Shown here: one piece after another, positions 1-64,000 of the stretch | How positions within the stretch are numbered: the stretch's first letter is position 1 | Layout: every line of letters starts with the position of its first letter | Assembly: GCA_030018355.1 (NCBI GenBank) | Contig: JASEFN010000002.1 | Location: forward strand, 234,699-298,698 | Length of the DNA stretch: 64,000 nt | Source: Caldisericia bacterium | GTDB lineage: Bacteria; Caldisericota; Caldisericia; B22-G15 | Direction: 5' to 3' | The notes under the pieces: model-generated | What the model was told of the DNA's origin: nothing | Database searches by the model: none | The model's input: the letters and a program-made list of their open reading frames with translations, nothing else | Program-made: the position numbers and the translations under genes

Positions 1-56
1 AACAAACAAAAGATTTATTGGAAAAAAATCTAATTAACTTTTACAAATTTAAATAA
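1..56 (+). CDS. 3' end of an unidentified gene (partial)
   Basis: The third forward frame reads 17 codons from the window edge and ends at a TAA at 54-56. The peptide is lysine- and leucine-rich and ends in NFYKFK. The other two forward frames stop at 33 and 37. Nothing identifies the family, and chance cannot be excluded over so short a stretch. It is recorded because a gene on the + strand may enter the window here, upstream of the glycosidase-like gene. Confidence 0.25.
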   Translation, partial: QTKDLLEKNLINFYKFK

Positions 57-378
57 ATATAAACGCCATAAATTCAAAATATATTGACTTCATTGAAAGC
101 ATAAGATTTATCTAATTTTTGTATTTATATGAAGATAAAAAGAGAATTAAAAATTTTCTTCTTTTTTGAAAAATATGGATTATAAGTAAACCTAAATTTA
201 TATTTTTCTATGCCTGTTTTAATCTTAGTAAGTAAATTGATATTCTATTAAATATTAAATTAGATGATACAATATAGGTAGATTTTTTTAAATTTTTAGC
301 GTGTTTGGACTTATATTAAAAATATGAGATTTTATCAAAAATAAATAAATAAAAAATAGAAAAATGGAGGTAAAAAAG
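57..378. other. AT-rich intergenic region
   Basis: About 320 bases of very AT-rich sequence precede the GH99-like gene. I see no convincing open frame, RNA fold or repeat. A TTGACT at 84-89 has no good -10 at the right distance. The only clear element is the ribosome binding site TGGAGG at 365-370, nine bases before the ATG at 379. The promoter of the downstream gene is not identifiable by eye. Confidence 0.4.
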
Positions 379-1857
379 ATGAAAAACAAAAAAATATTAA
401 TTAAAATTACAATTTCTATTTTAATAGTAATTGGATTTATATTTTGTGTTCAAATACCTATTATAACAACCTTTTCGTCTATAAATAATTCAAAGCCACC
501 TTCTTTAGCTAATTTTAATATCCCAATTTATATTGATTATTATCATCTTAGAATAGAATATTTAACAACTTCAGATTGGACAACTCTTGAATTAGTTAAT
601 ATGGTAGAAACAATTTTAACTATGAGATTTATTGAGAAAATAGGAATACCAACTCATATTGGATTGGAATATAATATGTTAAGTTTAAACCAACCACTTG
701 AAGAATCTATTAAAGAAAAGATGGTAGGTATGAAAGTTGATTTTGCAATTTCTTCAGAAAAAATTACTCAACCTCTTTTTTTCATTCTTAAAAAGGGTAA
801 TTTGGGAAAAAGCATTGTAAGAATTTTTATTATTACAAATGAAAAGATCCAGATTATTAAAGAAATTACGCATATTGGTGAAGTTCCAGGTAGTGAAGGA
901 TTAAATCCCATATCATTTGAAATTGATCTAAAATTACTAAAAAATCTTTCACATACTCAAATAGTAATTAATCGTCCTACTAAAAAAATGATTCTGTCTT
1001 TTTATTATCCATGGTATCATGAATATGATTGGTCAAGTCCTATGCTTAGAGATAGACCATTAAAATTATATTCTTCAAATGACCCAAAGGCAATTCTTCG
1101 CCAAATTACACAGGCTCAACAAGCAGGAATAGATGGTTTTATCTCTTCATGGTGGGGGCCAAAACATTATGAAGATCAAAATTTAGAAATACTTCTAAAT
1201 TTAGCACATAAAAAAAATTTCTCTATCTCAATCTATTTTGAAACCTTAACTGAAACTGGTCCTCGAGATGAGGAAGAAATTTATCAAATGCTTAAATATA
1301 TTATTGATAAATATGGAGATCATCCAGCATTTTTAAAAATTGATGGTAAACCTGTTATTGTTATTTGGGCATCACAAGAAGTTCCACTTAAAACATGGGA
1401 AAATATTTTTACAAAACTAAGAAATGAAGGAAGAGATGCTATTTATATTGGGTGCGGCTATAATATTGATAATCTTAATGTATTTGATGGAATACATGAA
1501 TATGGAATTTTTGGTTTCAAAGATCTTAATGAAGTTTATAAAACTGTAAGTTCTTATACTCGTTATTTTTCATTGTTATCAGATGAGCCTAACAAATCAA
1601 AAATTTGGGTTGCAACTGTTCAGCCGGGTTATGATGATCGACTTATACCAGGAAGAATAGGTTATGTAAAAGATAGAGAAAATGGTTGGTGCTATTGGAA
1701 TACATTTGAAGCAGCAATAGAAAGTGATCCAGATTTAATTTTTATAACTACATGGAATGAATGGTGGGAACATACATATATTGAGCCAAGTGAACTTTAC
1801 GGGGGTATATATTTATGGATAACCTATGTATTTGCTAGCAAATGGAAAGGCCATTAA
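379..1857 (+). CDS. GH99-like secreted or membrane-anchored glycoside hydrolase
   Basis: 492 residues from the ATG at 379, which sits correctly behind TGGAGG; an ATG at 364 overlaps that ribosome binding site and is rejected. An N-terminal lysine-rich stretch and one hydrophobic helix (about residues 8-30) indicate export or membrane anchoring. A poorly recognisable region follows to about residue 200. A GH99-like domain then starts at FYYPWYHEYDW, continues with QQAGIDGFISSWWGP, and ends with WNEWWEHTYIEPS close to the C terminus, as in the endo-alpha-mannosidase-like family (GH99 and relatives). It probably acts on a mannose-containing glycan outside the membrane. Substrate and activity are inferred only from the fold family. 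It stands alone, with AT-rich flanks. Confidence 0.7.
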   Translation: MKNKKILIKITISILIVIGFIFCVQIPIITTFSSINNSKPPSLANFNIPIYIDYYHLRIEYLTTSDWTTLELVNMVETILTMRFIEKIGIPTHIGLEYNMLSLNQPLEESIKEKMVGMKVDFAISSEKITQPLFFILKKGNLGKSIVRIFIITNEKIQIIKEITHIGEVPGSEGLNPISFEIDLKLLKNLSHTQIVINRPTKKMILSFYYPWYHEYDWSSPMLRDRPLKLYSSNDPKAILRQITQAQQAGIDGFISSWWGPKHYEDQNLEILLNLAHKKNFSISIYFETLTETGPRDEEEIYQMLKYIIDKYGDHPAFLKIDGKPVIVIWASQEVPLKTWENIFTKLRNEGRDAIYIGCGYNIDNLNVFDGIHEYGIFGFKDLNEVYKTVSSYTRYFSLLSDEPNKSKIWVATVQPGYDDRLIPGRIGYVKDRENGWCYWNTFEAAIESDPDLIFITTWNEWWEHTYIEPSELYGGIYLWITYVFASKWKGH

Positions 1858-1926
1858 CTATTATTTCATAATTTAAAACAGCATATTAACAAAATCGAAT
1901 ATGTTGTGTACTCATGTAATTTATAC

Positions 1927-1955
1927 TTGACAAATTTATAAATTTAATTCATAAT
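1927..1955 (+). promoter_or_regulatory. Promoter of the nik operon
   Basis: TTGACA at 1927-1932, a 17-base spacer and CATAAT at 1950-1955 give a near-consensus sigma-70 promoter 41 bases upstream of the nikR ATG. Initiation would be at about 1962, inside the direct repeats described separately. Confidence 0.75.
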
Positions 1956-1983
1956 TGTGTTATGAATTTTAAAAATTGTGTTA
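1953..1983 (+). promoter_or_regulatory. Candidate NikR operator: 21-bp-phased direct repeat
   Basis: The decamer AATTGTGTTA occurs at 1953-1962 and again at 1974-1983, exactly 21 bases apart (two helical turns). The first copy overlaps the -10 box, so a protein bound here would block nikR transcription. Known NikR operators are usually dyads rather than direct repeats, so assignment to NikR is an inference from position. Confidence 0.4.
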
Positions 1984-1996
1984 CAAAGGAGAAGTT

Positions 1997-2404
1997 ATGG
2001 GAGAACTTGTTCGTTTTGGAGTTTCTTTAGAAAAAAATTTATTAAAAAGATTTGATAATTTTATAAAAGAGGAAAATTATCCAACAAGATCAAAAGCCAT
2101 TAGCGATTTAATTTCAGAAACTTTAACTAAAAGAGAGTGGATTAAAAGTGAGACTGTTTTTGGTTCAATAACACTTTTTTATAACCATCATAAAAGAGAT
2201 TTATCAAACAAGTTGGTTGATTTGCAACATGATTTTAATGATATTATAATTTCAAATCTCCATGTTCATATTGATAAGGATAATTGTCTTGAGGTAATTG
2301 CATTTAAAGGAAATTCAAAAAGAGTTTATGAATTAAATAAGACATTGAAAAGTATTAAGAATTTAAAATTTAATACTTCAATTATTAAAATTGAGGAGGT
2401 TTAA
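1997..2404 (+). CDS. nikR: NikR nickel-responsive transcriptional regulator
   Basis: 135 residues. The ATG at 1997 follows AAAGGAG at a good distance; an in-frame TTG at 1976 would put the binding site inside the gene. The N-terminal ribbon-helix-helix (VRFGVSLEKNLLKRFDNFI) binds DNA and the C-terminal ACT-like domain binds nickel. The family's ligand set is visible as H78, H89, H91 and C97 (HVH, then C six residues on). Family knowledge: nickel binding turns on repression of nickel uptake genes. It is the first gene of a five-gene nickel transport operon, so autoregulation is likely. A nickel rather than cobalt role for the operon rests mainly on this gene. Confidence 0.92.
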   Translation: MGELVRFGVSLEKNLLKRFDNFIKEENYPTRSKAISDLISETLTKREWIKSETVFGSITLFYNHHKRDLSNKLVDLQHDFNDIIISNLHVHIDKDNCLEVIAFKGNSKRVYELNKTLKSIKNLKFNTSIIKIEEV

Positions 2405-2406
2405 TT

Positions 2407-3048
2407 ATGCATATTCCTGATGGTTTTTTAGATGTAAAAACAACTATTTCTTTTTGGGGAATTTCAGCGGTTTTTCTTTCATATTCAATAAAAAAATTAA
2501 GGGATAATTTAAATGAAAAAATCATTCCATTAATGGGAGTTTTAGGTGCTTTTGTTTTTGCATCACAAATGTTAAATTTTCCAATTTTAAATGGTACTTC
2601 AGGTCATTTTGTTGGTGGAGTTTTACTTGGAATTGTTTTAGGTCCTTTTGCAGGTTTAATTACCATGAGTTCAATATTATTAATTCAATCTCTTCTTTTT
2701 GCAGATGGTGGAATTATTTCACTTGGTGCAAATATATTTAATATGGGAGTTGTTGGTCCCTTTTTAGGTTTTTACCTTTATAAAAATTTTTTAAAATTTT
2801 TTAAAAATAATTTTATAATTTCTTCTTTTTTATCATCATTTCTATCTGTTGTTATTGGTGCAGCATTTTGTTCTATACAACTTGGAATTTCAAATACTAT
2901 TCCAATTTCTTTAGGATTACCCACGATGGTTGGAATTCATGCTTTAATTGGAATAGGTGAAGGAGTTATAACATCATTAATTTTAAGTTTTCTTTACAAA
3001 ATTAGAAAAGATTTAATTATTCCAGAAACTTTAGGAGGTATGAAATGA
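2407..3048 (+). CDS. nikM: NikM/CbiM-type substrate-binding membrane subunit of a nickel ECF transporter
   Basis: 213 residues starting MHIPDGFLD, the family's hallmark N terminus, in which His2 and the free amino end bind Ni or Co. About six or seven hydrophobic segments follow, with the typical GHFVGGVLLGIVLGPFAG and GANIFNMGVVGP stretches. It is the S-component that captures the metal in the cytoplasmic membrane. It starts two bases after nikR and overlaps the next gene by four bases. NikR in the same operon favours nickel over cobalt. Length is normal for the family. Confidence 0.9.
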   Translation: MHIPDGFLDVKTTISFWGISAVFLSYSIKKLRDNLNEKIIPLMGVLGAFVFASQMLNFPILNGTSGHFVGGVLLGIVLGPFAGLITMSSILLIQSLLFADGGIISLGANIFNMGVVGPFLGFYLYKNFLKFFKNNFIISSFLSSFLSVVIGAAFCSIQLGISNTIPISLGLPTMVGIHALIGIGEGVITSLILSFLYKIRKDLIIPETLGGMK

Positions 3049-3323
3049 AAAAATATATATTAATTTTATTTATAATTTCAATAATTCTTGCTTTATTTTC
3101 GCCTTTTGCATCTTCTTTTCCTGATGGACTTGAAAAAGTGAGCGAAATTTTTAATTTTCAAGAGAAAGAAAGAACTTTAATTTCATCTCCAATGCCAGAT
3201 TATACAATTCCTTTAGTTCAAAATGTTAATCTATCTACAATTCTCTCTGGTATTTTTGGAGTTATTATTACCTTTATTTCTCTGTATCTTCTTGGTCTAG
3301 TATTTAAAAAAAAGATTGATTAA
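3045..3323 (+). CDS. PDGLE-domain nickel transport accessory subunit (NikN/CbiN-like)
   Basis: 92 residues with an N-terminal transmembrane helix (residues 3-25), a short extracytoplasmic loop starting with the PDGLEKV motif, and a second helix near the C terminus (about residues 63-88). This two-helix layout with PDGL is that of the small NikN/CbiN or NikL component that accompanies NikM/CbiM. It shares an ATGA overlap with nikM and its end overlaps the next gene by eight bases. The exact subfamily is uncertain. Confidence 0.8.
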   Translation: MKKYILILFIISIILALFSPFASSFPDGLEKVSEIFNFQEKERTLISSPMPDYTIPLVQNVNLSTILSGIFGVIITFISLYLLGLVFKKKID

Positions 3324-3990
3324 AAATCCTTTATTAAAATTTCTCTTTACAATATTGTTTATTTTTTCAGTTATTTCAATAAATAATAGAGAACTTGAGA
3401 AACTATTGATTTACTTAATTATAATTTTAATTTTAATAATTGCATCAAAAATTAAGGTAAAGACTTTTCTTAAAAAATTATTTTTATTATTACCATTCAT
3501 AATTATTTTTTCAATTACAAATCTTTTTATGAAATATAAAATATCTTCTTTCGATAAATTAAATTTTGTATCCATTACTCTAAAGCCTGTTATATCTTTA
3601 TCTGCAATTATCTTATTAATCGAGACAACAAATTTTGTTTATTTAATTCAAAGTTTAAAGATATTAGGAATTCCGAAAGAAATTTTAAATACTACACTAT
3701 TAATTTATAGATATTTTTTTATATTACTTGATGAAATTAAAAAAATTGAAATTGCAAGAGATATGAGATACTTTGGGGGATATTTTAAAAGACAAGTAAA
3801 AGTTTATTCAAACATAATTGGAGTTTTACTTTTAAGATCAATTGAAAGAAGTGAGAGAATTTTTAATGCAATGAAATTGAGAGGATATGAGAATGAAATT
3901 AGATACATTTTAAAATTAGAATTAAATAAAAAGGAAATTTTTATTTTATTTTTATTTATATTGATTCTTATCTTTATAAGGATTGCATGA
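3316..3990 (+). CDS. nikQ: NikQ/CbiQ (EcfT-type) transmembrane subunit of the nickel transporter
   Basis: 224 residues from a TTG start that overlaps the preceding gene. Several hydrophobic helices lie in the first half and one at the C terminus. The two coupling motifs that contact the ATPases in EcfT proteins are recognisable as IARDMRYFGG and ERSERIFNAMKLRGY. It links the metal-binding subunit to the ATPase. Four-base overlaps on both sides indicate translational coupling. The TTG start has no separate binding site, consistent with reinitiation from the upstream stop. Confidence 0.87.
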   Translation: MIKNPLLKFLFTILFIFSVISINNRELEKLLIYLIIILILIIASKIKVKTFLKKLFLLLPFIIIFSITNLFMKYKISSFDKLNFVSITLKPVISLSAIILLIETTNFVYLIQSLKILGIPKEILNTTLLIYRYFFILLDEIKKIEIARDMRYFGGYFKRQVKVYSNIIGVLLLRSIERSERIFNAMKLRGYENEIRYILKLELNKKEIFILFLFILILIFIRIA

Positions 3991-4691
3991 GAGAGGCTAT
4001 TGTTGTAAAAAATTTAAATTTTTCATATGAAAATAGTAATTTTAAACTTCAAAATATAAATTTTGTTATTTATGAAAGAGAAAACATAGGGATTATTGGA
4101 AAAAATGGTTCAGGAAAAACAACTCTCATCTTAAATCTTGTAGGAATATTAAAAGGAGATGGTTTAATAAAAATTTTTGATATTCCTTTAAAAAAAGAGA
4201 ATCTAAAGGAGATAAGGAAAAAAGTGCAAATTGTTTTTCAAAATCCAGATGATCAACTTTTCTCTCCGACTGTTTTTGATGATATATCTTTTGGTCTGCT
4301 TAACTTGGGATTAAAAGAAGATGAAGTGATGAAAAGAGTGGATGATGTACTAAAAGATATTAATATGGTTCAATATAAAAATTACTTTCCAAATCATTTA
4401 AGTTTTGGTGAAAAGAAAAAAATTTCAATTGCAACTATTCTTTCAATGAGACCAGAAATAATAATTTTTGATGAACCAACTCAAGGACTTGATCCAAAAT
4501 CAAGAAGAGAAATTATTGAAATTATTAAAAAGATTGATGGAACAAAAATTATTGTTTCTCATGATTTAGATATGATTTATAATTTATGTTCTAAAATTAT
4601 TTTATTATATAATGGGAAAATAATTAGTTTTGATGATAAAGATAAAATATTAAAAGATAAAAAACTTTTAGAAGAATGTGAATTAATATAA
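3987..4691 (+). CDS. nikO: NikO/CbiO ATPase of the nickel ECF transporter
   Basis: 234 residues with a complete ABC ATPase set: Walker A GKNGSGKTT near residue 37, Q-loop QNPDDQLF, signature LSFGEKKK (the usual LSGGE glycine replaced by Phe), Walker B IIIFDEP, and H-loop VSHD. The QNPDDQLF stretch is typical of cobalt/nickel and ECF ATPases. It energises the NikMQ complex. Last gene of the operon; no clear terminator follows, only an AT-rich gap with a gene remnant on the other strand. Confidence 0.92.
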   Translation: MREAIVVKNLNFSYENSNFKLQNINFVIYERENIGIIGKNGSGKTTLILNLVGILKGDGLIKIFDIPLKKENLKEIRKKVQIVFQNPDDQLFSPTVFDDISFGLLNLGLKEDEVMKRVDDVLKDINMVQYKNYFPNHLSFGEKKKISIATILSMRPEIIIFDEPTQGLDPKSRREIIEIIKKIDGTKIIVSHDLDMIYNLCSKIILLYNGKIISFDDKDKILKDKKLLEECELI

Positions 4692-4712
4692 AATTTACTA
4701 CAAATCTTCCAA

Positions 4713-4892
4713 TTAACTTCTTGCTTCTCTTAAAAGTTCAGTATACTCACTAATCTCTCCACCAACAAGGTTTTTAAGCGCAGCAGTAAAATCTTTTGCA
4801 AAACTTTTTGCTCTTACAGTATTTCCAAGAACAATACCTAAAACTTCTTTAATTTTTTTATTAGGTACATAATCGCATGTTGTTAAAATCAT
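4713..4892 (-). pseudogene. Truncated UPF0145 (YbjQ/DUF74) family gene
   Basis: On the minus strand an ATG (4890-4892) behind AAGGAAG opens a 59-codon frame. It reads MILTTCDYVP, then VLGIVLGNTVRAK and KNLVGGEISEYTELLREARS, then TAA. This matches the N-terminal half of UPF0145 proteins, which normally have about 105 residues and continue with a conserved second half. Nothing of that half is visible before the nikO end, so the gene looks 3'-truncated. The family forms pentamers and its function is poorly known. A short but functional product is not excluded. Confidence 0.75.
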
Positions 4893-4965
4893 ATTTACTT
4901 CCTTAATTAATAATTTCTAATTTTAATTTTATTTTTAATTTTATTATTTTAGATTCTATATTTTT

Positions 4966-5046
4966 CTATACCATCTTCTTTGCCCTTTTGACTTTTTCAA
5001 TAATTAATAAGATTACTATATAGCCAATAAAAAGAACAACGCCCAT
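4966..5046 (-). CDS. Possible 26-residue single-helix membrane peptide
   Basis: A minus-strand frame encodes MGVVLFIGYIVILLIIEK followed by a basic tail (KVKRAKKMV): one hydrophobic helix with positive residues behind it. There is no good ribosome binding site in front of the ATG and open frame continues a few codons upstream. It could be a tiny membrane protein or the remnant of a longer gene; it lies directly upstream of the UPF0145 remnant in the same orientation. Low confidence. Confidence 0.25.
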   Translation of the reverse strand: MGVVLFIGYIVILLIIEKVKRAKKMV

Positions 5047-5075
5047 AATAAAAATTTCTAAAACTCAATTAAATT

Positions 5076-5100
5076 TAAAAAGCCCTGGATATACCAGGGC
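5076..5100 (-). terminator. Rho-independent terminator of the peroxiredoxin gene
   Basis: GCCCTGG (5082-5088), a five-base loop and CCAGGGC (5094-5100) form a perfect seven-pair stem. Read on the minus strand it is followed by TTTTT. It lies about 30 bases past the peroxiredoxin stop codon. Confidence 0.88.
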
Positions 5101-5129
5101 AAAACAATTTTTTAAAAATTTCTTTCCTT

Positions 5130-5807
5130 TTACTTCTCTAGTTTTTTATGGCATAGCCACCAATCAAGGCATTCAAATTCACCTTTTTTTGCTTTTTCAA
5201 ATCTTTCCATTGCTGTTTTTATATCCTTTGCAGGTGGAATTATTACATGATCTTTTCCCACTACTTCACTATCTGGCCAATTTGCTGGCATTGCGACTCC
5301 ATATTTATCAGAAACTTGCATGCCTTCAACTGCTCTTAAAATTTCATCAATATTTCTTCCAAGTTCTTGTGGATAATAGAGGATAATCCTTATAAATCCT
5401 TTGTCATCTACAACAAACACTGCTCTTACTGTATTTGTTCCTTTTCCAGGATGAATTAATCCGAGTTTATCAGCAACTTCTCCTGTATCTGCAATAATAG
5501 GAAACTCAATCTCGACTCCCAATTTTTCTTTTATCCATTCAATCCATTTAATATGAGAGAATACTTGATCAACTGAAAGGCCAATCAATTCACAATTTAA
5601 CTTTTTAAATTTTTCATATCTCTTTTGAAAAGCAAAAAATTCTGTAGTACAAACTGGTGTAAAATCTGCTGGATGAGAGAACAAAACAAGCCATTTACCT
5701 TTGAAATGGTCTGGTAAAACCATTTCTCCATGAGTTGTTAAAACTTTAATTTCAGGAAATTTTTCACCTAAAAGTGGTATGCTTTTTCTTTCTTCATGTT
5801 CACACAT
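5130..5807 (-). CDS. Peroxiredoxin, Prx6/archaeal-type
   Basis: 225 residues. It reduces hydrogen peroxide and organic peroxides at a peroxidatic cysteine. The catalytic segment [13 protein letters not shown] places that cysteine at C53; Thr50 and the conserved Arg in TNTVRAVF complete the site. The long C-terminal extension carries two more cysteines (C213, C219; ECLDWWLC), as in two-Cys members of this 215-250 residue group, so a disulfide-resolving role is likely. Strong GGAGGTGC site upstream of the ATG and its own terminator indicate a single-gene unit. Cytoplasmic oxygen defence in an anaerobe is the expected role. Confidence 0.93.
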
Positions 5808-5896
5808 TTTGCACCTCCTTATTTATAATTATACCAAATTTATATTTATTTTAAAAAATTAAAAATTTAATAAATATCCATTTTCATTCAACCATC

Positions 5897-6394
5897 TTAT
5901 GTTTTTTTATAATTTGGTAAAATTTTAAATATTTTCTCATAAAAACTCTTTTTGTGAGTTTTCTCTATTAAATGAATAAGTTCATGCACAACTACATAAT
6001 TAATTAACATCTATTGGTGCCATAACTAATCTATAGGAAAAATTAAAATTTCCTCTTGCAGTACATGAATCCCTTCTCTTTTTTACACATAAAATTTCTT
6101 TTATAACCTTTTTACAAAAATTTACAAATACCTCTTTTGCCTTTTTGATAATTTTGTGATAGATAAAAACAATCATTAAAGATAATTAGTTTAATTTGAT
6201 TTTTAACTATTTTCAAATCATAAAATTTTCCAAAAAAAAGAATTTTTTTCTACTTAACAGAAAACTTTTTATGATTAACCTTTATTTTTCTATTTTCTAT
6301 AATCCTTAATTTCTTTTCAATCCAATTTTTATGTTTACTCACAAATTCTAAAATTTCATTATCTTTTGATTTAATGAAACTCTTAATAAAATAT
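5897..6394 (-). pseudogene. Decayed YgjP-like (DUF45, M48-related) metallopeptidase gene
   Basis: Three minus-strand frames carry consecutive pieces of one family. From the 5' side: NEILEFVSKHKNWIEKKL, an in-frame TAG (6250-6252), then FFGKFYDLKIVKN. A frame change near 6150-6165 leads into KAKEVFVNFCKKVIKEIL and SCTARGNFNFSYRLVMAP. A second frame change at about 6000 leads into NYVVVHELIHL, with the zinc site HELIH at 5972-5986, and PNYKKT at the end. The usual RxWGSC motif is damaged. At least two frameshifts and a stop make it a pseudogene. The second break looks like a single inserted base. Confidence 0.88.
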
Positions 6395-6445
6395 CCCCAT
6401 TTTTATATAATTTATTTATGGATTTATCTTAATGGAGGTAAAACC

Positions 6446-6670
6446 ATGCCTACTTATGAATATATTTGTTCAGATTGTGGAGAGAAGTTTGAAATTTTTG
6501 CGACTTTTGAGGAAAAAGAAAAAGGTTTGAAATTAAAATGTCCAAAATGTGAAAGTAAAAAGGTATCACAGGTTTTTGGAAGTGTCTTTATTATAAATAA
6601 ATCAAGTAGTAGTTCAGATAGCAAAGGATGTTCCTCGTGTAATGGGAATTCATGCTCCTCTTGTAGATAA
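6446..6670 (+). CDS. FmdB-family small zinc ribbon protein
   Basis: 74 residues from the ATG at 6446, which follows AATGGAGG at the right distance; an upstream in-frame ATG at 6374 lies before this site and is rejected. The start MPTYEYICSDCGEKFE is the classic FmdB-type ribbon, with zinc ligands C8/C11 and C32/C35. After it comes a flexible Ser-rich tail with four more cysteines (C62, C65, C70, C73). Family members were proposed as regulators of amide/formamide genes, but most are uncharacterised. Function here unknown. Confidence 0.85.
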   Translation: MPTYEYICSDCGEKFEIFATFEEKEKGLKLKCPKCESKKVSQVFGSVFIINKSSSSSDSKGCSSCNGNSCSSCR

Positions 6671-6700
6671 TTCATATAATAATATAATTGAGAGGTTTTA

Positions 6701-7207
6701 ATGCCATTTACTCCATTTCATTGGGGACCAAGTTCTTGGATAGGTATAATTTTATTTAAAATTTTTGATTTACCCACACTTGTTGTTGCAAGTGTAATTG
6801 TTGACATTGAACCATTTTGCGTTTTTGTTTTTAACGCACCATGGCGTGCACACGGTTTTTTGCATAGTTTCTTAGGTGGTTCAATAATTGCAACTTTAAC
6901 AGCAATATTTATCTATTTTCTAAAAAATAAAATTAGAAAAATAATGTCTTTCTTTAAGTTATCACAAAATTCACCGTTTAAAAAAATTTTATGGACTTCA
7001 TTTTTTGGAATTTACTTTCATATTTTATTAGATTCTCCTTTATATAGTGATATAACACCATTTTATCCATTAAAAACAAACCCCTTATATGGCAAGATTT
7101 CTTCACGAGATATTTATCTTTTTTGTAGTTTATCTTTTATAGTTGGATTATTTGCATATTTAATTAAACTTTGGAATTATAAAAAAAACTTTAATCAAAT
7201 ATTATGA
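6701..7207 (+). CDS. Small polytopic membrane protein, YdjM/DUF457-like
   Basis: 168 residues with about four hydrophobic segments. The opening MPFTPFHWGPSSW, the acidic pair in VIVDIEP, RAHGFLHSFLGG and the later HILLDSPLYSD resemble membrane-bound metal-dependent hydrolases of the YdjM/DUF457 type, in which conserved His/Asp residues lie near the membrane. The assignment is by motif impression only and the reaction is unknown. It follows the FmdB gene by 30 bases with a GAGAGG site, so the two may be co-transcribed. Confidence 0.6.
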   Translation: MPFTPFHWGPSSWIGIILFKIFDLPTLVVASVIVDIEPFCVFVFNAPWRAHGFLHSFLGGSIIATLTAIFIYFLKNKIRKIMSFFKLSQNSPFKKILWTSFFGIYFHILLDSPLYSDITPFYPLKTNPLYGKISSRDIYLFCSLSFIVGLFAYLIKLWNYKKNFNQIL

Positions 7208-7248
7208 GAGATAAAATTTTATAATATTTTTTATTTAAAAAATAAAAT

Positions 7249-7323
7249 TGGCTCCTCGGGCAGGATTCGAACCTGCAACCTAGTGGTTAACAGCCACCCG
7301 CTCTACCGTTGAGCTACCGAGGA
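7249..7323 (-). tRNA. tRNA-Asn (anticodon GTT)
   Basis: Read on the minus strand: perfect seven-pair acceptor stem (TCCTCGG with CCGAGGA), D arm GCTC/GAGC, anticodon loop CTGTTAA on a GGTGG/CCACT stem, T arm GCAGG-TTCGAAT-CCTGC, discriminator G and an encoded CCA. G73 is typical for tRNA-Asn. Confidence 0.97.
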
Positions 7324-7334
7324 ACCTATCATAA

Positions 7335-7362
7335 ATTATATTTAATCTTTTAATTTTGTCAA
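7335..7362 (-). promoter_or_regulatory. Promoter of tRNA-Asn
   Basis: On the minus strand TTGACA (7357-7362), a 16-base spacer and TATAAT (7335-7340) lie 11 bases before the tRNA 5' end. Both hexamers are consensus. Confidence 0.85.
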
Positions 7363-7376
7363 TATGGTTATCTATT

Positions 7377-8150
7377 TTATATTAAACCCTTTTTTGAAAG
7401 ATATTCATTTAAAATTTTTCTTATTTCATCAGAAGATAACGGACCAAAAAATGGTTCTTCTCCATCAACATAGACATTTGTTGAACCATATTTCAAAATT
7501 TCATCTTTTGTTAGAGGAACATACTCTACTAATTCAATTTTATCTCCAAACTCTTTAATAGTATCTTTTAATTTTTCATACCAAACTATAGTAAAAGGAC
7601 ACCTTAAATTCTTTACAATTTCCACAACAACTTTATTCTCTTTTTTTAAATGATTAAATGTTGGTTTTAATAATTTTGGTGTTTCAATTTCTTTATACTT
7701 TTTAATTAAAGATTTAAAAGGATGATTTAATCCACTAAGTTTAATCTCCTCAAAATCAAATTTTTTAAAAAAAGAGATAGGCATCCACTCTTCACCATCA
7801 ATTCCAATTGTCATAACTCCGCTTCTATCAATTGTGTTTTTAATAACTTCTTCAATTAGTGCTTTCCCAACTCCTCTTTTTCGAAAATTTGGTAACACCC
7901 ATATACATGGCATAAAATATAGATCTTTTCCTGATATTAAATTTATACCCTCTTCAATTGGCCAAAGTTCAACTCTTCCAATTGGGATATCCAATTCATA
8001 GGCAATAAAACCCTTCCAGCCAGATTTAAATCTAAATTCTCTCCATAAATTAGCAATAAATTTTATTGCATTTATATATTTATCCTCACTTGGACAACAT
8101 GGAACAAATAAATCAATTATATTTTCTTCTGTTGCCATTTTTATTTCCAT
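7377..8150 (-). CDS. GNAT acetyltransferase with C-terminal YoaP-like domain
   Basis: 257 residues. The first 150 form a GNAT domain: the acetyl-CoA pyrophosphate loop is RKRGVGKALIEEV, preceded by the strand CIWVLPNFRKRG. The rest (LRCPFTIVWYEKLKD, STNVYVDGEEPFFGPLSSDEIRKIL) resembles the thioredoxin-like YoaP domain found fused to GNATs. The LRCPF Cys sits where a redox Cys would be, but there is no CxxC. Acetyl acceptor unknown. GAGGAAATT upstream supports the start. Divergent from efp. Confidence 0.8.
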   Translation of the reverse strand: MEIKMATEENIIDLFVPCCPSEDKYINAIKFIANLWREFRFKSGWKGFIAYELDIPIGRVELWPIEEGINLISGKDLYFMPCIWVLPNFRKRGVGKALIEEVIKNTIDRSGVMTIGIDGEEWMPISFFKKFDFEEIKLSGLNHPFKSLIKKYKEIETPKLLKPTFNHLKKENKVVVEIVKNLRCPFTIVWYEKLKDTIKEFGDKIELVEYVPLTKDEILKYGSTNVYVDGEEPFFGPLSSDEIRKILNEYLSKKGLI

Positions 8151-8189
8151 AATTTCCTCTTTTAAATGATAACATAATTTTGTATTACT

Positions 8190-8198
8190 TGATATAAT
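8190..8198 (+). promoter_or_regulatory. Extended -10 promoter element of efp
   Basis: TGATATAAT is an extended -10 (TGnTATAAT) about 48 bases before the efp ATG. The same nine bases occur upstream of porG (29282-29290) and of the DUF438 gene (22743-22751). No good -35 is visible at any of the three, as expected for extended -10 promoters. Confidence 0.6.
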
Positions 8199-8246
8199 AG
8201 AAATTAATTGATAAAATCTAAATAGTTGATTCTTTAGGAGGAGATA

Positions 8247-8816
8247 ATGATTGATGTTAATGATTTGAGACCTGGAGTTACTTTTGAACTTGATGGTGAA
8301 GTTTGGATTGTTATAAGTTTTTTACATGTCAAACCTGGAAAAGGCTCTGCTTTTGTAAGGACAAAAATTAGAAATATAGAAACAGGAAATGTAATTGAAA
8401 GAACTTTCAGAGCAGGGGAAAAAGTGAAAGAGGCATATGTAGAAAGAAAAGAGTTTCAATATATGTATAATGATGGAACTATGTATTATTTCATGGATAA
8501 CAAAACATATGAGCAGATTGAACTTCCTGAAGAATTTATTGGTGATGAAAAATATTATTTAAAAGAAGGAATGAGTATTCAAGTTTTGTATTATAAAGAT
8601 AGAGCAATAGGTATTGAACTTCCTAATTATGTTGATCTTGAAGTTGTTGAGACAGAGCCAGGGTTTAAAGGAGATACAGCACAAGGAGGAAGTAAACCAG
8701 CAGTTTTAGAAACTGGACTCAAGATTCAAGTTCCACTTTTTATAGAAAAAGGTGAAATAATTAGAGTTGATACAAGAACCGGAGAATATCTTGAAAGGGT
8801 AGGTAAAAAAGAATGA
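8247..8816 (+). CDS. efp: Translation elongation factor P
   Basis: 189 residues, normal length. EF-P relieves ribosome stalling at polyproline. The tip loop [14 protein letters not shown] holds Lys32, the residue modified in many bacteria. The second and third OB domains end in [17 protein letters not shown] as usual. A strong TAGGAGGAG site precedes the ATG. First gene of a long rightward operon (efp, asp23-like, nusB, acyP, ispA, dxs, tlyA, nadK, rsmG), with an ATGA overlap into the next gene. No modification enzyme for Lys32 is seen nearby. Confidence 0.97.
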
Positions 8817-9151
8817 GAGAAAATTTAGTTATGAGTGATTATGCAATTGAACATCTCATAGAAGGTGTAATAAGAGAATTTAGAGAAGTAGAGGGTATTG
8901 GTTCAGATTTTGCAAAAGAGTTAATTGACCTATTTGATGGAGATGAAGCAAAAAAGGGAATTAAAATAAAAAGAGAAAATGAGTCTTTAACTATTGATAT
9001 TCTTTTAAGAGTTTTTTATCTTGTTGATCTTATAGAACTCTCCAAAAATTTAAGAAAAAGAATTAAAGAAACTTTAGAAAAATTTACTCCTTATAAAATT
9101 AAAGAAATAAATTTTTATTATATAGATGTTAAAGATAGAAATGAGGGTTAG
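8813..9151 (+). CDS. Asp23/Gls24 family protein
   Basis: 112 residues, beginning with the typical [23 protein letters not shown] central beta region ([43 protein letters not shown]) and a short C-terminal strand follow, as in Asp23/Gls24 (DUF322) proteins. Such genes often sit between efp and nusB, as here, which supports the call. Family roles include envelope stress and membrane association; the exact function is unknown. It overlaps efp by four bases and nusB by eleven. Confidence 0.8.
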
Positions 9152-9560
9152 GGAAATAGCAAGAGAGAAGGCCCTTCAACTTTTGTATCAAAGGGATATA
9201 ACTTCTTTTGATATAGATAAAATAATTGAAAAGTTTGAATTTAATGATACCCCAGAAGAAAGCATAATTTATGCAGTTGAACTTTTTAAAGGAGTTGTTG
9301 AAAATTTAGATTATATTGATAAAGTTATTCAGGAGTTTTTGCAAAATTGGGAATGGGAAAGAGTTTTAACAATAGATAAAAATATTTTAAGAATTGGGAC
9401 CTTTGAACTTTTATTTAAAAAAGATGTTCCAACTGGAGCGGTTATTGATCAAGCAGTAAGAATTGCAAAAAAATACGGAGGTTATGACGATTCTTATAAA
9501 TTTATAAATGGAATTTTAGGTAGAATTGCAGAGAGGTATAGAGGTGAAAAAGAGGCTTGA
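9141..9560 (+). CDS. nusB: Transcription antitermination protein NusB
   Basis: 139 residues from ATG 9141 ([17 protein letters not shown]), which matches the family N terminus; an ATG five codons upstream at 9126 is also possible. All-alpha RNA-binding protein that with NusE/S10 binds boxA in rRNA leaders. The conserved NKILRIGTFELLF-like block (here DKNILRIGTFELLFKKDVP) and the C-terminal FINGILGRIAE are present. It overlaps its neighbours at both ends. Confidence 0.93.
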   Translation: MRVREIAREKALQLLYQRDITSFDIDKIIEKFEFNDTPEESIIYAVELFKGVVENLDYIDKVIQEFLQNWEWERVLTIDKNILRIGTFELLFKKDVPTGAVIDQAVRIAKKYGGYDDSYKFINGILGRIAERYRGEKEA

Positions 9561-9816
9561 AGCAAAAGTTTATGGCATAGTTCAAGGAGTTGGATTTAGA
9601 TTTTATATCCACTATTATGCAAAAAAATATGATATAAAGGGTTTCGTGAAAAACAATATTGATGGAACTGTCACTTTTGTAGGAGAAGGAGAAGAAGAAG
9701 ATTTAAATAAAATTTTGGAACACCTAAAAACTGGTCCAACTGGTGCATCTGTTTCAAATCTTGAATATAAATTTCTTGAGCCAACAGGAGAATTTAAAAA
9801 TTTTGTTATAAAATGA
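9544..9816 (+). CDS. acyP: Acylphosphatase
   Basis: 90 residues from GTG 9544, which follows AGAGAGG and overlaps the nusB end by 17 bases; a TTG at 9526 lies too early. It hydrolyses carboxyl-phosphate bonds. The signature VYGIVQGVGFRFYI holds the phosphate-binding Arg in GVGFRF. The second motif GFVKNNIDGTVTFVGEG supplies the catalytic Asn. Normal length. It is probably translated by coupling with nusB and is followed four bases later by ispA. Confidence 0.93.
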   Translation: MKKRLEAKVYGIVQGVGFRFYIHYYAKKYDIKGFVKNNIDGTVTFVGEGEEEDLNKILEHLKTGPTGASVSNLEYKFLEPTGEFKNFVIK

Positions 9817-9820
9817 AAAT

Positions 9821-10672
9821 ATGAAAGAAATTTTTTTATCTTTTCTTAAAGAAAAATCTGAAATTATTGAAAAAGAGATAGATAATATTCTAAATGAGTA
9901 TAAAACTTCCCCAATTTATCCTGCTCTTACTTACTCAATTAAAAGTGGAGGAAAAAGATTAAGGCCAACTCTTCTCCTTGCATCTTATTCATCATTTAAA
10001 GAAGACGAAGATAAGGCACTAAATTTTGCTATTGCAATTGAATTTATACACACATATTCTTTAATTCATGATGATCTTCCACCAATTGATAATGCAGAAA
10101 CAAGAAGAGGAAAGCCATCTCTTCACAAAGTTTTTGGAGAAGATATTGCAATTCTTGCTGGAGATGCATTTTTAACTCTTGCATTTGAAATTATGTCAAG
10201 AGAAAGAAATTTTAAGGAAGAGTTAGTTCTTAAATCTATTTATGAAATATCTAATGCAAGTGGAATAAATGGCATGGTTGGTGGTCAAGTTATGGATGTG
10301 ATGACTTCTCCAGATGAGGCAAATGAAGAACTTCTATATTATATTCACTCTAAAAAAACTGGTTCTTTAATTAAAGCATCTCTTAAAGTAGGTGCATTGT
10401 TAAGTGGAACTCAAGAAGATAACATAAAAATAATTGAAGAGTTTGGAGAAAAAGTTGGCCTTTCATATCAGATTCTTGATGATATTGAGGATGCAAAAAA
10501 AGAGAGTGAGGATGAAAATAGAGTTACATTTCCAAAATATTTTGGTTTAGAAAAATCAAAAGAGATTGCAAAAACTTATTTAGATGAGAGTTTAAAAATT
10601 TTAGAGAGCATCAATTTAAGAAATGATATTTTAAAATCTTTTGTTTTTTATCTAAAATCATGGCTCTCATAG
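9821..10672 (+). CDS. ispA: Polyprenyl (farnesyl/geranylgeranyl) diphosphate synthase
   Basis: 283 residues, the size of bacterial IspA. It condenses IPP with allylic diphosphates in the cytoplasm. The first Asp-rich motif is DDLPPIDN (residues 84-91), with the two-residue insertion of bacterial farnesyl synthases, followed by RRGKPS. The second is DDIEDA (219-224). GGKRLRP near residue 43 binds IPP. Product length cannot be read with certainty. It directly precedes and overlaps dxs by 13 bases, so precursor and chain assembly are co-expressed. Confidence 0.9.
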   Translation: MKEIFLSFLKEKSEIIEKEIDNILNEYKTSPIYPALTYSIKSGGKRLRPTLLLASYSSFKEDEDKALNFAIAIEFIHTYSLIHDDLPPIDNAETRRGKPSLHKVFGEDIAILAGDAFLTLAFEIMSRERNFKEELVLKSIYEISNASGINGMVGGQVMDVMTSPDEANEELLYYIHSKKTGSLIKASLKVGALLSGTQEDNIKIIEEFGEKVGLSYQILDDIEDAKKESEDENRVTFPKYFGLEKSKEIAKTYLDESLKILESINLRNDILKSFVFYLKSWLS

Positions 10673-12510
10673 ACAAAATAAATTTACCAGATGATGTTAA
10701 AAAGTTAAATTTTGATGAGTTAAAAATTCTTTCACATGAAATAAGAGATTTAATAAAAGAAGTTGTTGGAAAAAATGGAGGGCATCTCTCTTCAAACTTA
10801 GGAACAGTTGAACTTATTATTTCACTTCTTTATGTATTCAATCCACCAAAAGATAAAATAATCTTTGATGTAGGCCATCAATGTTATGCGTATAAAATTT
10901 TAACTGGTAGAAAGAATACTTTCCAATTTTTAAGAAAAAGTGAGGGACTCTCAGGATATCCATCTCCAAAAGAGAGTGAATATGACACATTTTTTGTTGG
11001 CCACGCTTCTAACTCTCTTTCACTTTCTTTAGGTTTAGCAACTGCAAGAGATCTTAATAATGAAAGTTTCAAAATAGTTAATATAATTGGAGATGGTGCT
11101 TTAACTGGTGGCGAAATATGGGAAGCACTAAATAATCTTGGTCAATCTAAAAAAGATATTTTGATTGTCTTAAATGATAATGGTATGTCAATATCGAAAA
11201 ATGTTGGCGCTCTCTCTTCATATTTTTCAAAATTAAGAGCACGTAAGTTTTATAGAGAATCAGTTAATAAATTAAATGAAATTTTAAAGAAAAGGGGAAA
11301 ATTTGGAGAAAATTTAATTAATTTAATTAATAAATTGAAACTTATTGTAAAAGAGGCAATAATCCCAGGAATTATTTTTGAAGAGTTAGGAATAATGTAT
11401 TTTGGACCCTTTGATGGCCATAATATTCCACTTCTTATTGATGTGTTCAGTAAACTAAAAGATATAAAAACTCCAAGAATTGTTCATATAATAACAAAAA
11501 AGGGTAAGGGGATTGATTTTGCAGAAGAAGAACCAGATATCTACCACTCTTCACATCCTTTTTTAGTCTCGTCAAAAAAAGAAGTCTCTTTCTCGCAAAT
11601 TTTTGGAGATGAAATTGTAAAGATTGGAGAGAAAAATGATAATGTTGTTACAATTACTGCTGCTATGGAGATAGGAACAGGTTTAAAAAAATTTAAAGAA
11701 CGATTTCCAGATCGTTTTTTTGATGTTGGAATTGCTGAAGAACATGCTGTTTCTTTTGCAGGAGGACTTGCAAAAGGAGGGCTTCTTCCTTTTGTTGCAA
11801 TATATTCAACATTTTTACAAAGAGCAATTGATCAAATTCTACTTGATATATCCCTTCAAAAAGTTAAAGTTAACTTTGCTGTTGATAGGGCTGGACTTGT
11901 CCCAGAAGATGGTGAAACACATCAGGGAATTTTTGATATAGGCTATTTCTCTTTTTCAGATGATTTTGTAATTATGGCACCAAAAGATGGAGATGAGTTA
12001 AGAGAGATGCTCAATTTCTCTATTTATGAAAAGAGACCTTGTGTAATAAGATATCCAAAAGACTCATCAGAAAATTTAAATATAAAAAGTAAAATTATCC
12101 CATATGAACCAGAGGTTCTTCTTGAGGGAGACGATGCACTTATAATCTCTCTTGGAAAAGCAAGTTTTTATGCCTATAATGCTTCATTAGAGTTAAAAAA
12201 TTATGATATCTATCCATTTGTTCTCAATTTGAGATTTGCAAATCCAATTCCAATATTTACAGTATTAAAATATGCTGAAAAAATAAAGAAAGTTTTAATT
12301 ATTGAAGAACACTTCTATTTAAATGGCGTTGGATCAAAAATTATTCCAAAACTTCAAAAGATAAACGATATAAAAACAGTTCACCTTGCAATAACTGAAA
12401 CATTTCCACCAATTGGAACAAGAGAAGAACTTCTTAAAAGATATAAACTTGATAAAGATAGTATAAAGGAGGTGCTATTAAATTTAATTGGAAAGAAAAT
12501 TAAGGCTTGA
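10660..12510 (+). CDS. dxs: 1-deoxy-D-xylulose-5-phosphate synthase
   Basis: 616 residues, full length. First step of the MEP isoprenoid pathway, condensing pyruvate and glyceraldehyde-3-phosphate with TPP. The N terminus has GGHLSSNLG and FDVGHQCYAYKILTGR. The TPP site is GDGALTGGEIWEALNN through NDNGMSIS. The transketolase-like middle domain has VGIAEEHAVSFAGGLA and DRAGLVPEDGETHQG. The C-terminal domain begins near DDALIISLG. The operon therefore makes MEP-derived precursors. It overlaps tlyA by 23 bases. Confidence 0.97.
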   Translation: MALIDKINLPDDVKKLNFDELKILSHEIRDLIKEVVGKNGGHLSSNLGTVELIISLLYVFNPPKDKIIFDVGHQCYAYKILTGRKNTFQFLRKSEGLSGYPSPKESEYDTFFVGHASNSLSLSLGLATARDLNNESFKIVNIIGDGALTGGEIWEALNNLGQSKKDILIVLNDNGMSISKNVGALSSYFSKLRARKFYRESVNKLNEILKKRGKFGENLINLINKLKLIVKEAIIPGIIFEELGIMYFGPFDGHNIPLLIDVFSKLKDIKTPRIVHIITKKGKGIDFAEEEPDIYHSSHPFLVSSKKEVSFSQIFGDEIVKIGEKNDNVVTITAAMEIGTGLKKFKERFPDRFFDVGIAEEHAVSFAGGLAKGGLLPFVAIYSTFLQRAIDQILLDISLQKVKVNFAVDRAGLVPEDGETHQGIFDIGYFSFSDDFVIMAPKDGDELREMLNFSIYEKRPCVIRYPKDSSENLNIKSKIIPYEPEVLLEGDDALIISLGKASFYAYNASLELKNYDIYPFVLNLRFANPIPIFTVLKYAEKIKKVLIIEEHFYLNGVGSKIIPKLQKINDIKTVHLAITETFPPIGTREELLKRYKLDKDSIKEVLLNLIGKKIKA

Positions 12511-13309
12511 TAAAATTCTTTTGGAAAGAGGTTTTTTTGAATCTCGATCAAAAGCACAGGAAGCAATAAAAAGGGGTTATATTATTGTGAATGGAAAAAA
12601 AGTAAATAAAAGTGGCATTTATGTTAGTGATGATGCACATATTATTGTTATTCAAGATCTTCCTTTTGTATCTAGGGGTGGAGAAAAATTAAAAGAAATA
12701 ATTGAAAGATTCAACATAGATATCAATGAAAAAGTTTGTATTGATATTGGTTCAAGTACAGGTGGATTTACTCAGGTACTACTAAAATATGGTGCTAAAA
12801 GAGTTTATGCAGTTGATATTGGAGAAGGACTTCTTCATGAGAGTTTAAGAAAAGACAATAGAGTTATTGTAAAAGAAGGAGTTAATGCAAGATATTTAAA
12901 TGAAAGTGATATACCTGAAAAAGTTGATTTAATTTCTCAAGACATATCCTTTATATCTTCTAAAATTATAATTTCAAATTGTAAAAAACTACTAAAAGAT
13001 GGTGGAGAATATATTGTTCTTATTAAGCCTCAATTTGAGGTAGGGAAGGGTAAAATAAATAGAGGAGTAATTAAAAATTTTGATATTCATAGGGAAGTTT
13101 TAATTGAATTTTTAGAATTTATAAAAAAAGAAGAATTTAGTCCTGTTGGACTAATTCCATCACCTATAAAAGGAGGGGATGGGAATATTGAATATCTATT
13201 ATATATGATTAAAATTAAACCACCTTTTGATTTTAAAGTGGATTCATTAGTTAATAAATCAATTGAGGAGGCAAAAGAAAGATTTTATGAGAATAGGAAT
13301 AATTTATAA
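12488..13309 (+). CDS. tlyA: TlyA family rRNA (cytidine-2'-O)-methyltransferase
   Basis: 273 residues from a TTG start inside the end of dxs; AAGGAGGTGC at about 12467 is the likely binding site. N-terminal S4 RNA-binding domain ([25 protein letters not shown]). The SAM-dependent RrmJ-like methyltransferase domain has motif [17 protein letters not shown] and the later [17 protein letters not shown]. Family members methylate 16S and 23S rRNA at cytidines; haemolysin annotation is historical. The gap from binding site to TTG is somewhat long. Confidence 0.9.
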
Positions 13310-14090
13310 AGAAATAGAAGAGGCAAAAAATTTATCCAAAATTGTTATGGAATATTTAAAAGAAAAAAAGGTTGATGTTTTTTATATTGACAATGAAAAA
13401 GATTTATCAAACACAATTATTTTATCTTTTGGTGGAGATGGAACTCTTCTTAAAGCATTTCAATATGCCTATAAATTCGATTCACCAATTTTAGGAATAA
13501 ACCTTGGAGGTTTAGGTTTTTTAACAGATATTGAAAAGGAGGATGTTTTTGATGCATTAGAAAAGTTAATAAATGGAAAATTCAGAATTGAAAAAAGAAG
13601 AGTTTTAGAATGTGAAATAATAAGAGAAGGGAAATCTTTTGGAAAATATTTTGCTTTTAATGATTTTGTTATTTCAAAAGAAACACTTTCTCAAATAATA
13701 ACAATTGAAATCTTTATAGATGGAGTATCAGTTTTTAAAATGAAGGGTGATGGTGTTATTGTTTCAACTCCAAATGGTTCAACCGCATACTCTCTTTCTG
13801 CTGGTGGACCAATTGTCTCACCAAAATGTGATGCTTATCTTTTAACAACTCTATGTTCTCATAAATTAACAGCAAGACCAGTTGTTTTGTCAAGAGAAGA
13901 GAAACTCTCATTAAAAATAATAGATGAAGATAGTAAAGTTTTTTTTATAGAAGATGGAATTAAAAGAGAAGATTTAATCAAAAATGATCACCTAATTTTT
14001 AAATTAAGTGATAGAGATGCAAAATTAATAAGACTTAAAGAGAAAAATTTTTATCTTGTTGTAAATTCAAAATTCAATTGGGGTACTTAA
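13287..14090 (+). CDS. nadK: NAD kinase
   Basis: 267 residues from ATG 13287 (MRIGIIYK), inside the end of tlyA; an in-frame TTG at 13263 coincides with the GAGGAGG binding site and is rejected. It phosphorylates NAD to NADP. The ATP/NAD motif is [11 protein letters not shown] and the substrate loop is [22 protein letters not shown], both complete. Between tlyA and rsmG within the rightward operon; tlyA-nadK adjacency is common in bacteria. Confidence 0.95.
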
Positions 14091-14093
14091 AAT

Positions 14094-14825
14094 ATGGAAC
14101 TTTGGGAGAAGTGGTTTAAAGATTCACTCTCTCAATTAAATTTAAATATTGATGATGATAAATTTGAAAAATTTAAAACTTATCTTGATTTAATTATTTT
14201 TTACAATAAAAAGTTTAATTTAACAGGAGAAAAAACAAAAGAAGATATTGCAATTAAGCAATTTGTTGACTCTTTAATTCCAATAGTTTATGAAAATGAA
14301 AATAAGAAGAACTTTAAAAAAATTGTTGATATAGGTACTGGTGCAGGAATTCCAGGAATTCCAATTAAAATATATTTTGAAGATATTACTCTATATTTAA
14401 TTGAATCAAATAAAAAAAGATGTTCTTTTTTAAACGAATTAATTAGAACTCTTTCATTAAAAAATGTTTTTTTGCTAGAAGGAAGAGCAGAAGAAATAAT
14501 TAAAAAAGAGGGATTAAGGGATATTTTAAGGGAAAAATTTGATTCTGTATTTTCAAGATGGGTTTTAAAGATTCCTGGAATATTTGAGTTAGTAGCTCCT
14601 TATGTTACCCTTCAAGGAAAAATTTTCTTGTGGAAAGGAGTAGATGAGATCGAATTAATTATGAAAAACACCCCATTTTTACAAGAATTAGGAGTTGATA
14701 TTGAGAATATTTTTAAATATGAACTTCCATATTATAGAAGTGAAAGAGTTCTACTTGTTTTAAAAAAAATAAGAATAACTCCTGAAAAATATCCAAGAAG
14801 TTTTAAAAGAATAAGAAGTTTATAA
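14094..14825 (+). CDS. rsmG: 16S rRNA (guanine-527-N7)-methyltransferase RsmG
   Basis: 243 residues. N-terminal helices include KKFNLTGEKTKEDIAIKQFVDSL, the standard RsmG opening. The SAM-binding motif is VDIGTGAGIPGIPIKI, followed by ESNKKRCSFLNELIRTL. The C terminus (YYRSERVLLVLKK, then PRSFKRIRS) is usual. Starts three bases after nadK and ends the operon, seven bases from the convergent exporter gene. No terminator hairpin is visible between them. Confidence 0.94.
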   Translation: MELWEKWFKDSLSQLNLNIDDDKFEKFKTYLDLIIFYNKKFNLTGEKTKEDIAIKQFVDSLIPIVYENENKKNFKKIVDIGTGAGIPGIPIKIYFEDITLYLIESNKKRCSFLNELIRTLSLKNVFLLEGRAEEIIKKEGLRDILREKFDSVFSRWVLKIPGIFELVAPYVTLQGKIFLWKGVDEIELIMKNTPFLQELGVDIENIFKYELPYYRSERVLLVLKKIRITPEKYPRSFKRIRSL

Positions 14826-14832
14826 TATTATT

Positions 14833-15699
14833 TTATTTTATTTTATCAATAAAATAAACCGATAATATAATAATTGCACCACCAATTAAAGTGTTTATAT
14901 TTATTGATTCATTTAAAAAAATTACTCCATAAATAACACTAAACACCGGAACTAAATAACCAACAAAAGATGTTTTTGATGCACCAAATTTTCTTATTGA
15001 ATTTAAAAAGAAAGTATAAGCAAAAGATTGTAAAACTATTCCAACATAAAAAAGAGATAAAATAGAAGAAATTTTTATTTGGTCTAAAGTGACTTTTGTT
15101 GAAAAAGAATAAGGCAATGAAAATAAAAAACTAATAAATACAAGATAAAAACATGATAAAAGGACTGAATATTTTAAACTAATTTTCTTTAAAAGAATAA
15201 CTCCAAGGCCATAAAATAAAGATGCAAGAATAATTAAAATTAATCCTATAAAAACAAATTTGTCACTGTGAATTATTTCTTTTAAGAATATAATTAAAAC
15301 ACCAGAAAATCCAAGCATAATAAAAAAAAGTTTAATAAAATTAAATTTTTCATCTTTTAGGAAAATATGAGCAAAAATAAAAGTAAATATTGGGGATGAA
15401 GATAAAATAAGAGAAGTAATTCCACTTGCTACATATTTTTCACCTGTTGATATTAAAATTTGTGGAAGATAAACATCAATTAATGATATAAAAGAGATAA
15501 AAATATAAGTTTTCAAATCTAATTTAACATTTTCTTTTTTAATTTTTAAATAAATAAAAAGAGTTATTGTCGCAATTAAAAATCTAAAGGATGTAAAAAT
15601 TGAAGGTGGAATAGAAGAAACTCCAATTTTTATAAACATAAAATCACTTCCCCAAAGTGCTGCTAGAAATAAAATAGAAGGTAAATAATTTTTATTCAT
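14833..15699 (-). CDS. EamA/DMT-family permease
   Basis: 288 residues with about ten hydrophobic helices in two repeated EamA halves (residues 5-135 and 147-286). The first half has the typical ALWGSDFMFIKIG start and FRFLIATITL. Family members export amino acids or other metabolites; substrate unknown. The ATG has no ribosome binding site, but a promoter lies so close that the mRNA should start at or next to the ATG. Convergent with rsmG and divergent from pxpB, whose first codons contain this gene's -35 box. Confidence 0.85.
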   Translation of the reverse strand: MNKNYLPSILFLAALWGSDFMFIKIGVSSIPPSIFTSFRFLIATITLFIYLKIKKENVKLDLKTYIFISFISLIDVYLPQILISTGEKYVASGITSLILSSSPIFTFIFAHIFLKDEKFNFIKLFFIMLGFSGVLIIFLKEIIHSDKFVFIGLILIILASLFYGLGVILLKKISLKYSVLLSCFYLVFISFLFSLPYSFSTKVTLDQIKISSILSLFYVGIVLQSFAYTFFLNSIRKFGASKTSFVGYLVPVFSVIYGVIFLNESININTLIGGAIIILSVYFIDKIK

Positions 15700-15736
15700 A
15701 TTAAAACATGATAATCTTAAATATGATATGAGTCAA
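15700..15736 (-). promoter_or_regulatory. Leaderless promoter of the DMT permease gene
   Basis: On the minus strand TTGACT (15731-15736), a 17-base spacer and TATCAT (15708-15713), then only eight bases before the ATG (15697-15699). The expected start of transcription coincides with the start codon. Confidence 0.75.
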
Positions 15737-16426
15737 GTTGAAATAAAGATACTTGGTGAAGATGGAATTTTAGTAAGATTTGAAGAGAGAATTGATATAA
15801 ATATAAATTTAAAAGTTCAAAAATTAAAAGAGTTTTTATTGAATAAGGATATTAAAGGAATAAAAGAGTTAATTCCATCATATAGATCACTTTTTATTTT
15901 ATATGATCCATTTAAAATATCATTTTCAGAACTAAAAGAGGAAATTTTAAAATTTAAATATAAAAAGGAGTTTTTCTTTATAAAAAGAAAAAAGATTTTT
16001 GAAATTCCAGCATATTTTGGAAGTGATTTTGGGGTTGATTTACCTTATGTTGCAAGGTATCACAATTTGAGCGAGGAGGAAGTTATAAAAATTTTGCATA
16101 ATAAAATTTATTATGTTTATATGTATGGATTTTTACCAGGATTTATCTATTTAGGAGGTTTACCAAAAATTTTACACACACCAAGATTAGAATCTCCAAG
16201 AGTTTCTATTCCAAAAGGAAGTATTGGAATTGGGGGAGAACAACTTGGAATTTATGGAGTAAGATCACCTGGTGGGTTTAGAATTGTTGGATTAACTTAT
16301 TTTAGTTTAATTGATATAAGTAATGACATAAAGAGTTTTATAAAAGAAGGAGATTTTATAAGATTCAAAAAAATTTCAAAGGATGATTTTTTAAAAAATT
16401 ATAAAGAAGAGATTAGATTTATATGA
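15728..16426 (+). CDS. pxpB: 5-oxoprolinase subunit PxpB (KipI family)
   Basis: 232 residues. With PxpC and PxpA it opens 5-oxoproline (pyroglutamate) to glutamate using ATP; the family was first known as the KipI kinase inhibitor. Diagnostic segment: YGFLPGFIYLGGLP, TPRLESPRVSIPKGSIGIGG and YGVRSPGGFRIVG. Length is normal. The ATG has no ribosome binding site; GATAAT 12 bases upstream suggests a very short or absent leader. It overlaps pxpC by four bases. Confidence 0.92.
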   Translation: MSQVEIKILGEDGILVRFEERIDININLKVQKLKEFLLNKDIKGIKELIPSYRSLFILYDPFKISFSELKEEILKFKYKKEFFFIKRKKIFEIPAYFGSDFGVDLPYVARYHNLSEEEVIKILHNKIYYVYMYGFLPGFIYLGGLPKILHTPRLESPRVSIPKGSIGIGGEQLGIYGVRSPGGFRIVGLTYFSLIDISNDIKSFIKEGDFIRFKKISKDDFLKNYKEEIRFI

Positions 16427-17439
16427 TAAAAGTTTTAGATGAAGGTTTTTATACAACAGTTCAAGATTTAGGTAGGGAGGGTTTTTTAAGATTCGGGATA
16501 ACAACATCTGGTGCTATGGATGATTATTCTTTCAGAATAGGAAATATTTTTCTTAATAATCCATTAAACTCTCCTCAAATTGAAATAACTCTTAAAGGTC
16601 CTACTCTTGAATTTTTATGTGACAAAATAATTTTTTTAATTGGTGGAGAAATTGATGCTTATTTAAATGATGAAAAAATTGAAAATTTAAAACCATATTT
16701 TGTAAAAAGTGGTTCAATTTTAAAACTTGATAGTATTAAAAAAGGTTTTAGAACATATCTTATTATTCAAGGAGGAATTCAAATTGAAGAATTTTTAGGA
16801 AGTGCTTCATTTGATAGATTTTTACATAAAGGAATTAAATTAAAAAGAGGTGATACTTTAAAAGTTTCTAATCGTTTAGATTTAACTGTTTTAAAAAAAG
16901 AATTTCCAAAAGAATTTAAATTAGATTTTGAAAAAGAAGAGATAAAATTTATTTTAGGTCCAGATGAAGAGAGATTAGAATTGGGAGAGATTGAAAAATT
17001 TATGAAGAATTATTACATAGTATCAGAAAAATCAGATAGAGTAGCAATAAGATTGGAAGGTGATGAGTTAAAATTTAAAAAAGGAAAAGAAACAATTATT
17101 TCTGAAGGAGTAAATTTAGGAACAATTCAAATTCCACAGAATGGAAAACCGATAATTTTAATGAAAGATAGACCAACAACAGGAGGATATGTAAAAATGG
17201 GCAATGTTATAAGAAGTGATATTCCTATTTTAGCCCAAAAAAGATTTGGCGAAAAAATTAAGTTTAAAAAAGTTTCTTTAGAAGAAGCGACATCTTTGTA
17301 TATTCAAATGGAGAAAATCATTGAAAATTTTAAAATTTTAAATCAAAAAATAAAAAAGTATTTTATTATATTTAAAAATAAAAAATTTATAGCAAAAGTT
17401 GAGGAGATTTATGATGAAAAAGATTTTAATAAATATTGA
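16423..17439 (+). CDS. pxpC: 5-oxoprolinase subunit PxpC (KipA / biotin-dependent carboxyltransferase fold)
   Basis: 338 residues. Start motif VLDEGFYTTVQDLGREGFLRFGITTSGAMDDYSFRIGN is typical and LIIQGGI plus GPDEERL follow. The conserved MKDRPTTGGYVKMGNVI is near residue 240. A C-terminal tail of about 40 lysine-rich residues overlaps the start of pxpA. Partner of PxpB in the ATP-dependent 5-oxoprolinase. Operon order B-C-A. Confidence 0.92.
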   Translation: MIKVLDEGFYTTVQDLGREGFLRFGITTSGAMDDYSFRIGNIFLNNPLNSPQIEITLKGPTLEFLCDKIIFLIGGEIDAYLNDEKIENLKPYFVKSGSILKLDSIKKGFRTYLIIQGGIQIEEFLGSASFDRFLHKGIKLKRGDTLKVSNRLDLTVLKKEFPKEFKLDFEKEEIKFILGPDEERLELGEIEKFMKNYYIVSEKSDRVAIRLEGDELKFKKGKETIISEGVNLGTIQIPQNGKPIILMKDRPTTGGYVKMGNVIRSDIPILAQKRFGEKIKFKKVSLEEATSLYIQMEKIIENFKILNQKIKKYFIIFKNKKFIAKVEEIYDEKDFNKY

Positions 17440-18136
17440 TTGTGGAGAAAGTTTTGGTATTTATAAGAAAGATGAAGAAGAATTAATAAAAAATGCTGAT
17501 CTTATAAATGTTGCTTGTGGTTTTCATGCAGGAGACCCAGACACAATAAGAGAAACAATTAAAATTGCTAAAAAGTATGATGTTTTAGTTGGTGCTCATC
17601 CATCTTATCCTGATCTTGTTGGTTTTGGGAGAAGAAGCATAAAGATGACTCCGCAAGAGATTGAAAATATTATTCTTTATCAAATTGGTGCTCTCTACTC
17701 TTTTTTAAAGGCTGAGAGTTTAAATTTGAATCATGTTAAACCGCATGGAGCACTCTTTAATGATTCAGTTAAAGAAGAGAAAATAGCAGAAGCAATTGGT
17801 AAAGCCATTTCTCTTTTTGATAAAAACTTATATTTAATTGGTTTATCTACTTCAAAGCAAATAGAAGTTTGGGAGATGATGGATCTTAAAGTTTTAAATG
17901 AAGTCTATATTGATAGAGCATATAATGATGACGGAACACTTATTCCAAGAAGCGAGCCAAATTCAGTTATAACAGACCTTAATTTAATAGAAGATAGATT
18001 AAAAAATATATTAGATTCACAAGAAATTATTACAATCAACAAAAGAAGAGTTAAACTTAAAATTGACACAATTTGTGTTCACTCAGATACACCAAATTCT
18101 ATTGAGATTTTAAAGTTATTAAGAAAATATTTATGA
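17414..18136 (+). CDS. pxpA: 5-oxoprolinase subunit PxpA (LamB/YcsF family)
   Basis: 240 residues from ATG 17414, seven bases after GAGGAG; an ATG at 17411 is closer and a TTG at 17399 is unlikely. MKKILINIDCGESFG matches the family start (usually DLNxDxGE). VACGFHAGDP, VGAHPSYPDLVGFGRR, VKPHGALFND and ICVHSDTPNS are all present, supplying the metal/substrate site. Overlaps pxpC by 26 bases and the convergent methyltransferase by six. Confidence 0.94.
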   Translation: MKKILINIDCGESFGIYKKDEEELIKNADLINVACGFHAGDPDTIRETIKIAKKYDVLVGAHPSYPDLVGFGRRSIKMTPQEIENIILYQIGALYSFLKAESLNLNHVKPHGALFNDSVKEEKIAEAIGKAISLFDKNLYLIGLSTSKQIEVWEMMDLKVLNEVYIDRAYNDDGTLIPRSEPNSVITDLNLIEDRLKNILDSQEIITINKRRVKLKIDTICVHSDTPNSIEILKLLRKYL

Positions 18137-18778
18137 TAGTTTTTCAGCAACCAATAATCTTATATATCCACTTCCTAAAATATATTCATTTAAAACTTTA
18201 AATCCAAAATTTTCAACAAACTTTGAAAAATCTAATTTTATAAACTCCTTTGCAAGTTCACATTCAATTTTATTAAAGAATATTTTTATTAAAAAATTTG
18301 CTCTTTCTAAATTAAATTCTGAATAATCAAGAACATTTAAATATCCCCCTTTTCTTAAAACTTTATTAGCATTTCTTAAAATTTTTTCTTTATCATAGTT
18401 CTCAAAACCATGAAGGACAAATGAAATAAAAACATGATCAAACTCTTCTTTGAATGGAAGATCTTCATCAATTCTTAATTTAATTACTTCAAAATTCTTA
18501 AATTTCTTCTCTCTTTTCTTTGCTTGAATTAACATATCATCTGATATATCTAAACCAACAACCTTTCCATTAAAATTTATTCTCTTTAAAATTAATATAT
18601 CGTTTAATCCTGGTCCACATCCAAAATCAATTATTTTATCACCACTTTTTAAATCCATTAAATTGATAGCGCTTTTCACTAATTTTTGATAGAATCCAAA
18701 AGTAATGAAATTTAATAAAAATGTATAATACCTTGCAAAGAAACCCTCAATTAAAATTTTACTTCTTTTGTTTACCAT
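18131..18778 (-). CDS. Class I SAM-dependent methyltransferase
   Basis: 215 residues, UbiE-like layout. SAM motif I is IDFGCGPGLNDILIL, motif II VVGLDISDDMLIQAKKR, then FDHVFISFVLHGF and RKGGYLNVLDYSEF. Two N-terminal hydrophobic stretches may place it near the membrane. Substrate unknown; quinone or lipid methylation is possible but unsupported. The ATG lacks a binding site and is preceded at seven bases by TATACT, suggesting a leaderless mRNA. Confidence 0.8.
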   Translation of the reverse strand: MVNKRSKILIEGFFARYYTFLLNFITFGFYQKLVKSAINLMDLKSGDKIIDFGCGPGLNDILILKRINFNGKVVGLDISDDMLIQAKKREKKFKNFEVIKLRIDEDLPFKEEFDHVFISFVLHGFENYDKEKILRNANKVLRKGGYLNVLDYSEFNLERANFLIKIFFNKIECELAKEFIKLDFSKFVENFGFKVLNEYILGSGYIRLLVAEKLS

Positions 18779-18840
18779 TATTTAAAGTATATCACTGATT
18801 TTAATCTATTCATATTAAATAAATGTTATAATAGATTAAA
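18779..18840. promoter_or_regulatory. Divergent leaderless promoters: methyltransferase and mutS2
   Basis: Minus strand: TATACT (18786-18791) lies seven bases before the methyltransferase ATG. Plus strand: extended -10 TGTTATAAT (18824-18832) lies eight bases before the mutS2 ATG. Neither gene has a Shine-Dalgarno sequence. Confidence 0.65.
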
Positions 18841-21168
18841 ATGGATTTACATAGTTTAAATAAACTTGAATATTTTAAAATTATTGAGATATTAAAAGGA
18901 TATACCTACACCTCAATGGGTAGGGATTTGATTTCTAATCTTTTACCCTCAAATGATCCTCAAGTCATTGAAAAGAGTTTAACTGAAGTTGAAGAGGCAA
19001 AAAGGTTTCTTGAAAATGAAGGAAATTTACCCTTCTCTTCTTTTGAAGAAATTGATGATGTTTTGAAAAAAGCAAAAGTTAGGTCAATTTTGAATGGAAA
19101 AGAGTTAAATAGATTAAAAATTGATTTAATTTTGTTTAATGAAATTAAAGATGAAATTGAGAGAAAAAAAGAAAAATATTTGAATCTTTTCAATTTAGCA
19201 AAAGAGATTAAAAAGGATACAAAGGTTTTTTATGAAATAGATAGATGCATTGATGAAGAAGGCGAAGTAAAAGATGATGCATCACCTGAACTCAAATCAA
19301 TAAGAAGAAGAATTAAAGATTTAAGAGAAAGAATTGTTCAAAAATTAGAGGATCTTTTTTCACTATCTGTGTATAGAAACATGATAGCAGAACAAATTGT
19401 AACTGTAAGAAATGGAAGATATGTAATCCCAATAAAAAAGGAATTTTTAAACTATTTCCCATCAGTTGTACAAGACACATCTGGCTCTGGAAGGACAATT
19501 TTTGTTGAACCACAATTTATTGTCCCTAAAAATAATGAATTAATTGAGTTAATTGGAAAAGAAGAAGAGGAGATAAAAAGAATACTTACAGATCTTACAG
19601 TTATTGTTTATGAAAATTTTGAAATGATTGAAAAAAATCTTTGCACTTTAGGTAAACTTGATTTTATTTTTGCTAAAGCTCATTATGCATTGGATTTGAA
19701 ATCTACAAAACCTACTATTATAAATGAAAAAAGGATAAAAATTGTTAATGGAAGACATCCTCTTTTAAAAGGAGAAGTTGTTCCAATTTCTCTTGAAATT
19801 GGAAAAGATTATAGAATTTTAATTATAACAGGACCAAATACGGGTGGAAAAACAGTAACTTTAAAAACAATTGGTCTTTTTCAAGCATTAACTCAATCTG
19901 GAATTCATGTCCCAAGCGATGATTATGAAACTTATATTTTTGATAACATATTTGCTGATATTGGAGAAGAGCAAAGTATTGAACAGAGTTTATCAACATT
20001 CTCATCTCATATGAAACAAATTGTTAATATTTTGAATAATGCAACTTGCGAGTCGCTCATTCTTCTTGATGAACTTGGAGCAGGAACAGATCCTGAAGAA
20101 GGAGCAAGTTTAGCACAAGCAATAACTGAATATATATATAATTTAGGTTCAATATGTGCGATAGCAACACATTATCCGAGGTTAAAAGAATATGCATATA
20201 AAACTCAAGGTGTAGAAAATTGTAGCGTTGGTTTTGATATAGAAACATTAAAGCCAACTTATAAACTTTTTATTGGAGTTCCTGGAGAAAGCCATGCTCT
20301 AACAATTGCTTCATCTCTTGGTTTAAAAGAAGAGATTATAAATAAAGCAAGAGAACTTCTTGGAGAAGAGCATATTACAAAAGAATTTATTATAAATAAA
20401 ATGAAAACAGATCAAACCGCAATTGAAAAGGATAGAGAGATAATCGAAGAGGAGAAAAAGAAAATTATAAAAGAGAGAGAAGAATTAGAACTTCTTCTTC
20501 AAGAACTTGAACTTAAAAGAAAAGAGTATTCAATTTTAGCAAAAAAAGAAATGCAAAAAATACTTGAAGAAACAAAAAAGAAAATGGAGGAAATACTTGA
20601 ATCTCTTCCTAAAGAGAGAAAAGAGGTTTTGGAGAAGAAAAAAGAACTTGAAAAAGAGATTGAGAAAATAAATGAAGAAATAGAGGAGGAAGAGTTAGGA
20701 AAAGAGTTTGTTCCTTTTGAAGAAATTGAGGAAGGAGATCTTGTTTTTATTGATAAATTTGGGAAACAAGGTATTGTTTTAAAAAAAGATAGTGAAGATA
20801 AAAAAGTAGTTATTCAAATTGGCACAATGAGAGTTGTTTTACCATATACCGAGATTACAAAAAAACTCAATGGAAATTTTGAAATAGATAAAGAGAAAAA
20901 AGAGGGAGAAGTGTTAATATCCCAAGGAGAAATGCCACCTATGAAGATTGAACTTCATGGAAAAACAGTTGATGAAGCTTTATCAAAACTTGATAAATAT
21001 CTTGATAGTGTTGCACTTACATCTTACCCATTTATTTATATTTATCATGGAGTTGGATCAGGAATATTAAAAAGAGCAATTCATGAATTTTTAAAAAATC
21101 ATCCTCATGTAGAAAGATTTACACTTGACCCTGAAAATGTTGGCGTTACAATTGTATTTCTCAAATAG
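18841..21168 (+). CDS. mutS2: MutS2 endonuclease/ATPase
   Basis: 775 residues, normal length. N-terminal clamp/core domains, then the ATPase with Walker A GPNTGGKTVTLKTIGLF near residue 333, LSTFSSHM and Walker B LILLDELGAGTDPEEG. A long Glu/Lys-rich coiled coil (about residues 515-620) follows. The C-terminal Smr nuclease domain begins IELHGKTVDEALSKLDKYL and contains IYHGVGSGILKRAIHEFL. It lacks the mismatch-binding domain of MutS. Roles in the family: suppressing recombination and splitting collided ribosomes. Leaderless start likely. Confidence 0.96.
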   Translation: MDLHSLNKLEYFKIIEILKGYTYTSMGRDLISNLLPSNDPQVIEKSLTEVEEAKRFLENEGNLPFSSFEEIDDVLKKAKVRSILNGKELNRLKIDLILFNEIKDEIERKKEKYLNLFNLAKEIKKDTKVFYEIDRCIDEEGEVKDDASPELKSIRRRIKDLRERIVQKLEDLFSLSVYRNMIAEQIVTVRNGRYVIPIKKEFLNYFPSVVQDTSGSGRTIFVEPQFIVPKNNELIELIGKEEEEIKRILTDLTVIVYENFEMIEKNLCTLGKLDFIFAKAHYALDLKSTKPTIINEKRIKIVNGRHPLLKGEVVPISLEIGKDYRILIITGPNTGGKTVTLKTIGLFQALTQSGIHVPSDDYETYIFDNIFADIGEEQSIEQSLSTFSSHMKQIVNILNNATCESLILLDELGAGTDPEEGASLAQAITEYIYNLGSICAIATHYPRLKEYAYKTQGVENCSVGFDIETLKPTYKLFIGVPGESHALTIASSLGLKEEIINKARELLGEEHITKEFIINKMKTDQTAIEKDREIIEEEKKKIIKEREELELLLQELELKRKEYSILAKKEMQKILEETKKKMEEILESLPKERKEVLEKKKELEKEIEKINEEIEEEELGKEFVPFEEIEEGDLVFIDKFGKQGIVLKKDSEDKKVVIQIGTMRVVLPYTEITKKLNGNFEIDKEKKEGEVLISQGEMPPMKIELHGKTVDEALSKLDKYLDSVALTSYPFIYIYHGVGSGILKRAIHEFLKNHPHVERFTLDPENVGVTIVFLK

Positions 21169-21176
21169 GTTAAAAT

Positions 21177-21203
21177 GGTGCCTGACACCTTTGTAACATG
21201 TTA
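21177..21203. repeat. REP-like palindrome plus TAACATGTTA dyad after mutS2
   Basis: GGTGCCTGACACC (21177-21189, arms GGTG/CACC) is followed after four bases by the perfect ten-base palindrome TAACATGTTA (21194-21203). They lie between convergent genes; the second overlaps the stop codon of the radical SAM gene. GC content is far above the surrounding DNA. I saw no second copy in this window. Confidence 0.45.
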
Positions 21204-22022
21204 AAAAAGAATTTTGGAATTAATGTTTTTGAACTCTTTTAAAACACTTTTAATTTTAAGCCTTAATTCAATTAAATAATCTTCTTGATCACTTTTCAAG
21301 AAATTATTATATAAACCAAGTTTATATGCTATATTTTTTAATTTTTTCATATATTTAAAATAACTCAATTTGTCAAAATATATCTCTCTTGTTCCAGTTT
21401 CATTTATAGATTTAACGATTTTATATATACTTTCATAACTATCAGATATTTTTGGCAAAATTGGTCCAAAAAATGCATATGTTTTTATGTTATTTTTATT
21501 TAAAATTTCAAGCGCACTTAATCTCTTATATGTTTCTGAGGATCCTTTTTCAAAAATTCTTCTAAATTTTTCATCTAATATAGTTATAGTGAAACCTACA
21601 GTAACATCTTTCAAATTTTTAATTATATCAAGATCTCTTAAAACAAGGTCTTTTTTTGTTTGAATCGTAATCCCAAACTTTTTATCAAAAAGTGAATTTT
21701 CTTCATTTAAAAAAACTTTCAAAATTTCTCTTGTTAATTTATATTTTTCTTCAACAGATTGATATGGATCTGTCATTGATGAAATATAGATTTCTATATT
21801 ATCTTTATTTCTAATCTCTTTCTTTAAATTTTCTACTATATTTAACCTAACATCAACAAAATTATCCCAAGATTCATCCTTATGATGCCATTTTTGCATT
21901 ATAAAAGAGGCATAACAATAAAGACAACCATTTAGGCATCCAAGATATGGATTTATACAATATTCAGAAATTTTAGATTTTTGAAGGGATTTTTTAATTT
22001 TTATCTCCTCAATTTTAATCAT
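21201..22022 (-). CDS. Radical SAM protein, spore-photoproduct-lyase-like (SPL family)
   Basis: 273 residues. The 4Fe-4S/SAM motif is NPYLGCLNGCLYCYASF, with CxxxCxxC at C29, C33 and C36. ISSMTDPYQ and the later TIQTKKDL, VGFTITILD and FFGPILP follow the SPL/Rv2578c-like radical SAM pattern. A full SPL would carry a C-terminal catalytic Cys; none is obvious. It overlaps the DUF72 gene by four bases, and such pairs recur in bacteria, but the substrate is unknown. No spore genes are present. Confidence 0.8.
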   Translation of the reverse strand: MIKIEEIKIKKSLQKSKISEYCINPYLGCLNGCLYCYASFIMQKWHHKDESWDNFVDVRLNIVENLKKEIRNKDNIEIYISSMTDPYQSVEEKYKLTREILKVFLNEENSLFDKKFGITIQTKKDLVLRDLDIIKNLKDVTVGFTITILDEKFRRIFEKGSSETYKRLSALEILNKNNIKTYAFFGPILPKISDSYESIYKIVKSINETGTREIYFDKLSYFKYMKKLKNIAYKLGLYNNFLKSDQEDYLIELRLKIKSVLKEFKNINSKILF

Positions 22023-22705
22023 TCTTTTAAAATTTCAAAAAATAGTTTAGCATTTTTAAGCATTGAGTGGTCGTTATTGAAATAAGCGTAAACCTTTTTA
22101 GGGTTCTTGTTTTTAATAATATCTCCAATCTCTTTTAACTCATCTTTACAATATTCATACTGATACCAAGCCTCTCTTCCATGAAATCTTAAATATATCC
22201 TTTCTTTTATATTAAAAATCATTTTTTGGAAATCTGGTGAATCAATAGAAGATATAAGTAAAGAATTTTTATTTCCAAAATCTTCAAGTTCCATATCAAA
22301 CCATTTTTTATTCCTAAATTCAATAACAATCCTTTCTTTATCAAAACCTTCAAAAAATTTTAAAATTTTTTCATAATTTTCAGGACCAAATGAAGGTGGA
22401 AGTTGGAAAAGATAAAAATCGATTAAATTATCCATTGGTTTAAAAAGTTCAAGAAATTTTTTGAAACTCTCTTTTGCCTCTTCATTTAATTTAAATTTAT
22501 GAGTAATTAATCTATGAACCTTTATACTCCATCTTAAAGAGGTACCTTTTTTTGCCCAACTTTTTATTTGATTTTCAAAAGGAAATCTATAAAAAGATGC
22601 GTTTAGTTCAACACTATTTAAACCACTATTTTCAATATACCAATCAAAATTTCCCTTTTCATTCCATGAATACATCCATCCTGATGTTCCAACAAAAATT
22701 TCCAT
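22019..22705 (-). CDS. DUF72 domain protein (TIM-barrel, YecE-like)
   Basis: 228 residues. Starts IFVGTSGWMYSWNEKGNFDWY and contains NSVELNASFYRFP, SIKVHRLITH, FQLPPSFG and VIEFRNKKWF. These are the conserved DUF72 blocks. The fold is a TIM barrel and the reaction is unknown. The cofactor-free domain is often next to radical SAM or nuclease genes. It leads a two-gene unit with the SPL-like protein. GAGGTAAAG lies ten bases before the ATG. Confidence 0.85.
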   Translation of the reverse strand: MEIFVGTSGWMYSWNEKGNFDWYIENSGLNSVELNASFYRFPFENQIKSWAKKGTSLRWSIKVHRLITHKFKLNEEAKESFKKFLELFKPMDNLIDFYLFQLPPSFGPENYEKILKFFEGFDKERIVIEFRNKKWFDMELEDFGNKNSLLISSIDSPDFQKMIFNIKERIYLRFHGREAWYQYEYCKDELKEIGDIIKNKNPKKVYAYFNNDHSMLKNAKLFFEILKE

Positions 22706-22742
22706 ATTAACTTTACCTCAAATTAATTATAAACTCATTAAT

Positions 22743-22751
22743 TGATATAAT
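22743..22751 (+). promoter_or_regulatory. Extended -10 element (TGATATAAT)
   Basis: TGATATAAT stands 35 bases upstream of the DUF438 gene ATG, with a GGAGG ribosome binding site in between. Identical to the elements before efp and porG. Confidence 0.55.
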
Positions 22752-22785
22752 GGAATTATAAATTTTTAAATTTTGGAGGTTTTCA

Positions 22786-23994
22786 ATGAGTGAGTTTTAT
22801 AAAGGTTTTTATGAGAGAAAAGAGATTTTGAAAGATATTATAAGAAGAATACATAAAGGAGAAGATCCTGAAAAGGTAAAAAGTGAATTTAGTGAGTTAC
22901 TTAAAGAGGTACAACCTGATGAAATCGCAAAAATTGAAGAGGAGTTAATTAGAGAGGGAATGGATAGGAATGAAATTCAAAAACTTTGTGAAGTCCATCT
23001 TCTTATTTTTAAAGAGAGTTTAAACAAAAAAGAGGAGATAGATAAAGGTAATCCAATTAATATTTTAATGAAAGAACATGAATTAATGTTAAAAATGGGA
23101 GATGAATTGACCAAATTATTCAATTTAGTCAAAGATGAATTAAGTTTTAAAGAAAATGAAGGGAAAATCAGTGAGATAATTAAAAATTTTAAAGATTCAG
23201 AGAGTCACTATTTAAGAGAAGAAAATGCTCTTTTTCCAACACTTGAAAAATATGGTGTTGTTGAACCACCAAAAATTATGTGGATGGAACATGACAAAAT
23301 AAGAGAGATAAAAAAGAGTTTATTTGAAAGTTATGAAAAATTAAAAGAAAACTTCAAGAACGATGTTTTGATTAAAATAAAATCAATTTCTTTAGAACTT
23401 TTTAACTTTATAAATTCTCACTTTTTCAAAGAAAACAACATACTATTTCCAACAGCAAATAAACTTTTTAAAAAAGAAGACTTTTTGAAAGTAAAAAAGG
23501 ATTTTGACGAAATTGGATATCCAACATTTTTACCAGATGAATTTAAAGAAAAAATTTCAATTGAGATAAAAGAAGAAAAAGCGGCTGGTGGGGAAATTGA
23601 ACTTCCAACTGGATCATTTAGTTTAGATGAACTTGAGTCAATTTTAAACACTCTTCCGGTAGATATAACTTTTGTTGATAAAAATGATAAAGTTAAATAT
23701 TTTAGTATGACAAAAGATAGAATTTTTGTTAGAACTAAAGCAGTTTTAGGAAGGAGCGTCCAAAATTGTCATCCACAAAAAAGTGTTCATATTGTAAATA
23801 AAATACTCGAGGAATTTAAAAAAGGAACAAGAGACTCAGCAGAATTTTGGATAAATTTAAATGGAAGATTAATATATATAAGATATTTTGCTGTAAGAAA
23901 AAATGGTGAATATTTAGGAACAATTGAAGTAACTCAAGATATAACAGATATAAAGAAAATTGAAGGTGAAAAGCGCCTTTTAGATTGGGAATAA
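22786..23994 (+). CDS. DUF438-hemerythrin-PAS protein
   Basis: 402 residues in three parts. An N-terminal DUF438 helix bundle lies at about residues 1-80. A hemerythrin-like HHE domain (about 95-245) has metal-site histidines in MKEHELMLKMGD, DSESHYLREENALFP, WMEHDKIREIK and NSHFFKENNILFP. A C-terminal PAS domain (about 285-395) contains GRSVQNCHPQKSVHIVNKIL. Family members are cytoplasmic and suspected to sense or scavenge O2, NO or iron. Single gene with a TTGGAGG site. No output domain is present. Confidence 0.87.
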   Translation: MSEFYKGFYERKEILKDIIRRIHKGEDPEKVKSEFSELLKEVQPDEIAKIEEELIREGMDRNEIQKLCEVHLLIFKESLNKKEEIDKGNPINILMKEHELMLKMGDELTKLFNLVKDELSFKENEGKISEIIKNFKDSESHYLREENALFPTLEKYGVVEPPKIMWMEHDKIREIKKSLFESYEKLKENFKNDVLIKIKSISLELFNFINSHFFKENNILFPTANKLFKKEDFLKVKKDFDEIGYPTFLPDEFKEKISIEIKEEKAAGGEIELPTGSFSLDELESILNTLPVDITFVDKNDKVKYFSMTKDRIFVRTKAVLGRSVQNCHPQKSVHIVNKILEEFKKGTRDSAEFWINLNGRLIYIRYFAVRKNGEYLGTIEVTQDITDIKKIEGEKRLLDWE

Positions 23995-24009
23995 ATTTAG
24001 GAGATGAAA

Positions 24010-24798
24010 ATGGAGAAATTTTTTGATTTTAAAGGCTACAAAATTTTTTACCATTCAAATGGAGTTGGAGAGAAAGGGAAAATTTTTATTGTTCATGGAT
24101 TAGGAGAGCACATTGGAAGATATGAAAGAATAGAAAAAATTTTAGTTGAAAATGGGTATATGGTAGAAGGTGTTGATTTAATTGGACATGGGAAAAGTAG
24201 TGGCAAGAGAGGAGATATTCCTAATTTTGAAACTCTTTTTGAAATTTTTGATGAAGCCATAAAATTTAATAAGATTGAACCCACCTTTCTTTTAGGACAT
24301 AGTTTAGGTGGTTTAATTGGAATGAGATTTCTACAAGAAAGAGAGGGTTTATTTAAAAAGGCAGTTATATCAAGTGGAGTTTTTAATATAGATTTAAATG
24401 AACTTCCAAAAGGATTAATAAGTCTTGCAAAATTTCTCTACAAAATTTATCCAAAATTTACATTTTCAAATAGAATAAACCCAGAGGATCTTTCAAGAAA
24501 TGATGAAGAGGTAAAAAAATACATCCAAGACCCTCTCGTACACAATAGAATTTCAGTAAGACTATTTTTTGAAATTTATAAAAATACAAAATTAGCATTA
24601 GAAAAAGAAACAAAAACACCAATTCTTATTCTTTATGGAAAATATGATAAAGTCGTTCCACCGATTTCTTCAAAACTTCTATATGATTCAATTAAAGGAG
24701 AAAAGACAATAAAAGAGTATCCAATGAAACATGAACTTTTTAATGATCCAGAGGGTGATATTGTTATAAATGATATTTTAGAATTTTTGAAATCTTAA
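24010..24798 (+). CDS. Alpha/beta hydrolase, monoacylglycerol-lipase-like
   Basis: 262 residues from ATG 24010; TAGGAG six bases upstream fits it, whereas the ATG at 24004 abuts that site. FIVHGLGEHIGRYERI, DLIGHGKSSGKRGDI and the nucleophile elbow LLGHSLGGLIGMRF give Ser in GHSLG. The Asp is in LYGKYDKVVPP and the His in YPMKHELFND. The HGxGEHxGRY pattern is that of Hydrolase_4 lysophospholipase/monoglyceride lipases. Possible link: it lies next to the glycerol catabolic operon and could release glycerol from acylglycerols (inference). Confidence 0.83.
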   Translation: MEKFFDFKGYKIFYHSNGVGEKGKIFIVHGLGEHIGRYERIEKILVENGYMVEGVDLIGHGKSSGKRGDIPNFETLFEIFDEAIKFNKIEPTFLLGHSLGGLIGMRFLQEREGLFKKAVISSGVFNIDLNELPKGLISLAKFLYKIYPKFTFSNRINPEDLSRNDEEVKKYIQDPLVHNRISVRLFFEIYKNTKLALEKETKTPILILYGKYDKVVPPISSKLLYDSIKGEKTIKEYPMKHELFNDPEGDIVINDILEFLKS

Positions 24799-24799
24799 A

Positions 24800-25138
24800 T
24801 TAATCTACAGTTTCTTGTGAAATAAGATTTACTCCTAAATTTAAGACATTTTCCAAAATAATTTCACCCTTTTTAACTTTTTTTGTTATTTTTATCTTTT
24901 TTATCTCTTTTAAAACTTTAAAAATTGCCTCTTTTGGAATTTCAGAATTAAGCCTTACTGCAACTCTTCTTTTAGAAAGACCATCTGCCTTTAAAGTTGT
25001 TGTTAAGATTCTTTTTGGATTTTTAATTTCTTGAAATGCATAGTTAAGTCCTCTTTTACATTTATAATTTGTAATTTTCTCGGCATCAATTAAAATTTTG
25101 CAACCAATTGGACAAATAATACAAGTTATTTCTTTCAT
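24800..25138 (-). CDS. DUF1667 domain protein, last gene of the glycerol operon
   Basis: 112 residues. ITCIICPIGCKI followed by NYKCKRGLNYA gives the four cysteines (C5, C8, C12, C27) of DUF1667, probably binding a metal or Fe-S centre; the 80-residue remainder includes RILTTTLKADG. In many anaerobes DUF1667 genes follow GlpA-like and FAD oxidoreductase genes, as here, suggesting a third subunit of an anaerobic glycerol-3-phosphate dehydrogenase. It overlaps the preceding gene by four bases. Biochemical role not established. Confidence 0.85.
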   Translation of the reverse strand: MKEITCIICPIGCKILIDAEKITNYKCKRGLNYAFQEIKNPKRILTTTLKADGLSKRRVAVRLNSEIPKEAIFKVLKEIKKIKITKKVKKGEIILENVLNLGVNLISQETVD

Positions 25139-26361
25139 ATAACTTCGAGAATTACTTTGTCTTTCTCAATTAAGTTTGGCTTAAATGAAATTTCTTGAAT
25201 TTCAGCAGGGTAAATTGCTTTTAATTTTTTATTTAATATCACCCTTTTACCCTCTCTTAAAACGATTTCTTTATCAAAGATTGGTTTTTTAACTCTAAAG
25301 TAAATTTTTACATCTTTATCATCCTTTTCAATTATTTGTGGAACATAATTTTTTATTAAATCACAACTTAAAATTTTTATCATAGATATATTTTTATTTT
25401 TATTTTTTAATATATAATCTAAAACTTTTAATGATGAAATCATTGCTCTATCTACAAGATCAAAAATAAAAACTGAATTTCCTATAACAAATGTGTTTTT
25501 TATGTTTGTCATAAAATATTGATTAACAAAAGGACCTAGTGTTTTTTTATCAATTAAAATTTTGTTTCTTAATATATCAATTTCAGGTATTAAACCAACA
25601 GAAAGAAGAAGAGTATCTACTTTAAACTCTTTTAATTCACCTTTTGGTTTTAAATTCTCATCAACTTCAGAAACATAAATTTTTCTTAATCTATCACCAC
25701 CTTCAACCCTTGTAATCGTGTGAGATAGATATAGTGGTATATCAAAATCTTCTAAACATTGTCTGATGTTTCTTGGAAGTCCACCATAAAATGGCATAAT
25801 TTCAAAAACTCCAATAACCTTCATTCCTTCAAGAGTTAATCTTCTTGCCATAATTAAACCTATATCACCTGAACCAAGAATTGCAATTTTATTTCCAGTT
25901 TTTAATCCTAAAATATTTGTTATGTATTGTGCAAACCCTGCTGTAAAAATTCCTGAAGGCCTATCTCCTTCAATAAAAATAGCACCTCTATTCCTTTCTC
26001 TTGCTCCCAATGCAAATGCGAAATATTTTGCATTAACTTCTATTATTCCTTTTGGAGAATAAAAATAGAGTTTATCATTTTCAAAACCAGAACACATTGA
26101 ATTTGTAAATATTTCTATATTTAAATTTAGTATCTCTTTTTTTAACTCCTCAATTAATTCTGGACCTGTTAGATCCCTTTTATAAATTTGTGTACCAAAA
26201 CCCGTATGAATACATTGTTTTAATATTCCACCAATTTTCTCCTCTCTATCAAAAATAAAAACATTTAACCCTTTCTTTTTTGCTTCTTTTGCTAAAAAAA
26301 GTCCTGCTGGTCCACCACCCACTATTGCTAAGTCTATATTATTCAATTTCACCATAAACAA
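25135..26361 (-). CDS. FAD-dependent oxidoreductase, glycerol-3-phosphate dehydrogenase partner subunit
   Basis: 408 residues. The N-terminal FAD fold is LAIVGGGPAGLFLAKEAKKKGL; KQCIHTGFGT follows, then a second Rossmann motif KIAILGSGDIGLIMARRL for NAD(P)H, and a C-terminal NTFVIGNSVFIFDLVD. The layout is that of thioredoxin-reductase-like subunits in operons with GlpA homologues. It probably passes electrons from G3P oxidation to a nicotinamide or other acceptor. The start (ATG 26361 or 26355) lies inside the GlpA-like gene (23-base overlap). Confidence 0.83.
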   Translation of the reverse strand: MFMVKLNNIDLAIVGGGPAGLFLAKEAKKKGLNVFIFDREEKIGGILKQCIHTGFGTQIYKRDLTGPELIEELKKEILNLNIEIFTNSMCSGFENDKLYFYSPKGIIEVNAKYFAFALGARERNRGAIFIEGDRPSGIFTAGFAQYITNILGLKTGNKIAILGSGDIGLIMARRLTLEGMKVIGVFEIMPFYGGLPRNIRQCLEDFDIPLYLSHTITRVEGGDRLRKIYVSEVDENLKPKGELKEFKVDTLLLSVGLIPEIDILRNKILIDKKTLGPFVNQYFMTNIKNTFVIGNSVFIFDLVDRAMISSLKVLDYILKNKNKNISMIKILSCDLIKNYVPQIIEKDDKDVKIYFRVKKPIFDKEIVLREGKRVILNKKLKAIYPAEIQEISFKPNLIEKDKVILEVI

Positions 26362-27754
26362 TTAAACCATTCTTTCCCTTCTTTTTAATTTCTTCAAATG
26401 GAGTTCCATTAAACTCATTTAAAATTTTTAAAATTCTAATCATACAAAAAGAACCCTGGCACCTTCCTGAAGTAACTCTTAATCTTCTTTTTAATCCATC
26501 AATATTTTTTGGAGTTGGGAAAGTTTTAAGGGTATGGAGAATTTCTCCTTTAGAAACAAATTCACATCTACAAATAATTTCTCCAAAAGATGGATCCTTC
26601 TTAATTAATTTATCAATTTCTTCTTTTGAAAGATTTTTTAATGAGATATCTTTATCAAGAAAATCAATAAAATTTTCTTTTTCCTTAAGATTAATTCTGT
26701 CTTTAATTAAAGAAACAACATATTTTGCAATGGCAGGTGATGCAGTAAGACCAGGGGAGTCGATTCCTTGGACATGTAAAATATTTGTACCCTCTTCAAA
26801 TTCAATTATAAAATCTCTCCTTTTTGATGATGCTCTAACTCCTGCAAAATCTCTTATTATAAAAGGAGAGAAATCAAAATCAATAAATTTACTAACTTTT
26901 TCCAAAATTTCTTCTCTTTCATTTAAATAAGATGATGTATCATATGATTTCACAATGCGAGATGTTGGTCCTAAAAGGATATTACCATGAGTAGTTGGAG
27001 TTATTGAAACTCCCTTTCCTTTATCAGTTGGTACTCCAAATATAGGTCGATTAACTAATCCTTTTAAATTTTTATCTGTTATTATGTACTGTCCTCTTCT
27101 TGGAAAAATTGAATCTTCTTTTAAAAATTTTTTTCCAAAAAAACCAAGAGAATTTATAAATATTTTTGTTTTAAACTCACCTTTGTCAGTAATTACTAAA
27201 ATAGTATCTTTATCTTGAACTAAATTTTTTATTTCACAAGAAAGCAAAACCTCTCCTCCATTAATAAAACCAGATCTTATAAGTTTTATTGTTGCTAAAA
27301 ATGGATCAATTATTCCAGCATCTAAAGAAAATAGCCCTTTTGTATAAATCTCTTTTAAATTTGGTTCTAACCTCTTTATTTCACTTTTATCTATAATTTC
27401 AACATTTATTTTATTTTTAATCCCTCTTTCATATAATTCTTCTAAAATTTTTTCCTCTTCATTATTATAAGCAAGAACCAAAACTCCATTAAATTCTGAA
27501 TCTATATTTAGTTTTTCTGTAAGATCTCTCCAAAGTTTTTTACCTTCACTGTTTAATAGCGCTTTTAAGGTTCCAGGAATTGGATCATATCCTCCATGAA
27601 TTATTCCTGTATTTGCAATTGTTGAGCCAAAAGATGCAACATCATCCTCTTTTTCTATTAAAAGAAGAGTTATCTTAAATCTTGATAATTCTCTAAAAAT
27701 ATTTGCTCCAACAACTCCTCCCCCTCCAACAATCACATCATAATTTTTCTCCAA
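26339..27754 (-). CDS. GlpA-like FAD-dependent glycerol-3-phosphate dehydrogenase with [2Fe-2S] domain
   Basis: 471 residues. FAD motif VIVGGGVVGANIFRELSRF; DAO-type oxidase core with ANTGIIHGGYDPIPGTLKA; and the substrate region GPTSRIVKSYDTSSYL. A C-terminal BFD-like [2Fe-2S] domain has ICRCEFV and SGRCQGSFC. It should oxidise sn-glycerol-3-phosphate to DHAP. It overlaps glpK by 22 bases, fitting the pathway glycerol to G3P to DHAP. It lacks the longer GlpA/GlpC arrangement of enterics. Lactate or other 2-hydroxy substrates cannot be excluded. Confidence 0.85.
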   Translation of the reverse strand: MEKNYDVIVGGGGVVGANIFRELSRFKITLLLIEKEDDVASFGSTIANTGIIHGGYDPIPGTLKALLNSEGKKLWRDLTEKLNIDSEFNGVLVLAYNNEEEKILEELYERGIKNKINVEIIDKSEIKRLEPNLKEIYTKGLFSLDAGIIDPFLATIKLIRSGFINGGEVLLSCEIKNLVQDKDTILVITDKGEFKTKIFINSLGFFGKKFLKEDSIFPRRGQYIITDKNLKGLVNRPIFGVPTDKGKGVSITPTTHGNILLGPTSRIVKSYDTSSYLNEREEILEKVSKFIDFDFSPFIIRDFAGVRASSKRRDFIIEFEEGTNILHVQGIDSPGLTASPAIAKYVVSLIKDRINLKEKENFIDFLDKDISLKNLSKEEIDKLIKKDPSFGEIICRCEFVSKGEILHTLKTFPTPKNIDGLKRRLRVTSGRCQGSFCMIRILKILNEFNGTPFEEIKKKGKNGLIVYGEIE

Positions 27755-29232
27755 CCCAAACTCCTCTTAACAGCCTCTTTCCAAATTTTATATTTTTTTT
27801 CTCTTAATTTTTCATCAATTTGAGAAGTGAAAATTTTTTCTATTCTTTCAAAATCTTTTAGATTTTCAAATTTAATTATTCCTAAGCCAAGAGATGCAAG
27901 AAGAAATGTTCCAAAAGCAGTTGTTTCTAAAATTTTTGGTCTTTCCACTTTTATTCCTAAAAAATCAGATTGAATTTGTAAAAGAAGATCATTCATTGCC
28001 GCACCGCCATCAACTCTTAAAACCTTTATCTTTTTTTGAGTTTCATTCTCCATAACTTCTATAACATCTCTTGTTTGAAATGCAATTGCTTCAAGTGCTG
28101 CTCTTGCAATATGAGATTTGTTTGTTTTTCTTGTAATTCCAATTATAAGACCTCCTGCATACATATCCCAATATGGGGTTCCTAAACCGACAAATGCTGG
28201 AACAATATAAACTCCCTCGCTATCCTGAACCTCTTTTGCAAGTTTTTCAATTTCATTTGAATTATTTATTATATTTATTCCATCTCTTAACCATTGAACA
28301 AGAGCACCAGCAATAAAAATTGAACCCTCAAGAGCAAAGGTCACATTTCCATTAATTCCCCATGCAATTGTTGTTAAAAGGCCATTCTTAGAAAGAACCT
28401 TCTCTTTTCCAGTATTTAAAAGAATAAAGCATCCTGTTCCATATGTATTTTTAACCATACCCTCTTCAATACATAATTCTCCAAAAAGCGAACCTTGTTG
28501 ATCACCAACAATTCCAGTAATTGGAATTTCGCTTCCAAAATAGTCTTTATGAACTTTTCCAAAGAGAGATGAAGAATCTTTGACTTGAGGCAAAATGTGC
28601 TCTGGAATAGAAAAATTTTTTAAAATATCTTTATCCCATTCTAGATTATTTATATTAAACATCATAGTTCTACTTGCGTTGGAGTAATCTGTAAAAAATG
28701 ATTCACCTTTTGTTAATCTGTATAGAAGATATGTATCTACTGTTCCAAAAAGAACTTCTCCATTTAAAACTCTTTTTTTAATATCTTCTCTTTCTCTTAA
28801 AAGATAAACAACTTTTGTTAAAGAAAAATAAGGATCAATAACAAGTCCTGTTTTTTTATGAATCTCTTCATTAAGATCCTCTTTTTTTATCTCTTCACAA
28901 ATTTCTGCACTTCTTCTACATTGCCATACTATTGCATTATATACAGGCTTTCCACTTTCTTTCTCAAAAAGAATTGTTGTTTCTCTTTGATTTGTAATAC
29001 CAATTGTTAATATATCCTTTGGTTCCAAATTAAGCGCATTAAGAGAATTTTTTATTGTTTTAAGTGCTGAATCGAAAATCTCCTCTGGATTATGTTCAAC
29101 CCAACCTGGTTTTGGATAAATTTGAGTTATTTCCATTTTTTCAACATGTTCAATTTCTCCAGAATCATTAAAAATAATGGCTCTTGTACTTGTTGTTCCT
29201 TGATCAATTACAAGAACATATTTTTTCTTCAT
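27733..29232 (-). CDS. glpK: Glycerol kinase
   Basis: 499 residues, normal length. ATP-dependent glycerol phosphorylation. VLVIDQGTTSTRAIIFN opens the FGGY fold; WVEHNPEEIF, TNQRETTILFEK, FGTVDTYLLYRL and GVVGDQQG-like GIVGDQQGSLFGE follow, then YGTGCFILLNTG and RVDGGAAMNDLLLQIQSD. First gene of the leftward operon, with a GGAGGAAAT site and TATAAT (29251-29256, minus strand). No glycerol facilitator gene is in the window. Unknown whether the protein is regulated by FBP or a PTS. Confidence 0.96.
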   Translation of the reverse strand: MKKKYVLVIDQGTTSTRAIIFNDSGEIEHVEKMEITQIYPKPGWVEHNPEEIFDSALKTIKNSLNALNLEPKDILTIGITNQRETTILFEKESGKPVYNAIVWQCRRSAEICEEIKKEDLNEEIHKKTGLVIDPYFSLTKVVYLLREREDIKKRVLNGEVLFGTVDTYLLYRLTKGESFFTDYSNASRTMMFNINNLEWDKDILKNFSIPEHILPQVKDSSSLFGKVHKDYFGSEIPITGIVGDQQGSLFGELCIEEGMVKNTYGTGCFILLNTGKEKVLSKNGLLTTIAWGINGNVTFALEGSIFIAGALVQWLRDGINIINNSNEIEKLAKEVQDSEGVYIVPAFVGLGTPYWDMYAGGLIIGITRKTNKSHIARAALEAIAFQTRDVIEVMENETQKKIKVLRVDGGAAMNDLLLQIQSDFLGIKVERPKILETTAFGTFLLASLGLGIIKFENLKDFERIEKIFTSQIDEKLREKKYKIWKEAVKRSLGWRKIMM

Positions 29233-29281
29233 ATTTCCTCCATAAAATTAATTATAGTAATTTTATTTTTAAATTTTAAAG

Positions 29282-29290
29282 TGATATAAT
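29282..29290 (+). promoter_or_regulatory. Extended -10 element upstream of the por operon
   Basis: TGATATAAT 82 bases before the porG start. The leader between contains TGGAGG (29358-29363) about ten bases before the GTG start codon. Confidence 0.5.
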
Positions 29291-29372
29291 AATTTAAGAT
29301 TTTAGAGTATAAGAGAAAAACTTAGTCTAAATGTGGCTTTTATATTTTTAAAATAAATGGAGGTTAAGAGAA

Positions 29373-29936
29373 GTGAGTGATCTTTTTGAAGTAAGGATTC
29401 ATGGTAGGGCTGGTCAGGGAGCAAAAACAGGGGGCCAAATTTTAGCATATGCTGCATTTTTTGAAGGTAAAACAGTTCAAGCATTCCCTGAATACGGCTC
29501 AGAAAGAAGGGGTGCACCAACAGTTGCTTACACAAGAATTTCTACAAAAGAGATTAGAAGTCATGAACCAATTCTTGAACCAGATGCTGTTATTGTTCTT
29601 GATGAGACTTATATTTACACTCTTCCAGTTACAAAAGGGTTAAAAGAGAATGGCGTTTTAATCATCAACACAACAAAGACAAGTGATGAGGTAAGAAAAG
29701 TAACAAAATTTAATGGGAAAATTTTTACGGTTGATGCAACTGGAATTTCTCTTTCAACTGTAGGCAGAGATGCTCCTAACATTCCTACACTTGGTGCTCT
29801 TGTTAAAGTTACAGATATTCTCTCACTTGATTCACTTAAAAAGGCAATTGAAGAAATGTTTTTAAAGAAACTTGGTGAAAATCTTACAAAGAGAAACATT
29901 GATGCTCTTATGAAAGGTTATGAGGAGGTAAAATAA
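29373..29936 (+). CDS. porG: Pyruvate:ferredoxin oxidoreductase gamma subunit
   Basis: 187 residues from GTG. FEVRIHGRAGQGAKTGGQILAYAA and FPEYGSERRGAP are the diagnostic gamma-subunit (catalytic domain III) blocks. The four-subunit enzyme oxidises pyruvate with CoA to acetyl-CoA, CO2 and reduced ferredoxin. Order gamma-delta-alpha-beta matches Thermotoga and Pyrococcus. The stop overlaps porD by one base. Pyruvate rather than another 2-oxoacid is the likely substrate but is not proved by sequence alone. Confidence 0.93.
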   Translation: MSDLFEVRIHGRAGQGAKTGGQILAYAAFFEGKTVQAFPEYGSERRGAPTVAYTRISTKEIRSHEPILEPDAVIVLDETYIYTLPVTKGLKENGVLIINTTKTSDEVRKVTKFNGKIFTVDATGISLSTVGRDAPNIPTLGALVKVTDILSLDSLKKAIEEMFLKKLGENLTKRNIDALMKGYEEVK

Positions 29937-30289
29937 TGAATAAAGTTAATAAAGTAAGAATAGGTGCAACTTGGAAAGAACTTCCTATTGGCGGAACACT
30001 TCCTGCTGCCACATCTCTTGATTATAAAACTGGTGCATGGCGTAGTTTTGTTCCAAAATTTAACCCAAATGAGTGTACACATTGTATGATTTGTGTTCAC
30101 TATTGCCCTGTTATGGCTATTCCTACAGAAATTAATGAAAATGGAGTTAAGGGTTTTAAGGATAGAATTTATAAAGGAGTTGTAAGACTTGAGACAAATT
30201 TAGATTATTGTACAGGATGCGGAATATGTGCTGAAGAGTGTCCAACTGGGGCTATTAAGATGGAAAGAGAAACATGGGAGGTGAAATAA
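29936..30289 (+). CDS. porD: Pyruvate:ferredoxin oxidoreductase delta subunit (2[4Fe-4S])
   Basis: 117 residues. Two ferredoxin motifs, CTHCMICVHYCPVMAIP and CTGCGICAEECPTGAI, each bind a 4Fe-4S cluster and carry electrons from the TPP site to free ferredoxin. The N-terminal ATWKELPIGGTLPAATSLDYKTGAW is typical of delta subunits. TAATG overlaps on both sides point to coupled translation. Confidence 0.95.
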   Translation: MNKVNKVRIGATWKELPIGGTLPAATSLDYKTGAWRSFVPKFNPNECTHCMICVHYCPVMAIPTEINENGVKGFKDRIYKGVVRLETNLDYCTGCGICAEECPTGAIKMERETWEVK

Positions 30290-31470
30290 TGGGAGTAACT
30301 GTAAAATCAAAAAAGATACCTTTAACTGGTGCAGAGGCGGTTGCAGAAGCAATGAGACAGATAAAACCAGATGTAGTTGCAGCATATCCAATAACTCCCC
30401 AAACACCAATTGTTGAAATTTTCTCAAAATTTGCTGCAGATGGAATAGTCGATACTGAAGTTGTAACTCCTGAATCTGAACACTCTGCAATTTCAATTGT
30501 TACTGCAGCATCAGCAGCAGGGGCAAGAGCGATGTCTGCTTCAGCATCTCAAGGACTTGCTTTAATGGTTGAAGTTTTGCCTGCAACAAGTGGACTTAGA
30601 CTTCCAGTTGTTATGGCCATTGCAAATAGGGCTCTTTCTGCACCAATAAACATACATTGTGATCATTCAGATATGATGGCAGTAAGAGATTTAGGATGGA
30701 TACAGATTTTTTCTGAAAATGCCCAAGAAGCATATGAAAATATGTTTCTTGCAGTAAAACTTTCAGAGCATCCAGATGTTTTACTTCCAGTAATGGTGGG
30801 TCTTGATGGATTTATAATAAGCCATGGAGTTGAGGTTGTTGAAATATATGATGATGAGATAATGCACTCTTTTGTCGGTGATAGAAAGCCACATCTCTCT
30901 CTTTTTGATTTTGAAAATCCAATAACAATCGGACCTCTTGAGTTGCCAGATTTTTATTTTGAAACAAAAAGGCAAGAGCAAGAAGCAATGAAAAATGCAC
31001 TCAAAATTTATATTGAAATTGGAAAAGAACTTTCAAAAATTACTGGAAAAGAATACAAATATTTTGAGAGTTATAAACTTGAAGATGCAGAAGTTGCTAT
31101 TATTGTGATGGGTTCTACTGCTGGAACTGCAAAAGATGCTGTTGATGAATTAAGAAATGAAGGAAAGAAAGTTGGATTACTTAAACCAAAACTTTTTAGA
31201 CCATTTCCATATGATGAAATAAGAGATGCACTTAAACATCTTAAAGGAATTGGTGTTTTAGATAGAGCATACTCTTTTGGTGCATATGCTCCCCTATATA
31301 GTGATATAAGAAATGCTCTTTATGATCTTGAAAAAAGAATACCAGTGCAAAGTTATATTTATGGACTTGGTGGAAGAGATATATTTAAGTATCAGATAAA
31401 GAGTGTATTTAATGAACTTCTTGACGGTAAATTTTCTAAAGAAGAGAAATGTATTGGTTTAAGAGAGTGA
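30289..31470 (+). CDS. porA: Pyruvate:ferredoxin oxidoreductase alpha subunit
   Basis: 393 residues from ATG 30289, which overlaps the porD stop and follows GGGAGGTG; a TTG-type start five codons earlier is unnecessary. Diagnostic blocks: AAYPITPQTPIVE, VVTPESEHSAISIVTAASAAGARAMSASASQG and the Rossmann-like C-terminal region GSTAGTAKDAVDELR. Contains the CoA/TPP domains I and II. Normal length for four-subunit enzymes. Confidence 0.96.
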   Translation: MGVTVKSKKIPLTGAEAVAEAMRQIKPDVVAAYPITPQTPIVEIFSKFAADGIVDTEVVTPESEHSAISIVTAASAAGARAMSASASQGLALMVEVLPATSGLRLPVVMAIANRALSAPINIHCDHSDMMAVRDLGWIQIFSENAQEAYENMFLAVKLSEHPDVLLPVMVGLDGFIISHGVEVVEIYDDEIMHSFVGDRKPHLSLFDFENPITIGPLELPDFYFETKRQEQEAMKNALKIYIEIGKELSKITGKEYKYFESYKLEDAEVAIIVMGSTAGTAKDAVDELRNEGKKVGLLKPKLFRPFPYDEIRDALKHLKGIGVLDRAYSFGAYAPLYSDIRNALYDLEKRIPVQSYIYGLGGRDIFKYQIKSVFNELLDGKFSKEEKCIGLRE

Positions 31471-31480
31471 GGTGAAAGAT

Positions 31481-32443
31481 ATGGAAATAAAATCTATAAG
31501 AGATTTAGCAGAACTTCAAACCAAAACTGGTTTGAAGTTTGTGTCTGGTCATAGAATGTGTGCGGGTTGTGGAATCGCAACAATTTTAAGAACCGTACTT
31601 TCTGCATCTACAAAACCAGTAGTTGTTGTTAATGCAACTGGTTGTCTTGAAGTTGTATCAACAATATATCCTTATACTGCATGGAATACTCCATGGCTTC
31701 ATGTTACTTTTGTAAATGCAGCATCAAGTGCTTCTGGTGTTGAAACTGCATATAGGGCTTTAAAGAAAAAAGGATTAATAAAAGAGGAAGTCAATATTGT
31801 TGCAATTGGTGGTGATGGTGGAACATACGATATTGGAATTCAAGCACTTTCTGGTGCACTTGAAAGGTGGCATAACTTTCTATATATATGCTATAACAAT
31901 GAAGGTTATATGAATACAGGACATCAAAGAAGTGGTGCAACTCCATTTGGTGCATCAACTACAACTCAACCTGCAGGTAAGGTATCTATTGGAAAAATTC
32001 AGTGGAGGAAAGATTTAGTAAAAATTGTTCAAGGACATAATATTCCATATGTTGCACAATCAAATGTCTATAATACAATTGATATGTTCAAAAAAGCAAG
32101 TAAAGCGTTTGAAATAGAAGGACCAAAATTTTTAAATATTCTTATGCCTTGCACAACAAACTGGGGATTTCCAGAAAGTATGACCATGAAAATTAGTAGA
32201 TTAGCCACAGAAACAAATTATTGGCCACTATTTGAAATTGAAAATGGAATCTTAACTGTAAATTATAAACCAAAAGAGAGAAAACCAATTGAGGAATTCT
32301 TAAAACTTCAAGGAAGATTCAAGCACCTCTTTACTCAAGAAAATAGACATGTAATTGAGGAGATGCAAAAAAGGATTGATGAAGATTTCGAAAATCTTTT
32401 GAAACTTGAAAAAGTAACCCACGAAGAAGGAGTAAGAATATAA
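31481..32443 (+). CDS. porB: Pyruvate:ferredoxin oxidoreductase beta subunit (TPP-binding)
   Basis: 320 residues from ATG 31481 (GAGGTGAAAG upstream); a GTG at 31472 overlaps that site. Cluster-binding cysteines are in HRMCAGCGIATIL and NATGCLEV, with another in MPCTTNWGF. The TPP motif is GDGGTYDIGIQALSGALERWHNFLYICYNNEGYMNTG. It closes the operon and is followed by a strong hairpin. Confidence 0.96.
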   Translation: MEIKSIRDLAELQTKTGLKFVSGHRMCAGCGIATILRTVLSASTKPVVVVNATGCLEVVSTIYPYTAWNTPWLHVTFVNAASSASGVETAYRALKKKGLIKEEVNIVAIGGDGGTYDIGIQALSGALERWHNFLYICYNNEGYMNTGHQRSGATPFGASTTTQPAGKVSIGKIQWRKDLVKIVQGHNIPYVAQSNVYNTIDMFKKASKAFEIEGPKFLNILMPCTTNWGFPESMTMKISRLATETNYWPLFEIENGILTVNYKPKERKPIEEFLKLQGRFKHLFTQENRHVIEEMQKRIDEDFENLLKLEKVTHEEGVRI

Positions 32444-32454
32444 TTTAAATTTTT

Positions 32455-32486
32455 GCCCCAGAGAATTCTCTGGGGCTTTTATTTTT
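32455..32486 (+). terminator. Rho-independent terminator between por and gcv operons
   Basis: A perfect nine-pair stem (GCCCCAGAG and its complement CTCTGGGGC, loop AATT) at 32455-32476 is followed by TTTTATTTTT. It ends only 14 bases before the gcvT start codon, leaving no room for a separate promoter downstream of it. Confidence 0.93.
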
Positions 32487-32499
32487 AAAGGAAAGAAAA

Positions 32500-33597
32500 A
32501 TGAAAAAAATTCCACTTCACTCTTTTCATGAAAAACATAATGCTAAATTTATTGAGTTTGCAGGTTTTATAATGCCTCTTTATTATACATCAATTAAAGA
32601 TGAACATATGTCTGTAAGAGAGAGAGTCGGGGTTTTTGATGTATCACATATGGGAGAAATTAGAATTAAAGGAAAAAATGCTAAAAAATTTGCAGATTAC
32701 ATTTTAACAAATGACATATTAAACACAAATTATAAAGATGTAAAATATACTGTTATGTTGAATGAAAATGGTGGAATTGTTGATGATCTTTTTTCTTATA
32801 CTTTTTCAGATGAAGAGATTCTTTTAGTTGTAAATGCTGCGAATATTGAAAAAGATTTTTATCATTTAAAAAAATATTTATGGAGTGGTCTTGAATTGAT
32901 AAATGAGTCAGAAAATACAATAGAATTTGCAGTTCAAGGGCCAAAAGCAGAAGATTTTCTTCAAAATTTTACTTCATATGATTTAAAAGATATAAAATAT
33001 TTTAAATTTGACTTTATTGAAATTTTTGGTGAAAAATTACTAATTTCACGAACTGGTTATACTGGAGAAGATGGATTTGAAATATATATGAATAAAGAGA
33101 GCGGAGAAAAAGCGTTAACTCAAATTTTAGAGAAAGGTAAAGATTATGATATAAGATTATGTGGTCTTGGTGCAAGAGATACTTTGAGATTTGAGGTATG
33201 TTATTGGCTTTATGGAAATGATATTGATGAAAGTATAAACCCAATTGAGTCTGGTCAAAAATTTTTAGTTAATATGAACAAAGAGAATTTTATTGGTAAA
33301 AACGCATTAGAGAAAATTTTGAAGGAGGGTATTAAAAGAAAATTTGTTGGTATTGAAGTCAATGGTGGTATTGCAAGACATTCATATAAAATTTTTGATA
33401 GAAATTTAAATGAAATCGGTTTTATAACAAGTGGTAATTTTTCTTTTGTTTTAAATAAATCACTTGCATTGGGTTATATAAATCTTCCTCATGGTGAAAT
33501 AGGTGAGGAGATAATTATTTCAGATGGAAAAAGAAACCTTTATGGTAAAATAATTAAGAAACCATTTATAAAGCCGAGAGTAAAAAAGGAGGGTTAA
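32500..33597 (+). CDS. gcvT: Aminomethyltransferase (glycine cleavage T protein)
   Basis: 365 residues. It transfers the methylene group from aminomethyl-lipoyl H protein to tetrahydrofolate, releasing ammonia. FAGFIMPLYYTSIKDEHMSVRERVGVFDVSHMGEIRIKG, GIVDDLFSYTF, RTGYTGEDGFEIY and GLGARDTLRFE are all conserved. First gene of gcvT-gcvH-gcvPA-gcvPB plus lipoylation genes. AAAGGAAAG acts as binding site right after the upstream terminator. Confidence 0.96.
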   Translation: MKKIPLHSFHEKHNAKFIEFAGFIMPLYYTSIKDEHMSVRERVGVFDVSHMGEIRIKGKNAKKFADYILTNDILNTNYKDVKYTVMLNENGGIVDDLFSYTFSDEEILLVVNAANIEKDFYHLKKYLWSGLELINESENTIEFAVQGPKAEDFLQNFTSYDLKDIKYFKFDFIEIFGEKLLISRTGYTGEDGFEIYMNKESGEKALTQILEKGKDYDIRLCGLGARDTLRFEVCYWLYGNDIDESINPIESGQKFLVNMNKENFIGKNALEKILKEGIKRKFVGIEVNGGIARHSYKIFDRNLNEIGFITSGNFSFVLNKSLALGYINLPHGEIGEEIIISDGKRNLYGKIIKKPFIKPRVKKEG

Positions 33598-33599
33598 AG

Positions 33600-33983
33600 A
33601 TGAGTAAAGTGTTAGAAAATTTATATTACCAAGCAACAGATGAATGGTTAAAAGTAGAGGGGGATATTGGAATCGTTGGAATTACAGATTATGCTCAAGA
33701 TAAACTTGGTGATATAGTATATTTAGAAGAAGCAAGTTTGGGAAGAAAAGTAAAAAAGGGAGAAGCAATTATTTCAATTGAATCAGTAAAGGCTGCAGCA
33801 GAAATTCATTCTCCTATTTCAGGAGAAATAATTGAAGTAAATAAAGAAGCAGTAAATAATCCACAAATTATAAATGAAGATCCATATGGAAAGGGGTGGT
33901 TATTTAAAATTAAAATCGAAAATATGGATGAACTTAAAGATTTAATGGATGCAAAAGGATATTCTGAGTATAGGAAAGAATAA
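33600..33983 (+). CDS. gcvH: Glycine cleavage H protein
   Basis: 127 residues. Carries the lipoyl arm that shuttles the aminomethyl group. ATDEWLKVEGDIGIVGITDYAQDKLGDIVYLE opens the domain and the lipoylated lysine is K64 in ISIESVKAAAEIHSP. Normal length. It starts two bases after gcvT and is immediately followed by gcvPA. Its lipoylation is probably carried out by the three genes at the end of the same operon. Confidence 0.97.
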   Translation: MSKVLENLYYQATDEWLKVEGDIGIVGITDYAQDKLGDIVYLEEASLGRKVKKGEAIISIESVKAAAEIHSPISGEIIEVNKEAVNNPQIINEDPYGKGWLFKIKIENMDELKDLMDAKGYSEYRKE

Positions 33984-35315
33984 ATGAAATTTATACCTCA
34001 TACTGAGAAAGATATTGAAGAGATGCTTCATGAAATTGGAATATCCTCAATTGATGAACTTTTTGAGGATATTCCAGAAGAAATAAAATTAAAAAGAGAC
34101 CTTAATTTACCTCCACCTCTTAATGAATTAGAACTAAAAAATGAGATTGATGAGATTTTATCATTAAATTTAAAATTAAAAAGAATATTTCTTGGTGGAG
34201 GAGCATATTTTCATTTTATACCAGCAACTGTAAATTATGTTTTATCTCGAGGTGAATTTTATACATCTTACACTCCATATCAACCAGAACTCTCTCAAGG
34301 AATTCTTCAAGCATTATTTGAGTTTCAATCAATTCTTTCAGATTTAACTCATGCAGATGTTACAAATAGTTCAATGTATGATGGTGCAACATCCCTTGTT
34401 GAAGCAATTTTTATGGCTGAAAGAATAAAAAAGAGAGGCAAAGTTCTAGTTTCCAGAAGTTTAAATCCAGAATATAATGAAGTTTTAAAAACCTACCTTC
34501 CTCCAAGAGAAATAACCCTTGATTACATTGATTTTAATGAAAATGGTGAGGTTCCACTTGAAAAGTTAAAGGAAAAGGTAAAAGAAGGATACTCATCTTT
34601 TGTTATTCAAAGTCCAAACTATTTTGGAATTATTGAAAACTTAAAAGAAATTGGAAAAATTTTAAAAGAGAGCGACACACTTTTTATATTAACTATTACT
34701 GAGGGAATATCACTGGGCATCTTAAAGCCTCCTTTTGATTTTGGTGTTGATATTCTTGCAATGGAAGGTCAATCTTTTGGTATACCTCTATCTTTTGGTG
34801 GTCCATATCTGGGAATTTTACAGACCAAAAAAGAATACATTAGAGAAATTCCAGGAAGAATTATTGGAGAAACAAAAGATAGAAATGGAAAAAGAGCATA
34901 TGTTATGACTTTAAGGGCAAGAGAACAAGATATAAAAAGAGATAAAGCAACCTCAAATATTTGTACTAATAACTCTTTAAATGCGCTTGCTGCTTTAGTT
35001 TATCTTTCAACACTTGGGCCATCTGGTTTTAAAAAGGTTGCTGAGATAAATTATAAAAAGGCACATTATCTAGCAAAAAGACTTATTGATGAAGGTTTTG
35101 AACTTAAATTCAAAAATTTGAAATTCTTTAATGAGTTTGTTTTAAAACTTAATATAGAACCTATTAGATTAAAAGAAAAACTCTCACTTGTCGGAATAGA
35201 AGGAGGGATTCCTCTAAGATATTTTGGTTTAGATGATTCATATCTTTTTACTGTGACTGAAATGAATTCAAGAGAAGATATTGAACTTCTTGTTTGTGCT
35301 TTAAAGGAGGGGTAA
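33984..35315 (+). CDS. gcvPA: Glycine dehydrogenase (decarboxylating) subunit 1
   Basis: 443 residues, the N-terminal half of the P protein in organisms with a split enzyme. FIPHTEKDIEEMLHEIGISSIDELFEDIP is the classic start, then FLGGGAYFHFIPA, TSYTPYQPELSQGILQALFEFQS and NSSMYDGATSLVEA. This subunit lacks the PLP lysine, which is in gcvPB. The split is normal for many bacteria and not a frameshift: each half has its own start and ribosome binding site. Confidence 0.96.
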   Translation: MKFIPHTEKDIEEMLHEIGISSIDELFEDIPEEIKLKRDLNLPPPLNELELKNEIDEILSLNLKLKRIFLGGGAYFHFIPATVNYVLSRGEFYTSYTPYQPELSQGILQALFEFQSILSDLTHADVTNSSMYDGATSLVEAIFMAERIKKRGKVLVSRSLNPEYNEVLKTYLPPREITLDYIDFNENGEVPLEKLKEKVKEGYSSFVIQSPNYFGIIENLKEIGKILKESDTLFILTITEGISLGILKPPFDFGVDILAMEGQSFGIPLSFGGPYLGILQTKKEYIREIPGRIIGETKDRNGKRAYVMTLRAREQDIKRDKATSNICTNNSLNALAALVYLSTLGPSGFKKVAEINYKKAHYLAKRLIDEGFELKFKNLKFFNEFVLKLNIEPIRLKEKLSLVGIEGGIPLRYFGLDDSYLFTVTEMNSREDIELLVCALKEG

Positions 35316-36736
35316 TGAAAACCTTAAAAGAACTTTCAAAAAAAGGAAGTAATAAATTTGAGATAGAAGACGATTTAGCCTTTTTTGAAGTTGAAAAATT
35401 AAATGAAGATTATTTAAGAGAGGAGGTTGAAATACCCGATGTTTCTGAAGTTACTTTGATAAGGCACTTCATAAATCTCTCAAAATTAAATTATGGTGTT
35501 GACTTAAATTTTTACCCACTTGGTTCCTGTACAATGAAATATAATCCAAAGATAAATGAAGAAGTTGCAAAAAAGGAAGATTTCCTTTATCTTCATCCCC
35601 TTTTATCAATTGAATATGTTCAAGGTACTCTTAAGATTTTATGGGAATTACAAGAATTTTTAAAAGAAATTACTGGAATGGATGCTTTTACACTTCAACC
35701 AGCAGCAGGTGCTCATGGTGAGTATACAGGTCTTAGAATTATGTGGGAGTACTTTAAAGATAAAGGAGAGAGAAGAAAAAAGGTAATTCTTCCAGATTCT
35801 GCTCACGGAACAAATCCAGCATCTTCTTCTATGTTAGGGCTTGAAGTTGTTGAGATTGAATCGAAAGATGGAATGGTGGATCCAGAAAAATTAAAAGAAG
35901 TTGTCGACGAAAATACTTTTGCTTTAATGTTAACAAATCCAAACACTCTTGGATTTTTTGAAAAAGATATTTTAAAGATAAGTGAAATATTAAAAAGCAA
36001 GGGTGCTCTTCTTTATTATGATGGTGCAAATTTAAATGGTTTTATTGGTATCGCTCGACCAGGAGATATGGGATTTGATTGTGTACATTTAAATTTGCAT
36101 AAAACTTTCTCCACTCCTCATGGTGGTGGAGGACCTGGAAGTGGTCCAGTTGGAGTTAAAGAGTTTTTGGCAAAATATTTACCATTTCCAGTTATTGAAA
36201 AGAATGAAGATGATTTCTTTTATTTTTCAAAACCTGAAAGAACTATTGGAAAGGTAAGAAGTTTCTTTGGAAATTTCACTGTTTTGTTAAAAGGCTATTT
36301 ATATATTAGAGAACTTGGAAGTGAAGGATTGAAGGAAGTAGCAAAACTTTCTGTTTTAAATGCAAATTATATAAAGGAGAAACTTAAAAAATATTATCCA
36401 TCACCATTTGATAGAGTTGTTAAACATGAGTGTGTTCTTTCTGGAAAAATATACAAGGAGTATGGAGTAAAGACTCTTGATATTGCTAAAAGATTAATGG
36501 ATTATGGTTTTCATCCCCCAACAATTTATTTTCCTCATATTGTTGATGAAGCACTTATGATTGAACCAACCGAAACAGAAAGTAAAGAGACATTAGATGA
36601 ATTTATAGAAGCAATGATTAAAATAAGTGAAGAAATAAAGACAAACCCTACTCTAGTTAAAAATGCCCCTCATACAACATACATATCAAGACCAGATGAA
36701 GTGAGGGCAGTAAAGGAACTCAAGGTTAAGTGGTAG
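35315..36736 (+). CDS. gcvPB: Glycine dehydrogenase (decarboxylating) subunit 2
   Basis: 473 residues from ATG 35315, which overlaps the gcvPA stop (TAATG) and follows GGAGGGG. FYPLGSCTMKYNPK, QPAAGAHGEYTGL, DSAHGTNPASSSMLG and the PLP-lysine segment HLNLHKTFSTPHGGGGPGSGPVG are present. It decarboxylates glycine and loads the remaining group on GcvH. The L protein (dihydrolipoamide dehydrogenase) is not encoded in this window. Confidence 0.97.
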   Translation: MKTLKELSKKGSNKFEIEDDLAFFEVEKLNEDYLREEVEIPDVSEVTLIRHFINLSKLNYGVDLNFYPLGSCTMKYNPKINEEVAKKEDFLYLHPLLSIEYVQGTLKILWELQEFLKEITGMDAFTLQPAAGAHGEYTGLRIMWEYFKDKGERRKKVILPDSAHGTNPASSSMLGLEVVEIESKDGMVDPEKLKEVVDENTFALMLTNPNTLGFFEKDILKISEILKSKGALLYYDGANLNGFIGIARPGDMGFDCVHLNLHKTFSTPHGGGGPGSGPVGVKEFLAKYLPFPVIEKNEDDFFYFSKPERTIGKVRSFFGNFTVLLKGYLYIRELGSEGLKEVAKLSVLNANYIKEKLKKYYPSPFDRVVKHECVLSGKIYKEYGVKTLDIAKRLMDYGFHPPTIYFPHIVDEALMIEPTETESKETLDEFIEAMIKISEEIKTNPTLVKNAPHTTYISRPDEVRAVKELKVKW

Positions 36737-37542
36737 AAGAGAGAATTAAATTTTTTTATCCAATAAAAACTTTACCTGTTTCTTTAACAGGGCCTTTTTG
36801 CTCTTTAAATTGTGCTCATTGCAACGCACATTATCTTAAAGGCATGAAAACAAAAGAAGAGTCTTTAAAATATCTTGATAGCGACGAATATACTTCATTT
36901 TTAATTTCTGGTGGTTTTGATGAAAATGGTAAATTAGATATATTTTCAAACATAGATTACATTAAAAGAGTAAAAGAGAGTGGAAAAAAGATAGTTCTTC
37001 ACCCAGGTTTTATATCAAAAGAAGAAATTGACCTATTAAAAGGTTATGTGGATGTAATATCTTTTGATTTTATCTATGATGATGAAACAATAAAAGAGAT
37101 TTATCATCTTGATTTTAAAAAAGAAGATTTTAGAAACCAGTACTTACTTTTAAGAAGAAATATTAAAACAGTACCACATATAATTGTTGGCCTTTATAAA
37201 GGTAAAATTAAAGGAGAGTATGAAGCGATTGATGTTCTGGCAGAATTAAAGCCAAATTTAATTATTTTTCTTGTGCTAATTCCAACAAAAGGCACAAATT
37301 TTGAAAATATTTCTATACCAGATGTTAGTGAAATAAAAGAACTATTTATTAGATCAAAAAGAAAATTAAGATTAACTAAATTTTATCTTGGTTGCATGGT
37401 TCCAAAAGGTGAAATAAAAGATGAAATTGAGATTGCTGCTTTTGAAAGTGGTTTTATAGGTTTTGTTAATCCACAAGATAAACTTAAAAATTTAATAAAA
37501 GATCCAGAAATTTATTATGAATGTGATGCCCTCTACTATTAG
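36730..37542 (+). CDS. Radical SAM protein, candidate half of a LipS1/LipS2-type lipoyl synthase
   Basis: 270 residues from a GTG that overlaps the gcvPB stop. The radical SAM cluster motif is FCSLNCAHCNAHYL (C24, C28, C31), followed by FLISGGFDENG and a biotin-synthase-like barrel (VLHPGFIS, PHIIVGLYKGK). C-terminal cysteine at GCMVPKGE. It is not LipA: the LipA N-terminal CxxxxCxxxxxC and the RSSY end are absent. Two radical SAM proteins annotated as biotin-synthase-like form the LipS1/LipS2 lipoyl synthase of Thermococcus and some bacteria. Location between gcvPB, a second radical SAM gene and a lipoate-type transferase supports that role (inference). Confidence 0.72.
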   Translation: MVEERIKFFYPIKTLPVSLTGPFCSLNCAHCNAHYLKGMKTKEESLKYLDSDEYTSFLISGGFDENGKLDIFSNIDYIKRVKESGKKIVLHPGFISKEEIDLLKGYVDVISFDFIYDDETIKEIYHLDFKKEDFRNQYLLLRRNIKTVPHIIVGLYKGKIKGEYEAIDVLAELKPNLIIFLVLIPTKGTNFENISIPDVSEIKELFIRSKRKLRLTKFYLGCMVPKGEIKDEIEIAAFESGFIGFVNPQDKLKNLIKDPEIYYECDALYY

Positions 37543-38473
37543 AGTTTCTATTGCAAGTGCTTCAATTTTAGGTTTTAAAAATTTAAAATATGATTTTGAA
37601 ATAAAAACAATTTACCTTCTTGTAAAAGGAAAATGTTTAAGAGACTGTAAATATTGCACTCAAGCAAAAAGTTCAAAAGCAAATGAAAAATTTTTATCTA
37701 GAGTTATCTGGCCAGAATATGATTTAAATGAAGTGATAAACAGAATTTTAGAAAAAAAGGAATTTATTGAAAGAATTTGCCTGCAAACAGTAAATAATAG
37801 ATATACAAAGGATGTAATTTTCGAAATTCTGAAAAATTTAGGAAAAGAAATAAAAATTTCAATTTCTATAAACACAAATAGCCTCTCTTTTTTAAAGGAG
37901 ATATTCAATTTAAATGCTGATAGAGTTGGATTTCCTATCGATGTTGCAAATGAAAAACTATATAAGAAGTTAAGGGGAGGAGATTTTAATAAAAAATTAA
38001 AATTTATTTTAAAAGCAGGCCACTATTTTGAAAATAAAATTTCAACTCATATTATTGTTGGACTTGGAGAAAGCGATAAAGATATTTTATCACTATATAA
38101 AACTTTTATTGACAATAAAATAACAGTTGCAATTTTTTCTTTTACTCCAGTTGAAGGAACTTCATTAGAAAATAGACCTCCTCCATCTTTAGTTAGATAT
38201 AGAAAAATCCAAATTGCGACAAAATTAATAGAGAATGGGTATGATAATTCTTGCTTTGAATTTGATGAAGATGGTAATATAAAAAGATTACCCGATATTT
38301 CTTTTGAATTATTTAAAAAATTAAATCCATTTACAACCAGGGGATGTCCGTATTGTACAAGACCATTTTATAATGAGAGGCCAAAGGGAGATCTATACAA
38401 TTACCCATTTCAATTAAGCGAAGAAGATTTTGAGAAAGAGTTTGAATTTTTAAAGAAAAACTCTATTATATGA
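37517..38473 (+). CDS. Second radical SAM protein, candidate partner in a LipS1/LipS2-type lipoyl synthase
   Basis: 318 residues (ATG 37517; ATG 37526 also possible), overlapping the previous gene by 26 bases. Radical SAM motif GKCLRDCKYCTQAKSS (C40, C44, C47). SISINTNSL, GHYFENKISTHIIVGLGE and FTPVEGTSLENRPPPS are biotin-synthase-like. Near the C terminus TTRGCPYCTRPFYNERP adds C277 and C280, which could bind the auxiliary Fe-S cluster consumed as sulfur source. BioB would carry other conserved residues and bio genes nearby; none are seen. Predicted to insert sulfur into octanoyl-GcvH together with its neighbour. Confidence 0.72.
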   Translation: MNVMPSTIRVSIASASILGFKNLKYDFEIKTIYLLVKGKCLRDCKYCTQAKSSKANEKFLSRVIWPEYDLNEVINRILEKKEFIERICLQTVNNRYTKDVIFEILKNLGKEIKISISINTNSLSFLKEIFNLNADRVGFPIDVANEKLYKKLRGGDFNKKLKFILKAGHYFENKISTHIIVGLGESDKDILSLYKTFIDNKITVAIFSFTPVEGTSLENRPPPSLVRYRKIQIATKLIENGYDNSCFEFDEDGNIKRLPDISFELFKKLNPFTTRGCPYCTRPFYNERPKGDLYNYPFQLSEEDFEKEFEFLKKNSII

Positions 38474-39237
38474 GTTTTAGACTAAAGATTTTAAAGTTTA
38501 AAAAATTAAACCCATATTTAAATATGGCAATTGATGAAGCAAATCTTATTTTTGGTGATAGAGATGAAATTATTTTAAGATTTTTTGGATGGATTCCAGC
38601 ATCTGTTTCAATTGGGACATTTCAAAAAATTCAAGAAATAAATATTGAATATTTAAAAGAGAATAATATTCCTTTTGTTAGAAGACCAACAGGTGGAAAA
38701 GGGGTTTATCACGAACATGAATTGACATATTCGATTATTATTCCACATAAACATACACTTTTTGAACTTGACACAATTGAATCGTATAAGGAGATTTCAA
38801 AAATTTTTATCAACTCGTTAAAAGAATTTGGAATTAATGCAGAGTTAACCAAAAAAAGTGGTAATGAAAAAGGATTTTGTTTTTCATCTCAAAACTATTA
38901 TGAAGTATCAGTTAATGGTAAAAAATTGATTGGTTCAGCACAAAGAAGAAAAAAAGAGGGAATCCTTCAACAGGGTTCAATACCCCTTGAAATAAATTAT
39001 GAAAAAGTAAAGAAGATATTTTATTTGGATGATACAAGTAGTTTTATCTCTTTAAAAGAATTAAATAAAAATGTTGAGATTGAGAAACTACAAGAAGTTT
39101 TAATTAAAAATTTCATAAATTATTTTTCTACTCCTTATGAAATAAAAGAACACTCTAAAGATGAAATTAAAAAATGCGAGGATCTTTTAAATAATAAATA
39201 TTCTTTGGATTCTTGGAATTATAAAGGTATTTATTAA
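38470..39237 (+). CDS. Lipoate/octanoate-protein transferase, LipM-like
   Basis: 255 residues of the LplA/LipB fold: MAIDEANLI, VRRPTGGKGVYHEHELTYSI and GKKLIGSAQRRKKEGILQQGSIPLE, where the KLIGSAQ lysine is the fold's conserved one. C137 in KGFCFSSQNYYEV sits where LipM-type octanoyltransferases have their nucleophilic Cys, favouring transfer from octanoyl-ACP over ATP-dependent lipoate ligation. Together with the two upstream radical SAM genes it would complete lipoylation of GcvH. Overlaps the previous gene by four bases and the convergent dnaB by four. Confidence 0.78.
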   Translation: MSFRLKILKFKKLNPYLNMAIDEANLIFGDRDEIILRFFGWIPASVSIGTFQKIQEINIEYLKENNIPFVRRPTGGKGVYHEHELTYSIIIPHKHTLFELDTIESYKEISKIFINSLKEFGINAELTKKSGNEKGFCFSSQNYYEVSVNGKKLIGSAQRRKKEGILQQGSIPLEINYEKVKKIFYLDDTSSFISLKELNKNVEIEKLQEVLIKNFINYFSTPYEIKEHSKDEIKKCEDLLNNKYSLDSWNYKGIY

Positions 39238-40589
39238 AATGGAACCTCTTCACCACCTTCATCTTCTCTATATTCAATTTCCGTAAATTTAGCATAATTT
39301 TTTAAGAATTTTAATTTAAGTTTTCCAAGCGGACCATTTCTGTTTTTTGCAACAATCAACTCAACAATCGATTGCTCTTTTGAAATATCATCATCTTCTT
39401 TATTTAGAAACATAACAACATCTGCATCTTGTTCTATTGATCCACTCTCTCTTAAATCTGAAAGCAAGGGTCGTTTATTTTCTCTTTTTTCTATTGCTCT
39501 TGAAAGTTGTGAAATAACCAGAACTGGAATTTCAAGTTCTCTTGCTAATTTTTTTAAACTTCTCGTTAATTCTGATATCTCTTGAACTCTATTCTCAACT
39601 TTTGTTTTAAGATGCATGAGTTGTAAATAATCGATAACAATCATTCCTAAATTATGTTGATTTTTTAACCTTCTTGCCTTTGTTCTTATTTCAAGAATAG
39701 AAATATCAGATGAATCATCAATATAAATTGGTGCATCATAAAGTGGTCCATATGCTCTTCCAAGTTTTACCCAATCTTCATCTGATAGCATACTTATTTT
39801 TAATTTATGAAAGTTTACATTTGCAGTAGATTCTAAAATTCTTTCAACAATTTGCTCTTTTGACATTTCAAGAGAAAAAATAGCAACTGGAATTCTCTCT
39901 TTAAGAGCGATGTTAACTGATATATTAAGTGAAAGAGATGTTTTTCCAAGAGATGGTCTTGCTGCAAGAATTATAAGATCATTTTTATGAAATCCTCCAA
40001 GAATTTCATCAAGTTTTTTGAAATGTGTTGGAATTCCTGGAAGACCTTTTTTCTCTTTATAAAGAGACTCAATTCTATCAAATGATTCTTTTAATAGTTC
40101 TTTTAATGGATAAAATGGTGTTGTCATTCTTCTTTTAGCAATATTAAATAAAAGTTCTTGGCTTTTATCAAGAATGGTTCCACTGTCTTCTTCTGCTTCA
40201 AATGCTAAATTTATAATATCAATTCCTGCCTTAATTATTTCCCTTAAGACTGCTTTTTCTTCAACAATTTTTGCATAGATGTCAATATTTAATGCAGTTG
40301 GAGTTATGTTTGTAAGAGTTGCAAGGTAACTAAATCCACCAACTTCCTCAAGTTTTCCTTTCTTTTTTAGTTCTTCTGAAAGGGTAAGAAGATCAATGGG
40401 TTCATTTCTTTCAAAAAGTTCAATCATAGTTGCATAAATGATTTGATGAGAAGTTCTATAGAAGTGTTCTGGCTGTAAAAAATCAATTACCTTATAAATT
40501 GCCTCATTATCAATTAATATTGATCCTAAAGTTGCTTGTTCTGCTTCTATACTATGTGGAGGAACCCTCCCAAAGATTTCTTCGTTCAT
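39234..40589 (-). CDS. dnaB: Replicative DNA helicase DnaB
   Basis: 451 residues. N-terminal domain starts RVPPHSIEAEQATLGSILID. The RecA-like domain has Walker A ARPSLGKTSLSL, IFSLEMSKEQIVERIL, Walker B MIVIDYLQLM and SQLSRAIEKRENKRPLLSDLRESGSIEQDADVVMFL. Hexameric helicase at the replication fork; no intein. Last gene of the leftward era-rpsF-ssb-rpsR-rplI-dnaB run, overlapping rplI by four bases; rplI-dnaB adjacency is common in bacteria. Confidence 0.97.
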   Translation of the reverse strand: MNEEIFGRVPPHSIEAEQATLGSILIDNEAIYKVIDFLQPEHFYRTSHQIIYATMIELFERNEPIDLLTLSEELKKKGKLEEVGGFSYLATLTNITPTALNIDIYAKIVEEKAVLREIIKAGIDIINLAFEAEEDSGTILDKSQELLFNIAKRRMTTPFYPLKELLKESFDRIESLYKEKKGLPGIPTHFKKLDEILGGFHKNDLIILAARPSLGKTSLSLNISVNIALKERIPVAIFSLEMSKEQIVERILESTANVNFHKLKISMLSDEDWVKLGRAYGPLYDAPIYIDDSSDISILEIRTKARRLKNQHNLGMIVIDYLQLMHLKTKVENRVQEISELTRSLKKLARELEIPVLVISQLSRAIEKRENKRPLLSDLRESGSIEQDADVVMFLNKEDDDISKEQSIVELIVAKNRNGPLGKLKLKFLKNYAKFTEIEYREDEGGEEVPF

Positions 40590-41041
40590 TCTTCCTGCAC
40601 AAAGAGTTTTAATGTTGCAACAATATTTTTATATAATTTAACTTTTATCTCATAATATCCAATATTTTTAATAGGTTCTTCAATTTCAATTTTCTTTTTA
40701 TCAATTGAAACACCAATTTTCTTTTTAATTAATTCTGAAATTTCATCACTTGTAATTGAACCATATAGTTTTCCCTTGATTCCTGCTCTTCTTTTTATGT
40801 TGAAAACCTCTTTTTCAATTTTTTCTTTTATTGTCTTTGCCCTCTCTTCCTCTTTCGTCTCTTTATTTTCCTTTATTTTCATTTTATTAATATAATCTTT
40901 CTCTTCTCCCTCACTCAGTTTTTTTGCAAGACCAAATTTCTCAAGATAATTTGAATAAAAACCAAAGGAGACATCTAAGATGTCTCCTTTTTTTCCTAGA
41001 TTTTGGATATCTTTTAAAAGTAGAACTTTAACTTTTTTCAT
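40586..41041 (-). CDS. rplI: Ribosomal protein bL9
   Basis: 151 residues. VKVLLLKDIQNLGKKGDILDVSFGFYSNYLEKFGLA is the N-terminal 23S-binding domain, joined by a charged helix (KEEERAKTIKEKIEKEV) to a C-terminal domain with KLYGSITSDEISELIKKK. Normal length. It starts three bases after rpsR. Confidence 0.96.
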   Translation of the reverse strand: MKKVKVLLLKDIQNLGKKGDILDVSFGFYSNYLEKFGLAKKLSEGEEKDYINKMKIKENKETKEEERAKTIKEKIEKEVFNIKRRAGIKGKLYGSITSDEISELIKKKIGVSIDKKKIEIEEPIKNIGYYEIKVKLYKNIVATLKLFVQEE

Positions 41042-41044
41042 TCA

Positions 41045-41281
41045 TTAATAAACAACATATGGAAGAAGAGCCATTTCTCTTGCTCTTTTTATTGCCCTTG
41101 CAAGTTGTCTTTGATGTTTAGCACATGTTCCAGTATTTCTTCTTGGTAAAATTTTTCCTCTTGGAGTCATAAATTTTCTTAAGAGTTCATAATCTTTATA
41201 ATCAATTTCTTTGATTCTATTTTTACAAAAATAACAAACCTTTTTACCAGGTTTAAATCTTCTTATTCCTTCTTTTGCCAT
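41045..41281 (-). CDS. rpsR: Ribosomal protein bS18, zinc-type
   Basis: 78 residues. [55 protein letters not shown]-type sequence is canonical. CYFC plus TCAKH keep three cysteines and a histidine, so this is the zinc-binding form of S18. AGGAGGTAAG precedes the start. Between ssb and rplI. Confidence 0.96.
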
Positions 41282-41300
41282 AAAAACTTACCTCCTAATA

Positions 41301-41699
41301 TTAATCAATTGGTATCTCTTCATCAACCTCAATTTCACTCTCTTCACTAACTTCCTCACTTTCAGGTTTCTTTGATAAAAATTTAATATTATCAGCAATT
41401 ACTTCTATTGCTTGCTTTCTAATTCCATCTGCTGTTTCATAATCTCTTATTCTCAATTTTCCCTCAACAAGAACTAAAGACCCTTTTCTTAAATATTCAC
41501 TTACATTTTTTGCAAGGTTTCCTTTTGATCCCCAACAAATTACATTTATAAATAGTGTTTCTTCTTGCATTTCTCCATTTTTATCTTTATATTTTCTTCC
41601 AGAAGCTAATCTAAAAGTTGAAACCATTGTTCCAGAAGGAGTATACTTTGTTTCAGGATCCTTTGTTAATCTTCCAACAAGAATTATTCTATTATACAT
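41301..41699 (-). CDS. ssb: Single-stranded DNA-binding protein
   Basis: 132 residues. MYNRIILVGRLTKDPETKYTPSGTMVSTFRLAS starts the OB fold; FINVICWGSKGNLAKNVSEYLRKGSLVLVEGKLRIRDYE follows. A short acidic tail ends in DEEIPID, a variant of the usual DDDIPF hook that recruits partners, with the final Phe replaced. Overlaps rpsF by eight bases if ATG 41991 is used for rpsF. Confidence 0.95.
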   Translation of the reverse strand: MYNRIILVGRLTKDPETKYTPSGTMVSTFRLASGRKYKDKNGEMQEETLFINVICWGSKGNLAKNVSEYLRKGSLVLVEGKLRIRDYETADGIRKQAIEVIADNIKFLSKKPESEEVSEESEIEVDEEIPID

Positions 41700-41991
41700 T
41701 CACCTTCTCCTCTTGCCTTATAATCATAAAACGTAGAATGTTTGTGTTAAGTTTCAATGTTTGTTTAAACTCCTTTAACTCATTTTGAGGGATTCGGAAA
41801 TAATAAATTGTATAGACTCCCTCAGTTAATTTTTCAATTGGATATGCAAATTTTTTTCTTCCCCAAGGAATAGTGTTTAAAAATTCACCGCCTTTATTTA
41901 ATACATAACTTTTAACTTTTTCCTCCTCATTTTTTAAATCTTCATCACTAAGATTTGGTTTGTAAATCACCATCATCTCGTACTTTCTCAT
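41692..41991 (-). CDS. rpsF: Ribosomal protein bS6
   Basis: 99 residues. MRKYEMMVIYKPNLSDEDL, RKKFAYPIEKLTEGVYTIYYFRIP and NTNILRFMIIRQ are conserved. Two adjacent ATGs exist; the second (41991) lies better behind AAAGGAGG. The ribosome binding site and the first 15 codons lie inside the 3' end of the upstream membrane-protein gene. Confidence 0.95.
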   Translation of the reverse strand: MRKYEMMVIYKPNLSDEDLKNEEEKVKSYVLNKGGEFLNTIPWGRKKFAYPIEKLTEGVYTIYYFRIPQNELKEFKQTLKLNTNILRFMIIRQEEKVNV

Positions 41992-42850
41992 CATTACCTC
42001 CTTTGGCGTTACCGCTTTGCTCTTCTTGAGGCAAAGCAGGAGTTTCTTTCATCTCTTCTTTTGTTTCTTCTTTTTTCTCTTTTTCTACTCTTTCTACTTT
42101 ACCAGAAACTTTTCTCTCTTTCAAGTAAGATAAAATTTTATAGATTGGATAAGATGTAAGTGTTGTTATTGATACAATAAAGATTAAATAGATTAAAAAT
42201 GGAGGAAGAAGAGGAATAGGGTTTTCAAACATAGAAAAAAGATCGCCCTTAAATTCAAAGAAAAAAAGATTAAAAAATGTGTAGGATGCTCCAAAGAAAA
42301 CTCCTGATGTTACTGCTAAACTTACATTAATAGAAATTAAACCAAGAATGAATGAGGCAAGTGGAAGAATATAAATTGAGTATGAAAAATAATAGTAATT
42401 TAAGAAAAAACCCAAAAATAAAGAAATAAGAAGTATTAAAGAGATAAAAGGATTTTCAATTTTTTGAGTTTTCTTCTCTTTTACAATTGAAAAAAGAAAA
42501 GATATAATTGAAAAAATAAGTGGTGTAAGTAGAATATTTAAATTTTCATAATTTAATGGAGGAGCAATTTTTTCTTTTAATAAAATTTTAGGAACTTCAT
42601 TAACATAAATTTCTGTTATCTCAGTAAGATATTTTGAAAAAAGTGAAAAAATTCCTATTACTAATCCAAAAATAGGGTTTTTAACATAAAAACTTAAAAT
42701 AACAAGAATCAAAATATAAGATAAAAAAATAAGAGGTAAAAGAGATGTAAATGAAGGAAGATAAAAATATTTATCAATTGAATTTTTTAACAAAGAGAAA
42801 ATTATACCAAAAATTATTGATAAAGTTATACCATTAATTAATCTTTTCAT
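41948..42850 (-). CDS. Polytopic membrane protein of unknown function
   Basis: 300 residues with about seven or eight hydrophobic helices (residues 1-235) and a highly charged Glu/Lys tail (KVERVEKEKKEETKEEMKE, then a Gly/Asn/Asp-rich end). No family recognised. The tail-coding region overlaps rpsF by 44-47 bases and contains its ribosome binding site, so the last residues (KGGNDEKVRDDG) look like by-product coding. It overlaps the upstream gene by four bases. Position in the era-dnaB operon is unusual. Confidence 0.6.
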   Translation of the reverse strand: MKRLINGITLSIIFGIIFSLLKNSIDKYFYLPSFTSLLPLIFLSYILILVILSFYVKNPIFGLVIGIFSLFSKYLTEITEIYVNEVPKILLKEKIAPPLNYENLNILLTPLIFSIISFLFSIVKEKKTQKIENPFISLILLISLFLGFFLNYYYFSYSIYILPLASFILGLISINVSLAVTSGVFFGASYTFFNLFFFEFKGDLFSMFENPIPLLPPFLIYLIFIVSITTLTSYPIYKILSYLKERKVSGKVERVEKEKKEETKEEMKETPALPQEEQSGNAKGGNDEKVRDDGDLQTKS

Positions 42851-43242
42851 AATTTTACTCCAAATTTTTTTAAAATTTTACTTATTAATTTAATCTCCTT
42901 TTTATCTCCCAAAGAAGCAGAGTAAGAGAGGTATATTGCAAAAATAATTATAAAAAATCCTACAAAGATATATACAAATTTCCAAAGATAAAAAAATATT
43001 TGATTTAAAAGATAAAAAGATGAAGATATAGAATAGAGATATTTAAAAAGAAAAGAAAAAATGATCCAAAGAGGAAGAGTAATTAACCAGTAACCAATTG
43101 ATTGTTTTGCATGGAATCTTAAAAATTCATCTCTATCCATTTCAGAAACAATAATAAAAATTCCAATTATTCCTAATGTTAAATATGAAAGAGATGCTAA
43201 AAAATATTCAGTCTCTTTTTCGAATCCACTATTTATACCCAA
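42847..43242 (-). CDS. Tic20/DUF4870-like small membrane protein
   Basis: 131 residues with four hydrophobic helices. The stretch YFLASLSYLTLGIIGIFIIVSEMDRDEFLRFHAKQSIGYWLITLPLWII has the FLRFHAKQS motif typical of DUF4870/Tic20-like proteins. Their function in bacteria is unclear. It overlaps era by 14 bases. Confidence 0.72.
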   Translation of the reverse strand: MGINSGFEKETEYFLASLSYLTLGIIGIFIIVSEMDRDEFLRFHAKQSIGYWLITLPLWIIFSFLFKYLYSISSSFYLLNQIFFYLWKFVYIFVGFFIIIFAIYLSYSASLGDKKEIKLISKILKKFGVKL

Positions 43243-44104
43243 GGAACTTTAACGCCTCCTCACTCTTTCTCCAGTTTTTATATATTTTTACCCATAGTTC
43301 TAAATAAACCGGTTTTCCTAAAAATTTTTCAATATCTAATCTCGCCTCAGTTCCAATTTTTTTAATTAAATTTCCCTTAAAACCAATTACAATTTTTCTT
43401 TGACTCTCCTTTTCAACATAGATGGTTGCTCTAATATAAACTTTTCCATTTTCTCTCTCTTTAAACTCTTCAACTACAACAGTTGATGAATGTGGAACCT
43501 CTTCCTCAAGATTAAACATGAGTTTCTCTTGAATTATCTCTTTAACAATATCAATTTCCATTGAATCAGTCAATATTTCTGGATCATAAAGATACTCTCC
43601 TTCTGGAAGTAAGTTAAAAATTTCATCAAGAAGTATATTAACATTTTCACCTGTTAAAGAAGAAATTGGTATTATTTTATCCATTTTATCAAAAGGTAAA
43701 AATTTTTCGAGTGTTTTTTCAACTTTATTTCTAAAAAGGTCAAGTTTATTAACAATAAGAAATTTTGGTTTTGAGTAATTTTTTATTCTATCATAAACAA
43801 GAGTATCTTCTTCGTCAAGTTCTTTTGAACCATCAACAATCCAAAGAATAATATCTCCATCATTTAAATTTTTAAGTGCTTCATTTAACATATATCTTCC
43901 AAGTTCGTGAATTGGATTATGAATTCCTGGAGAATCAATAAAAACAATTTGCCCTCTTTCTTCTGTATAAATTCCTTTAAGTCTTTTTCTTGTTGTTTGA
44001 GGTTTAGGTGACATTGGAGCAAGTTTTGTTCCTAATATAGTATTAAGCAAAGTTGATTTACCTGTATTCGGTTTTCCTGACAAAACAACTATTCCACTTT
44101 TCAT
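43229..44104 (-). CDS. era: GTPase Era
   Basis: 291 residues from ATG 44104 (MKSGIVVLSG); in-frame codons upstream to 44131 extend into the promoter and are rejected. GTPase motifs: GKPNTGKSTLLN (G1), PQTTRKR (G2), DSPGIH (G3), NKLD (G4), SSLTGENV (G5). The C-terminal KH domain has VYIRATIYVEKESQRKIVIGFKGNLIKKIG. It binds 16S rRNA in 30S maturation. First gene of a leftward operon with ribosomal and replication genes. No Shine-Dalgarno; a leaderless start is likely. Confidence 0.95.
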   Translation of the reverse strand: MKSGIVVLSGKPNTGKSTLLNTILGTKLAPMSPKPQTTRKRLKGIYTEERGQIVFIDSPGIHNPIHELGRYMLNEALKNLNDGDIILWIVDGSKELDEEDTLVYDRIKNYSKPKFLIVNKLDLFRNKVEKTLEKFLPFDKMDKIIPISSLTGENVNILLDEIFNLLPEGEYLYDPEILTDSMEIDIVKEIIQEKLMFNLEEEVPHSSTVVVEEFKERENGKVYIRATIYVEKESQRKIVIGFKGNLIKKIGTEARLDIEKFLGKPVYLELWVKIYKNWRKSEEALKFLGYK

Positions 44105-44160
44105 AATTAAAATATAACACATTTGTAACAAATTATAAAAATCAATGTATATTAAATAGT
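44105..44160. promoter_or_regulatory. Divergent era / sigma-factor promoter region with TTTGTAACAAA dyad
   Basis: Minus strand: TATATT (44111-44116) six bases before the era ATG. Plus strand: TATATT (44148-44153) seven bases before the GTG of the sigma-factor gene. Between them ATTTGTAACAAAT (44121-44133) is an inverted repeat with six-base arms, covering the -35 position of the sigma-factor promoter. A very similar TTTGTTACAAA lies upstream of the small membrane gene at 56325. Confidence 0.5.
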
Positions 44161-44685
44161 GTGGAAATATCAGATAAAGAAATTATTGAAAAGGTTAAAA
44201 GAGGAGAAAAAGAGATGTTTACATTACTTATTGATAGATATTCTGATAAAATTTATTCATATTTTTTAAAACTTATACAAGATAGAGATGAAGCAATGAG
44301 TTTAACACAGGAGACTTTTTATAAAGTTTTTAGAGGAATAAAAAATTTTGATTTAAGTAAAGATTTTTTTCCATACTTAATTAAAATTGCAAGAAATGAA
44401 GGTATTAATTATTTAAATAAATATAAAAAAGTAGAAAAAATAGATTATAACGATGCATTAAGTTATGAAAAAAAAGAGAGTTTTGATATTAAGATTATTT
44501 TAGATGAAGCATTAAAAAAAATTCCAAAAGAAGATAGAGAAATAATTCTTCTTTTTTATATGGAAGGGTTAAGTTATGAAGAGATTGCAGAAGTTTTAAA
44601 TATCTCTATTGATAATGTTAAAGTAAAGCTTCATAGATCAAAGGAGAAGTTAAGAAGGTTTTTAGAGGGAAAAGATGAGTTTTGA
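44161..44685 (+). CDS. ECF-type RNA polymerase sigma factor
   Basis: 174 residues from GTG. Region 2 includes ISDKEIIEKVKRGEKEMFTLLIDRYSDKIYSYF and QDRDEAMSLTQETFYKVFRGI. Region 4 is ALKKIPKEDREIILLFYMEGLSYEEIAEVLNISIDNVKVKLHRSKEKLRRFL. Regions 1 and 3 are missing, as in ECF factors. It overlaps a two-helix membrane protein gene that could be its anti-sigma factor, followed by a bactofilin-like membrane protein. Likely function: envelope-related response (inference). No Shine-Dalgarno precedes it. Confidence 0.9.
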   Translation: MEISDKEIIEKVKRGEKEMFTLLIDRYSDKIYSYFLKLIQDRDEAMSLTQETFYKVFRGIKNFDLSKDFFPYLIKIARNEGINYLNKYKKVEKIDYNDALSYEKKESFDIKIILDEALKKIPKEDREIILLFYMEGLSYEEIAEVLNISIDNVKVKLHRSKEKLRRFLEGKDEF

Positions 44686-45052
44686 TGAGTTTGAAGAGAT
44701 TTTAAAAAATTTATCAAGCGTGGATCTCCTCTCAAAAGAAGAGAAAGAGAGAATTTTTAAGTATATTTTAAAAAAGGAGAGGAACAAAAATATAATTCTT
44801 ATTTCTCTAATGTTAGTTATATCTTTTCTACTTATTTTATTAATACCATCAAAATTAAATGTTTTTGATCCAGTTTATATTTTATCTGAAAATGAAAGTA
44901 TAAAAAATCTCGAACTAAATTTTGAACTTTATCTTTCAAATCCAATCTTTTTACTTCAGATATTCTATACACTTTTAATTATTTTCACTTTAACAATTAT
45001 TTTTGTTTTTATTAAAATTAAATTTTTCTTTAGAGGAGGAAATGGTGAATAA
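44675..45052 (+). CDS. Two-helix membrane protein, candidate anti-sigma factor
   Basis: 125 residues. A charged N-terminal cytoplasmic segment (SFDEFEEILKNLSSVDLLSKEEKERIFKYIL), a helix at about residues 38-58, a 40-residue outer loop and a second helix at about 90-115. It has no HxxxCxxC zinc motif of ZAS anti-sigma factors. The call rests on size, topology and the 11-base overlap with the sigma-factor gene. Confidence 0.55.
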   Translation: MSFDEFEEILKNLSSVDLLSKEEKERIFKYILKKERNKNIILISLMLVISFLLILLIPSKLNVFDPVYILSENESIKNLELNFELYLSNPIFLLQIFYTLLIIFTLTIIFVFIKIKFFFRGGNGE

Positions 45053-45881
45053 AAAAATATTTTTACTTTTTATTTTAATAATTTTATTTCTTCCAGGAAC
45101 CATTTTAGCACAAGGAATCATTAAAGGAAAAGGTGATATTGTTATAAAACCAAATGAAGAGATAAGAGGAGATATTAGATTAGGTGAAGGAAATGTAACT
45201 GTTTATGGAAGAGTTTTAGGAAATATCATTGTTTTAAAAGGAAATATTAATTTAAAAAGTAAATCTTTTATAAAAGGAGATGTAATAACTTATAATGGAA
45301 GAATAGAAATTGAAGAGGGCGCTATAATACTTGGAAGAAAAATTGAGTTTATTACAGAGAGAGATATAGAGGTAAATTTACCCCAAATTTTACTTTCTGG
45401 TCAAGGATTTTTGTTAAAGATTATTATTGCACTATTCATATTTATAATCACTTTTTTGTTTAATGCAATTTTTAAAAATTTTGTTATAGAGAGAGATTCT
45501 TTTCTTAAAAAGAACTTTCTATTGATATTGTTTATAGGAATTCTTTTATTTACAATTTTTGTTTATAACATTCCAAAAGAAGCCCTTATTCTTTTTGGTA
45601 AAATTTTATATCTACTCTATATTTTATCAATGATCTTTTTTATTTTAACTGGAATTCCATCTGTAGTTAACTATATAGGAGAAAATTTTATTAAAATTTT
45701 TAAAATATCTATTGAAGACAATTTAGTTAAAGATTTAGTTTTAAGTTTAATTGGAACATCTATTGTTTTGATTTTAATTATAATTCCTATTTTAGGAAAT
45801 ATATTTTTAGGTATTATCTCTTCTCTCTCTTTTGGTTTAACATTTACTTACTCTTTTTATAAAATTTTTAAATCTCAATAA
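45045..45881 (+). CDS. Bactofilin-like (polymer-forming domain) membrane protein
   Basis: 278 residues from GTG 45045, six bases after GGAGG; an ATG at 45042 is also possible. A signal-peptide-like start (NKKIFLLFILIILFLPGTILAQG) is followed by a short right-handed beta-helix region (GIIKGKGDIVIKPNEEIRGDIRLGEGNVTVYGRVLGNIIVLKGNI and on to about residue 100) resembling bactofilin/DUF583 repeats, then four or five membrane helices. An exported beta-helix on a membrane anchor fits an envelope role under the upstream sigma factor. Confidence 0.7.
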   Translation: MNKKIFLLFILIILFLPGTILAQGIIKGKGDIVIKPNEEIRGDIRLGEGNVTVYGRVLGNIIVLKGNINLKSKSFIKGDVITYNGRIEIEEGAIILGRKIEFITERDIEVNLPQILLSGQGFLLKIIIALFIFIITFLFNAIFKNFVIERDSFLKKNFLLILFIGILLFTIFVYNIPKEALILFGKILYLLYILSMIFFILTGIPSVVNYIGENFIKIFKISIEDNLVKDLVLSLIGTSIVLILIIIPILGNIFLGIISSLSFGLTFTYSFYKIFKSQ

Positions 45882-46899
45882 TTTTTGGAAGGTTTGTTAG
45901 ATTAATTAATTCTTTCTCTTTAATGACAATAATATCTTCTATTCTTATTCCAAACTTATTTTCAATATAAATTCCTGGTTCAATTGTTACAACCATATTT
46001 TCTTTAAGAATTGTCTCATCTCTTGGATTTAGAGCAGGTTTTTCATGAATTTCTAAACCAACTCCATGTCCTAAACCATGACCAAAATATTCTCCAAAAC
46101 CCATATTTTTTATATAATCCCTACTTATCTTATCTACATCTTTAGATTTCATTTCACTTTTTGCATTCTCTATTCCTAATCTTTGAGCATCATAAACAAC
46201 TTGAAATGCTCTCATAAACTCATCACTTTGTTTTCCAAAGAAAACTGTTCTTGTACAATCAGAATGATAACCTTCAAAGATTGTTCCAAAATCAAAAATT
46301 ATTGCTTCCCCATTTTTAAGTTTCCTATTTGATGGTTTTCCATGGGGAAGGGCTCCTCTTTCTCCAAAAAGAATAATTGTGTCAAAACCGTTTTTCTCTC
46401 CACCAAAAATTTTCATTTGATAGTCAAGTTCAATTTGAAGATCTCTTTCACTGACCCCTTCTTTAACAAGTTCTAATGTCTTCAAAAAAGCCTTTTCAGC
46501 AATCTCCTCTGCTTTTTTTATCTTTTCAATCTCATCTTCTCTTTTCACAATTCTTAAATTTTCAATAATATCTTTAAAAACAAATACATTCTCTTTTCCA
46601 AACTTTTTTGATATTAATTCATAAAAACTATAAATCACTTTATCTTCAAGACCAATTTTTTCAATTTTAAATTCATTTGCTAAAAATTCCTCAATTGGTG
46701 GTTTATACTCAATTACTTTAACATTTTTATAAACTTCTTCATTTGCCTGAATAGTAAATCTTGAATCCACTATTAGATTTGATGAGTTTGAATCAATAAG
46801 TAAAAAACCTTCCTCGCCACTAAAATTTGTAAGGTATCTTATATTTTCAATTTTAGTTACCAAAAAATGAGTTACTTCATTAGGTATTTTAAATTTCAT
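45868..46899 (-). CDS. M24 family Xaa-Pro aminopeptidase/dipeptidase
   Basis: 343 residues, creatinase-like N-terminal domain and pita-bread metalloprotease domain. Metal ligands are visible: Asp in IIFDFGTIFEGYHSDCTRT (two), His in GHGLGHGVGLEIHE, Glu in VVTIEPGIYI and Glu in GIRIEDI. Cleaves peptides next to proline. Last gene of the leftward pilus operon, where PepQ-type genes (often with efp) are less usual. Convergent overlap of 14 bases with the bactofilin-like gene. Confidence 0.92.
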   Translation of the reverse strand: MKFKIPNEVTHFLVTKIENIRYLTNFSGEEGFLLIDSNSSNLIVDSRFTIQANEEVYKNVKVIEYKPPIEEFLANEFKIEKIGLEDKVIYSFYELISKKFGKENVFVFKDIIENLRIVKREDEIEKIKKAEEIAEKAFLKTLELVKEGVSERDLQIELDYQMKIFGGEKNGFDTIILFGERGALPHGKPSNRKLKNGEAIIFDFGTIFEGYHSDCTRTVFFGKQSDEFMRAFQVVYDAQRLGIENAKSEMKSKDVDKISRDYIKNMGFGEYFGHGLGHGVGLEIHEKPALNPRDETILKENMVVTIEPGIYIENKFGIRIEDIIVIKEKELINLTNLPKIIEI

Positions 46900-47216
46900 G
46901 GCAAAAATGGATTCTCTTTTCCAATTTCCTCTGGTTTAGTTTCAAGAGAAGGAATTGTAAGGCTCCTTTTTTCTATTTCATCTTTAACTTGACCTATGTC
47001 TAAATTTTTCAAAACTTGATTGAGTATATTTCCTTGTGTTTCAGTTGGAATTGGTTGTGATGGTGGCTTTAAATAAAGAAAATAGAAAAGGAAAGCAGCA
47101 ATTATAATTAAAATTATAAATAAAACTAAAAGAAGTCTTTCTCTTTTTTTCTGTTCCTCTGTCTTTTTTGGTGTAATTTTTCTTGTTTTATTTACTTCCT
47201 TCTCCTTTTTAGCCAT
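46896..47216 (-). CDS. Short PilP-like protein of the pilus operon
   Basis: 106 residues: a basic N terminus (KKEKEVNKTRKITPKKTEEQKKRERL), one membrane helix (about 28-49), a Pro/Thr/Gln-rich linker and an end GKENPFLP. Ending in an NPF-type motif right after pilO is reminiscent of PilP or other type IV pilus proteins with G(R/K)xNPF, but the folded PilP domain is missing. It could be a minimal PilO partner. Four-base overlap with the peptidase gene. Confidence 0.5.
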   Translation of the reverse strand: MAKKEKEVNKTRKITPKKTEEQKKRERLLLVLFIILIIIAAFLFYFLYLKPPSQPIPTETQGNILNQVLKNLDIGQVKDEIEKRSLTIPSLETKPEEIGKENPFLP

Positions 47217-47804
47217 TTATGGCTCCTTAGCACTCATAAAATAAATTTCAAAGTTATAAGTTTGTAAATTTTCAGTTTCTTTAGTCATCATTCTTGGTAA
47301 AGTTACTGAAATTTTTCTTATAACTGATATCCTTGGAAAATTTTCTAATCTATTAAGTAATTTCATAAATTTTTCAAATGTTGTAGTAACTGAAAATGTA
47401 ACTTTCATTTCATAGTGATCTTCTCTTGTCATTAATCTTGCGCTTTGAATTGAACCTGCTTGAGTTTGCGCTCCCCCAATAAAATTTAAATTGTTGAATT
47501 TAATATCCTCTTCTTTTTCAACTTGTTGAAGTTGTGCTAAAAGACGAGGTAGGTCTTCTCCAACTGGCAAAACACTTCTTAAAATTTCAAGGTCTTTATT
47601 ATTTTCTTCAATTAATTCTCTTATTTTTACTTCATTTTTCTTTATATTTGTAAGTTCATCAAGTTTAGCATTTGCTTCTGTAATTTTTAGATTAAGTTCA
47701 TTAACTTTTTTAATTTGGGGTTTAAGTATATAAATATAATAAAAAACTCCAATAAGAACAAGAAGTGTTATAAGTAATAAATATTTCTGTCCTATACTTT
47801 TCAT
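47217..47804 (-). CDS. pilO: Type IV pilus inner-membrane assembly protein PilO
   Basis: 195 residues: N-terminal helix (LLLITLLVLIGVFYYIYILKP), coiled coil (LNLKITEANAKLDELTNIKKN), LPVGEDLPRLLAQLQQVEKEEDI and a ferredoxin-like domain with FSVTTTFEKFMKLLNRLENFPRI. Together with PilM and PilN it forms the platform that links pilus motor and fibre. Four-base overlap with pilN. Confidence 0.88.
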   Translation of the reverse strand: MKSIGQKYLLLITLLVLIGVFYYIYILKPQIKKVNELNLKITEANAKLDELTNIKKNEVKIRELIEENNKDLEILRSVLPVGEDLPRLLAQLQQVEKEEDIKFNNLNFIGGAQTQAGSIQSARLMTREDHYEMKVTFSVTTTFEKFMKLLNRLENFPRISVIRKISVTLPRMMTKETENLQTYNFEIYFMSAKEP

Positions 47805-48355
47805 TTTCCTCCTCCAATTTGAAGAATACCAATTAGAGTAAATGTAATTTTTGATTCACCAGTTTGAGCCACCTCTTGTCTCGAAAAATTAGTGAGATAA
47901 ACATTTAAAATTGTTTTTGAATTTTTAAGATAATCGAGTAGTCTTCCAAGATTATAAAAATCAGATGTTTCTCCAACAATTCTAACAACTTTTGTATCTA
48001 AATCAACATCTAAATTTGTAATATATGCATATTTTGGAAATTCAGATGAAAGTGATTTAAAGAAATCAGAGAATTTTGGTTGGTTTTTTGTTAATTTTAA
48101 AATTGTATTAATATAATAATTTACAAGTGAATCTGATTTTATTTTCTCATTTTTAAGAGTTTCCATATCTTTGAGTTTGTTTATATTTGCTTGAATTATT
48201 GTTAAAGTTTTATCTAAAAAGTTAATTCTTGTGTTATAAAAGAAATAAACTAAACCTAAAATAATTACAAAGAAAACAAAAATTATTATTAAATTTGTAT
48301 CTTCTGTTTTTCTTTTCTTTTTTACTACTGGTAGAAGATTTATTTTAATATTCAT
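47801..48355 (-). CDS. pilN: Type IV pilus assembly protein PilN
   Basis: 184 residues. Begins NIKINLLPVVKKKRK, the INLLP motif that docks into PilM. One membrane helix (about 22-42), a coiled coil and a ferredoxin-like domain follow. Overlaps pilM and pilO by four bases each. Confidence 0.9.
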   Translation of the reverse strand: MNIKINLLPVVKKKRKTEDTNLIIIFVFFVIILGLVYFFYNTRINFLDKTLTIIQANINKLKDMETLKNEKIKSDSLVNYYINTILKLTKNQPKFSDFFKSLSSEFPKYAYITNLDVDLDTKVVRIVGETSDFYNLGRLLDYLKNSKTILNVYLTNFSRQEVAQTGESKITFTLIGILQIGGGK

Positions 48356-49488
48356 TTTTTCTTTCCCCCTGTTTTTGTTTTACTTTTTTCAATTTTTTCA
48401 AATGCTTCTCTCATGGCGAGCCCAACTGCTATAGTGAAGAATGGAGACATCTCTCTTAAATACTCTTCAGTAAAAAGTTTTGGATTAAAAACAACACCCT
48501 TAAGGAGCAAATCATCAAGAATAACCTCAACCTTAAGATATGATTTCATAAAATCAACAAGTCCTTTTAACCTTGAAGTACCACCACCTAAAATTATTAA
48601 GAAATTTTTACCTGAAAAATTTGGTAAACCTTGATAATAAATAATTGATCTTCTAACTTCAAGAGCAAATTCTTCAATTAAAGGAATAATTATTTCAGTT
48701 AATCTATAAGTTTCAGAATCTTTTTGGTATTTTTCCATTCTTAAATCACATGCGGTTACAAGATATGTTTCTGCATCTTTTTCACTAACTTTTAAACCAT
48801 CTTGAATTACTCTAATTAAATTTCTTCCCCCAAATGGGATTGTTCTTGTAAATCTTAATATTCCATCTTCAATTATGTTTATGTTTGTGAATGTATGACC
48901 TGAATTTATTAAAATTATAATATTGTTTGTATATTTTTCTTTATAAGTATAATCAAGTAATCTCAATTCAGCAAATGATTCGATTTCAATTGCAACTGGT
49001 TCAAGTTTTGCAAGTTTAATTGCAGATACAATACTGTTTATAATATCCAAACTTGCTGCTGCTGCAATTACAGAAAGTTTTTCTCCATGAGATTCTGGAA
49101 GGGTTCCAAGAATTTGATAATCAAAACTTGCCTCTTCTATTTTAAATGGAATTAATTTTTGAACCTCCCACTTAATAACCTCATCAAGTTCTTTTTCTGG
49201 AAGTTTATCAACAGTTAAAGTTCTAACAGTAACAAGTTGACCTGAAACAGAGGTTACAACTCTTTTACCAATAAAAGAGTACATTCTTAAAAGAGTTCTA
49301 ATTGCTTCTGCTATTTCATCAGGATTTACAATTTTTGCATTTTCAATTGCGCCTTTTGGCGTCGGTAAGAGACCAATATTTACAAGATTTAAACCTTTAG
49401 TTGTTTCCTTTAACTGGGCTATTTTAAGATACCCTGAGCCCAGATCTAATCCAATTAATGGTGTTTTTCCTCCAAATAAATTAGCCAT
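48352..49488 (-). CDS. pilM: Type IV pilus assembly ATPase PilM
   Basis: 378 residues, actin-like fold: GLDLGSGYLKIAQL, SVSGQLVTVRTL, EVIKWEVQKLIPF, INSGHTFTNINII and LGGGTSRLKGL. Cytoplasmic, binds the PilN N terminus. TATAAT (49498-49503, minus strand) nine bases upstream, with TG before it, may give a second promoter with almost no leader; the GGAGG-type site is missing. The lysine-rich C terminus runs into pilN. Confidence 0.92.
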   Translation of the reverse strand: MANLFGGKTPLIGLDLGSGYLKIAQLKETTKGLNLVNIGLLPTPKGAIENAKIVNPDEIAEAIRTLLRMYSFIGKRVVTSVSGQLVTVRTLTVDKLPEKELDEVIKWEVQKLIPFKIEEASFDYQILGTLPESHGEKLSVIAAAASLDIINSIVSAIKLAKLEPVAIEIESFAELRLLDYTYKEKYTNNIIILINSGHTFTNINIIEDGILRFTRTIPFGGRNLIRVIQDGLKVSEKDAETYLVTACDLRMEKYQKDSETYRLTEIIIPLIEEFALEVRRSIIYYQGLPNFSGKNFLIILGGGTSRLKGLVDFMKSYLKVEVILDDLLLKGVVFNPKLFTEEYLREMSPFFTIAVGLAMREAFEKIEKSKTKTGGKKK

Positions 49489-49498
49489 TTGTTTAATA

Positions 49499-50251
49499 TT
49501 ATAACATTAAATAATTATAAAATCTAATTATTTGAGTTCCATATAAAAATGTTACTATTCCTGAAATTGACATAAAAGGTCCAAATGGAATGGGTGTTTT
49601 TCTTGTTCCTTTTTTTGTTATCAATACAAATATCGCTGGGAAAAAACCAATTATAAAAGAGAGGAAAAACCAAGGTATTACCTTTGGAAAACCTAAATAT
49701 AAACCAAAAAGAAAAGATAGTTTAAAATCTCCACCACCCATCCCACCTTTTGAAAGGACAATTATTAGAAAGAAAAGAACTGGAGGTATTATTAATCCTA
49801 AAATGTTATTTAAATAATTTTTTTCAAGTATAAAGAAAATAATTCCAAAAAATATTCCAAAAATAAATGGTTCATCTGGAATTTCCATTGTCTGTAAATC
49901 TATTACTGATATAACAATTAAAACAGAAGCAAAAATAACAAACTTTAAATAATAAATAGAATAACCAAAAAATAGAAATGAGAGAAGAAATATAAAACCA
50001 GATAGAGTTTCAACGATAGGATATGTTATTGAAATCTTTCCACCACAATATCTACATTTTCCTTTTAAAAATATATAAGAAAAAATTGGAATTAAATCAA
50101 AAAATGAAAGTTTATGACCACAATTTGGACAAAAACTTCTACCATTAGTAATTCCTATTTTTCTGGGGATTCTATAAATTAAAACATTAAGGAAACTACC
50201 AATTGAAGCACCTAAAATGAAATTAAAAATTAAATTAAATATCACCCTCAA
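49499..50251 (-). CDS. pilD: Prepilin leader peptidase/N-methyltransferase (A24A)
   Basis: 250 residues with seven or eight helices. GASIGSFLNVLIYRIPR, the zinc site CPNC...CRYC (SFCPNCGHKLSF, KCRYCGG), catalytic Asp in VISVIDLQTMEIPDE and catalytic GGGDFKLS. It cleaves and methylates prepilins at the membrane. No pilin, PilB, PilC or PilT gene is in this window, so the rest of the system is elsewhere. Overlaps the upstream zinc-ribbon gene by 17 bases. Confidence 0.94.
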   Translation of the reverse strand: MRVIFNLIFNFILGASIGSFLNVLIYRIPRKIGITNGRSFCPNCGHKLSFFDLIPIFSYIFLKGKCRYCGGKISITYPIVETLSGFIFLLSFLFFGYSIYYLKFVIFASVLIVISVIDLQTMEIPDEPFIFGIFFGIIFFILEKNYLNNILGLIIPPVLFFLIIVLSKGGMGGGDFKLSFLFGLYLGFPKVIPWFFLSFIIGFFPAIFVLITKKGTRKTPIPFGPFMSISGIVTFLYGTQIIRFYNYLML

Positions 50252-50966
50252 TATCCTTTTTTAAAATTAAAATTCTTCCACAATTTTCACATTTTAATGA
50301 ATACGACCCATTTTTTAAACTATTAATTACTCCAACTGGTAAAATAACTCCACATTCACTACATCTTTCATCTTCAACAAGAGACACAAGCCTTCTACCA
50401 AATTTTAAGTTTTCCCTTTCATAAAAAGAGAATATCTCTTCTGGTATCTCCTTTATAAGTCTCTCTCTTTTTTTAAATATCTCTTCTCTTTCATTTTTTA
50501 ATTTTTCAAGTTCAACTTTTACTCTTTCCTCCTCTATTTTATAATTTTCTTCTTTCAACACTATCTCTTTTTGAATTTTTGATAATTTTTCTTTTGTTTT
50601 TTCAATAAAATCTTGAATTTCTAAAATATCATCTTCATTTCTCTTCTTTAAACTTTGTAGTCTTCCTAACTCATGATTTATGGATGCTATCTCTTTTTCA
50701 CTCATCTTTTTTCCACTTGAAAGAGAATCTTTTAACTTTTTATATTTCGAATTTATCTCTTCTATTTCTCCCTCAAGGCTTTTTATTTGAAGTTCTTTTT
50801 CCTTAATTACATTATTTAAATTTTTGATATCATCTTTGAGTTTATTTATTTCATTACTAAGATTTTTTAATTTTTTTTCGAGATTATTATTATCAATAAA
50901 AAAAATTTTAAGATCAATGCACTGGATTTTATAAAGAAGTGAAGCAAACTTTTTTTCTATTTGCAT
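50235..50966 (-). CDS. Coiled-coil zinc-ribbon protein (CT398/DUF164-like)
   Basis: 243 residues. A long coiled coil (about 20-180, rich in Lys/Glu/Leu) and a C-terminal zinc ribbon CSECGVILPVGVINSLKNG...KCENCG. This is the C4-type zinc-ribbon/DUF164 layout found in many bacteria; function not established, with ties to flagella/pili or nucleic acid binding suggested for some. The ATG lies ten bases after the CCA end of a tRNA gene, with the site GAGG in that gap. Confidence 0.78.
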   Translation of the reverse strand: MQIEKKFASLLYKIQCIDLKIFFIDNNNLEKKLKNLSNEINKLKDDIKNLNNVIKEKELQIKSLEGEIEEINSKYKKLKDSLSSGKKMSEKEIASINHELGRLQSLKKRNEDDILEIQDFIEKTKEKLSKIQKEIVLKEENYKIEEERVKVELEKLKNEREEIFKKRERLIKEIPEEIFSFYERENLKFGRRLVSLVEDERCSECGVILPVGVINSLKNGSYSLKCENCGRILILKKDIEGDI

Positions 50967-50976
50967 TAATACCTCA

Positions 50977-51051
50977 TGGTGGGCTCGCTAGGATTCGAAC
51001 CTAGAACCTAGTGGTTATGAGCCACCCGCTCTACCGTTGAGCTACGAGCCC
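50977..51051 (-). tRNA. tRNA with CAT anticodon (elongator Met or Ile2)
   Basis: Minus strand: acceptor GGGCTCG/CGAGCCC, D arm GCTC/GAGC, anticodon loop CTCATAA on GGTGG/CCACT, T arm CTAGG-TTCGAAT-CCTAG, discriminator A, CCA encoded. The G1-C72 pair rules out initiator tRNA. CAT may read AUG or, if lysidine-modified, AUA; sequence alone does not decide. From position 8 to 48 it equals the tRNA-Asn at 7249-7323 except for the anticodon. Confidence 0.93.
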
Positions 51052-51060
51052 ACTAATAAT

Positions 51061-51089
51061 ATTATAGATAAATTTACACACCTTGTCAA
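51061..51089 (-). promoter_or_regulatory. Consensus promoter of the tRNA(CAT)-pilus operon
   Basis: Minus strand: TTGACA (51084-51089), 17-base spacer, TATAAT (51061-51066), nine bases before the tRNA. A perfect sigma-70 promoter and the only evident one before the zinc-ribbon/pilD genes. Confidence 0.88.
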
Positions 51090-51109
51090 TTAAGTTATTT
51101 AGTTAAAAA

Positions 51110-51955
51110 TTACTTAATTAAACTTCTTAATAAATTTAAAGTTTTTAAATCTTCAATATACATATTATCTCCACCTGGTGTTTCGAGAATCATAGGATGA
51201 TTTTCAAAATCTTTTGAATTAACTAAAAATTTAAATGGTTCAAGCCCTAAAACTCCTTTTCCTATATTTTCATGTCTATCTACATTTGAACCGCATTCTG
51301 TTTTGGAATCATTAAGGTGAAATACAACAAGTTTTTCAACTCCAATTACTTTATCAAAGTGATCTAAAACTTTTTTAAATCCCTTTTCAGTTCTTATATC
51401 ATAACCAGATTCAAATGTATGTGCAGTATCAAAACATACAAAAACTCTCTCTTTTTCTTTTACTCCATTTATAATGTCTCTCAACTGTTCAAATTTAAAA
51501 CCTATATTTGTTCCTTGACCTGCAACTGTTTCAAGAGCAATTCCTACATTTTTTACCTTTTTAAAAACCTTATCTATACCTTTAATTATTCTTTCTATTC
51601 CCTTTTCAATTCCCTCTCCAAGATGAGAACCTGGATGAATTACTTCAAATGGAATTTTTAATATTTCACATCTTTTAAGATCATCAATTAATGCATCAAT
51701 CGATTTTTTATAAATTTCTTCATTTGGAGAAGCAAGATTAATAAGATATGAAGAGTGTGCGCAAACTTTTTTTATTTTTGTTTTCTTTAAATTTTCAAAA
51801 TATTCTTTTACCTCATCCTTACTATACTCTTTTGCGCTCCACTGTCTTTGATTTTTTGTGAATATTTGAATAGCATCACATCCGATTTTTTCTCCATTTA
51901 GTGGAGCATTTTTTACTCCTCCAGCAATTGATACATGAGCGCCAAGTAATCCCAT
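51110..51955 (-). CDS. nfo: Endonuclease IV
   Basis: 281 residues. AP endonuclease of base excision repair with a tri-zinc site. LLGAHVSIAGGVKNAP, HSSYLINLASP, EVIHPGSHLG, IALETVAGQGTNIG, VCFDTAHTFESGYD, HLNDSKTECGSNVDRHENIGKG and ILETPGG hold the metal ligands. No ribosome binding site; the promoter places transcription start at the ATG. Divergent from rex. Confidence 0.96.
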   Translation of the reverse strand: MGLLGAHVSIAGGVKNAPLNGEKIGCDAIQIFTKNQRQWSAKEYSKDEVKEYFENLKKTKIKKVCAHSSYLINLASPNEEIYKKSIDALIDDLKRCEILKIPFEVIHPGSHLGEGIEKGIERIIKGIDKVFKKVKNVGIALETVAGQGTNIGFKFEQLRDIINGVKEKERVFVCFDTAHTFESGYDIRTEKGFKKVLDHFDKVIGVEKLVVFHLNDSKTECGSNVDRHENIGKGVLGLEPFKFLVNSKDFENHPMILETPGGDNMYIEDLKTLNLLRSLIK

Positions 51956-51961
51956 AAATAA

Positions 51962-52011
51962 ATTATAGCAATTTAAAATAAGTTGACAAAAGATTAAATT
52001 TAAATTATTAT
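51962..52011. promoter_or_regulatory. Back-to-back leaderless promoters of nfo and rex sharing one -35 site
   Basis: Plus strand (rex): TTGACA 51983-51988, 17-base spacer, TATTAT 52006-52011, eight bases to the ATG at 52020. Minus strand (nfo): TTGTCA 51984-51989, 16-base spacer, TATAAT 51962-51967, six bases to the ATG at 51955. The heptamer TTGACAA at 51983-51989 serves as -35 for both directions. Confidence 0.8.
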
Positions 52012-52019
52012 ATTTTAAA

Positions 52020-52661
52020 ATGAAAAGTATAAAAAAAGAGAGAAAAATATCTAATAAAACACTTGAAAGACTTGCAATTTACTATGAAATTTTAATAACT
52101 CTTCCAATTAAAAAAAGATTTATCTCAAGCGAAGAGTTAGGAAAGTTAGCCGGGGTCTCTCCGTCAACTGTAAGACAAGATTTTTTATATTTCAAAGATA
52201 TAGAAGGAAAAGCAAAAATTGGATATAAGGTTCTTGAATTGAAATCAGCACTTAAAAAGATCTTTAAGTTAAACTCAATTACTCATGCAGTTATTATTGG
52301 AGCAGGAAGTTTGGGACAAGCAGTTGCAGGTTATGACTCTTTTAAAAAGAGCAAAATAGTTTTTGATTCATTTTTTGATAATAATCCAAATAAAATTGGG
52401 AAACTTGTGAGAGGAATTTTTGTTAGAGATGTTAAATATCTTAAAGATTACCTTAAAGAGAATAAAAAGGTAAAAATTGGGGTTATTTGTGTTCCTCCAA
52501 AAGAAGCACAAGGAATTGTAGATATATTAGTTGAAAGTGGAATAAATTCAATTTGGAACTTTTCTCCAACAATTTTAAAAGTTCCTAAAGAGGTAGTAGT
52601 TGAATATGAACATATAGGCGTTAGTTTCTATAAATTACTCTATAAAGCAAAAAATCAATGA
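52020..52661 (+). CDS. rex: Redox-sensing transcriptional repressor Rex
   Basis: 213 residues. N-terminal winged helix (TLERLAIYYEILITLP, FISSEELGKLAGVSPSTVRQDFLYF) and NADH-binding Rossmann fold (HAVIIGAGSLGQAVAGYDSF), with the domain-swapped C-terminal helix (HIGVSFYKLLYK). Rex dimers release DNA when NADH is high and control fermentation genes; Por, glpK and gcv genes in this window are plausible targets but I did not find clear Rex sites. Leaderless start; overlaps the next gene by four bases. Confidence 0.95.
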   Translation: MKSIKKERKISNKTLERLAIYYEILITLPIKKRFISSEELGKLAGVSPSTVRQDFLYFKDIEGKAKIGYKVLELKSALKKIFKLNSITHAVIIGAGSLGQAVAGYDSFKKSKIVFDSFFDNNPNKIGKLVRGIFVRDVKYLKDYLKENKKVKIGVICVPPKEAQGIVDILVESGINSIWNFSPTILKVPKEVVVEYEHIGVSFYKLLYKAKNQ

Positions 52662-53722
52662 AAATACCACCAATTAATTTAATAAGAAAAGATTTTGAAA
52701 GTTTAAAAGAAAAAGTTAAATTAAAAACATCAAAAGAAGTTTCAGATTTAATTTTAATGCAAACAATTGAAGGTCATGCACACAATGGACATGGTGAATT
52801 TTCTGGAAAGAAATTTGTTGATACAACAATGAATGATATTGTTTTTGCACTTGGATTTGATGCATATGCAATAAGAAGTGCAAGACAAAGTTTAATTGAT
52901 GAAATATATGATTTTGTTGAAAGAGTTATAAATGGTGAGAGTTTAAATAAACTTCAAAATAGAAAAGGCGAATCCATTTTAAGAGTTTCTTTTTTTGATG
53001 AGATTGAAATTGATAGTAAAGATGTTCTTTTGGGCCTTTATCTTGGTGGGCTTATGGATGATTATGAAACAAGAAGAGAAGTTGAGAAAGTTTATGGAAT
53101 AAATATTGGTGGGGGCAAACCATATCTTGTTGATTTTTCACTTTTGGAAAGTTTAGATATTGATGGTGAATATCTTGCACATGAAGAAAATGAAGAGAAA
53201 ATTGAATACTATAAAGAAATTGGACTTATAATAGATTTTGATGAAAAAAATTATTCAATTTTTCTTGAACATCCTTCAATTAGATTTCAATATATAAGGC
53301 ATAAAAAAGGTTTAGGTGTTTCAGATGACCTTGCGGTTTTATTTAGTGGAAAACTATATTCAAAATCTGTTGCTCTTGGAGTTTATCTTGCAGATGCAAT
53401 TGATACTTTAGATAAATATTCACTTAAATTTATGGAGCAAGATTTTGAACTTGCAAAAAAAATTGAGAAAAGCGGAATTTTAAATATAAAAAAAGATGAT
53501 ATTTTTAAATTTATTTATCTTATTACAAATCCAATTAAAGATTATCCAGACTCATCTCAAAGGTACTTTCTTGAAATAAATCAAAAATATAATATAACTT
53601 CTATTGAAGCACATTTAATGTTTATTGATGGAATTAATCCTCCTGAATTTGAGATTGCTTTTGAAAGAGTTTCAAATCATAAAGTTTATGAATATGTTAT
53701 AAATAAACTTAAAAGTGTTTGA
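52658..53722 (+). CDS. Conserved-looking protein of unknown function between rex and holB
   Basis: 354 residues; I do not recognise it. Soluble, no signal peptide. Features: MQTIEGHAHNGHGEFSGKKF near residue 36 with His-rich HAHNGHGEF; GFDAYAIRSARQSLIDEIYDF; GLYLGGLMDDYETRREVEKVYGINIGGGKP; QYIRHKKGLGVSDDLAVLFSGK; and the C-terminal SIEAHLMFIDGINPPEFEIAFERV. Overlaps rex and holB by four and eight bases, so it is translated with them. The His cluster could bind metal (inference). Confidence 0.6.
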   Translation: MKIPPINLIRKDFESLKEKVKLKTSKEVSDLILMQTIEGHAHNGHGEFSGKKFVDTTMNDIVFALGFDAYAIRSARQSLIDEIYDFVERVINGESLNKLQNRKGESILRVSFFDEIEIDSKDVLLGLYLGGLMDDYETRREVEKVYGINIGGGKPYLVDFSLLESLDIDGEYLAHEENEEKIEYYKEIGLIIDFDEKNYSIFLEHPSIRFQYIRHKKGLGVSDDLAVLFSGKLYSKSVALGVYLADAIDTLDKYSLKFMEQDFELAKKIEKSGILNIKKDDIFKFIYLITNPIKDYPDSSQRYFLEINQKYNITSIEAHLMFIDGINPPEFEIAFERVSNHKVYEYVINKLKSV

Positions 53723-54647
53723 AAAAGTTTATGGTCAATATATACCAAAAAGATTTTTAAAAAGAATAATTGAAGAAAAGAAAATTCCTCAAACATTTTT
53801 ATTTTATGGTAAAGAGGGAATTGGTAAATTTTTATGTGCTAAACTTTTTTCAAATTATTTAAATGGATTAATGGATGATGATATATCAAAAGATACATTT
53901 ATTATAGAAAAAGAGAAGAGTATAGGAATTGATGAAATAAGGAGACTTAAAGAGTTGAGTTATTTAAATCCTGAAAGAGAATTTAGAGTAAATATTATAA
54001 ATGATGCTCATCTTTTAACACTTGATGCTTCAAATAGTTTCTTAAAAATTCTTGAAGAACCACCAAAAAGAACCATTTTTATTTTAATTACACATCTTCC
54101 TGATATGATCCAAGAAACAATAATTTCAAGATGTTTTAAAATTCACTTTTCTCCACTTAAAAGAGAGGAGATAAAAGAATTTTTAAAAGATAAAGTTAAT
54201 GATGTTGAAATTCTTGATTTAATCTCAAGAATTTCTGATGGAAGTCTAAAAAGAGCACTTCTTTATCTTAATGAAAAAGAGTTAATAAAAAGAAAAAAAA
54301 TAATTGGTACTCTAATTAGTTTTTTAAAAAGAGATATAAATTATATTTATGTTTTAAAAGAATTGTTAAATTGTGAAAAAATTGAAGATGTAGTTATTCT
54401 TTTTGAAGAAATAATAAAAGATATGATTACCTTAAAAAGGTCAAAAGATGAATCTCAAATAATAAATATAGATTTTTTAAAAGATATATATGAGACACAA
54501 ATTATATTGGATTTAGATATTTTATTGAAAATTGGAGAACTACTCATTGAGTTTGAGAAGAATTTGCATTATAATATAAATCTAAATTTAATTTTAAGAA
54601 AACTTCTTTTGGATATAATAGAGTTAACTGGAGGTTTATATGTATGA
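53715..54647 (+). CDS. holB: DNA polymerase III delta' subunit / clamp-loader AAA+ protein
   Basis: 310 residues from GTG. YIPKRFLKRIIEEKKIPQTFLFYGKEGIGKFLCAKLF has a Walker A-like loop; IGIDEIRRLKELSYLNPERE, INDAHLLTLDASNSFLKILEEPPKRTIFILITHLPDMIQETIISRCFKIHF is the standard sensor region. The gene pair holB-ricT is conserved in Firmicutes-like genomes. It lacks the four-Cys zinc module. Overlaps both neighbours. Confidence 0.87.
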   Translation: MFEKVYGQYIPKRFLKRIIEEKKIPQTFLFYGKEGIGKFLCAKLFSNYLNGLMDDDISKDTFIIEKEKSIGIDEIRRLKELSYLNPEREFRVNIINDAHLLTLDASNSFLKILEEPPKRTIFILITHLPDMIQETIISRCFKIHFSPLKREEIKEFLKDKVNDVEILDLISRISDGSLKRALLYLNEKELIKRKKIIGTLISFLKRDINYIYVLKELLNCEKIEDVVILFEEIIKDMITLKRSKDESQIINIDFLKDIYETQIILDLDILLKIGELLIEFEKNLHYNINLNLILRKLLLDIIELTGGLYV

Positions 54648-55441
54648 GATACATTTATGTGAAACTTATTCACCTTGATAAAAAGATATATTTATGTGAG
54701 ATTAACGAAGAAATTACTCTTAATAAATATGATAAAGTTGTCATTGAAAGAGATAAAGTTGAAGAAGTTGGAGAGGTAAGAAGTCCTATTTTTGAATCAC
54801 AAGAGAGAAAAGAAGCAGTTTGTAAATTTATAAGAGTTTTCACAAATGAAGATGAGAAGAGACTAAGAGAAAATTTAAAAGATGAAAATAAAGCATTCGA
54901 GATTTGTAAAATTAAAGTTCAAAAACATGGACTACAAATGAATCTTGTTCTTGCTCACTACTCTCTAGATAGAAAAAAGTTAACATTTTACTTTACAGCA
55001 GATGGAAGAGTAGATTTTAGAAATCTTGTAAGGGATCTTGCTTCTACTTTCAAAACAAGAATTGAACTTTGGCAAATTGGCCCAAGAGATGAAGTAAAAA
55101 TTGTTGGAGGAATTGGAGATTGTGGAAGAGAACTTTGTTGCTCAAGATTTTTAACAGAGTTTAAAACAATAACACTTGAAATGGCAAGAAAGCAAAGTTT
55201 AAATGTTAATCCACATAAAATTTCTGGTATATGTGGTAGATTGAAATGTTGCTTATATTATGAACTCTGCATATATGAAGAACTTGAGAAAGATTATCCT
55301 GAAATAGAAGAAGAGGTTGAAGTTGATGGTAAAAGAGGTAAAGTTTTTTCAATTTCACCATTTAAAGGAACAGTTTATATTGAATTTCCAGATGGAGTTC
55401 AAAAAGAATATAAAAAAGAGGAAATTAAGAGGTTGAAATGA
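54644..55441 (+). CDS. ricT: RicT/YaaT PSP1-domain protein
   Basis: 265 residues. PSP1 domain (VFTNEDEKRLRENLKDENKAFEICKIKVQKHGLQMNLVLAHYSLDRKKLTFYFTADGRVDFRNLVRDLAS) followed by the Cys-rich block GIGDCGRELCCSRFL and GICGRLKCCLYYELC, which binds an Fe-S cluster in the B. subtilis Y-complex. There RicT works with RicA and RicF in RNA maturation. Next to holB as usual. Ends 13 bases before a minus-strand tRNA. Confidence 0.92.
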   Translation: MRYIYVKLIHLDKKIYLCEINEEITLNKYDKVVIERDKVEEVGEVRSPIFESQERKEAVCKFIRVFTNEDEKRLRENLKDENKAFEICKIKVQKHGLQMNLVLAHYSLDRKKLTFYFTADGRVDFRNLVRDLASTFKTRIELWQIGPRDEVKIVGGIGDCGRELCCSRFLTEFKTITLEMARKQSLNVNPHKISGICGRLKCCLYYELCIYEELEKDYPEIEEEVEVDGKRGKVFSISPFKGTVYIEFPDGVQKEYKKEEIKRLK

Positions 55442-55454
55442 AATTTTTAATATA

Positions 55455-55531
55455 TGGTGGGCCTCTCTGGACTCGAACCAGAGACCTCATCCTTATCAGG
55501 GATGCGCTCTGACCAACTGAGCTAGAGGCCC
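55455..55531 (-). tRNA. tRNA-Ile (anticodon GAT)
   Basis: Minus strand: acceptor GGGCCTC/GAGGCCC, D arm GCTC/GAGC, anticodon loop CTGATAA on CATCC/GGATG, T arm TCTGG-TTCGAGT-CCAGA, discriminator A and encoded CCA. Confidence 0.97.
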
Positions 55532-55541
55532 ATTAATAACA

Positions 55542-55569
55542 ATTATAAAAATTTTTATCTAATTGTCAA
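55542..55569 (-). promoter_or_regulatory. Promoter of tRNA-Ile
   Basis: Minus strand: TTGACA (55564-55569), 16-base spacer, TATAAT (55542-55547), ten bases before the tRNA. The -35 overlaps the stop codon of the DUF996-like gene. Confidence 0.82.
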
Positions 55570-56216
55570 GAAGATTTAGAAGGTTCAAATTTATCTTTTA
55601 TTGAAAAGAAAGAGATTATTTCAAAAATAACTCCAATTAACATTAAAATTATTCCTACTCCAAAAAGAGGGACAAGAATTGCTCCAAGAAAAACAAAGAA
55701 TCCACTTATTTTAAATTCATCAATTCTAATCTTTTCTGAGAGTTTATCAAAACTTACCTTTTTAAATATTCCACCAAGAATTAAAAGTATCCAAACAATC
55801 GCAATTATGAGAAGTAAAATCCATAATTTTCCATCAAGACTTGATAAAAACTCTTTTAATTTAGGACCCATTTCTGGGTAATCTCTAAATAATCTTCTAT
55901 GAGTAAAAAAGTCAAATCTATATCCAAAATTAAAGAAATCACTATTGAATTTTTCTGGAAGATTTTTAATAATTTTGAACATTGTTAAAAAGCAAGTTCC
56001 AATAAGAGTAAAAACTGATAAAAAGAAGAAAATAATCGATGTTAAGTAATTTGTAAAAATTAATTTCTCATTTAACTTATCACTCAATCCCTTTACTGAA
56101 ATTGCAATTAAAATTAAACCAACAATAGATATTATCCATCCAATTACTGGAATTATAAAAAATAAAGTTAAAATTGCTCCAATTCCTCCTAAAATCTTTT
56201 CTTGTTTTAAATCCAT
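55566..56216 (-). CDS. DUF996-like membrane protein
   Basis: 216 residues with about five hydrophobic helices. ILGGIGAILTLFFIIPVIGWIISIVGLILIAISVKGLSDKLNEKLIFTNYL matches the DUF996 opening (LGGIGSIL...GLILVLIALKGIS). Function unknown. Strong AAAGGAGG site. Divergent from a small membrane-protein gene. Confidence 0.75.
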   Translation of the reverse strand: MDLKQEKILGGIGAILTLFFIIPVIGWIISIVGLILIAISVKGLSDKLNEKLIFTNYLTSIIFFFLSVFTLIGTCFLTMFKIIKNLPEKFNSDFFNFGYRFDFFTHRRLFRDYPEMGPKLKEFLSSLDGKLWILLLIIAIVWILLILGGIFKKVSFDKLSEKIRIDEFKISGFFVFLGAILVPLFGVGIILMLIGVIFEIISFFSIKDKFEPSKSS

Positions 56217-56259
56217 AATATACCTCCTTTTATATATATTTATACTATTAAATTCATAG

Positions 56260-56270
56260 TTTGTTACAAA
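56260..56270. promoter_or_regulatory. TTTGTTACAAA dyad between divergent membrane-protein genes
   Basis: An 11-base inverted repeat (TTTGT-T-ACAAA) in the 108-base gap. Nearly identical to TTTGTAACAAA at 44122-44132 in front of the sigma-factor gene. Possible shared operator or -35 element. Confidence 0.35.
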
Positions 56271-56324
56271 AATTTAAAACTATATTCTGGCATAAAATTT
56301 GCATATTAAAAGTAGGAGGTGAAG

Positions 56325-56531
56325 ATGAATTTGCCTTTAATAGTTTTGATTTTAATAATTCTTTTCGGAGTGATATTTTTTATTGTTGGAATCCTTTTTT
56401 CAATTTTTCTTTTCTTTAATTCAAATAAAAACAATTTTGATAATCTTTCTGAAGAAGATAAAGAAAAAATAGATAAAATTATTGAAGAAAAAGAGAAAAA
56501 AATTGAATTTAAACATCTTTACTTCCTATAA
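56325..56531 (+). CDS. Small single-helix membrane protein
   Basis: 68 residues from ATG 56325, seven bases after TAGGAGG; the in-frame GTG at 56319 overlaps that site. One long hydrophobic helix (LPLIVLILIILFGVIFFIVGILFSIFLFF) and a charged cytoplasmic tail (NLSEEDKEKIDKIIEEKEKKIEFKHL). No family recognised. The upstream dyad and divergent DUF996 gene suggest a role in membrane stress (speculative). Confidence 0.6.
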   Translation: MNLPLIVLILIILFGVIFFIVGILFSIFLFFNSNKNNFDNLSEEDKEKIDKIIEEKEKKIEFKHLYFL

Positions 56532-56534
56532 GGT

Positions 56535-56557
56535 AAGTGTGTAAATTTTACACACTT
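56535..56557. terminator. Long hairpin between convergent genes
   Basis: AAGTGTGTAAA (56535-56545) and its exact complement (56547-56557) form an 11-arm dyad between the small membrane gene and the eRF1-like gene, whose stop codon begins in it. No T run follows on either strand, so termination is plausible but unproven. Confidence 0.45.
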
Positions 56558-57693
56558 TAAAATCTCCATAGAGAACCAATTCCATCATTTAAATCAAGTT
56601 CCTTTGCCTCATTTCCATGTAAAATAGTTAATTCACTCTTATACTTTTTACAGAGTTCATGTATATAAAATCTTATATTTTTTAATTCATACTCTTTTGT
56701 ATTGCAAACAGGACAACTTTCTCTTTCTGTGTAAAAATAACTACAACTTTTACAAATTTTTACTAATCTATTAATATTTTCTGAGATTATCAATTTATCA
56801 ACTCTTCCATCTTGTAGAATCTTTAGTGTCGAATCAAGACCAACACCGGCAAGATTGCTTGTTGATGCTCTTTCAAAGAGAGTGTTAAGTATTTCTCTCT
56901 CTTTATTTTTATTTATTTCTTCTAACTTTTTAATTCCAAGAAGGATAATTTCATTTATTGTTACATTTGATGGAGCATTAAGTTTTAAGAATTTTTGAGA
57001 AGGAGGAGGCACATTTAAAAACATATAAATGTTTTCTTCAGCGTCAGAATTAACAAAAATTACTTTTAATTCATCAGAATCTTTTAAGACTTTTTCTTTA
57101 AAATCTGATAAGGCTTTTTCAATAAAAAGAGTGTATTTCTCTTCATAAGCATCTTTAAGATCACCTCCGCCAACTGCTCCTATACCTACACCACTTTTTG
57201 GTGCAGAGGGAGGCATAATGTGTTTTCTTTTCCAAGTTGAGGTATCAATTTTTGGTTCTTCTTCAAAAATTAATTTTTCCTTGAAAAAAATTACTTTATA
57301 AAAAGAAAATTTACTTTCAGTAAAATTTACTATTCCAAAATCTGGATACTCAATTTGAGCCCAATAAAATTGATATAAATTTGGTTTTCCAAAGAAAATT
57401 TCATTTCTTAATGGAAATTCATAAAAAAATTCATAAATATTTTTTAGGGATGAAAAAACAAAAAGTGACTTTCCTTTAACTCTCATACCCTCAAGATAGT
57501 TCAAAAGATTCTCTTTTGATCTCTCAAAAATTTCTCTTTCCTCTATATTAACTTCATCTTTAACACTCTCTATTAATTTTTTTGTTATATTCAAAATCTC
57601 CTTTTTACCGATAGAAGGAGTAATTGAAAGATATAATGAAATTCCAGTATCCTCTTTAATAGAATTTAATTCTTGAAATCTTAAATCATTCAT
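56557..57693 (-). CDS. Bacterial eRF1-family (baeRF/Vms1-like) protein
   Basis: 378 residues in the eRF1 layout: an N-terminal domain (GISLYLSITPSIGKKEILN), a middle RNase-H-like domain with a glycine-rich loop (GVGIGAVGGGDLKDAYEEK, residues 168-186) where eRF1 has GGQ, and a C-terminal L7Ae-like domain (AGVGLDSTLKILQDGRVDKLIISEN). A zinc ribbon follows (C314, C317, C327, C330). Such baeRF proteins are proposed in ribosome rescue or peptidyl-tRNA release. Here the GGQ glutamine is missing (GGG at 175-177). GAGGAGG site precedes the ATG. Single gene. Confidence 0.75.
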   Translation of the reverse strand: MNDLRFQELNSIKEDTGISLYLSITPSIGKKEILNITKKLIESVKDEVNIEEREIFERSKENLLNYLEGMRVKGKSLFVFSSLKNIYEFFYEFPLRNEIFFGKPNLYQFYWAQIEYPDFGIVNFTESKFSFYKVIFFKEKLIFEEEPKIDTSTWKRKHIMPPSAPKSGVGIGAVGGGDLKDAYEEKYTLFIEKALSDFKEKVLKDSDELKVIFVNSDAEENIYMFLNVPPPSQKFLKLNAPSNVTINEIILLGIKKLEEINKNKEREILNTLFERASTSNLAGVGLDSTLKILQDGRVDKLIISENINRLVKICKSCSYFYTERESCPVCNTKEYELKNIRFYIHELCKKYKSELTILHGNEAKELDLNDGIGSLWRF

Positions 57694-57759
57694 AAAAACC
57701 TCCTCCTTAATTTTCTTCCTAATTTAATTTTACCTTATAATTAGTAAAGGAGGTAAATT

Positions 57760-58659
57760 ATGAAAAAGGGAAAGTATAACGGAATAATCACACCACTTAT
57801 TACTCCATTTAATGGAAAAGGTGAAATTGATTTTAAAGGATTTGAGAGTTTACTTCTTTTTTTAAAAGATAAAGTTGATGGATTTTTTGTAAATGCAACT
57901 ACTGGAGAATTTACATCACTTTCAATTGATGAAAGAATTGAGGTTTTAAAGTTTGTAAAAAGTGTTGTAAAAGAAGACAAACTAATTTTTTCTCACATAA
58001 CCTCAACTTCAATTAAAGATATTGAAAAAATCATTAAAGCATCTCATGATTTAAAGGTAAATGCAATAGTTATAACTCCTCCATACTATCTAATTCCTGA
58101 TAGAGATGGAATTAAAAATTTCTTTTATTTTATTTTAAAAATTTCAAATCTTGATCTATTGATTTACAATATTCCCTCTTGTACAGGATATTCTTTATCA
58201 GTTGATATTATAAAAGAAATTGCATTTGAGTGTGAGAGATTAAAGGGGGTTAAAGCAACAATTGATAGTTTAAGTTATATAAAAGATTTAATTTCAATAA
58301 AGGAAAAAAGAGAAGATTTTTCAGTTTTAACTGGAGTTGAACTCTATCTTGCACCAACTCTTTTATCGCATGGAGATGGAGGAATTGTTGCTCTTTCAAA
58401 TTTTGCACCTCTTCTTTTAAAAGAAATTATTTTAAATTTTGAAAACAAAAATTTTGAAAATTTTATTGAATCTCACAGAAAAGTTATGAAACTTTTTGAA
58501 ATTTATAAATATTCCTCATCATTTGCTAGTGCAATTAAAATTGCTTTAAATCTTTTAGGTTTTCCAATAAGTAAAAAAGTTAGAGTTCCACTAATTGAAG
58601 ATAGTGAAGAAAAGGTTGAAAAAATAAAAGATATTCTTATTTCTTTAGGTTTAATGTAG
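57760..58659 (+). CDS. DapA/NAL-family aldolase (dihydrodipicolinate synthase-like)
   Basis: 299 residues. GIITPLITPFNGKGEIDFKGF, VNATTGEFTSLSIDER (Thr-Thr motif), the tyrosine in LLIYNIPSCTGYSLS and the Schiff-base lysine in LKGVKATIDSL. TIM-barrel class I aldolase acting on pyruvate plus an aldehyde. DapA in lysine synthesis is most likely from the motifs, but stand-alone homologues act on other 2-keto acids and no lysine genes are adjacent. AAAGGAGG site. Confidence 0.82.
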   Translation: MKKGKYNGIITPLITPFNGKGEIDFKGFESLLLFLKDKVDGFFVNATTGEFTSLSIDERIEVLKFVKSVVKEDKLIFSHITSTSIKDIEKIIKASHDLKVNAIVITPPYYLIPDRDGIKNFFYFILKISNLDLLIYNIPSCTGYSLSVDIIKEIAFECERLKGVKATIDSLSYIKDLISIKEKREDFSVLTGVELYLAPTLLSHGDGGIVALSNFAPLLLKEIILNFENKNFENFIESHRKVMKLFEIYKYSSSFASAIKIALNLLGFPISKKVRVPLIEDSEEKVEKIKDILISLGLM

Positions 58660-58678
58660 TTTTTTCATGGATTTGCAC

Positions 58679-58710
58679 TTGACAAAGAGAGTTCATTTTT
58701 GTAATATAAT
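58679..58710 (+). promoter_or_regulatory. Promoter of the tRNA-Val/tRNA-Phe unit
   Basis: TTGACA (58679-58684) with either TAATAT (58702-58707, 17-base spacer) or TATAAT (58705-58710, 20-base spacer), 11-14 bases before tRNA-Val. Confidence 0.7.
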
Positions 58711-58720
58711 TAAAGACTTT

Positions 58721-58796
58721 GGGCGGGTAGTTCAGCGGTTAGAACGCCTGTCTTACAAACAGGAGGTCAGAGGTTCGATTCCTCTCTCGCCCACCA
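58721..58796 (+). tRNA. tRNA-Val (anticodon TAC)
   Basis: Acceptor GGGCGGG/CTCGCCC with one G-T pair, D arm GTTC/GAAC, anticodon loop CTTACAA on CCTGT/ACAGG, T arm AGAGG-TTCGATT-CCTCT, CCA encoded. Confidence 0.97.
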
Positions 58797-58809
58797 TTAG
58801 TAATAAGGT

Positions 58810-58885
<76 letters not shown>

Positions 58886-59043
58886 ACCATAAAGACGACA
58901 AATCTTCCTCTGGAAGCCTAAAAGTGTAGTATTGTGTCAAATTTTTTTCATCCAAAAAAATGGTATGGATAAAAATTTTTAAGAATTGATTTAGTTTTTC
59001 TGGGGGTAGATTTTTTAACTTTTTTTTGAAATTTTCAAAAAAA

Positions 59044-60171
59044 CTATTTAAACTTATCTCTTATTTCTCTCAATAATTCTCTTATTGGTAAATTTTGAGG
59101 ACATTTTTCTTCACATTCACCACACTCTCTGCAATTTGATGCTCTCTCCTCCTCCTTTAAATATTCATATTCCCAAAAAGCCTCCTTTATGTCTCCATAC
59201 ATAATTAAATTGTTATAAATTTCAAAATTTTCTGGAATATTTACTCCATATGGACAAGGAAGACAATACTTGCATTTTGTACAATCTATTGTTTTTAAAT
59301 TGAGCCATTCATTTCTTGCCTTGATAATTACTTTTAAATCTTCTTCACTCAATGAATTAGTATTATATTTACTTGCAATTAAAATGTTTTCTTTTACTTG
59401 ATCCATAGAACTCATTCCACTTAAGACTGTCAAAATTTCTTTTTTGTTAAACAAAAAAGACAAAGCCCACTCTACTGGTGTTCTTTTAATTTTATAACTT
59501 TCAAAAACTTTAAGAACAGATGTTGGAGGAGAAGCAAGTTTTCCACCTTTATTTGGCTCCATAATTATGACTTGAATTCCTTTACTATAAGCATAAGAAA
59601 GACCTTTCTCTCCTGCTTGATAATTTATATCCATATAATTTAATTGAATTTGGCAAAAATCCCAATCATAATAGTCAATTATATCTTTAAAAACTTCAAA
59701 TTCATCATGAAATGAAAAACCAAAGAATCTTATTTTTCCCTCTTTTTTCTTTTTTATTAGCCAATCTAAAACACCTAAGTTTTTTACTTTCTCCCATGAA
59801 TTTTTCCATAATGAGTGAAGAAGATAAAAATCAATATAATTTGTTTTTAATCTATTTAATTGAACATTAAAATAAAAATCAAAATCTTCGTATTTTTCAA
59901 TTTTCCAAACTGGCATTTTTGTAGCAAGATAAATTTTTTCTCTTACCCCTCTTTTTTCAAAATAATCACCTAAAAAGATCTCACTCATTCCACCATGATA
60001 TGGATATGCAGTATCAATATAGTTAACTCCATTTTCTATTGCATAATCAAGCATTTCATAACTTTTTTTAATATCAATATCCTCTTCGCTTTCTATTGTT
60101 GGGAATCTCATTGCTCCAAATCCAAGTTGAGAGATAAGAATATCTCCTTTAATAAATTTTCTATAAATCAT
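59044..60171 (-). CDS. Aldo/keto reductase with C-terminal ferredoxin domain
   Basis: 375 residues. AKR barrel with LGFGAMRFPT, YAIENGVNYIDTAYPYHGG (catalytic Asp/Tyr), KMPVWKIEKYED (Lys) and FYLLHSLW (His). A C-terminal Fe-S part has CTKCKYCLPCPYGVNIP and CRECGECEEKCPQNLP. This is the ferredoxin-fused AKR type of anaerobes, probably ferredoxin- or NAD(P)H-linked; substrate unknown. AGGAGG site; overlaps the upstream kinase-like gene by four bases, so the two are co-translated. Confidence 0.88.
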   Translation of the reverse strand: MIYRKFIKGDILISQLGFGAMRFPTIESEEDIDIKKSYEMLDYAIENGVNYIDTAYPYHGGMSEIFLGDYFEKRGVREKIYLATKMPVWKIEKYEDFDFYFNVQLNRLKTNYIDFYLLHSLWKNSWEKVKNLGVLDWLIKKKKEGKIRFFGFSFHDEFEVFKDIIDYYDWDFCQIQLNYMDINYQAGEKGLSYAYSKGIQVIIMEPNKGGKLASPPTSVLKVFESYKIKRTPVEWALSFLFNKKEILTVLSGMSSMDQVKENILIASKYNTNSLSEEDLKVIIKARNEWLNLKTIDCTKCKYCLPCPYGVNIPENFEIYNNLIMYGDIKEAFWEYEYLKEEERASNCRECGECEEKCPQNLPIRELLREIRDKFK

Positions 60172-61793
60172 AATTCCTCCTTTAATATTATTACTTCATA
60201 TGGTGAATAATGTCTTAATGAAGAGATTCTAAAATTTAAAATTCCCTCCTTAAGTTTTCTAAATTCTTTCTTGTTCAATCCCTCAAGAAGATACTTTATA
60301 GAAAGAATCATCGTTTCATACCTTCCTTTTTTAAGATTCTTTCTTAAAACTCTTTCATTTTTAATTAAATAGTCATAAAGTTTATTATAATCTATTTCAA
60401 TTTGATCAAAAGAAAAAATGCAATATGTCCACATTCTTGAAACTTTTTCTAAAACTGTATGAGGTGGTTGCAAGATGAATATATTTTTTGAAAATCTTTC
60501 ATTGTTTTTAATATAAAAATTCTCTTTTTTTAACAAGTCTATTCCTATTTCAAGAAATTTTTCATAAAAAACTTTCAAATCTTCAACTAAAAAACTATTT
60601 ATGAAATTTTCTTTTAAAATTCTTTTTCCAAATGGATATTCAAAAATAAAAATATTTTCAAAAGCACCAAAAGGTCTTGGAATGTGAGGAAATGTATAAT
60701 ATTCAAGTGTTATAAAAAAATCTTCAAATTTTTTTATAAGAAAATTTAATAAAAAAGTTTTTATCCCTTTTTCTTTATTTTCAAAAATAACTTTTCCTAA
60801 AGGAACAACATGTTTTGTTTCTATTATTCCATCAAAAGATTTAAGTCTATTTGTGATTGAAAGATTAAATTTAATATCTGCCTCTTCAAAAATAATTTTT
60901 GAATAAAACTCCTTTTTTTCAAAAGATTTTTTCTCTTTTATCTTTTTTACTTTTAAAACCTTTCCTCTAATTTCTTTAAATCTTTTACCAAATTTTGTTG
61001 GAACTTCTTCTATAACTTCCATATGATCCAATGTTGATTTTAAAAAAGGCTCAATTAGTTTTTTTAATTTATTAAAATTTTTTTGATTAAATTTTTTCTC
61101 ATCACCATTTAAAATTAGATATAAATTTGCAAGATTAATTAATGAGAATCTCTTTTTTCCTAAAAATTTAATCAAATCCTTTTTGTTTCTTTTAAAATAA
61201 TCATTTATTTTAAAATAATCAAATTTTATGCTTTTAACACCAAAATCAATTCTCTTCCATAAATTAGAGATAACATTTGGCAAAATTGAAATTTCAGGTT
61301 CTTCAATTATTAAATTTTTAACATAATTTGAAGTTGGTTCTACTATATCTTGAAAAATATAAATTCCGGCTTCATGAAAACATCTTCTTGCTTCATCTTC
61401 ATCTAAAAGTTTCACAGGAAGGTAGGTAAAAAGTTCCTCATCAAAATAAAGTGGGTAATAACCTTCAAGACCCCATACAAATTCGTAATAATATCCAAAT
61501 GTATCAAATCCAAGAAGCCTTGGAATATGAGGAAATTTATATAATTCTTTTCTTAAAAAATAATCATCTAACTTTTTAGCAATAAGATGTCTTAAAAATT
61601 CTGAAAAAGATTTTTTAAAAAGAAGTTCTTTGCTTATAATATCTCCCTTATGGAGTACTCTATAACTTGTTAGAAAATCTCTTTTTGTGTAAAAATTTTT
61701 TTCAAAAAAAGGAAAAGATCTTCTAAGTTCAAGATAAACAGTTGCTTCACCTCCATGCCCAATTTCTGTTATCCTTTGAACTTTTTCATCCAT
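60168..61793 (-). CDS. Internally duplicated protein with kinase-like features, unrecognised
   Basis: 541 residues, no clear signal peptide. The N terminus ITEIGHGGEATVYLE resembles a protein-kinase glycine loop. Residues about 85-250 and 365-520 are diverged copies: KFPHIPRLLGFDTFGYYYEF vs TFPHIPRPFGAFENIFIFEY; then NLWKRIDFGVKSIKFDYFKI vs RMWTYCIFSFDQIEIDYNKL, each followed by a YLILNG/YLLEGLN helix. The first copy has HEAGIYIFQDIVEPT where kinases have the catalytic HxD loop; the second is more degenerate. Function unknown; a pseudokinase or lipopolysaccharide-kinase-like fold is possible. Leaderless start (TATAAT six bases before the ATG). Divergent from a sensor protein. Confidence 0.5.
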   Translation of the reverse strand: MDEKVQRITEIGHGGEATVYLELRRSFPFFEKNFYTKRDFLTSYRVLHKGDIISKELLFKKSFSEFLRHLIAKKLDDYFLRKELYKFPHIPRLLGFDTFGYYYEFVWGLEGYYPLYFDEELFTYLPVKLLDEDEARRCFHEAGIYIFQDIVEPTSNYVKNLIIEEPEISILPNVISNLWKRIDFGVKSIKFDYFKINDYFKRNKKDLIKFLGKKRFSLINLANLYLILNGDEKKFNQKNFNKLKKLIEPFLKSTLDHMEVIEEVPTKFGKRFKEIRGKVLKVKKIKEKKSFEKKEFYSKIIFEEADIKFNLSITNRLKSFDGIIETKHVVPLGKVIFENKEKGIKTFLLNFLIKKFEDFFITLEYYTFPHIPRPFGAFENIFIFEYPFGKRILKENFINSFLVEDLKVFYEKFLEIGIDLLKKENFYIKNNERFSKNIFILQPPHTVLEKVSRMWTYCIFSFDQIEIDYNKLYDYLIKNERVLRKNLKKGRYETMILSIKYLLEGLNKKEFRKLKEGILNFRISSLRHYSPYEVIILKEEL

Positions 61794-61799
61794 ATTTAA

Positions 61800-61817
61800 A
61801 TTATATAATGCTATAAT
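61800..61817. promoter_or_regulatory. Divergent leaderless -10 boxes: kinase-like and sensor genes
   Basis: Minus strand TATAAT (61800-61805), six bases before the ATG at 61793. Plus strand TATAAT (61812-61817), seven bases before the ATG at 61825. The gap between the two genes is only 31 bases, so the transcription complexes would exclude each other. Confidence 0.6.
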
Positions 61818-61824
61818 TAAAAAG

Positions 61825-64000
61825 ATGGATATAATTTATTATAATATTTTAAATAGTGTTAGAGAAATAACACTAGAATTATTAAAATCACAAATAACTC
61901 CAGATAAAATTTTATTTGCATTGAGAAAAGTTGGAGAAGGAGGAAATTTTGATAGAGCAATCTTTTTTGAAAAAGAAGATGATGTTTTTAATAAAAAATA
62001 TGAATGGATAAGAGATGATTCAATTGAAAAGCATGATGATAAAATTAAATTTGATAAAAATGAAATTGAGTTATTAAAAAAAGATGAAACATTAAATTTT
62101 AAAAATTGTGTAATTTTTCCTTTATTTATAAAGGACAATTTAATTGGAGTTATAAAATTTGAAATTTTGAAAGAAAAAAGAGAAATTTCTCCTTTTGATA
62201 TTTATGCTCTTAAAGGAGGAATTGAAGTAATTGAAGCATCTCTTGAAAGAGAGGAACTTATCAAAAATTTAAAAAACCAGAAAGAGTTTCTTGAAAAAGT
62301 TGTAAATAATGTAAAAGAATTAATAACAATTCAAGATAAAGATTTAACAATTCTTTTTGCAAATAAATCTGCTGGTGATTCAGTTAATAAAGATCCAACT
62401 GAATTAATTGGAAAAAGGTGTTTTGAAATATGGCATAAAAGAGAGGTTCCTTGTATAAATTGTCCTGTTCAAAAAGCATTTATGACAAAAAGATATGAAG
62501 AAGGTGAGATAGAAACACCAGACGGAAGGGTTTGGTTTATTAAAGGTATCCCTCTTATAGATAATAATGGAGAGGTCCAATATGTTGTTGAGTCAACAAT
62601 TGAGATAACTAAAGAAAAAGAATATATAAGAAAATTAAGAGAAAGTGAGGAAAGGTATGAAAAAATTTTAAATTCAACAAATGTTGGATTTTCAATTTTA
62701 GATAAAGAGGGTAAATATATTTATGTTAATAAAAAAAGAGCAGAAATACTTGGTTATAAAGAGGGTGAACTTTTAAACAAAAAATTTGAAGAAATAGTTC
62801 ATCCAGAGGATGTTAACAAAGATAAAGAACTTTATCAAAAACTTGTAAATGGTGAAATTGATAGTTATACAGTTGATTTAAGATTTATAAGAAAGGATGG
62901 GAATATTGCTTACAATAGAGTTTATGTTGCAAGAGTTAATGATGAAAAAGGAAATTTTTTATATACTGTAAATGCAATAGTTGATATTACAAAAGAAGTT
63001 CAATATTCAATTGATTTGAAAGAGAAAGAAGAAATTTTTAAAGGAATTTTTGACCAATTTTCTATTGGAGTTAATTTGATTGATACTAATGGAAAAGTGA
63101 TTTCAAGTAATGAAGCATTGCAAAAAATGTTAGGTTATTCAATTGATGAGTTAAGAAACCTCACATTCAAAGATTATTCTCATAAAGAAGAATTAGAAAA
63201 AAATATTGAACTCTTTGAAAGTGCAAAAAGAGGAGAGATAGAAGGGTATACACTTGAAAAAAGATTTATAAGAAAAGATGGAAGTGTTTTTTGGGGGAAA
63301 ATTACATCAAATCCAATAAAAGATGAGAATGGTAAAATCAAATATTTTATAACTCTTGTAGAAGATATTGATGATAGAGTAAGATATTATGAAAATCTTA
63401 AAATAGAAGAAAATAGATTAAGAGCAATTATAGATGTCATTCCAGATCTTATCTTTATATTTGATAAAAATGGAAATTTTTTGAATTATCACGGAGATTT
63501 AAGAAAACTTTTATTAAAACCAGAGGATTTCCTTGGAAAAAATATATCTCAAATTTTTAACAAAGAGATTGCAGAAAGAGCAATTTCTTCAATTAAAAAA
63601 GCATTAAAAGAAAATATAATCCCGTCATTTATATATGAACTTCCTTGTCCTTATAATAGAGATGAAATTTGTTTTTATGAAGCAAGATTCGTAAAACTTG
63701 ATAAAGATAAAGTTCTTGCTTTAATAAGAGATGTTTCTGAATCAATAAGAAACTTTAATCTATTAAAGAAAAAAGAAGAGGAATTGAATAAATCTTTTTA
63801 TCAAACTATAAATCTTCTATCAAAAATTGTTGAAATGAAAGAACCTTTTACTGCAGGACATCAAAAAAGAACATCTGAATATGCTGTTTTAATTGCAAAA
63901 GAGATGGATCTTTCAAATTTTAAAATTGAAAGTGTAAAGATTGCTGGACTTGTTCATGATATTGGTAAAATTGAACTTCCAATTGAAATTTTAAATAAAC
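61825..64000 (+). CDS. GAF-PAS-HD-GYP sensor phosphodiesterase (3' end outside the window)
   Basis: At least 725 residues, open to the window edge. Order: GAF-like domain (about 20-150); PAS 1 (about 155-265) with a Cys-rich CFEIWHKREVPCINCP; PAS 2 (about 275-390; GYKEGELLNKKFEEIVHPEDV); PAS 3 (about 400-515; GYSIDELRNLTFKDYSH); PAS 4 (about 530-650); and an HD-GYP domain from about 660 with MKEPFTAGHQKRTSEYA and the metal motif LVHDIGKIELP. HD-GYP enzymes hydrolyse cyclic di-GMP or related dinucleotides. The GYP motif itself would be beyond the edge. No membrane helix is evident. The ATG lacks a ribosome binding site. Confidence 0.87.
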   Translation, partial: MDIIYYNILNSVREITLELLKSQITPDKILFALRKVGEGGNFDRAIFFEKEDDVFNKKYEWIRDDSIEKHDDKIKFDKNEIELLKKDETLNFKNCVIFPLFIKDNLIGVIKFEILKEKREISPFDIYALKGGIEVIEASLEREELIKNLKNQKEFLEKVVNNVKELITIQDKDLTILFANKSAGDSVNKDPTELIGKRCFEIWHKREVPCINCPVQKAFMTKRYEEGEIETPDGRVWFIKGIPLIDNNGEVQYVVESTIEITKEKEYIRKLRESEERYEKILNSTNVGFSILDKEGKYIYVNKKRAEILGYKEGELLNKKFEEIVHPEDVNKDKELYQKLVNGEIDSYTVDLRFIRKDGNIAYNRVYVARVNDEKGNFLYTVNAIVDITKEVQYSIDLKEKEEIFKGIFDQFSIGVNLIDTNGKVISSNEALQKMLGYSIDELRNLTFKDYSHKEELEKNIELFESAKRGEIEGYTLEKRFIRKDGSVFWGKITSNPIKDENGKIKYFITLVEDIDDRVRYYENLKIEENRLRAIIDVIPDLIFIFDKNGNFLNYHGDLRKLLLKPEDFLGKNISQIFNKEIAERAISSIKKALKENIIPSFIYELPCPYNRDEICFYEARFVKLDKDKVLALIRDVSESIRNFNLLKKKEEELNKSFYQTINLLSKIVEMKEPFTAGHQKRTSEYAVLIAKEMDLSNFKIESVKIAGLVHDIGKIELPIEILNK

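What the first reader, a model, noticed from the sequence alone, without database searches (positions are those of the whole stretch)
36730..39237. Lipoylation cassette with a candidate two-component LipS1/LipS2 lipoyl synthase inside a glycine-cleavage operon
Two different radical SAM proteins (CxxxCxxC at C24/C28/C31 and at C40/C44/C47, the second with an extra C-terminal CPYC) and a LipM-like transferase with Cys137 follow gcvT-gcvH-gcvPA-gcvPB with overlapping reading frames. No LipA is present. Known: in Thermococcus two biotin-synthase-like proteins, LipS1 and LipS2, together make lipoyl groups. Inference: this operon encodes the H protein plus its own complete octanoyl transfer and sulfur insertion machinery, so here a bacterial lineage builds lipoate by the archaeal-type route.
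Basis: partly seen in the sequence, partly recalled or inferred. Interest (0 to 1): 0.72.

Follow-up and report, generated by a model that had tools for sequence, protein, structure and literature searches.

The report
LipS1/LipS2 lipoylation cassette, one cysteine lost
A small-genome bacterium of the phylum Caldisericota appears to make its lipoic-acid cofactor with the two-enzyme route first found in archaea, which is already known in bacteria, but one of the two enzymes has lost a cysteine that was essential in the studied archaeal relative, so how it holds its sulfur-donating cluster is an open and testable question.

Summary
Overlapping genes at 36730-39237 encode LipS1 (NF053742, 264.5 bits, cut-off 230), LipS2 (NF053743, 327.9, cut-off 270) and a LipM-type octanoyltransferase with Cys137, directly behind gcvT-H-PA-PB. 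The 1.41 Mb Caldisericota genome shows no LipA or BioB.

The core interpretation, an archaeal-type two-protein lipoyl synthase serving the glycine cleavage H protein in a bacterium, holds at family level, but it is not new: bacterial LipS1/S2, pairing with LipM, and neighbourhoods with GcvH are published (PMC10332631, PMC9585515). The genome also encodes a pyruvate-dehydrogenase-type E2 and a second lipoate-ligase-like protein.

The last is Asp266 here. All four genomes of this family with lipS1 have Asp or Gly there; all 133 other LipS1 compared have Cys, six archaeal paralogues without any auxiliary cysteine set aside. It is the only near-invariant position where the family departs, and the gene is under purifying selection. 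I rate this a new variant of a known enzyme pair. Function is inferred, not shown.

The parts
29373..32443 (+). four POR-type 2-oxoacid:ferredoxin oxidoreductase genes, 56 bases upstream of gcvT; same order conserved in the family
   Evidence: ORFs; order conserved in G001 and G002 and, as far as the fetched stretch reaches, G003; named from sequence by eye, not by an HMM search
32500..33597 (+). gcvT, aminomethyltransferase
   Evidence: TIGR00528 331.7 bits, cut-off 235.85
33600..33983 (+). gcvH, the lipoyl carrier; presumed lipoyl lysine K64 (ESVKA, 33789-33791)
   Evidence: TIGR00527 134.9 bits, cut-off 115.85; lysine position
33984..35315 (+). gcvPA
   Evidence: NF001696 558.6 bits, cut-off 364
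35294..36736 (+). gcvPB (ATG at 35318 behind GGAGGGG is the more likely start)
   Evidence: NF003346 694.1 bits, cut-off 441; start region
36730..37542 (+). lipS1: radical SAM protein for the second (C6) sulfur insertion; CX3CX2C at C24/C28/C31; auxiliary-site residues H150, C222, C265 kept, third cysteine replaced by D266
   Evidence: NF053742 264.5 bits, cut-off 230; cysteines; family alignments
37525..37527 (+). GAT codon of D266 at the place of the third auxiliary cysteine (TkLipS1 C277); it lies inside the 26-base overlap with lipS2 and also creates an in-frame ATG for lipS2 at 37526
37517..38473 (+). lipS2: radical SAM protein for the first (C8) sulfur insertion; CX3CX2C at C40/C44/C47; all three auxiliary cysteines C88, C277, C280 present
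   Evidence: NF053743 327.9 bits, cut-off 270; C88 in 25 of 25 and C277/C280 in 23 of 25 aligned LipS2, the other two gapped there
38470..39237 (+). LipM-type octanoyltransferase; presumed catalytic C137 (38878-38880); motif RRPTGGKGVYHEHELT
   Evidence: PF21948 121.7 bits; Cys and motif shared with LipM-like proteins of the phylum and absent from ligase-like ones

Best explanation
The operon makes a lipoylated glycine-cleavage H protein from scratch. Inferred steps: LipM (acyl-Cys137 intermediate) moves octanoyl from acyl carrier protein to Lys64 of GcvH; LipS2 then uses SAM and its three-cysteine auxiliary cluster to put sulfur on C8; LipS1 puts the second sulfur on C6, giving lipoyl-GcvH, which works with GcvT, GcvPA, GcvPB and a dihydrolipoyl dehydrogenase encoded elsewhere. 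LipS1 is an ortholog whose auxiliary site has shrunk from three cysteines to C222 and C265 plus H150, with Asp or Gly in the third place. I think it still inserts sulfur, the open iron site being held by Asp, solvent, or the thiolate of the 8-mercaptooctanoyl substrate. Shown here: gene identities, order, conservation, the cysteine change, and selection on lipS1. Not shown: any activity.
For: LipS1 and LipS2 pass curated equivalog cut-offs while BioB scores far below its own (47.7 against 225). No LipA in the genome; across 54 Caldisericota genomes LipA over cut-off occurs in six, none of which has a strong LipS1, so the two replace each other. Operon order conserved in four genomes of the family. 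FabF present, so octanoyl-ACP is plausible. Dihydrolipoyl dehydrogenase present. LipM motif and Cys shared with other Caldisericota LipM-like proteins. lipS1 is under purifying selection, dN/dS about 0.1 against G003, like the gcv genes. The LipS1 model is confident (pLDDT 94) and matches HydE and BioB best and also LipA structures. Reaction order and ligands from T. kodakarensis: PMC9585515.
Against: In T. kodakarensis the C277A change left LipS1 activity greatly diminished or undetectable (PMC9585515). The genome has a second lipoate-ligase-like protein that could salvage lipoate. No protein of this family has been assayed. The T. kodakarensis sequence itself was not available here, so residue equivalence rests on spacing and on the family alignment.
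Confidence: 0.78

Rival explanations
1. LipS1 of this lineage is impaired or has changed role, and GcvH is lipoylated mainly by salvage through the second ligase encoded elsewhere in the genome.
For: One of three cysteines found essential in the archaeal enzyme is missing in all four members, with no other cysteine to take its place. A 360-aa lipoate-ligase-like protein with an LplB-like tail is present (TIGR00545 186 bits, below its cut-off of 280). Archaeal LipS1 paralogues without any auxiliary cysteine exist, so the scaffold can be put to other uses.
Against: lipS1 is conserved in the operon in four genomes with dN/dS about 0.1 to 0.2, and every other near-invariant residue, including H150, C222 and C265, is kept. 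The paralogues differ in having lost all three cysteines and in sitting beside another LipS1 in the same genome.
Confidence: 0.12
2. The third gene is an ATP-dependent lipoate/octanoate ligase (LplA type) and not a LipM octanoyltransferase.
For: Best NCBIfam matches are LplA-type models and the best solved-structure match is an LplA catalytic subunit (2ars/3r07); published authors find LipM and LplA hard to tell apart (PMC3904984, PMC10332631).
Against: All ligase models score far below their cut-offs (93 against 280 or 480). The protein has the Cys and the RRPTGG(K/R)xVxH(D/E)xELT motif seen in LipM-like proteins of the phylum, whereas ligase-like paralogues have RRxSGGGAVYHD-type motifs and no such Cys. 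No LplB is encoded beside it.
Confidence: 0.13
3. The two radical SAM proteins are biotin-synthase or HydE-like enzymes for another cofactor.
For: Nearest solved folds of LipS1 are HydE and BioB; LipS2 has weak matches to BioB.
Against: Both pass the LipS1/LipS2 equivalog cut-offs and BioB is far below its own; they are embedded with gcvH and an octanoyl/lipoyl transferase; LipS2 keeps the published auxiliary cysteines.
Confidence: 0.02

Closest known systems
LipS1/LipS2 lipoyl synthase of Thermococcus kodakarensis (TK2109/TK2248; PMC9585515)
   Same: Both protein families, CX3CX2C motifs, LipS2 auxiliary cysteines (C85/C276/C279 there, C88/C277/C280 here), LipS1 His (H159/H150) and two of three LipS1 auxiliary cysteines.
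   Different: Third LipS1 auxiliary cysteine (C277 there) is Asp266 here; the genes are adjacent and lie in a gcv operon, whereas in T. kodakarensis they are over 130 genes apart.
Bacterial sLpl(AB)-LipS1/S2 pathway (PMC10332631)
   Same: Bacterial LipS1/S2 in place of LipA, next to an enzyme that loads the octanoyl group; LipM instead of a ligase is reported there for Schekmanbacteria, Synergistota and Thermotogota.
   Different: The likely target here is GcvH of a glycine-cleavage operon and not LbpA of sulfur oxidation; Caldisericota are not mentioned in that paper's main text.
LipM-LipA pathway of Bacillus subtilis (general knowledge and PMC10332631)
   Same: LipM-type transferase with a catalytic Cys acting on GcvH.
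   Different: Sulfur insertion by LipS1/S2, no LipA; no LipL was identified.
LipS1/LipS2 of Caldisericum-type genomes (G008 and relatives)
   Same: Same phylum, sister clade in the LipS1 tree; overlapping lipS1-lipS2 pair.
   Different: Complete CC motif; in G008 lipS1-lipS2 stand beside a methyltransferase and reverse gyrase, not in a gcv operon.

Membership tests
LipS2 lipoyl synthase | Sequence family (NCBIfam equivalog NF053743) | tested here: met
   327.9 bits, cut-off 270, profile 1-292 of 292
LipS2 lipoyl synthase | CX3CX2C plus three auxiliary cysteines | tested here: met
   C40/C44/C47 and C88/C277/C280; reference set from PMC9585515
LipS2 lipoyl synthase | Sulfur insertion at C8 of the octanoyllysyl substrate | not testable with these tools
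   needs an assay
LipS1 lipoyl synthase | Sequence family (NCBIfam equivalog NF053742) | tested here: met
   264.5 bits, cut-off 230, profile 1-267 of 268; nested among CC-bearing LipS1 in the tree
LipS1 lipoyl synthase | CX3CX2C radical SAM motif and conserved His (H159 in T. kodakarensis) | tested here: met
   C24/C28/C31 and H150, invariant in 143 of 143 aligned
LipS1 lipoyl synthase | Three auxiliary-cluster cysteines (C230, C276, C277 in T. kodakarensis) | tested here: not met
   C222 and C265 present, third position D266; Cys in 133 of 133 other LipS1. It is therefore called a LipS1 ortholog that departs from the type, not a canonical LipS1
LipS1 lipoyl synthase | Sulfur insertion at C6 of the 8-mercaptooctanoyl substrate | not testable with these tools
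   needs an assay
LipM octanoyltransferase | LplA/LipB catalytic domain without ligase accessory domain | tested here: met
   PF21948 121.7 bits over residues 14-215 of 255
LipM octanoyltransferase | Catalytic cysteine and non-ligase motif | tested here: inconclusive
   C137 and RRPTGGKGV motif shared with LipM-like Caldisericota proteins and not with ligase-like ones; B. subtilis LipM itself was not available for alignment
LipA lipoyl synthase | TIGR00510 match in the genome | tested here: not met
   no match in G000
BioB biotin synthase | TIGR00433 above cut-off | tested here: not met
   47.7 bits against 225 for LipS2, no match for LipS1; none among the other radical SAM proteins of the genome

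The most novel reading that the evidence does not exclude
A working LipS1 in this Caldisericota family uses an auxiliary iron-sulfur cluster held by only two cysteines and a histidine, with the last site filled by Asp, solvent or the substrate thiolate, or it holds a smaller cluster as in biotin synthase. That would show that the third cysteine is not a chemical necessity for the C6 sulfur insertion.
Probability: 0.5. Interest if true: 0.6.

Novelty: new variant of a known kind. Interest (0 to 1): 0.42.

Why it matters
As a bacterial LipS1/S2 cassette it extends a published pathway to a gcv operon in Caldisericota, where LipA and LipS1/S2 replace each other between families. The natural loss of one auxiliary-cluster cysteine in an otherwise normal, selected LipS1 is an evolution-made mutant: comparing it with the CC-bearing Caldisericum enzyme would test which ligands the sulfur-donating cluster really needs and whether the substrate thiol itself binds the cluster.

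Tried and rejected
Sequence error or frameshift as cause of the missing cysteine: rejected, because GAT or GGA stands at that codon in four separate genomes. Overlap with the lipS2 start as driver of the change: weak, since G008 and G011 show the same overlapping frame with CC kept; the GAT does create an extra ATG for lipS2 in the window's genus but not in G001. Plasmid search for LipS1 relatives: no match. The one genome-contig scan returned mostly Caldisericota and two archaea, so bacterial LipS1 of other phyla could not be sampled. PDB sequence searches gave no LipS1 relative and only weak BioB/radical SAM matches for LipS2. No lipT or lipL search was made.
Full report
WHAT IS THERE. The first two belong to the known two-protein lipoyl synthase: LipS1 (NF053742, 264.5 bits, cut-off 230) and LipS2 (NF053743, 327.9 bits, cut-off 270). 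BioB reaches only 47.7 of the required 225 bits for LipS2 and is not matched by LipS1. The third has the LplA/LipB catalytic domain (PF21948, 121.7 bits). Four POR-type genes lie directly upstream of gcvT.

THE GENOME. The window lies in a 1.41 Mb genome of 14 contigs, rated 100% complete. The named relatives fetched are Caldisericota, and genomes of the window's own phylum match those records, so the phylum is taken to be Caldisericota. The window's family (coded f1) has LipS1 sister to that of the Caldisericum-type family f2. There is no LipA. Twenty radical SAM matches include LipS1, LipS2 and proteins such as MiaB, MtaB, HemW and AblA, but no BioB. A dihydrolipoyl dehydrogenase (TIGR01350, 538 bits) and FabF are present, so the rest of the glycine-cleavage cycle and an octanoyl-ACP source are plausible. 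Two further facts soften the phrase 'its own complete machinery': a pyruvate-dehydrogenase-type E1-E2 set with a lipoyl domain and a second, 360-aa lipoate-ligase-like protein (TIGR00545, 186 bits, below its cut-off of 280).

DISTRIBUTION. In 54 Caldisericota genomes strong LipS1 matches (150 bits or more) occur in 33, in families f1 to f4. LipA above cut-off occurs in six genomes, of f6 and f7. No genome has both. The gcv linkage is peculiar to f1: among the neighbourhoods fetched, only G000, G001, G002 and G003 have gcv genes beside lipS1. In G008 the pair stands beside a methyltransferase and reverse gyrase. The tree puts f1, f2 and f3 LipS1 together and f4 LipS1 among archaeal sequences, in line with the published picture of repeated transfer (PMC10332631).

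In T. kodakarensis LipS1 the auxiliary cluster needs C230, C276 and C277, with H159 proposed as a further ligand; each cysteine change left activity greatly diminished or undetectable (PMC9585515). The window's LipS1 has C222, C265 and H150 but Asp266 where the second of the two adjacent C-terminal cysteines belongs, and it has no spare cysteine. G002 and G003 also have Asp; G001 has Gly. In an alignment of 143 LipS1-family proteins, from Caldisericota and from the archaeal groups reached through two named loci, 133 have Cys there. The ten exceptions are these four and six archaeal paralogues that have lost all three auxiliary cysteines and sit in genomes with another LipS1-family copy. Of the 19 positions conserved in at least 95% of the 133, position 266 is the only one at which f1 departs. 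LipS2, by contrast, keeps C88, C277 and C280.

IS IT STILL AN ENZYME? lipS1 has dN/dS of about 0.1 against G003 and 0.13 to 0.2 against the others, in the range of the gcv genes (synonymous sites are near saturation for the more distant pairs, so these ratios are rough). The structure model is confident (pLDDT 94, pTM 0.91), and its best matches are HydE and BioB, with LipA further down. I infer that it still does the C6 sulfur insertion with an altered auxiliary site. Because one member has Gly, a side chain at that position cannot be the general answer; solvent or the thiolate of the 8-mercaptooctanoyl substrate are candidates. This is inference. The tools gave no coordinates, so the geometry of the site was not examined.

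THE TRANSFERASE. Published authors find LipM and LplA hard to separate by models (PMC3904984, PMC10332631). Here ligase models score far below their cut-offs, and the protein shares with four LipM-like proteins of the phylum a Cys-Phe followed by a GSAQ(M/R)R segment and the RR(P/S)TGG motif, whereas ligase-like paralogues have RRxSGGGAVYHD-type motifs without that Cys. The likeness of Cys137 to the catalytic Cys of B. subtilis LipM is from memory and was not aligned here.

NOVELTY. The pathway and its bacterial occurrence (PMC10332631), LipM as partner (PMC10332631) and a bacterial neighbourhood with the H protein and a lipoate-ligase-family gene (PMC9585515) are published. No paper in the held library names Caldisericota and lipoate together. 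The cassette alone would be a new member of a known kind; the missing cysteine makes it a new variant. The limit of this claim is sampling: bacterial LipS1 outside Caldisericota could not be reached here.

Noticed in passing
L180, L194, L197, L199, L204, L219 (archaeal genomes G379, G312, G309, G377, G065, G412): LipS1-like paralogues that keep CX3CX2C and the His but have lost all three auxiliary cysteines (A/S, Y/F, G); they form one clade and each sits in a genome with another LipS1-family copy. Possibly radical SAM enzymes of a different function derived from LipS1.
   Followed up: partly
Caldisericota families f1-f4 versus f6-f7: LipA over cut-off and strong LipS1 never occur in the same genome among 54: a clean replacement of lipoyl synthase type inside one phylum.
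   Followed up: partly
L017, L018, L019 (G038, G042, G039; family f4): LipS1 of this family groups with archaeal sequences and apart from f1-f3, which suggests a separate acquisition.
   Followed up: no
window 37517-37542: The lipS1 end and lipS2 start overlap by 26 bases; the GAT codon that replaces the lost cysteine also makes an extra in-frame ATG for lipS2 in the window's genus.
   Followed up: partly
L031:1123-2205 (G000:C1, - strand): Second lipoate-ligase-like protein with the unusual motif RRHNLGGTVYQDLG and an LplB-like tail, next to a protein weakly like the metal-binding MbdU family; target unknown.
   Followed up: no
L060 (G008) 7812-9323: ORF overlapping the end of lipS2 with a weak match to the CRISPR-associated Csx11 model (52 bits, cut-off 249).
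   Followed up: no

Follow-up and report, generated by a model that had tools for sequence, protein, structure and literature searches.

The window analysed here is a 64,000-nucleotide stretch of contig JASEFN010000002.1 from a Caldisericia bacterium with a genome of 1.41 Mb in 14 contigs. On its minus strand, at 56557..57693, lies a coding sequence for a 378-aa divergent baeRF/Balon-type protein with an eRF1 fold, identified from the reading frame, its orthologues, a structural model and structural matches, at the place where the original prediction had put an open reading frame for a bacterial eRF1-like (baeRF) protein. Read from the sequence, the frame starts with ATG and has a Shine-Dalgarno-like AAGGAGGAGG just 5' of it (57699..57708, minus strand); its GC content is 26.8%, against 26.9% for the window. 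The product is predicted to comprise an N-terminal domain (approximately residues 1-105; 57379..57693, minus strand; model and sequence), which is without NIKS and by analogy would face the decoding side, a middle domain (approximately residues 106-240; 56974..57378, minus strand; model and full-length structural match), which by analogy would face the peptidyl-transferase side, and a C-terminal domain (residues 246-378; 56560..56958, minus strand), delimited by the model together with a Pfam eRF1_3 hit of the single protein that stays below the cut-off (E 2.2e-4).

The neighbouring genes in the window encode, according to Pfam, a DUF996 protein, a PSP1 protein and a DHDPS-family protein, and a Pfam scan of ten window neighbours revealed no HPF or stress genes forming an operon with the baeRF-type gene. 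The RNA fold upstream of the gene is no better than that of shuffled sequences (z 0.15), the promoter/terminator scan returned nothing tied to the gene and the Rfam scan gave no match besides tRNAs. Elsewhere in the window, a perfect TTGACA-16-TATAAT (55542-55569, minus strand) stands about 10 bases upstream of a tRNA-Ile gene (55531-55455, minus strand). Two further frames are without a Pfam match: a 541-aa frame at 60168-61793 (minus strand), in which FPHIPR..G...EF..G seems by eye to occur twice, as in an internal duplication, and a 354-aa frame at 52658-53722 (plus strand), located between a gene for a CoA-binding/DNA-binding regulator, presumably Rex-like, and a DNA polymerase III delta-type gene.

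Full-length orthologues were found in three other genomes of the genus (80, 55 and 55% identity) and in none of the other 50 of the 54 Caldisericota genomes searched, which confines the protein to one genus (4/54 genomes). A different Caldisericota genome (G037) holds a protein (L064) with a weak PF18854 match below the cut-off (E 7.8e-4). Compared with the nearest orthologue, dN is 0.118 and dS is 1.23 (Nei-Gojobori, with synonymous sites near saturation), corresponding to a dN/dS of about 0.1, and none of the four orthologues contains an internal stop. The gene is under purifying selection, and the full-length orthologues together with the excess of dS over dN show that the frame is more than a chance one. 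A DUF996-type neighbour is kept in 4/4 genomes of the genus and a DHDPS-type neighbour in 3/4, the contig ending there in the fourth (outside the window, neighbours were matched by eye).

A first model built from seven sequences was poor (pLDDT 58.8), and its fold search was set aside. The AlphaFold2 model from a 45-sequence alignment reaches a pLDDT of 88.3 and a pTM of 0.80, with confidence below 50 at residues 1-3 and 157-177 only, and has the three-domain fold of the eRF1/aRF1 superfamily. Foldseek ranks Msmeg1130 (Balon) from the ribosome of M. smegmatis highest (TM 0.74-0.77, versus about 0.5 for eRF1), and lists Vms1 (6r84) at rank 49. In VIA-align, Msmeg1130 is again first (8v9l, Z 27.8, 353 residues aligned, rmsd 3.5 Å), alongside further ribosome-bound Balon entries (8v9j 27.4, 8rd8 22.1, 8rdv 21.9, 8rdw 21.8 and 8v9k 19.8), with eRF1 at Z 19.3 or below (rmsd about 9) and aRF1 (4af1) at Z 18.0. 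Among the matches listed, Pelota/Dom34 chains score Z of about 12-14 over some 190-240 residues, the best being 2qi2 (14.0, 191 aligned), 3oby (13.7, 221) and 2vgm (13.4, 235); Vms1/VLRF chains are not among the 50 VIA-align matches listed. The three-domain eRF1 layout that had been proposed from sequence is thereby borne out, and structure prediction, the check suggested at the time, gave eRF1-fold matches with Balon ahead of eRF1/aRF1 and Pelota/Dom34 weaker. Because both programs place Msmeg1130 first and near full length, the three domains are predicted to be arranged much as in Balon.

The sequence-based case for Balon is weaker than the structural one. With the single protein, the NCBIfam aRF1/eRF1 model (E 1.2e-7) scores ahead of the MSMEG_1130 model (E 0.0035), both far below the cut-off, and a search of PDB sequences gave weak hits to eRF1, hits to some unrelated proteins and none to a Balon chain. 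Built from the four orthologues, a profile matched C-terminal regions of eRF1/aRF1 and a few unrelated chains in the PDB (best E 1.2e-4); Balon chains were absent from its hits up to E 1. When three distant relatives were added to the profile, Msmeg1130 was matched end to end (3.4e-14, versus 2e-9 for aRF1), and a 45-row profile, most rows of which come from outside the genus, matched it at 5e-37. It is the model, together with profiles containing other baeRF proteins, that puts Balon first.

Neither the window protein (E up to 1) nor the four genomes of the genus yielded a match to PF18854 (baeRF_family10), while all ten relatives scanned from outside the genus (L005-L007, L016-L018, L020, L021, L023 and L024) exceed its cut-off. 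Aligned over the full length with hhalign, profile A1 matched A5 (18 sequences from one other phylum) at E 1.2e-25, A6 at 6.1e-28 and A7 (a five-row group) at 7.7e-15. The protein is therefore homologous over its full length to members of baeRF family 10, but has neither a PF18854 score nor the conserved loop Gln. It also has neither hallmark of a classical eRF1/aRF1 release factor: a GGQ with the catalytic Gln is lacking, and NIKS is absent from the 378-aa translation. The features by which Balon is recognized in PMC10901736, in the parts that describe it (the fold, the domain arrangement and the absence of both NIKS and GGQ), are all found in the sequence or the model. The rule set out in PMC13324472 for calling archaeal Balons combines monophyly with a lack of NIKS and GGQ, and the Caldisericota protein qualifies on the latter half. 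We conclude that it is a divergent member of the baeRF group that includes Balon.

Homologues came from 682 genome searches, repeats included, with uneven sampling across genomes; 10 of the 40 listed homologue places had no locus and were left out. L001 is the window gene itself, whereas L005, L006, L007, L036 and L059 repeat L013, L010, L011, L017 and L016. L008 and L009, whose contigs are as long as those of L003 and L004, were left out of the counts, L054, L055, L057, L061 and L062 (<330 aa) were dropped, and A4 rows L026, L027, L030, L032 and L035 are partial. The match of L047 stops before the ribbon described below; this row was counted as ribbon-less among the 50 rows and left out of the trees. 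The resulting 49-row tree, with the loop, Gln and ribbon columns kept in and Balon sequences not among its rows, contains a 28-row clade (support 96/86) marked by a long loop of the DTxW form, which is otherwise found in the very long row L056 just outside. The genus is sister to the five-row A7 with a support of only 87/74; its stem is long, at 1.86 changes per column, and we are unsure of its place inside the long-loop clade. Parsimony on this tree requires one change for the long loop, three for the ribbon and nine for the Gln, so that the Gln trait changes often. Outside the genus, 20/25 rows of the long-loop clade keep the Gln; these relatives may therefore be release factors.

The long loop, equivalent to the GGQ loop, was delimited by orthologue alignment and model at residues 146-183 (57145..57258, minus strand); the region reads WKRKHIMPPSAPKSGVGIGAVGGGDLKDAY and includes IDTSTWKRKHIMPPSAPKSGVGIGAVGGGDLKDAY (residues 149-183). 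The segment that the original prediction had put at the peptidyl-tRNA hydrolysis loop, GAVGGGDLKDAYEEK (residues 172-186), is indeed located there: in the model it spans the end of the low-confidence loop (157-177) and runs into a long helix (176-204) that comes after strand 138-145, the third strand of the middle domain, and this site fits where section 2.3 of PMC6514570 locates the catalytic loop. In line with the predicted lack of the glutamine, no Gln occurs at residues 146-189 in 4/4 orthologues; a Gln190 present in two of them (L003 and L004) lies inside the helix and outside the loop. Profile-profile alignment places the GGQ/GxQ motif site at GGGDLKD (residues 175-181; 57151..57171, minus strand). 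In the alignment with A5, SRGAQRDTFDAR pairs in register with GGGDLKDAYEEK, with Leu179 opposite the Gln and Gly176 opposite an Arg that is invariant in A5, and in the alignment with A7 it is Lys180 that stands opposite the Gln. The third Gly of GGG had been considered as the stand-in for the Gln and was dropped, the profile alignments giving Leu179 or Lys180. Aligning the loop across homologues, as had been proposed, thus upholds the absence of the Gln and moves its position to these two residues.

With Gln scored at either the Leu179 or the Lys180 column, 28 of the 50 aligned homologue rows carry it and 22 do not (genus 0/4, A7-type 2/5, G270 phylum 18/20, all others 8/21). Counted from 145 to 183, the loop measures 39 residues in the four orthologues, 35-37 in A7 and 37 in 20/20 G270-phylum rows; all other rows have 19-34. 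When the two sub-clades of the genus are compared, identity is 70% over columns 154-183 and 55% overall; this stretch ranks 41st of 349 alignment windows, with the peak at 93-122 (four sequences, one genus); the loop is somewhat better conserved than average, but not extremely so. In PMC6514570, section 2.3 links a narrow loop length to Gln-keeping families, and family 10 is given as one in which the Gln is well conserved. The DTxW loop is absent from Msmeg1130, which carries an AGQ whose Gln aligns near the motif site of the window protein. Since Msmeg1130 is nevertheless counted by its authors, in the account of its motifs in PMC10901736, as lacking GGQ, Gln by itself is not enough to tell a Balon from a release factor.

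The ribbon predicted in the C-terminal region as CxxC...CxxC is present as C314-x2-C317-x9-C327-x2-C330 (56704..56754, minus strand), an insert in the C-terminal domain placed by the orthologue and Msmeg1130 alignments, and its four cysteines are invariant in 4/4 orthologues. It occurs in 42/50 rows (genus 4/4, A7-type 0/5, G270 phylum 19/20, others 19/21), the sole ribbon-less row of the G270 phylum being a truncated one. As 18 of the 22 Gln-less rows also carry it, the pairing of a lost Gln with a ribbon, singled out in the original prediction, is not a special combination. One long-loop subgroup (L010, L011, L012, L014 and L016) is the only one without the four-Cys ribbon in any row; two of its members have the Gln (GGAGQDLF) and three do not (GGSGKDLF twice, TGLRDKF). 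The segment of the window protein aligned with the Msmeg1130 insert carries the ribbon, and the Msmeg1130 segment has no Cys. According to PMC6514570, where it treats this site, many families of baeRF proteins carry a two-strand insert there, which the paper suggests to be a degenerate ribbon; our count of 42/50 agrees with that suggestion. In Balon, a β-hairpin insertion of the C-terminal domain takes part in EF-Tu(GDP) binding according to the structural description in PMC10901736, the main text of which does not contain the word zinc. We infer that the two-strand insert and the β-hairpin are one and the same insert, and the four cysteines of the Caldisericota protein may bind zinc.

The same genome encodes RF1, RF2, SmpB and a long, 177-aa HPF, the gene for which is located on the same contig at a distance of about 120 kb; a second baeRF was not found in the genome. 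With these factors present, the baeRF-type protein is not the only factor for release, rescue or hibernation. As reported in the sections of PMC10901736 on the ribosome complexes, Balon occupies the A site whether the ribosome is vacant or translating and is found there with EF-Tu in the GDP state, Msmeg1130 and Rv2629 also bind the A site, and all three proteins are without NIKS and GGQ. These complexes of GGQ-less relatives, which that paper assigns to hibernation, date the earlier remark that such proteins are rarely studied. We consider the Caldisericota protein to be probably a non-hydrolytic, Balon-like A-site plug that acts in hibernation. A non-hydrolytic role had been one of the two options offered originally and probably stands, while the ribosome quality control attached to it gives way to hibernation as the more likely context, because the best structural match, Msmeg1130, is a GGQ-less relative with that assignment in PMC10901736. 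Several observations count against the Balon reading: sequence searches with the protein alone or with the four orthologues do not rank Balon first, the neighbours are not stress genes and HPF is encoded far from the gene, most long-loop relatives outside the genus keep the Gln, a Gln is present near this position in Msmeg1130 too, Msmeg1130 has neither the DTxW loop nor the cysteines, and the loop has low confidence in the model.

The main rival is a rescue or quality-control factor of the Pelota/Dom34 type, which would recognize stalled ribosomes from the A site without hydrolysis and promote their splitting. Pelota/Dom34 likewise lacks the catalytic Gln (PMC6514570, section 2.3), its isolated C-domains match at Z 12.7-13.6 in VIA-align, and Burroughs and Aravind, in the functional proposals of PMC6514570, name the relief of stalled ribosomes as one baeRF role. 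Over the whole protein, the likeness is nevertheless weaker (14.0, 13.7 and 13.4, versus 27.8 over 353 aligned residues for Msmeg1130), and SmpB provides the standard rescue route, which leaves this explanation a limited chance of being right. The other option offered originally, a different catalytic residue, would make the protein an active peptidyl-tRNA hydrolase using, for example, Asp181, Lys180 or His158, and we found no positive evidence for it. The single loop length in the four orthologues, its above-average conservation, the link between narrow loop length and Gln-keeping families drawn in section 2.3 of PMC6514570, and an Asp181 that is invariant in the 11-row long-loop set could all be read in its favour. 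The equivalent Asp, however, stands beside an intact Gln in relatives (GAQRD) and is therefore no replacement for it, the Gln positions are taken by Leu or Lys, and the A5-invariant Arg just before the motif is a Gly; hydrolysis by another residue is thus quite unlikely.

Least probable by far is a laterally acquired gene that is decaying or functionless. Its restriction to one genus among 54 Caldisericota genomes and its long stem would suit such an origin, but the selection estimate largely refutes it, and the uninterrupted reading frames, the conserved cysteines and loop and the retained DUF996-type and DHDPS-type neighbours argue in the same direction.

Under the favoured Balon-like reading, when cells are stressed or growing slowly, the protein would enter the ribosomal A site and plug it with its three domains. 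The N-terminal domain would lie at the decoding side, and the long DTxW...MPPSAPK...GGG.LKD loop of the middle domain would be directed at the peptidyl-transferase centre, presumably without peptidyl-tRNA hydrolysis because the Gln is absent. The C-terminal domain and its ribbon would point to the side at which factors bind and at which EF-Tu(GDP) is contacted by Balon, and may make a similar contact. As an outcome, translation would be paused and the ribosome kept intact. A bolder and rather doubtful extension is that the ribbon-bearing baeRF is the older form and the EF-Tu hairpin of Balon a former zinc ribbon now devoid of metal. In the genus, a Gln-bearing, release-type protein would then have become a pure A-site plug, with a fixed-length loop gripping the peptidyl-transferase centre and a zinc ribbon engaging EF-Tu(GDP), so that ribosome parking could respond to the zinc or redox state.

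None of the papers listed in searches of an open-access library was seen to describe the Caldisericota protein or ribbon-bearing Balons. This work adds to the range of Balon-like proteins a Caldisericota lineage missed by the Pfam baeRF models. It also provides a natural comparison within one long-loop clade, between proteins with RGxQ (18/20 rows, one phylum) and proteins that lost the Gln (4/4 in the genus), and this pair is what the question of peptide release by any bacterial eRF1-like protein of this kind calls for.

Compared with known systems, the Caldisericota protein shares with Pelota/Dom34 the absence of the catalytic Gln (PMC6514570, section 2.3) and the C-domain fold, but matches it less well over the whole length. 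With aRF1/eRF1 it has the fold and the domain order in common, and aRF1 (4af1) has cysteines in an insert aligned at the corresponding position of domain 3, whereas GGQ and NIKS are missing and the structural score does not exceed 19.3, versus 27.8 for Msmeg1130. Family 10 of the baeRF proteins (PF18854; PMC6514570, family description) aligns over the full length at the profile level for three member groups (E 6.1e-28 to 7.7e-15); unlike that family, the protein has no PF18854 match and lacks the Gln that is well conserved there. From Msmeg1130 it differs by an identity of only 13-14% and by its 39-residue DTxW...PP...GGG loop and four-Cys ribbon, the corresponding Msmeg1130 segment being Cys-less. 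With the Balon family as presented in PMC10901736 (Msmeg1130, Rv2629 and P. urativorans Balon), it nevertheless shares a whole-length three-domain eRF1 fold without NIKS and GGQ, and a similar C-terminal G...LR ending.

Follow-up and report, generated by a model that had tools for sequence, protein, structure and literature searches.

The gene and its setting

What does a 541-residue protein do when it has no credible family match in Pfam, NCBIfam or PDB sequences, and lies in a Caldisericota genome between a sensor gene and an oxidoreductase gene? The open reading frame occupies 60168–61793 on the minus strand of the window, by which we mean the whole 64,000-nucleotide stretch of DNA analysed. 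As described in the first-pass annotation, it carries the glycine-rich motif IGHGGEATVY, at residues 11–20; no signal peptide was evident by eye. The spacing of 31 bp to a divergent PAS/HD-GYP gene was also as reported. On the other side, the stop codon overlaps the start codon of an aldo-keto reductase (AKR) gene in the sequence ATGA at 60168–60171, preceded by GGAGG; this ferredoxin-fused (Fer4) neighbour is likewise as reported. The features discussed below are as follows.

59044..60171, minus strand: AKR with a 4Fe-4S domain at its C-terminus; start codon overlaps the stop codon of the tandem gene (ATGA)
60168..61793, minus strand: tandem kinase-like protein, 541 aa, copy 1 plus pseudokinase-like copy 2 (ORF, profile self-comparison, AF2, Foldseek, residue counts, shuffles)
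60171..61007, minus strand: copy 2, residues ~263–541, degenerate; the equivalent of D149 is K, of D183 is I and of R45 is V
61008..61793, minus strand: copy 1, residues 1–262, kinase-like domain with D149, N160 and D183 intact (AF2, Foldseek kinases, 35 single-domain relatives)
61239..61259, minus strand: WKRID183FG, residues 179–185, predicted DFG-like metal site (coordinates from residue numbers)
61311..61349, minus strand: catalytic-loop equivalent D149-IVEPTSNYVK-N160-L, residues 149–161 (coordinates from residue numbers)
61734..61763, minus strand: Gly-rich loop IGHGGEATVY, residues 11–20, between predicted strands 5–13 and 17–29 (coordinates from residue numbers)
61794..61824, no strand: 31-bp divergent intergenic region between the tandem gene and the PAS/HD-GYP gene; arrangement not kept in congeners

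An ancient tandem duplication

The two diverged repeats noticed on first reading are real: profile comparison of the N-terminal with the C-terminal half (hhalign) gave a probability of 99 and an E-value of 9e-18 over 227 columns at 29% identity. The C-terminal half was found again in a genome search by the profile of the N-terminal half (E 5e-16), as well as by the wider family profile (E 2.3e-23). Half-versus-half Smith–Waterman scores against 500 shuffles reached z = 19 for the window protein and z = 23–45 for five other tandem proteins; the biased composition of the 541-residue protein therefore does not explain the match. The protein is an ancient tandem duplication, far beyond chance.

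On a tree of the separated copies, all first copies fall into one clade (99/98) and all second copies into another (100/100), the latter on long branches. Since the two sets form separate clades, a single duplication accounts for all tandem proteins, and the tree places this event earlier than the split between the Caldisericota genes and those of Spirochaetes. Transfer of the tandem gene between phyla is likely. One tandem gene (L056), from a bin labelled Woesearchaeota, groups with the Spirochaetes genes, reflecting either transfer or misbinning.

Family membership and distribution

Genome contigs searched with the window protein alone as query yielded no match, and the single-domain proteins and giant-ORF domains were reached by profile searches. 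About 45 relatives were found. Some are single-domain proteins, mostly 260–300 aa long and spread over many phyla of bacteria and archaea, and others are domains embedded in giant ORFs; a further four are complete tandem proteins of 567–583 aa (L056, L057, L059 and L060) from Spirochaetes and the one ‘Woesearchaeota’ bin. Within the genus, G001 and G002 carry orthologues of the window gene (57% identity in G001; the G002 copy is split across two contigs), and G003 has none.

One profile scan of named genome contigs recovered 34 loci of the domain family, distributed over Spirochaetes, Desulfobacterales, Syntrophobacterales, Bipolaricaulota, Acidobacteria/Blastocatellia, WOR-3, Latescibacterota, candidate phyla, Nitrososphaeria, Thermoplasmatales and Woesearchaeota bins. 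The family is sparse, occurring in 2–3% of genomes in the phylum of G337, which we infer to be Omnitrophota; giant ORFs have been described in Omnitrophota (PMC10066038). Four stand-alone members from the phylum of G337 (L032, L033, L034 and L044) bear an N-terminal hydrophobic stretch resembling a signal peptide, which the Caldisericota protein lacks.

None of 44 members had a credible Pfam hit, and no credible match to the tandem family was found in phage records or PDB sequences. PADLOC returned scattered weak matches to the 44 members, the best being Csx20 at 4.5e-5 in two of them, which we judged to be chance. Open-access papers held no description of the tandem family, subscription papers and preprints lying outside the search. 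Relative to Pfam, NCBIfam, PDB and the open-access papers searched, the family is thus undescribed, and within the same bounds the earlier remark that no described family has this tandem layout holds.

Predicted fold of the first copy

An AF2 model of copy 1, built from a 44-sequence alignment, was confident (pLDDT 92.3, pTM 0.91). Its N-terminal part runs in kinase-like order through strand 1, the G-loop, strands 2 and 3, a long helix C, and strands 4 and 5; a hinge, a helix, D149, a strand with N160, strand 8, D183 and further helices follow. The motifs fall at places consistent with the predicted strands and helices, the Gly-rich loop lying at the turn between strands 5–13 and 17–29. In a Foldseek search of the PDB, the best 50 matches listed were all kinases (Rio1, Abl, FGFR, EGFR, CK2, JAK2 JH2 and others), led by Archaeoglobus fulgidus Rio1 (PDB 1zp9/1zth; E 9.8e-5, probability 1.0), and the list from the viral library BFVD likewise consisted mainly of protein kinases.

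A confident model and kinase-dominated lists thus speak for the suggested kinase-like fold, although TM-scores against solved kinases were low (0.26–0.39, about 0.3) and rmsd values high, so that the overall superposition of copy 1 on them is poor. Profile comparison gave no link: hhalign probability was 0.1 for the family against both RIO (PF01163; a thin profile of 5 proteins) and APH (PF01636; 27 proteins), whereas RIO against APH, the positive control in the same test, scored 96. Copy 1 is predicted, not proven, to adopt a distant or atypical kinase fold. Copy 2 gave no confident fold model, and a full-length AF2 model of the 541-residue protein from four sequences (pLDDT 43) was set aside.

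Catalytic residues in the two copies

None of the 35 single-domain members varies at seven positions, D149, N160, D183, H89, Y85, G108 and W179, and every first copy of the tandem proteins keeps these residues too. The catalytic Asp, the Asn and the DFG Asp thus stand in canonical order in 35/35 single-domain members and all first copies. Position 45 in strand 3 is R in 30 of the 35 and K in the other 5, and the first copies conform to this. In the Gly-rich loop (GHGGEA in copy 1), G12 and G14 are each present in 31/35. Position 76 is D or E throughout (35/35) but lies late in helix C; no residue stands out as the canonical helix-C Glu, and position 76 is a guess. The Asp-to-Asn spacing is 11–12 residues, compared with 5 in the usual kinase.

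The second copies look quite different. Across all seven sequences, D149 is replaced by K, N, G or R, D183 by I, N, S or E, and R45 by V, I or L, while H89, Y85, G108, F139, G143, W179 and R215 are kept. Retention of scaffold residues together with loss of catalytic ones is the pattern of a pseudokinase; the protein thus combines one domain with and one without catalytic residues, related by duplication, as in a kinase–pseudokinase tandem. The degenerate catalytic loops ascribed to the protein in the first-pass annotation are accordingly a property of copy 2 only, since copy 1 has D149, N160 and D183 just where 35/35 single-domain relatives have the identical residues. The view that the first copy retains a mere remnant of a catalytic loop was mistaken, having overlooked the DFG-like WKRID183FG and the asparagine of YVKN160.

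Neighbours in Caldisericota

A signalling or cell-surface module had been proposed from the HD-GYP and AKR neighbours; this is not supported, as these neighbours are not conserved and the wider family context points to central carbon metabolism. In G001 and G002 the gene upstream of the tandem gene encodes a HAD-type phosphatase, as read from sequence, instead of HD-GYP. In G003 the HD-GYP and AKR genes are both present, flanking a 106-bp gap that lacks the tandem gene. AKR occurs in 31 of 61 sampled relatives, including G003 (84% identical), and only G000–G002 of these carry the tandem gene. The tandem gene therefore has no faithful partner in either neighbour: AKR as an obligate partner is rejected on account of its presence without the tandem gene in G003 and other relatives, and HD-GYP as a functional partner on account of the different upstream gene in G001/G002 and the missing tandem gene in G003. 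A shared divergent promoter was also rejected, with 2 promoter-like matches near 61817–61888 against a shuffle mean of 1.5.

The tandem members in Caldisericota and Spirochaetes adjoin redox enzymes, not glycolysis genes. HAD-type phosphatase-like genes, again read from sequence, adjoin tandem genes in Caldisericota and in a Spirochaete (L054:5126–5779 and L060:7834–8625). Two genes off in the window (57760–58656) lies a DHDPS-family aldolase gene (Pfam DHDPS, 1.1e-52), possibly a keto-deoxy-sugar aldolase.

Single-domain relatives and a possible role in central carbon metabolism

With neighbouring enzymes assigned by Pfam or NCBIfam, 9 of the 84 genes lying no more than two positions from a family member encoded glycolytic or pentose-phosphate enzymes, as did 2 of 119 genes farther away (Fisher p 0.006; Poisson 2.7e-7 for the same neighbour count, assuming that 1% of genes are glycolytic), a test that is suggestive only, being biased in favour because the query enzymes were chosen from the same loci. 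The enzymes within two positions include GAPDH (L065, L076), PFK (L077), class I aldolase (L086), G6PDH with 6PGL (L063), and GAPDH-II-like proteins (L070, L085, L086) whose genes are coupled to or overlap the kinase-like gene. The GAPDH-II-like proteins (L070:4610–5836, L085:4866–5960, L086:1644–3926 and L082:5257–6321) score well under the NCBIfam type II GAPDH cut-offs and may be a different dehydrogenase.

Giant ORFs in the phylum of G337 join the kinase-like domain (X) to glycolytic enzymes in the orders PGK-X, X-PGK and GAPDH-X-iPGM: it is fused to PGK in L011 and L028, and in L029 it has a GAPDH remnant on one side and iPGM on the other. These three ORFs are 2,240–13,510 aa long, and separate standalone PGK genes lie elsewhere in the same genomes. 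Judged by gene order and fusion, the position of single-domain relatives beside or within such enzymes suggests a role in central carbon metabolism.

Comparison with known kinase-like systems

RIO1, the best listed fold match, is a compact kinase whose active site uses Asp, Asn and Asp, the residues predicted for this role in the present family. It differs in its TM-score of 0.32 and in showing no profile similarity to the family of copy 1, which has a longer Asp-to-Asn loop and mostly Arg in place of the strand-3 Lys. The APH and small-molecule kinase families (PF01636) have the kinase-like fold that is predicted here, and several act on small molecules, but they too lack profile similarity to the family. 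As in JAK-type tandems, an active-looking and a catalytically degenerate kinase-like domain share a single chain; unlike in JAK, the active-looking domain comes first, the protein is prokaryotic, and it stems from a separate duplication in an unrelated family. Bacterial Ser/Thr pseudokinase families (PMC12599244) and Legionella kinase-like families (PMC9758233), compared here by description, are likewise prokaryotic and were found by sequence and AF2. One of the novel Legionella families also has Arg in place of the catalytic Lys (PMC9758233); the review of bacterial Ser/Thr pseudokinases mentions neither tandem proteins nor Caldisericota or Spirochaetes (PMC12599244).

Interpretation and alternatives

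We favour, with a probability of about 0.6, a kinase-like phosphotransferase that carries a pseudokinase in the same chain and belongs to a family with a role in central carbon metabolism; the residue pattern and the duplication are its most secure elements and the substrate class its least secure. Copy 1 would be a probably active, ATP-dependent phosphotransferase of an undescribed PKL-fold family, presumably binding ATP and transferring phosphate by means of its Gly-rich loop, the basic R45 at the end of strand 3, the catalytic base D149 and the metal ligands N160 and D183. A single old duplication gave rise to copy 2, which lost its catalytic residues; most likely it is now a pseudokinase with a regulatory or scaffolding role towards copy 1, comparable to JH2 acting on JH1 in JAK. 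The family substrate is probably a central-carbon one: a sugar, a phosphorylated intermediate or a glycolytic enzyme. We hold more tentatively, at somewhat below even odds, the broader proposal of an unrecognised bacterial and archaeal kinase family acting on central carbon metabolism, either by phosphorylating a metabolite as a new kind of kinase or by regulating glycolytic enzymes, in which a tandem of kinase and pseudokinase evolved independently in Caldisericota/Spirochaetes.

If the kinase reading is true, the kinase-like superfamily gains a family that standard libraries have missed; it extends over several phyla of bacteria and archaea, and its conserved catalytic triad is directly testable. 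Its repeated placement beside or inside glycolytic and pentose-phosphate enzymes would then suggest that central carbon metabolism contains a phosphotransfer step or a point of control not yet described. With the tandem form, prokaryotes offer an example in which an active-looking domain and a dead copy have stayed together across phyla, useful for understanding pseudokinase origins.

Among the alternatives, the one that survives best, while still unlikely, is a protein kinase that regulates glycolytic or redox enzymes rather than phosphorylating a metabolite, its target in Caldisericota being AKR. Overlapping or closely spaced genes for GAPDH-type enzymes, PFK and AKR, the fusions with PGK, GAPDH and iPGM, and a best listed fold match to the Ser protein kinase Rio1 all fit such a regulator, but the partner enzyme varies by lineage and AKR occurs in many relatives that lack the tandem gene. 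We are more doubtful that a kinase-like fold serves other chemistry here, such as AMPylation (SelO-like), glutamylation (SidJ-like) or nucleotide sensing without transfer. The Arg in place of Lys in strand 3, the long Asp-to-Asn insertion and the low TM-scores are atypical enough to raise the idea; the canonical D...N...DFG order and the invariance of its three residues in 35/35 members favour metal–ATP chemistry with a catalytic base.

It is improbable that the protein is no kinase at all and that its motifs resemble those of kinases by chance on an unrelated fold: TM-scores below 0.5 and the missing profile link to RIO or APH would fit, but two structure libraries gave kinase-dominated lists and the motifs are placed in accord with the predicted strands and helices. 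Replacement of phosphoglycerate kinase by the kinase-like domain in an alternative lower glycolysis, prompted by the GAPDH-X-iPGM order in one giant ORF and the coupling with GAPDH-II-like genes, is rejected as highly improbable, because PGK is present in 29 of the 30 genomes checked (at least 27 of them with the kinase-like family), in most cases encoded by a canonical gene of its own.
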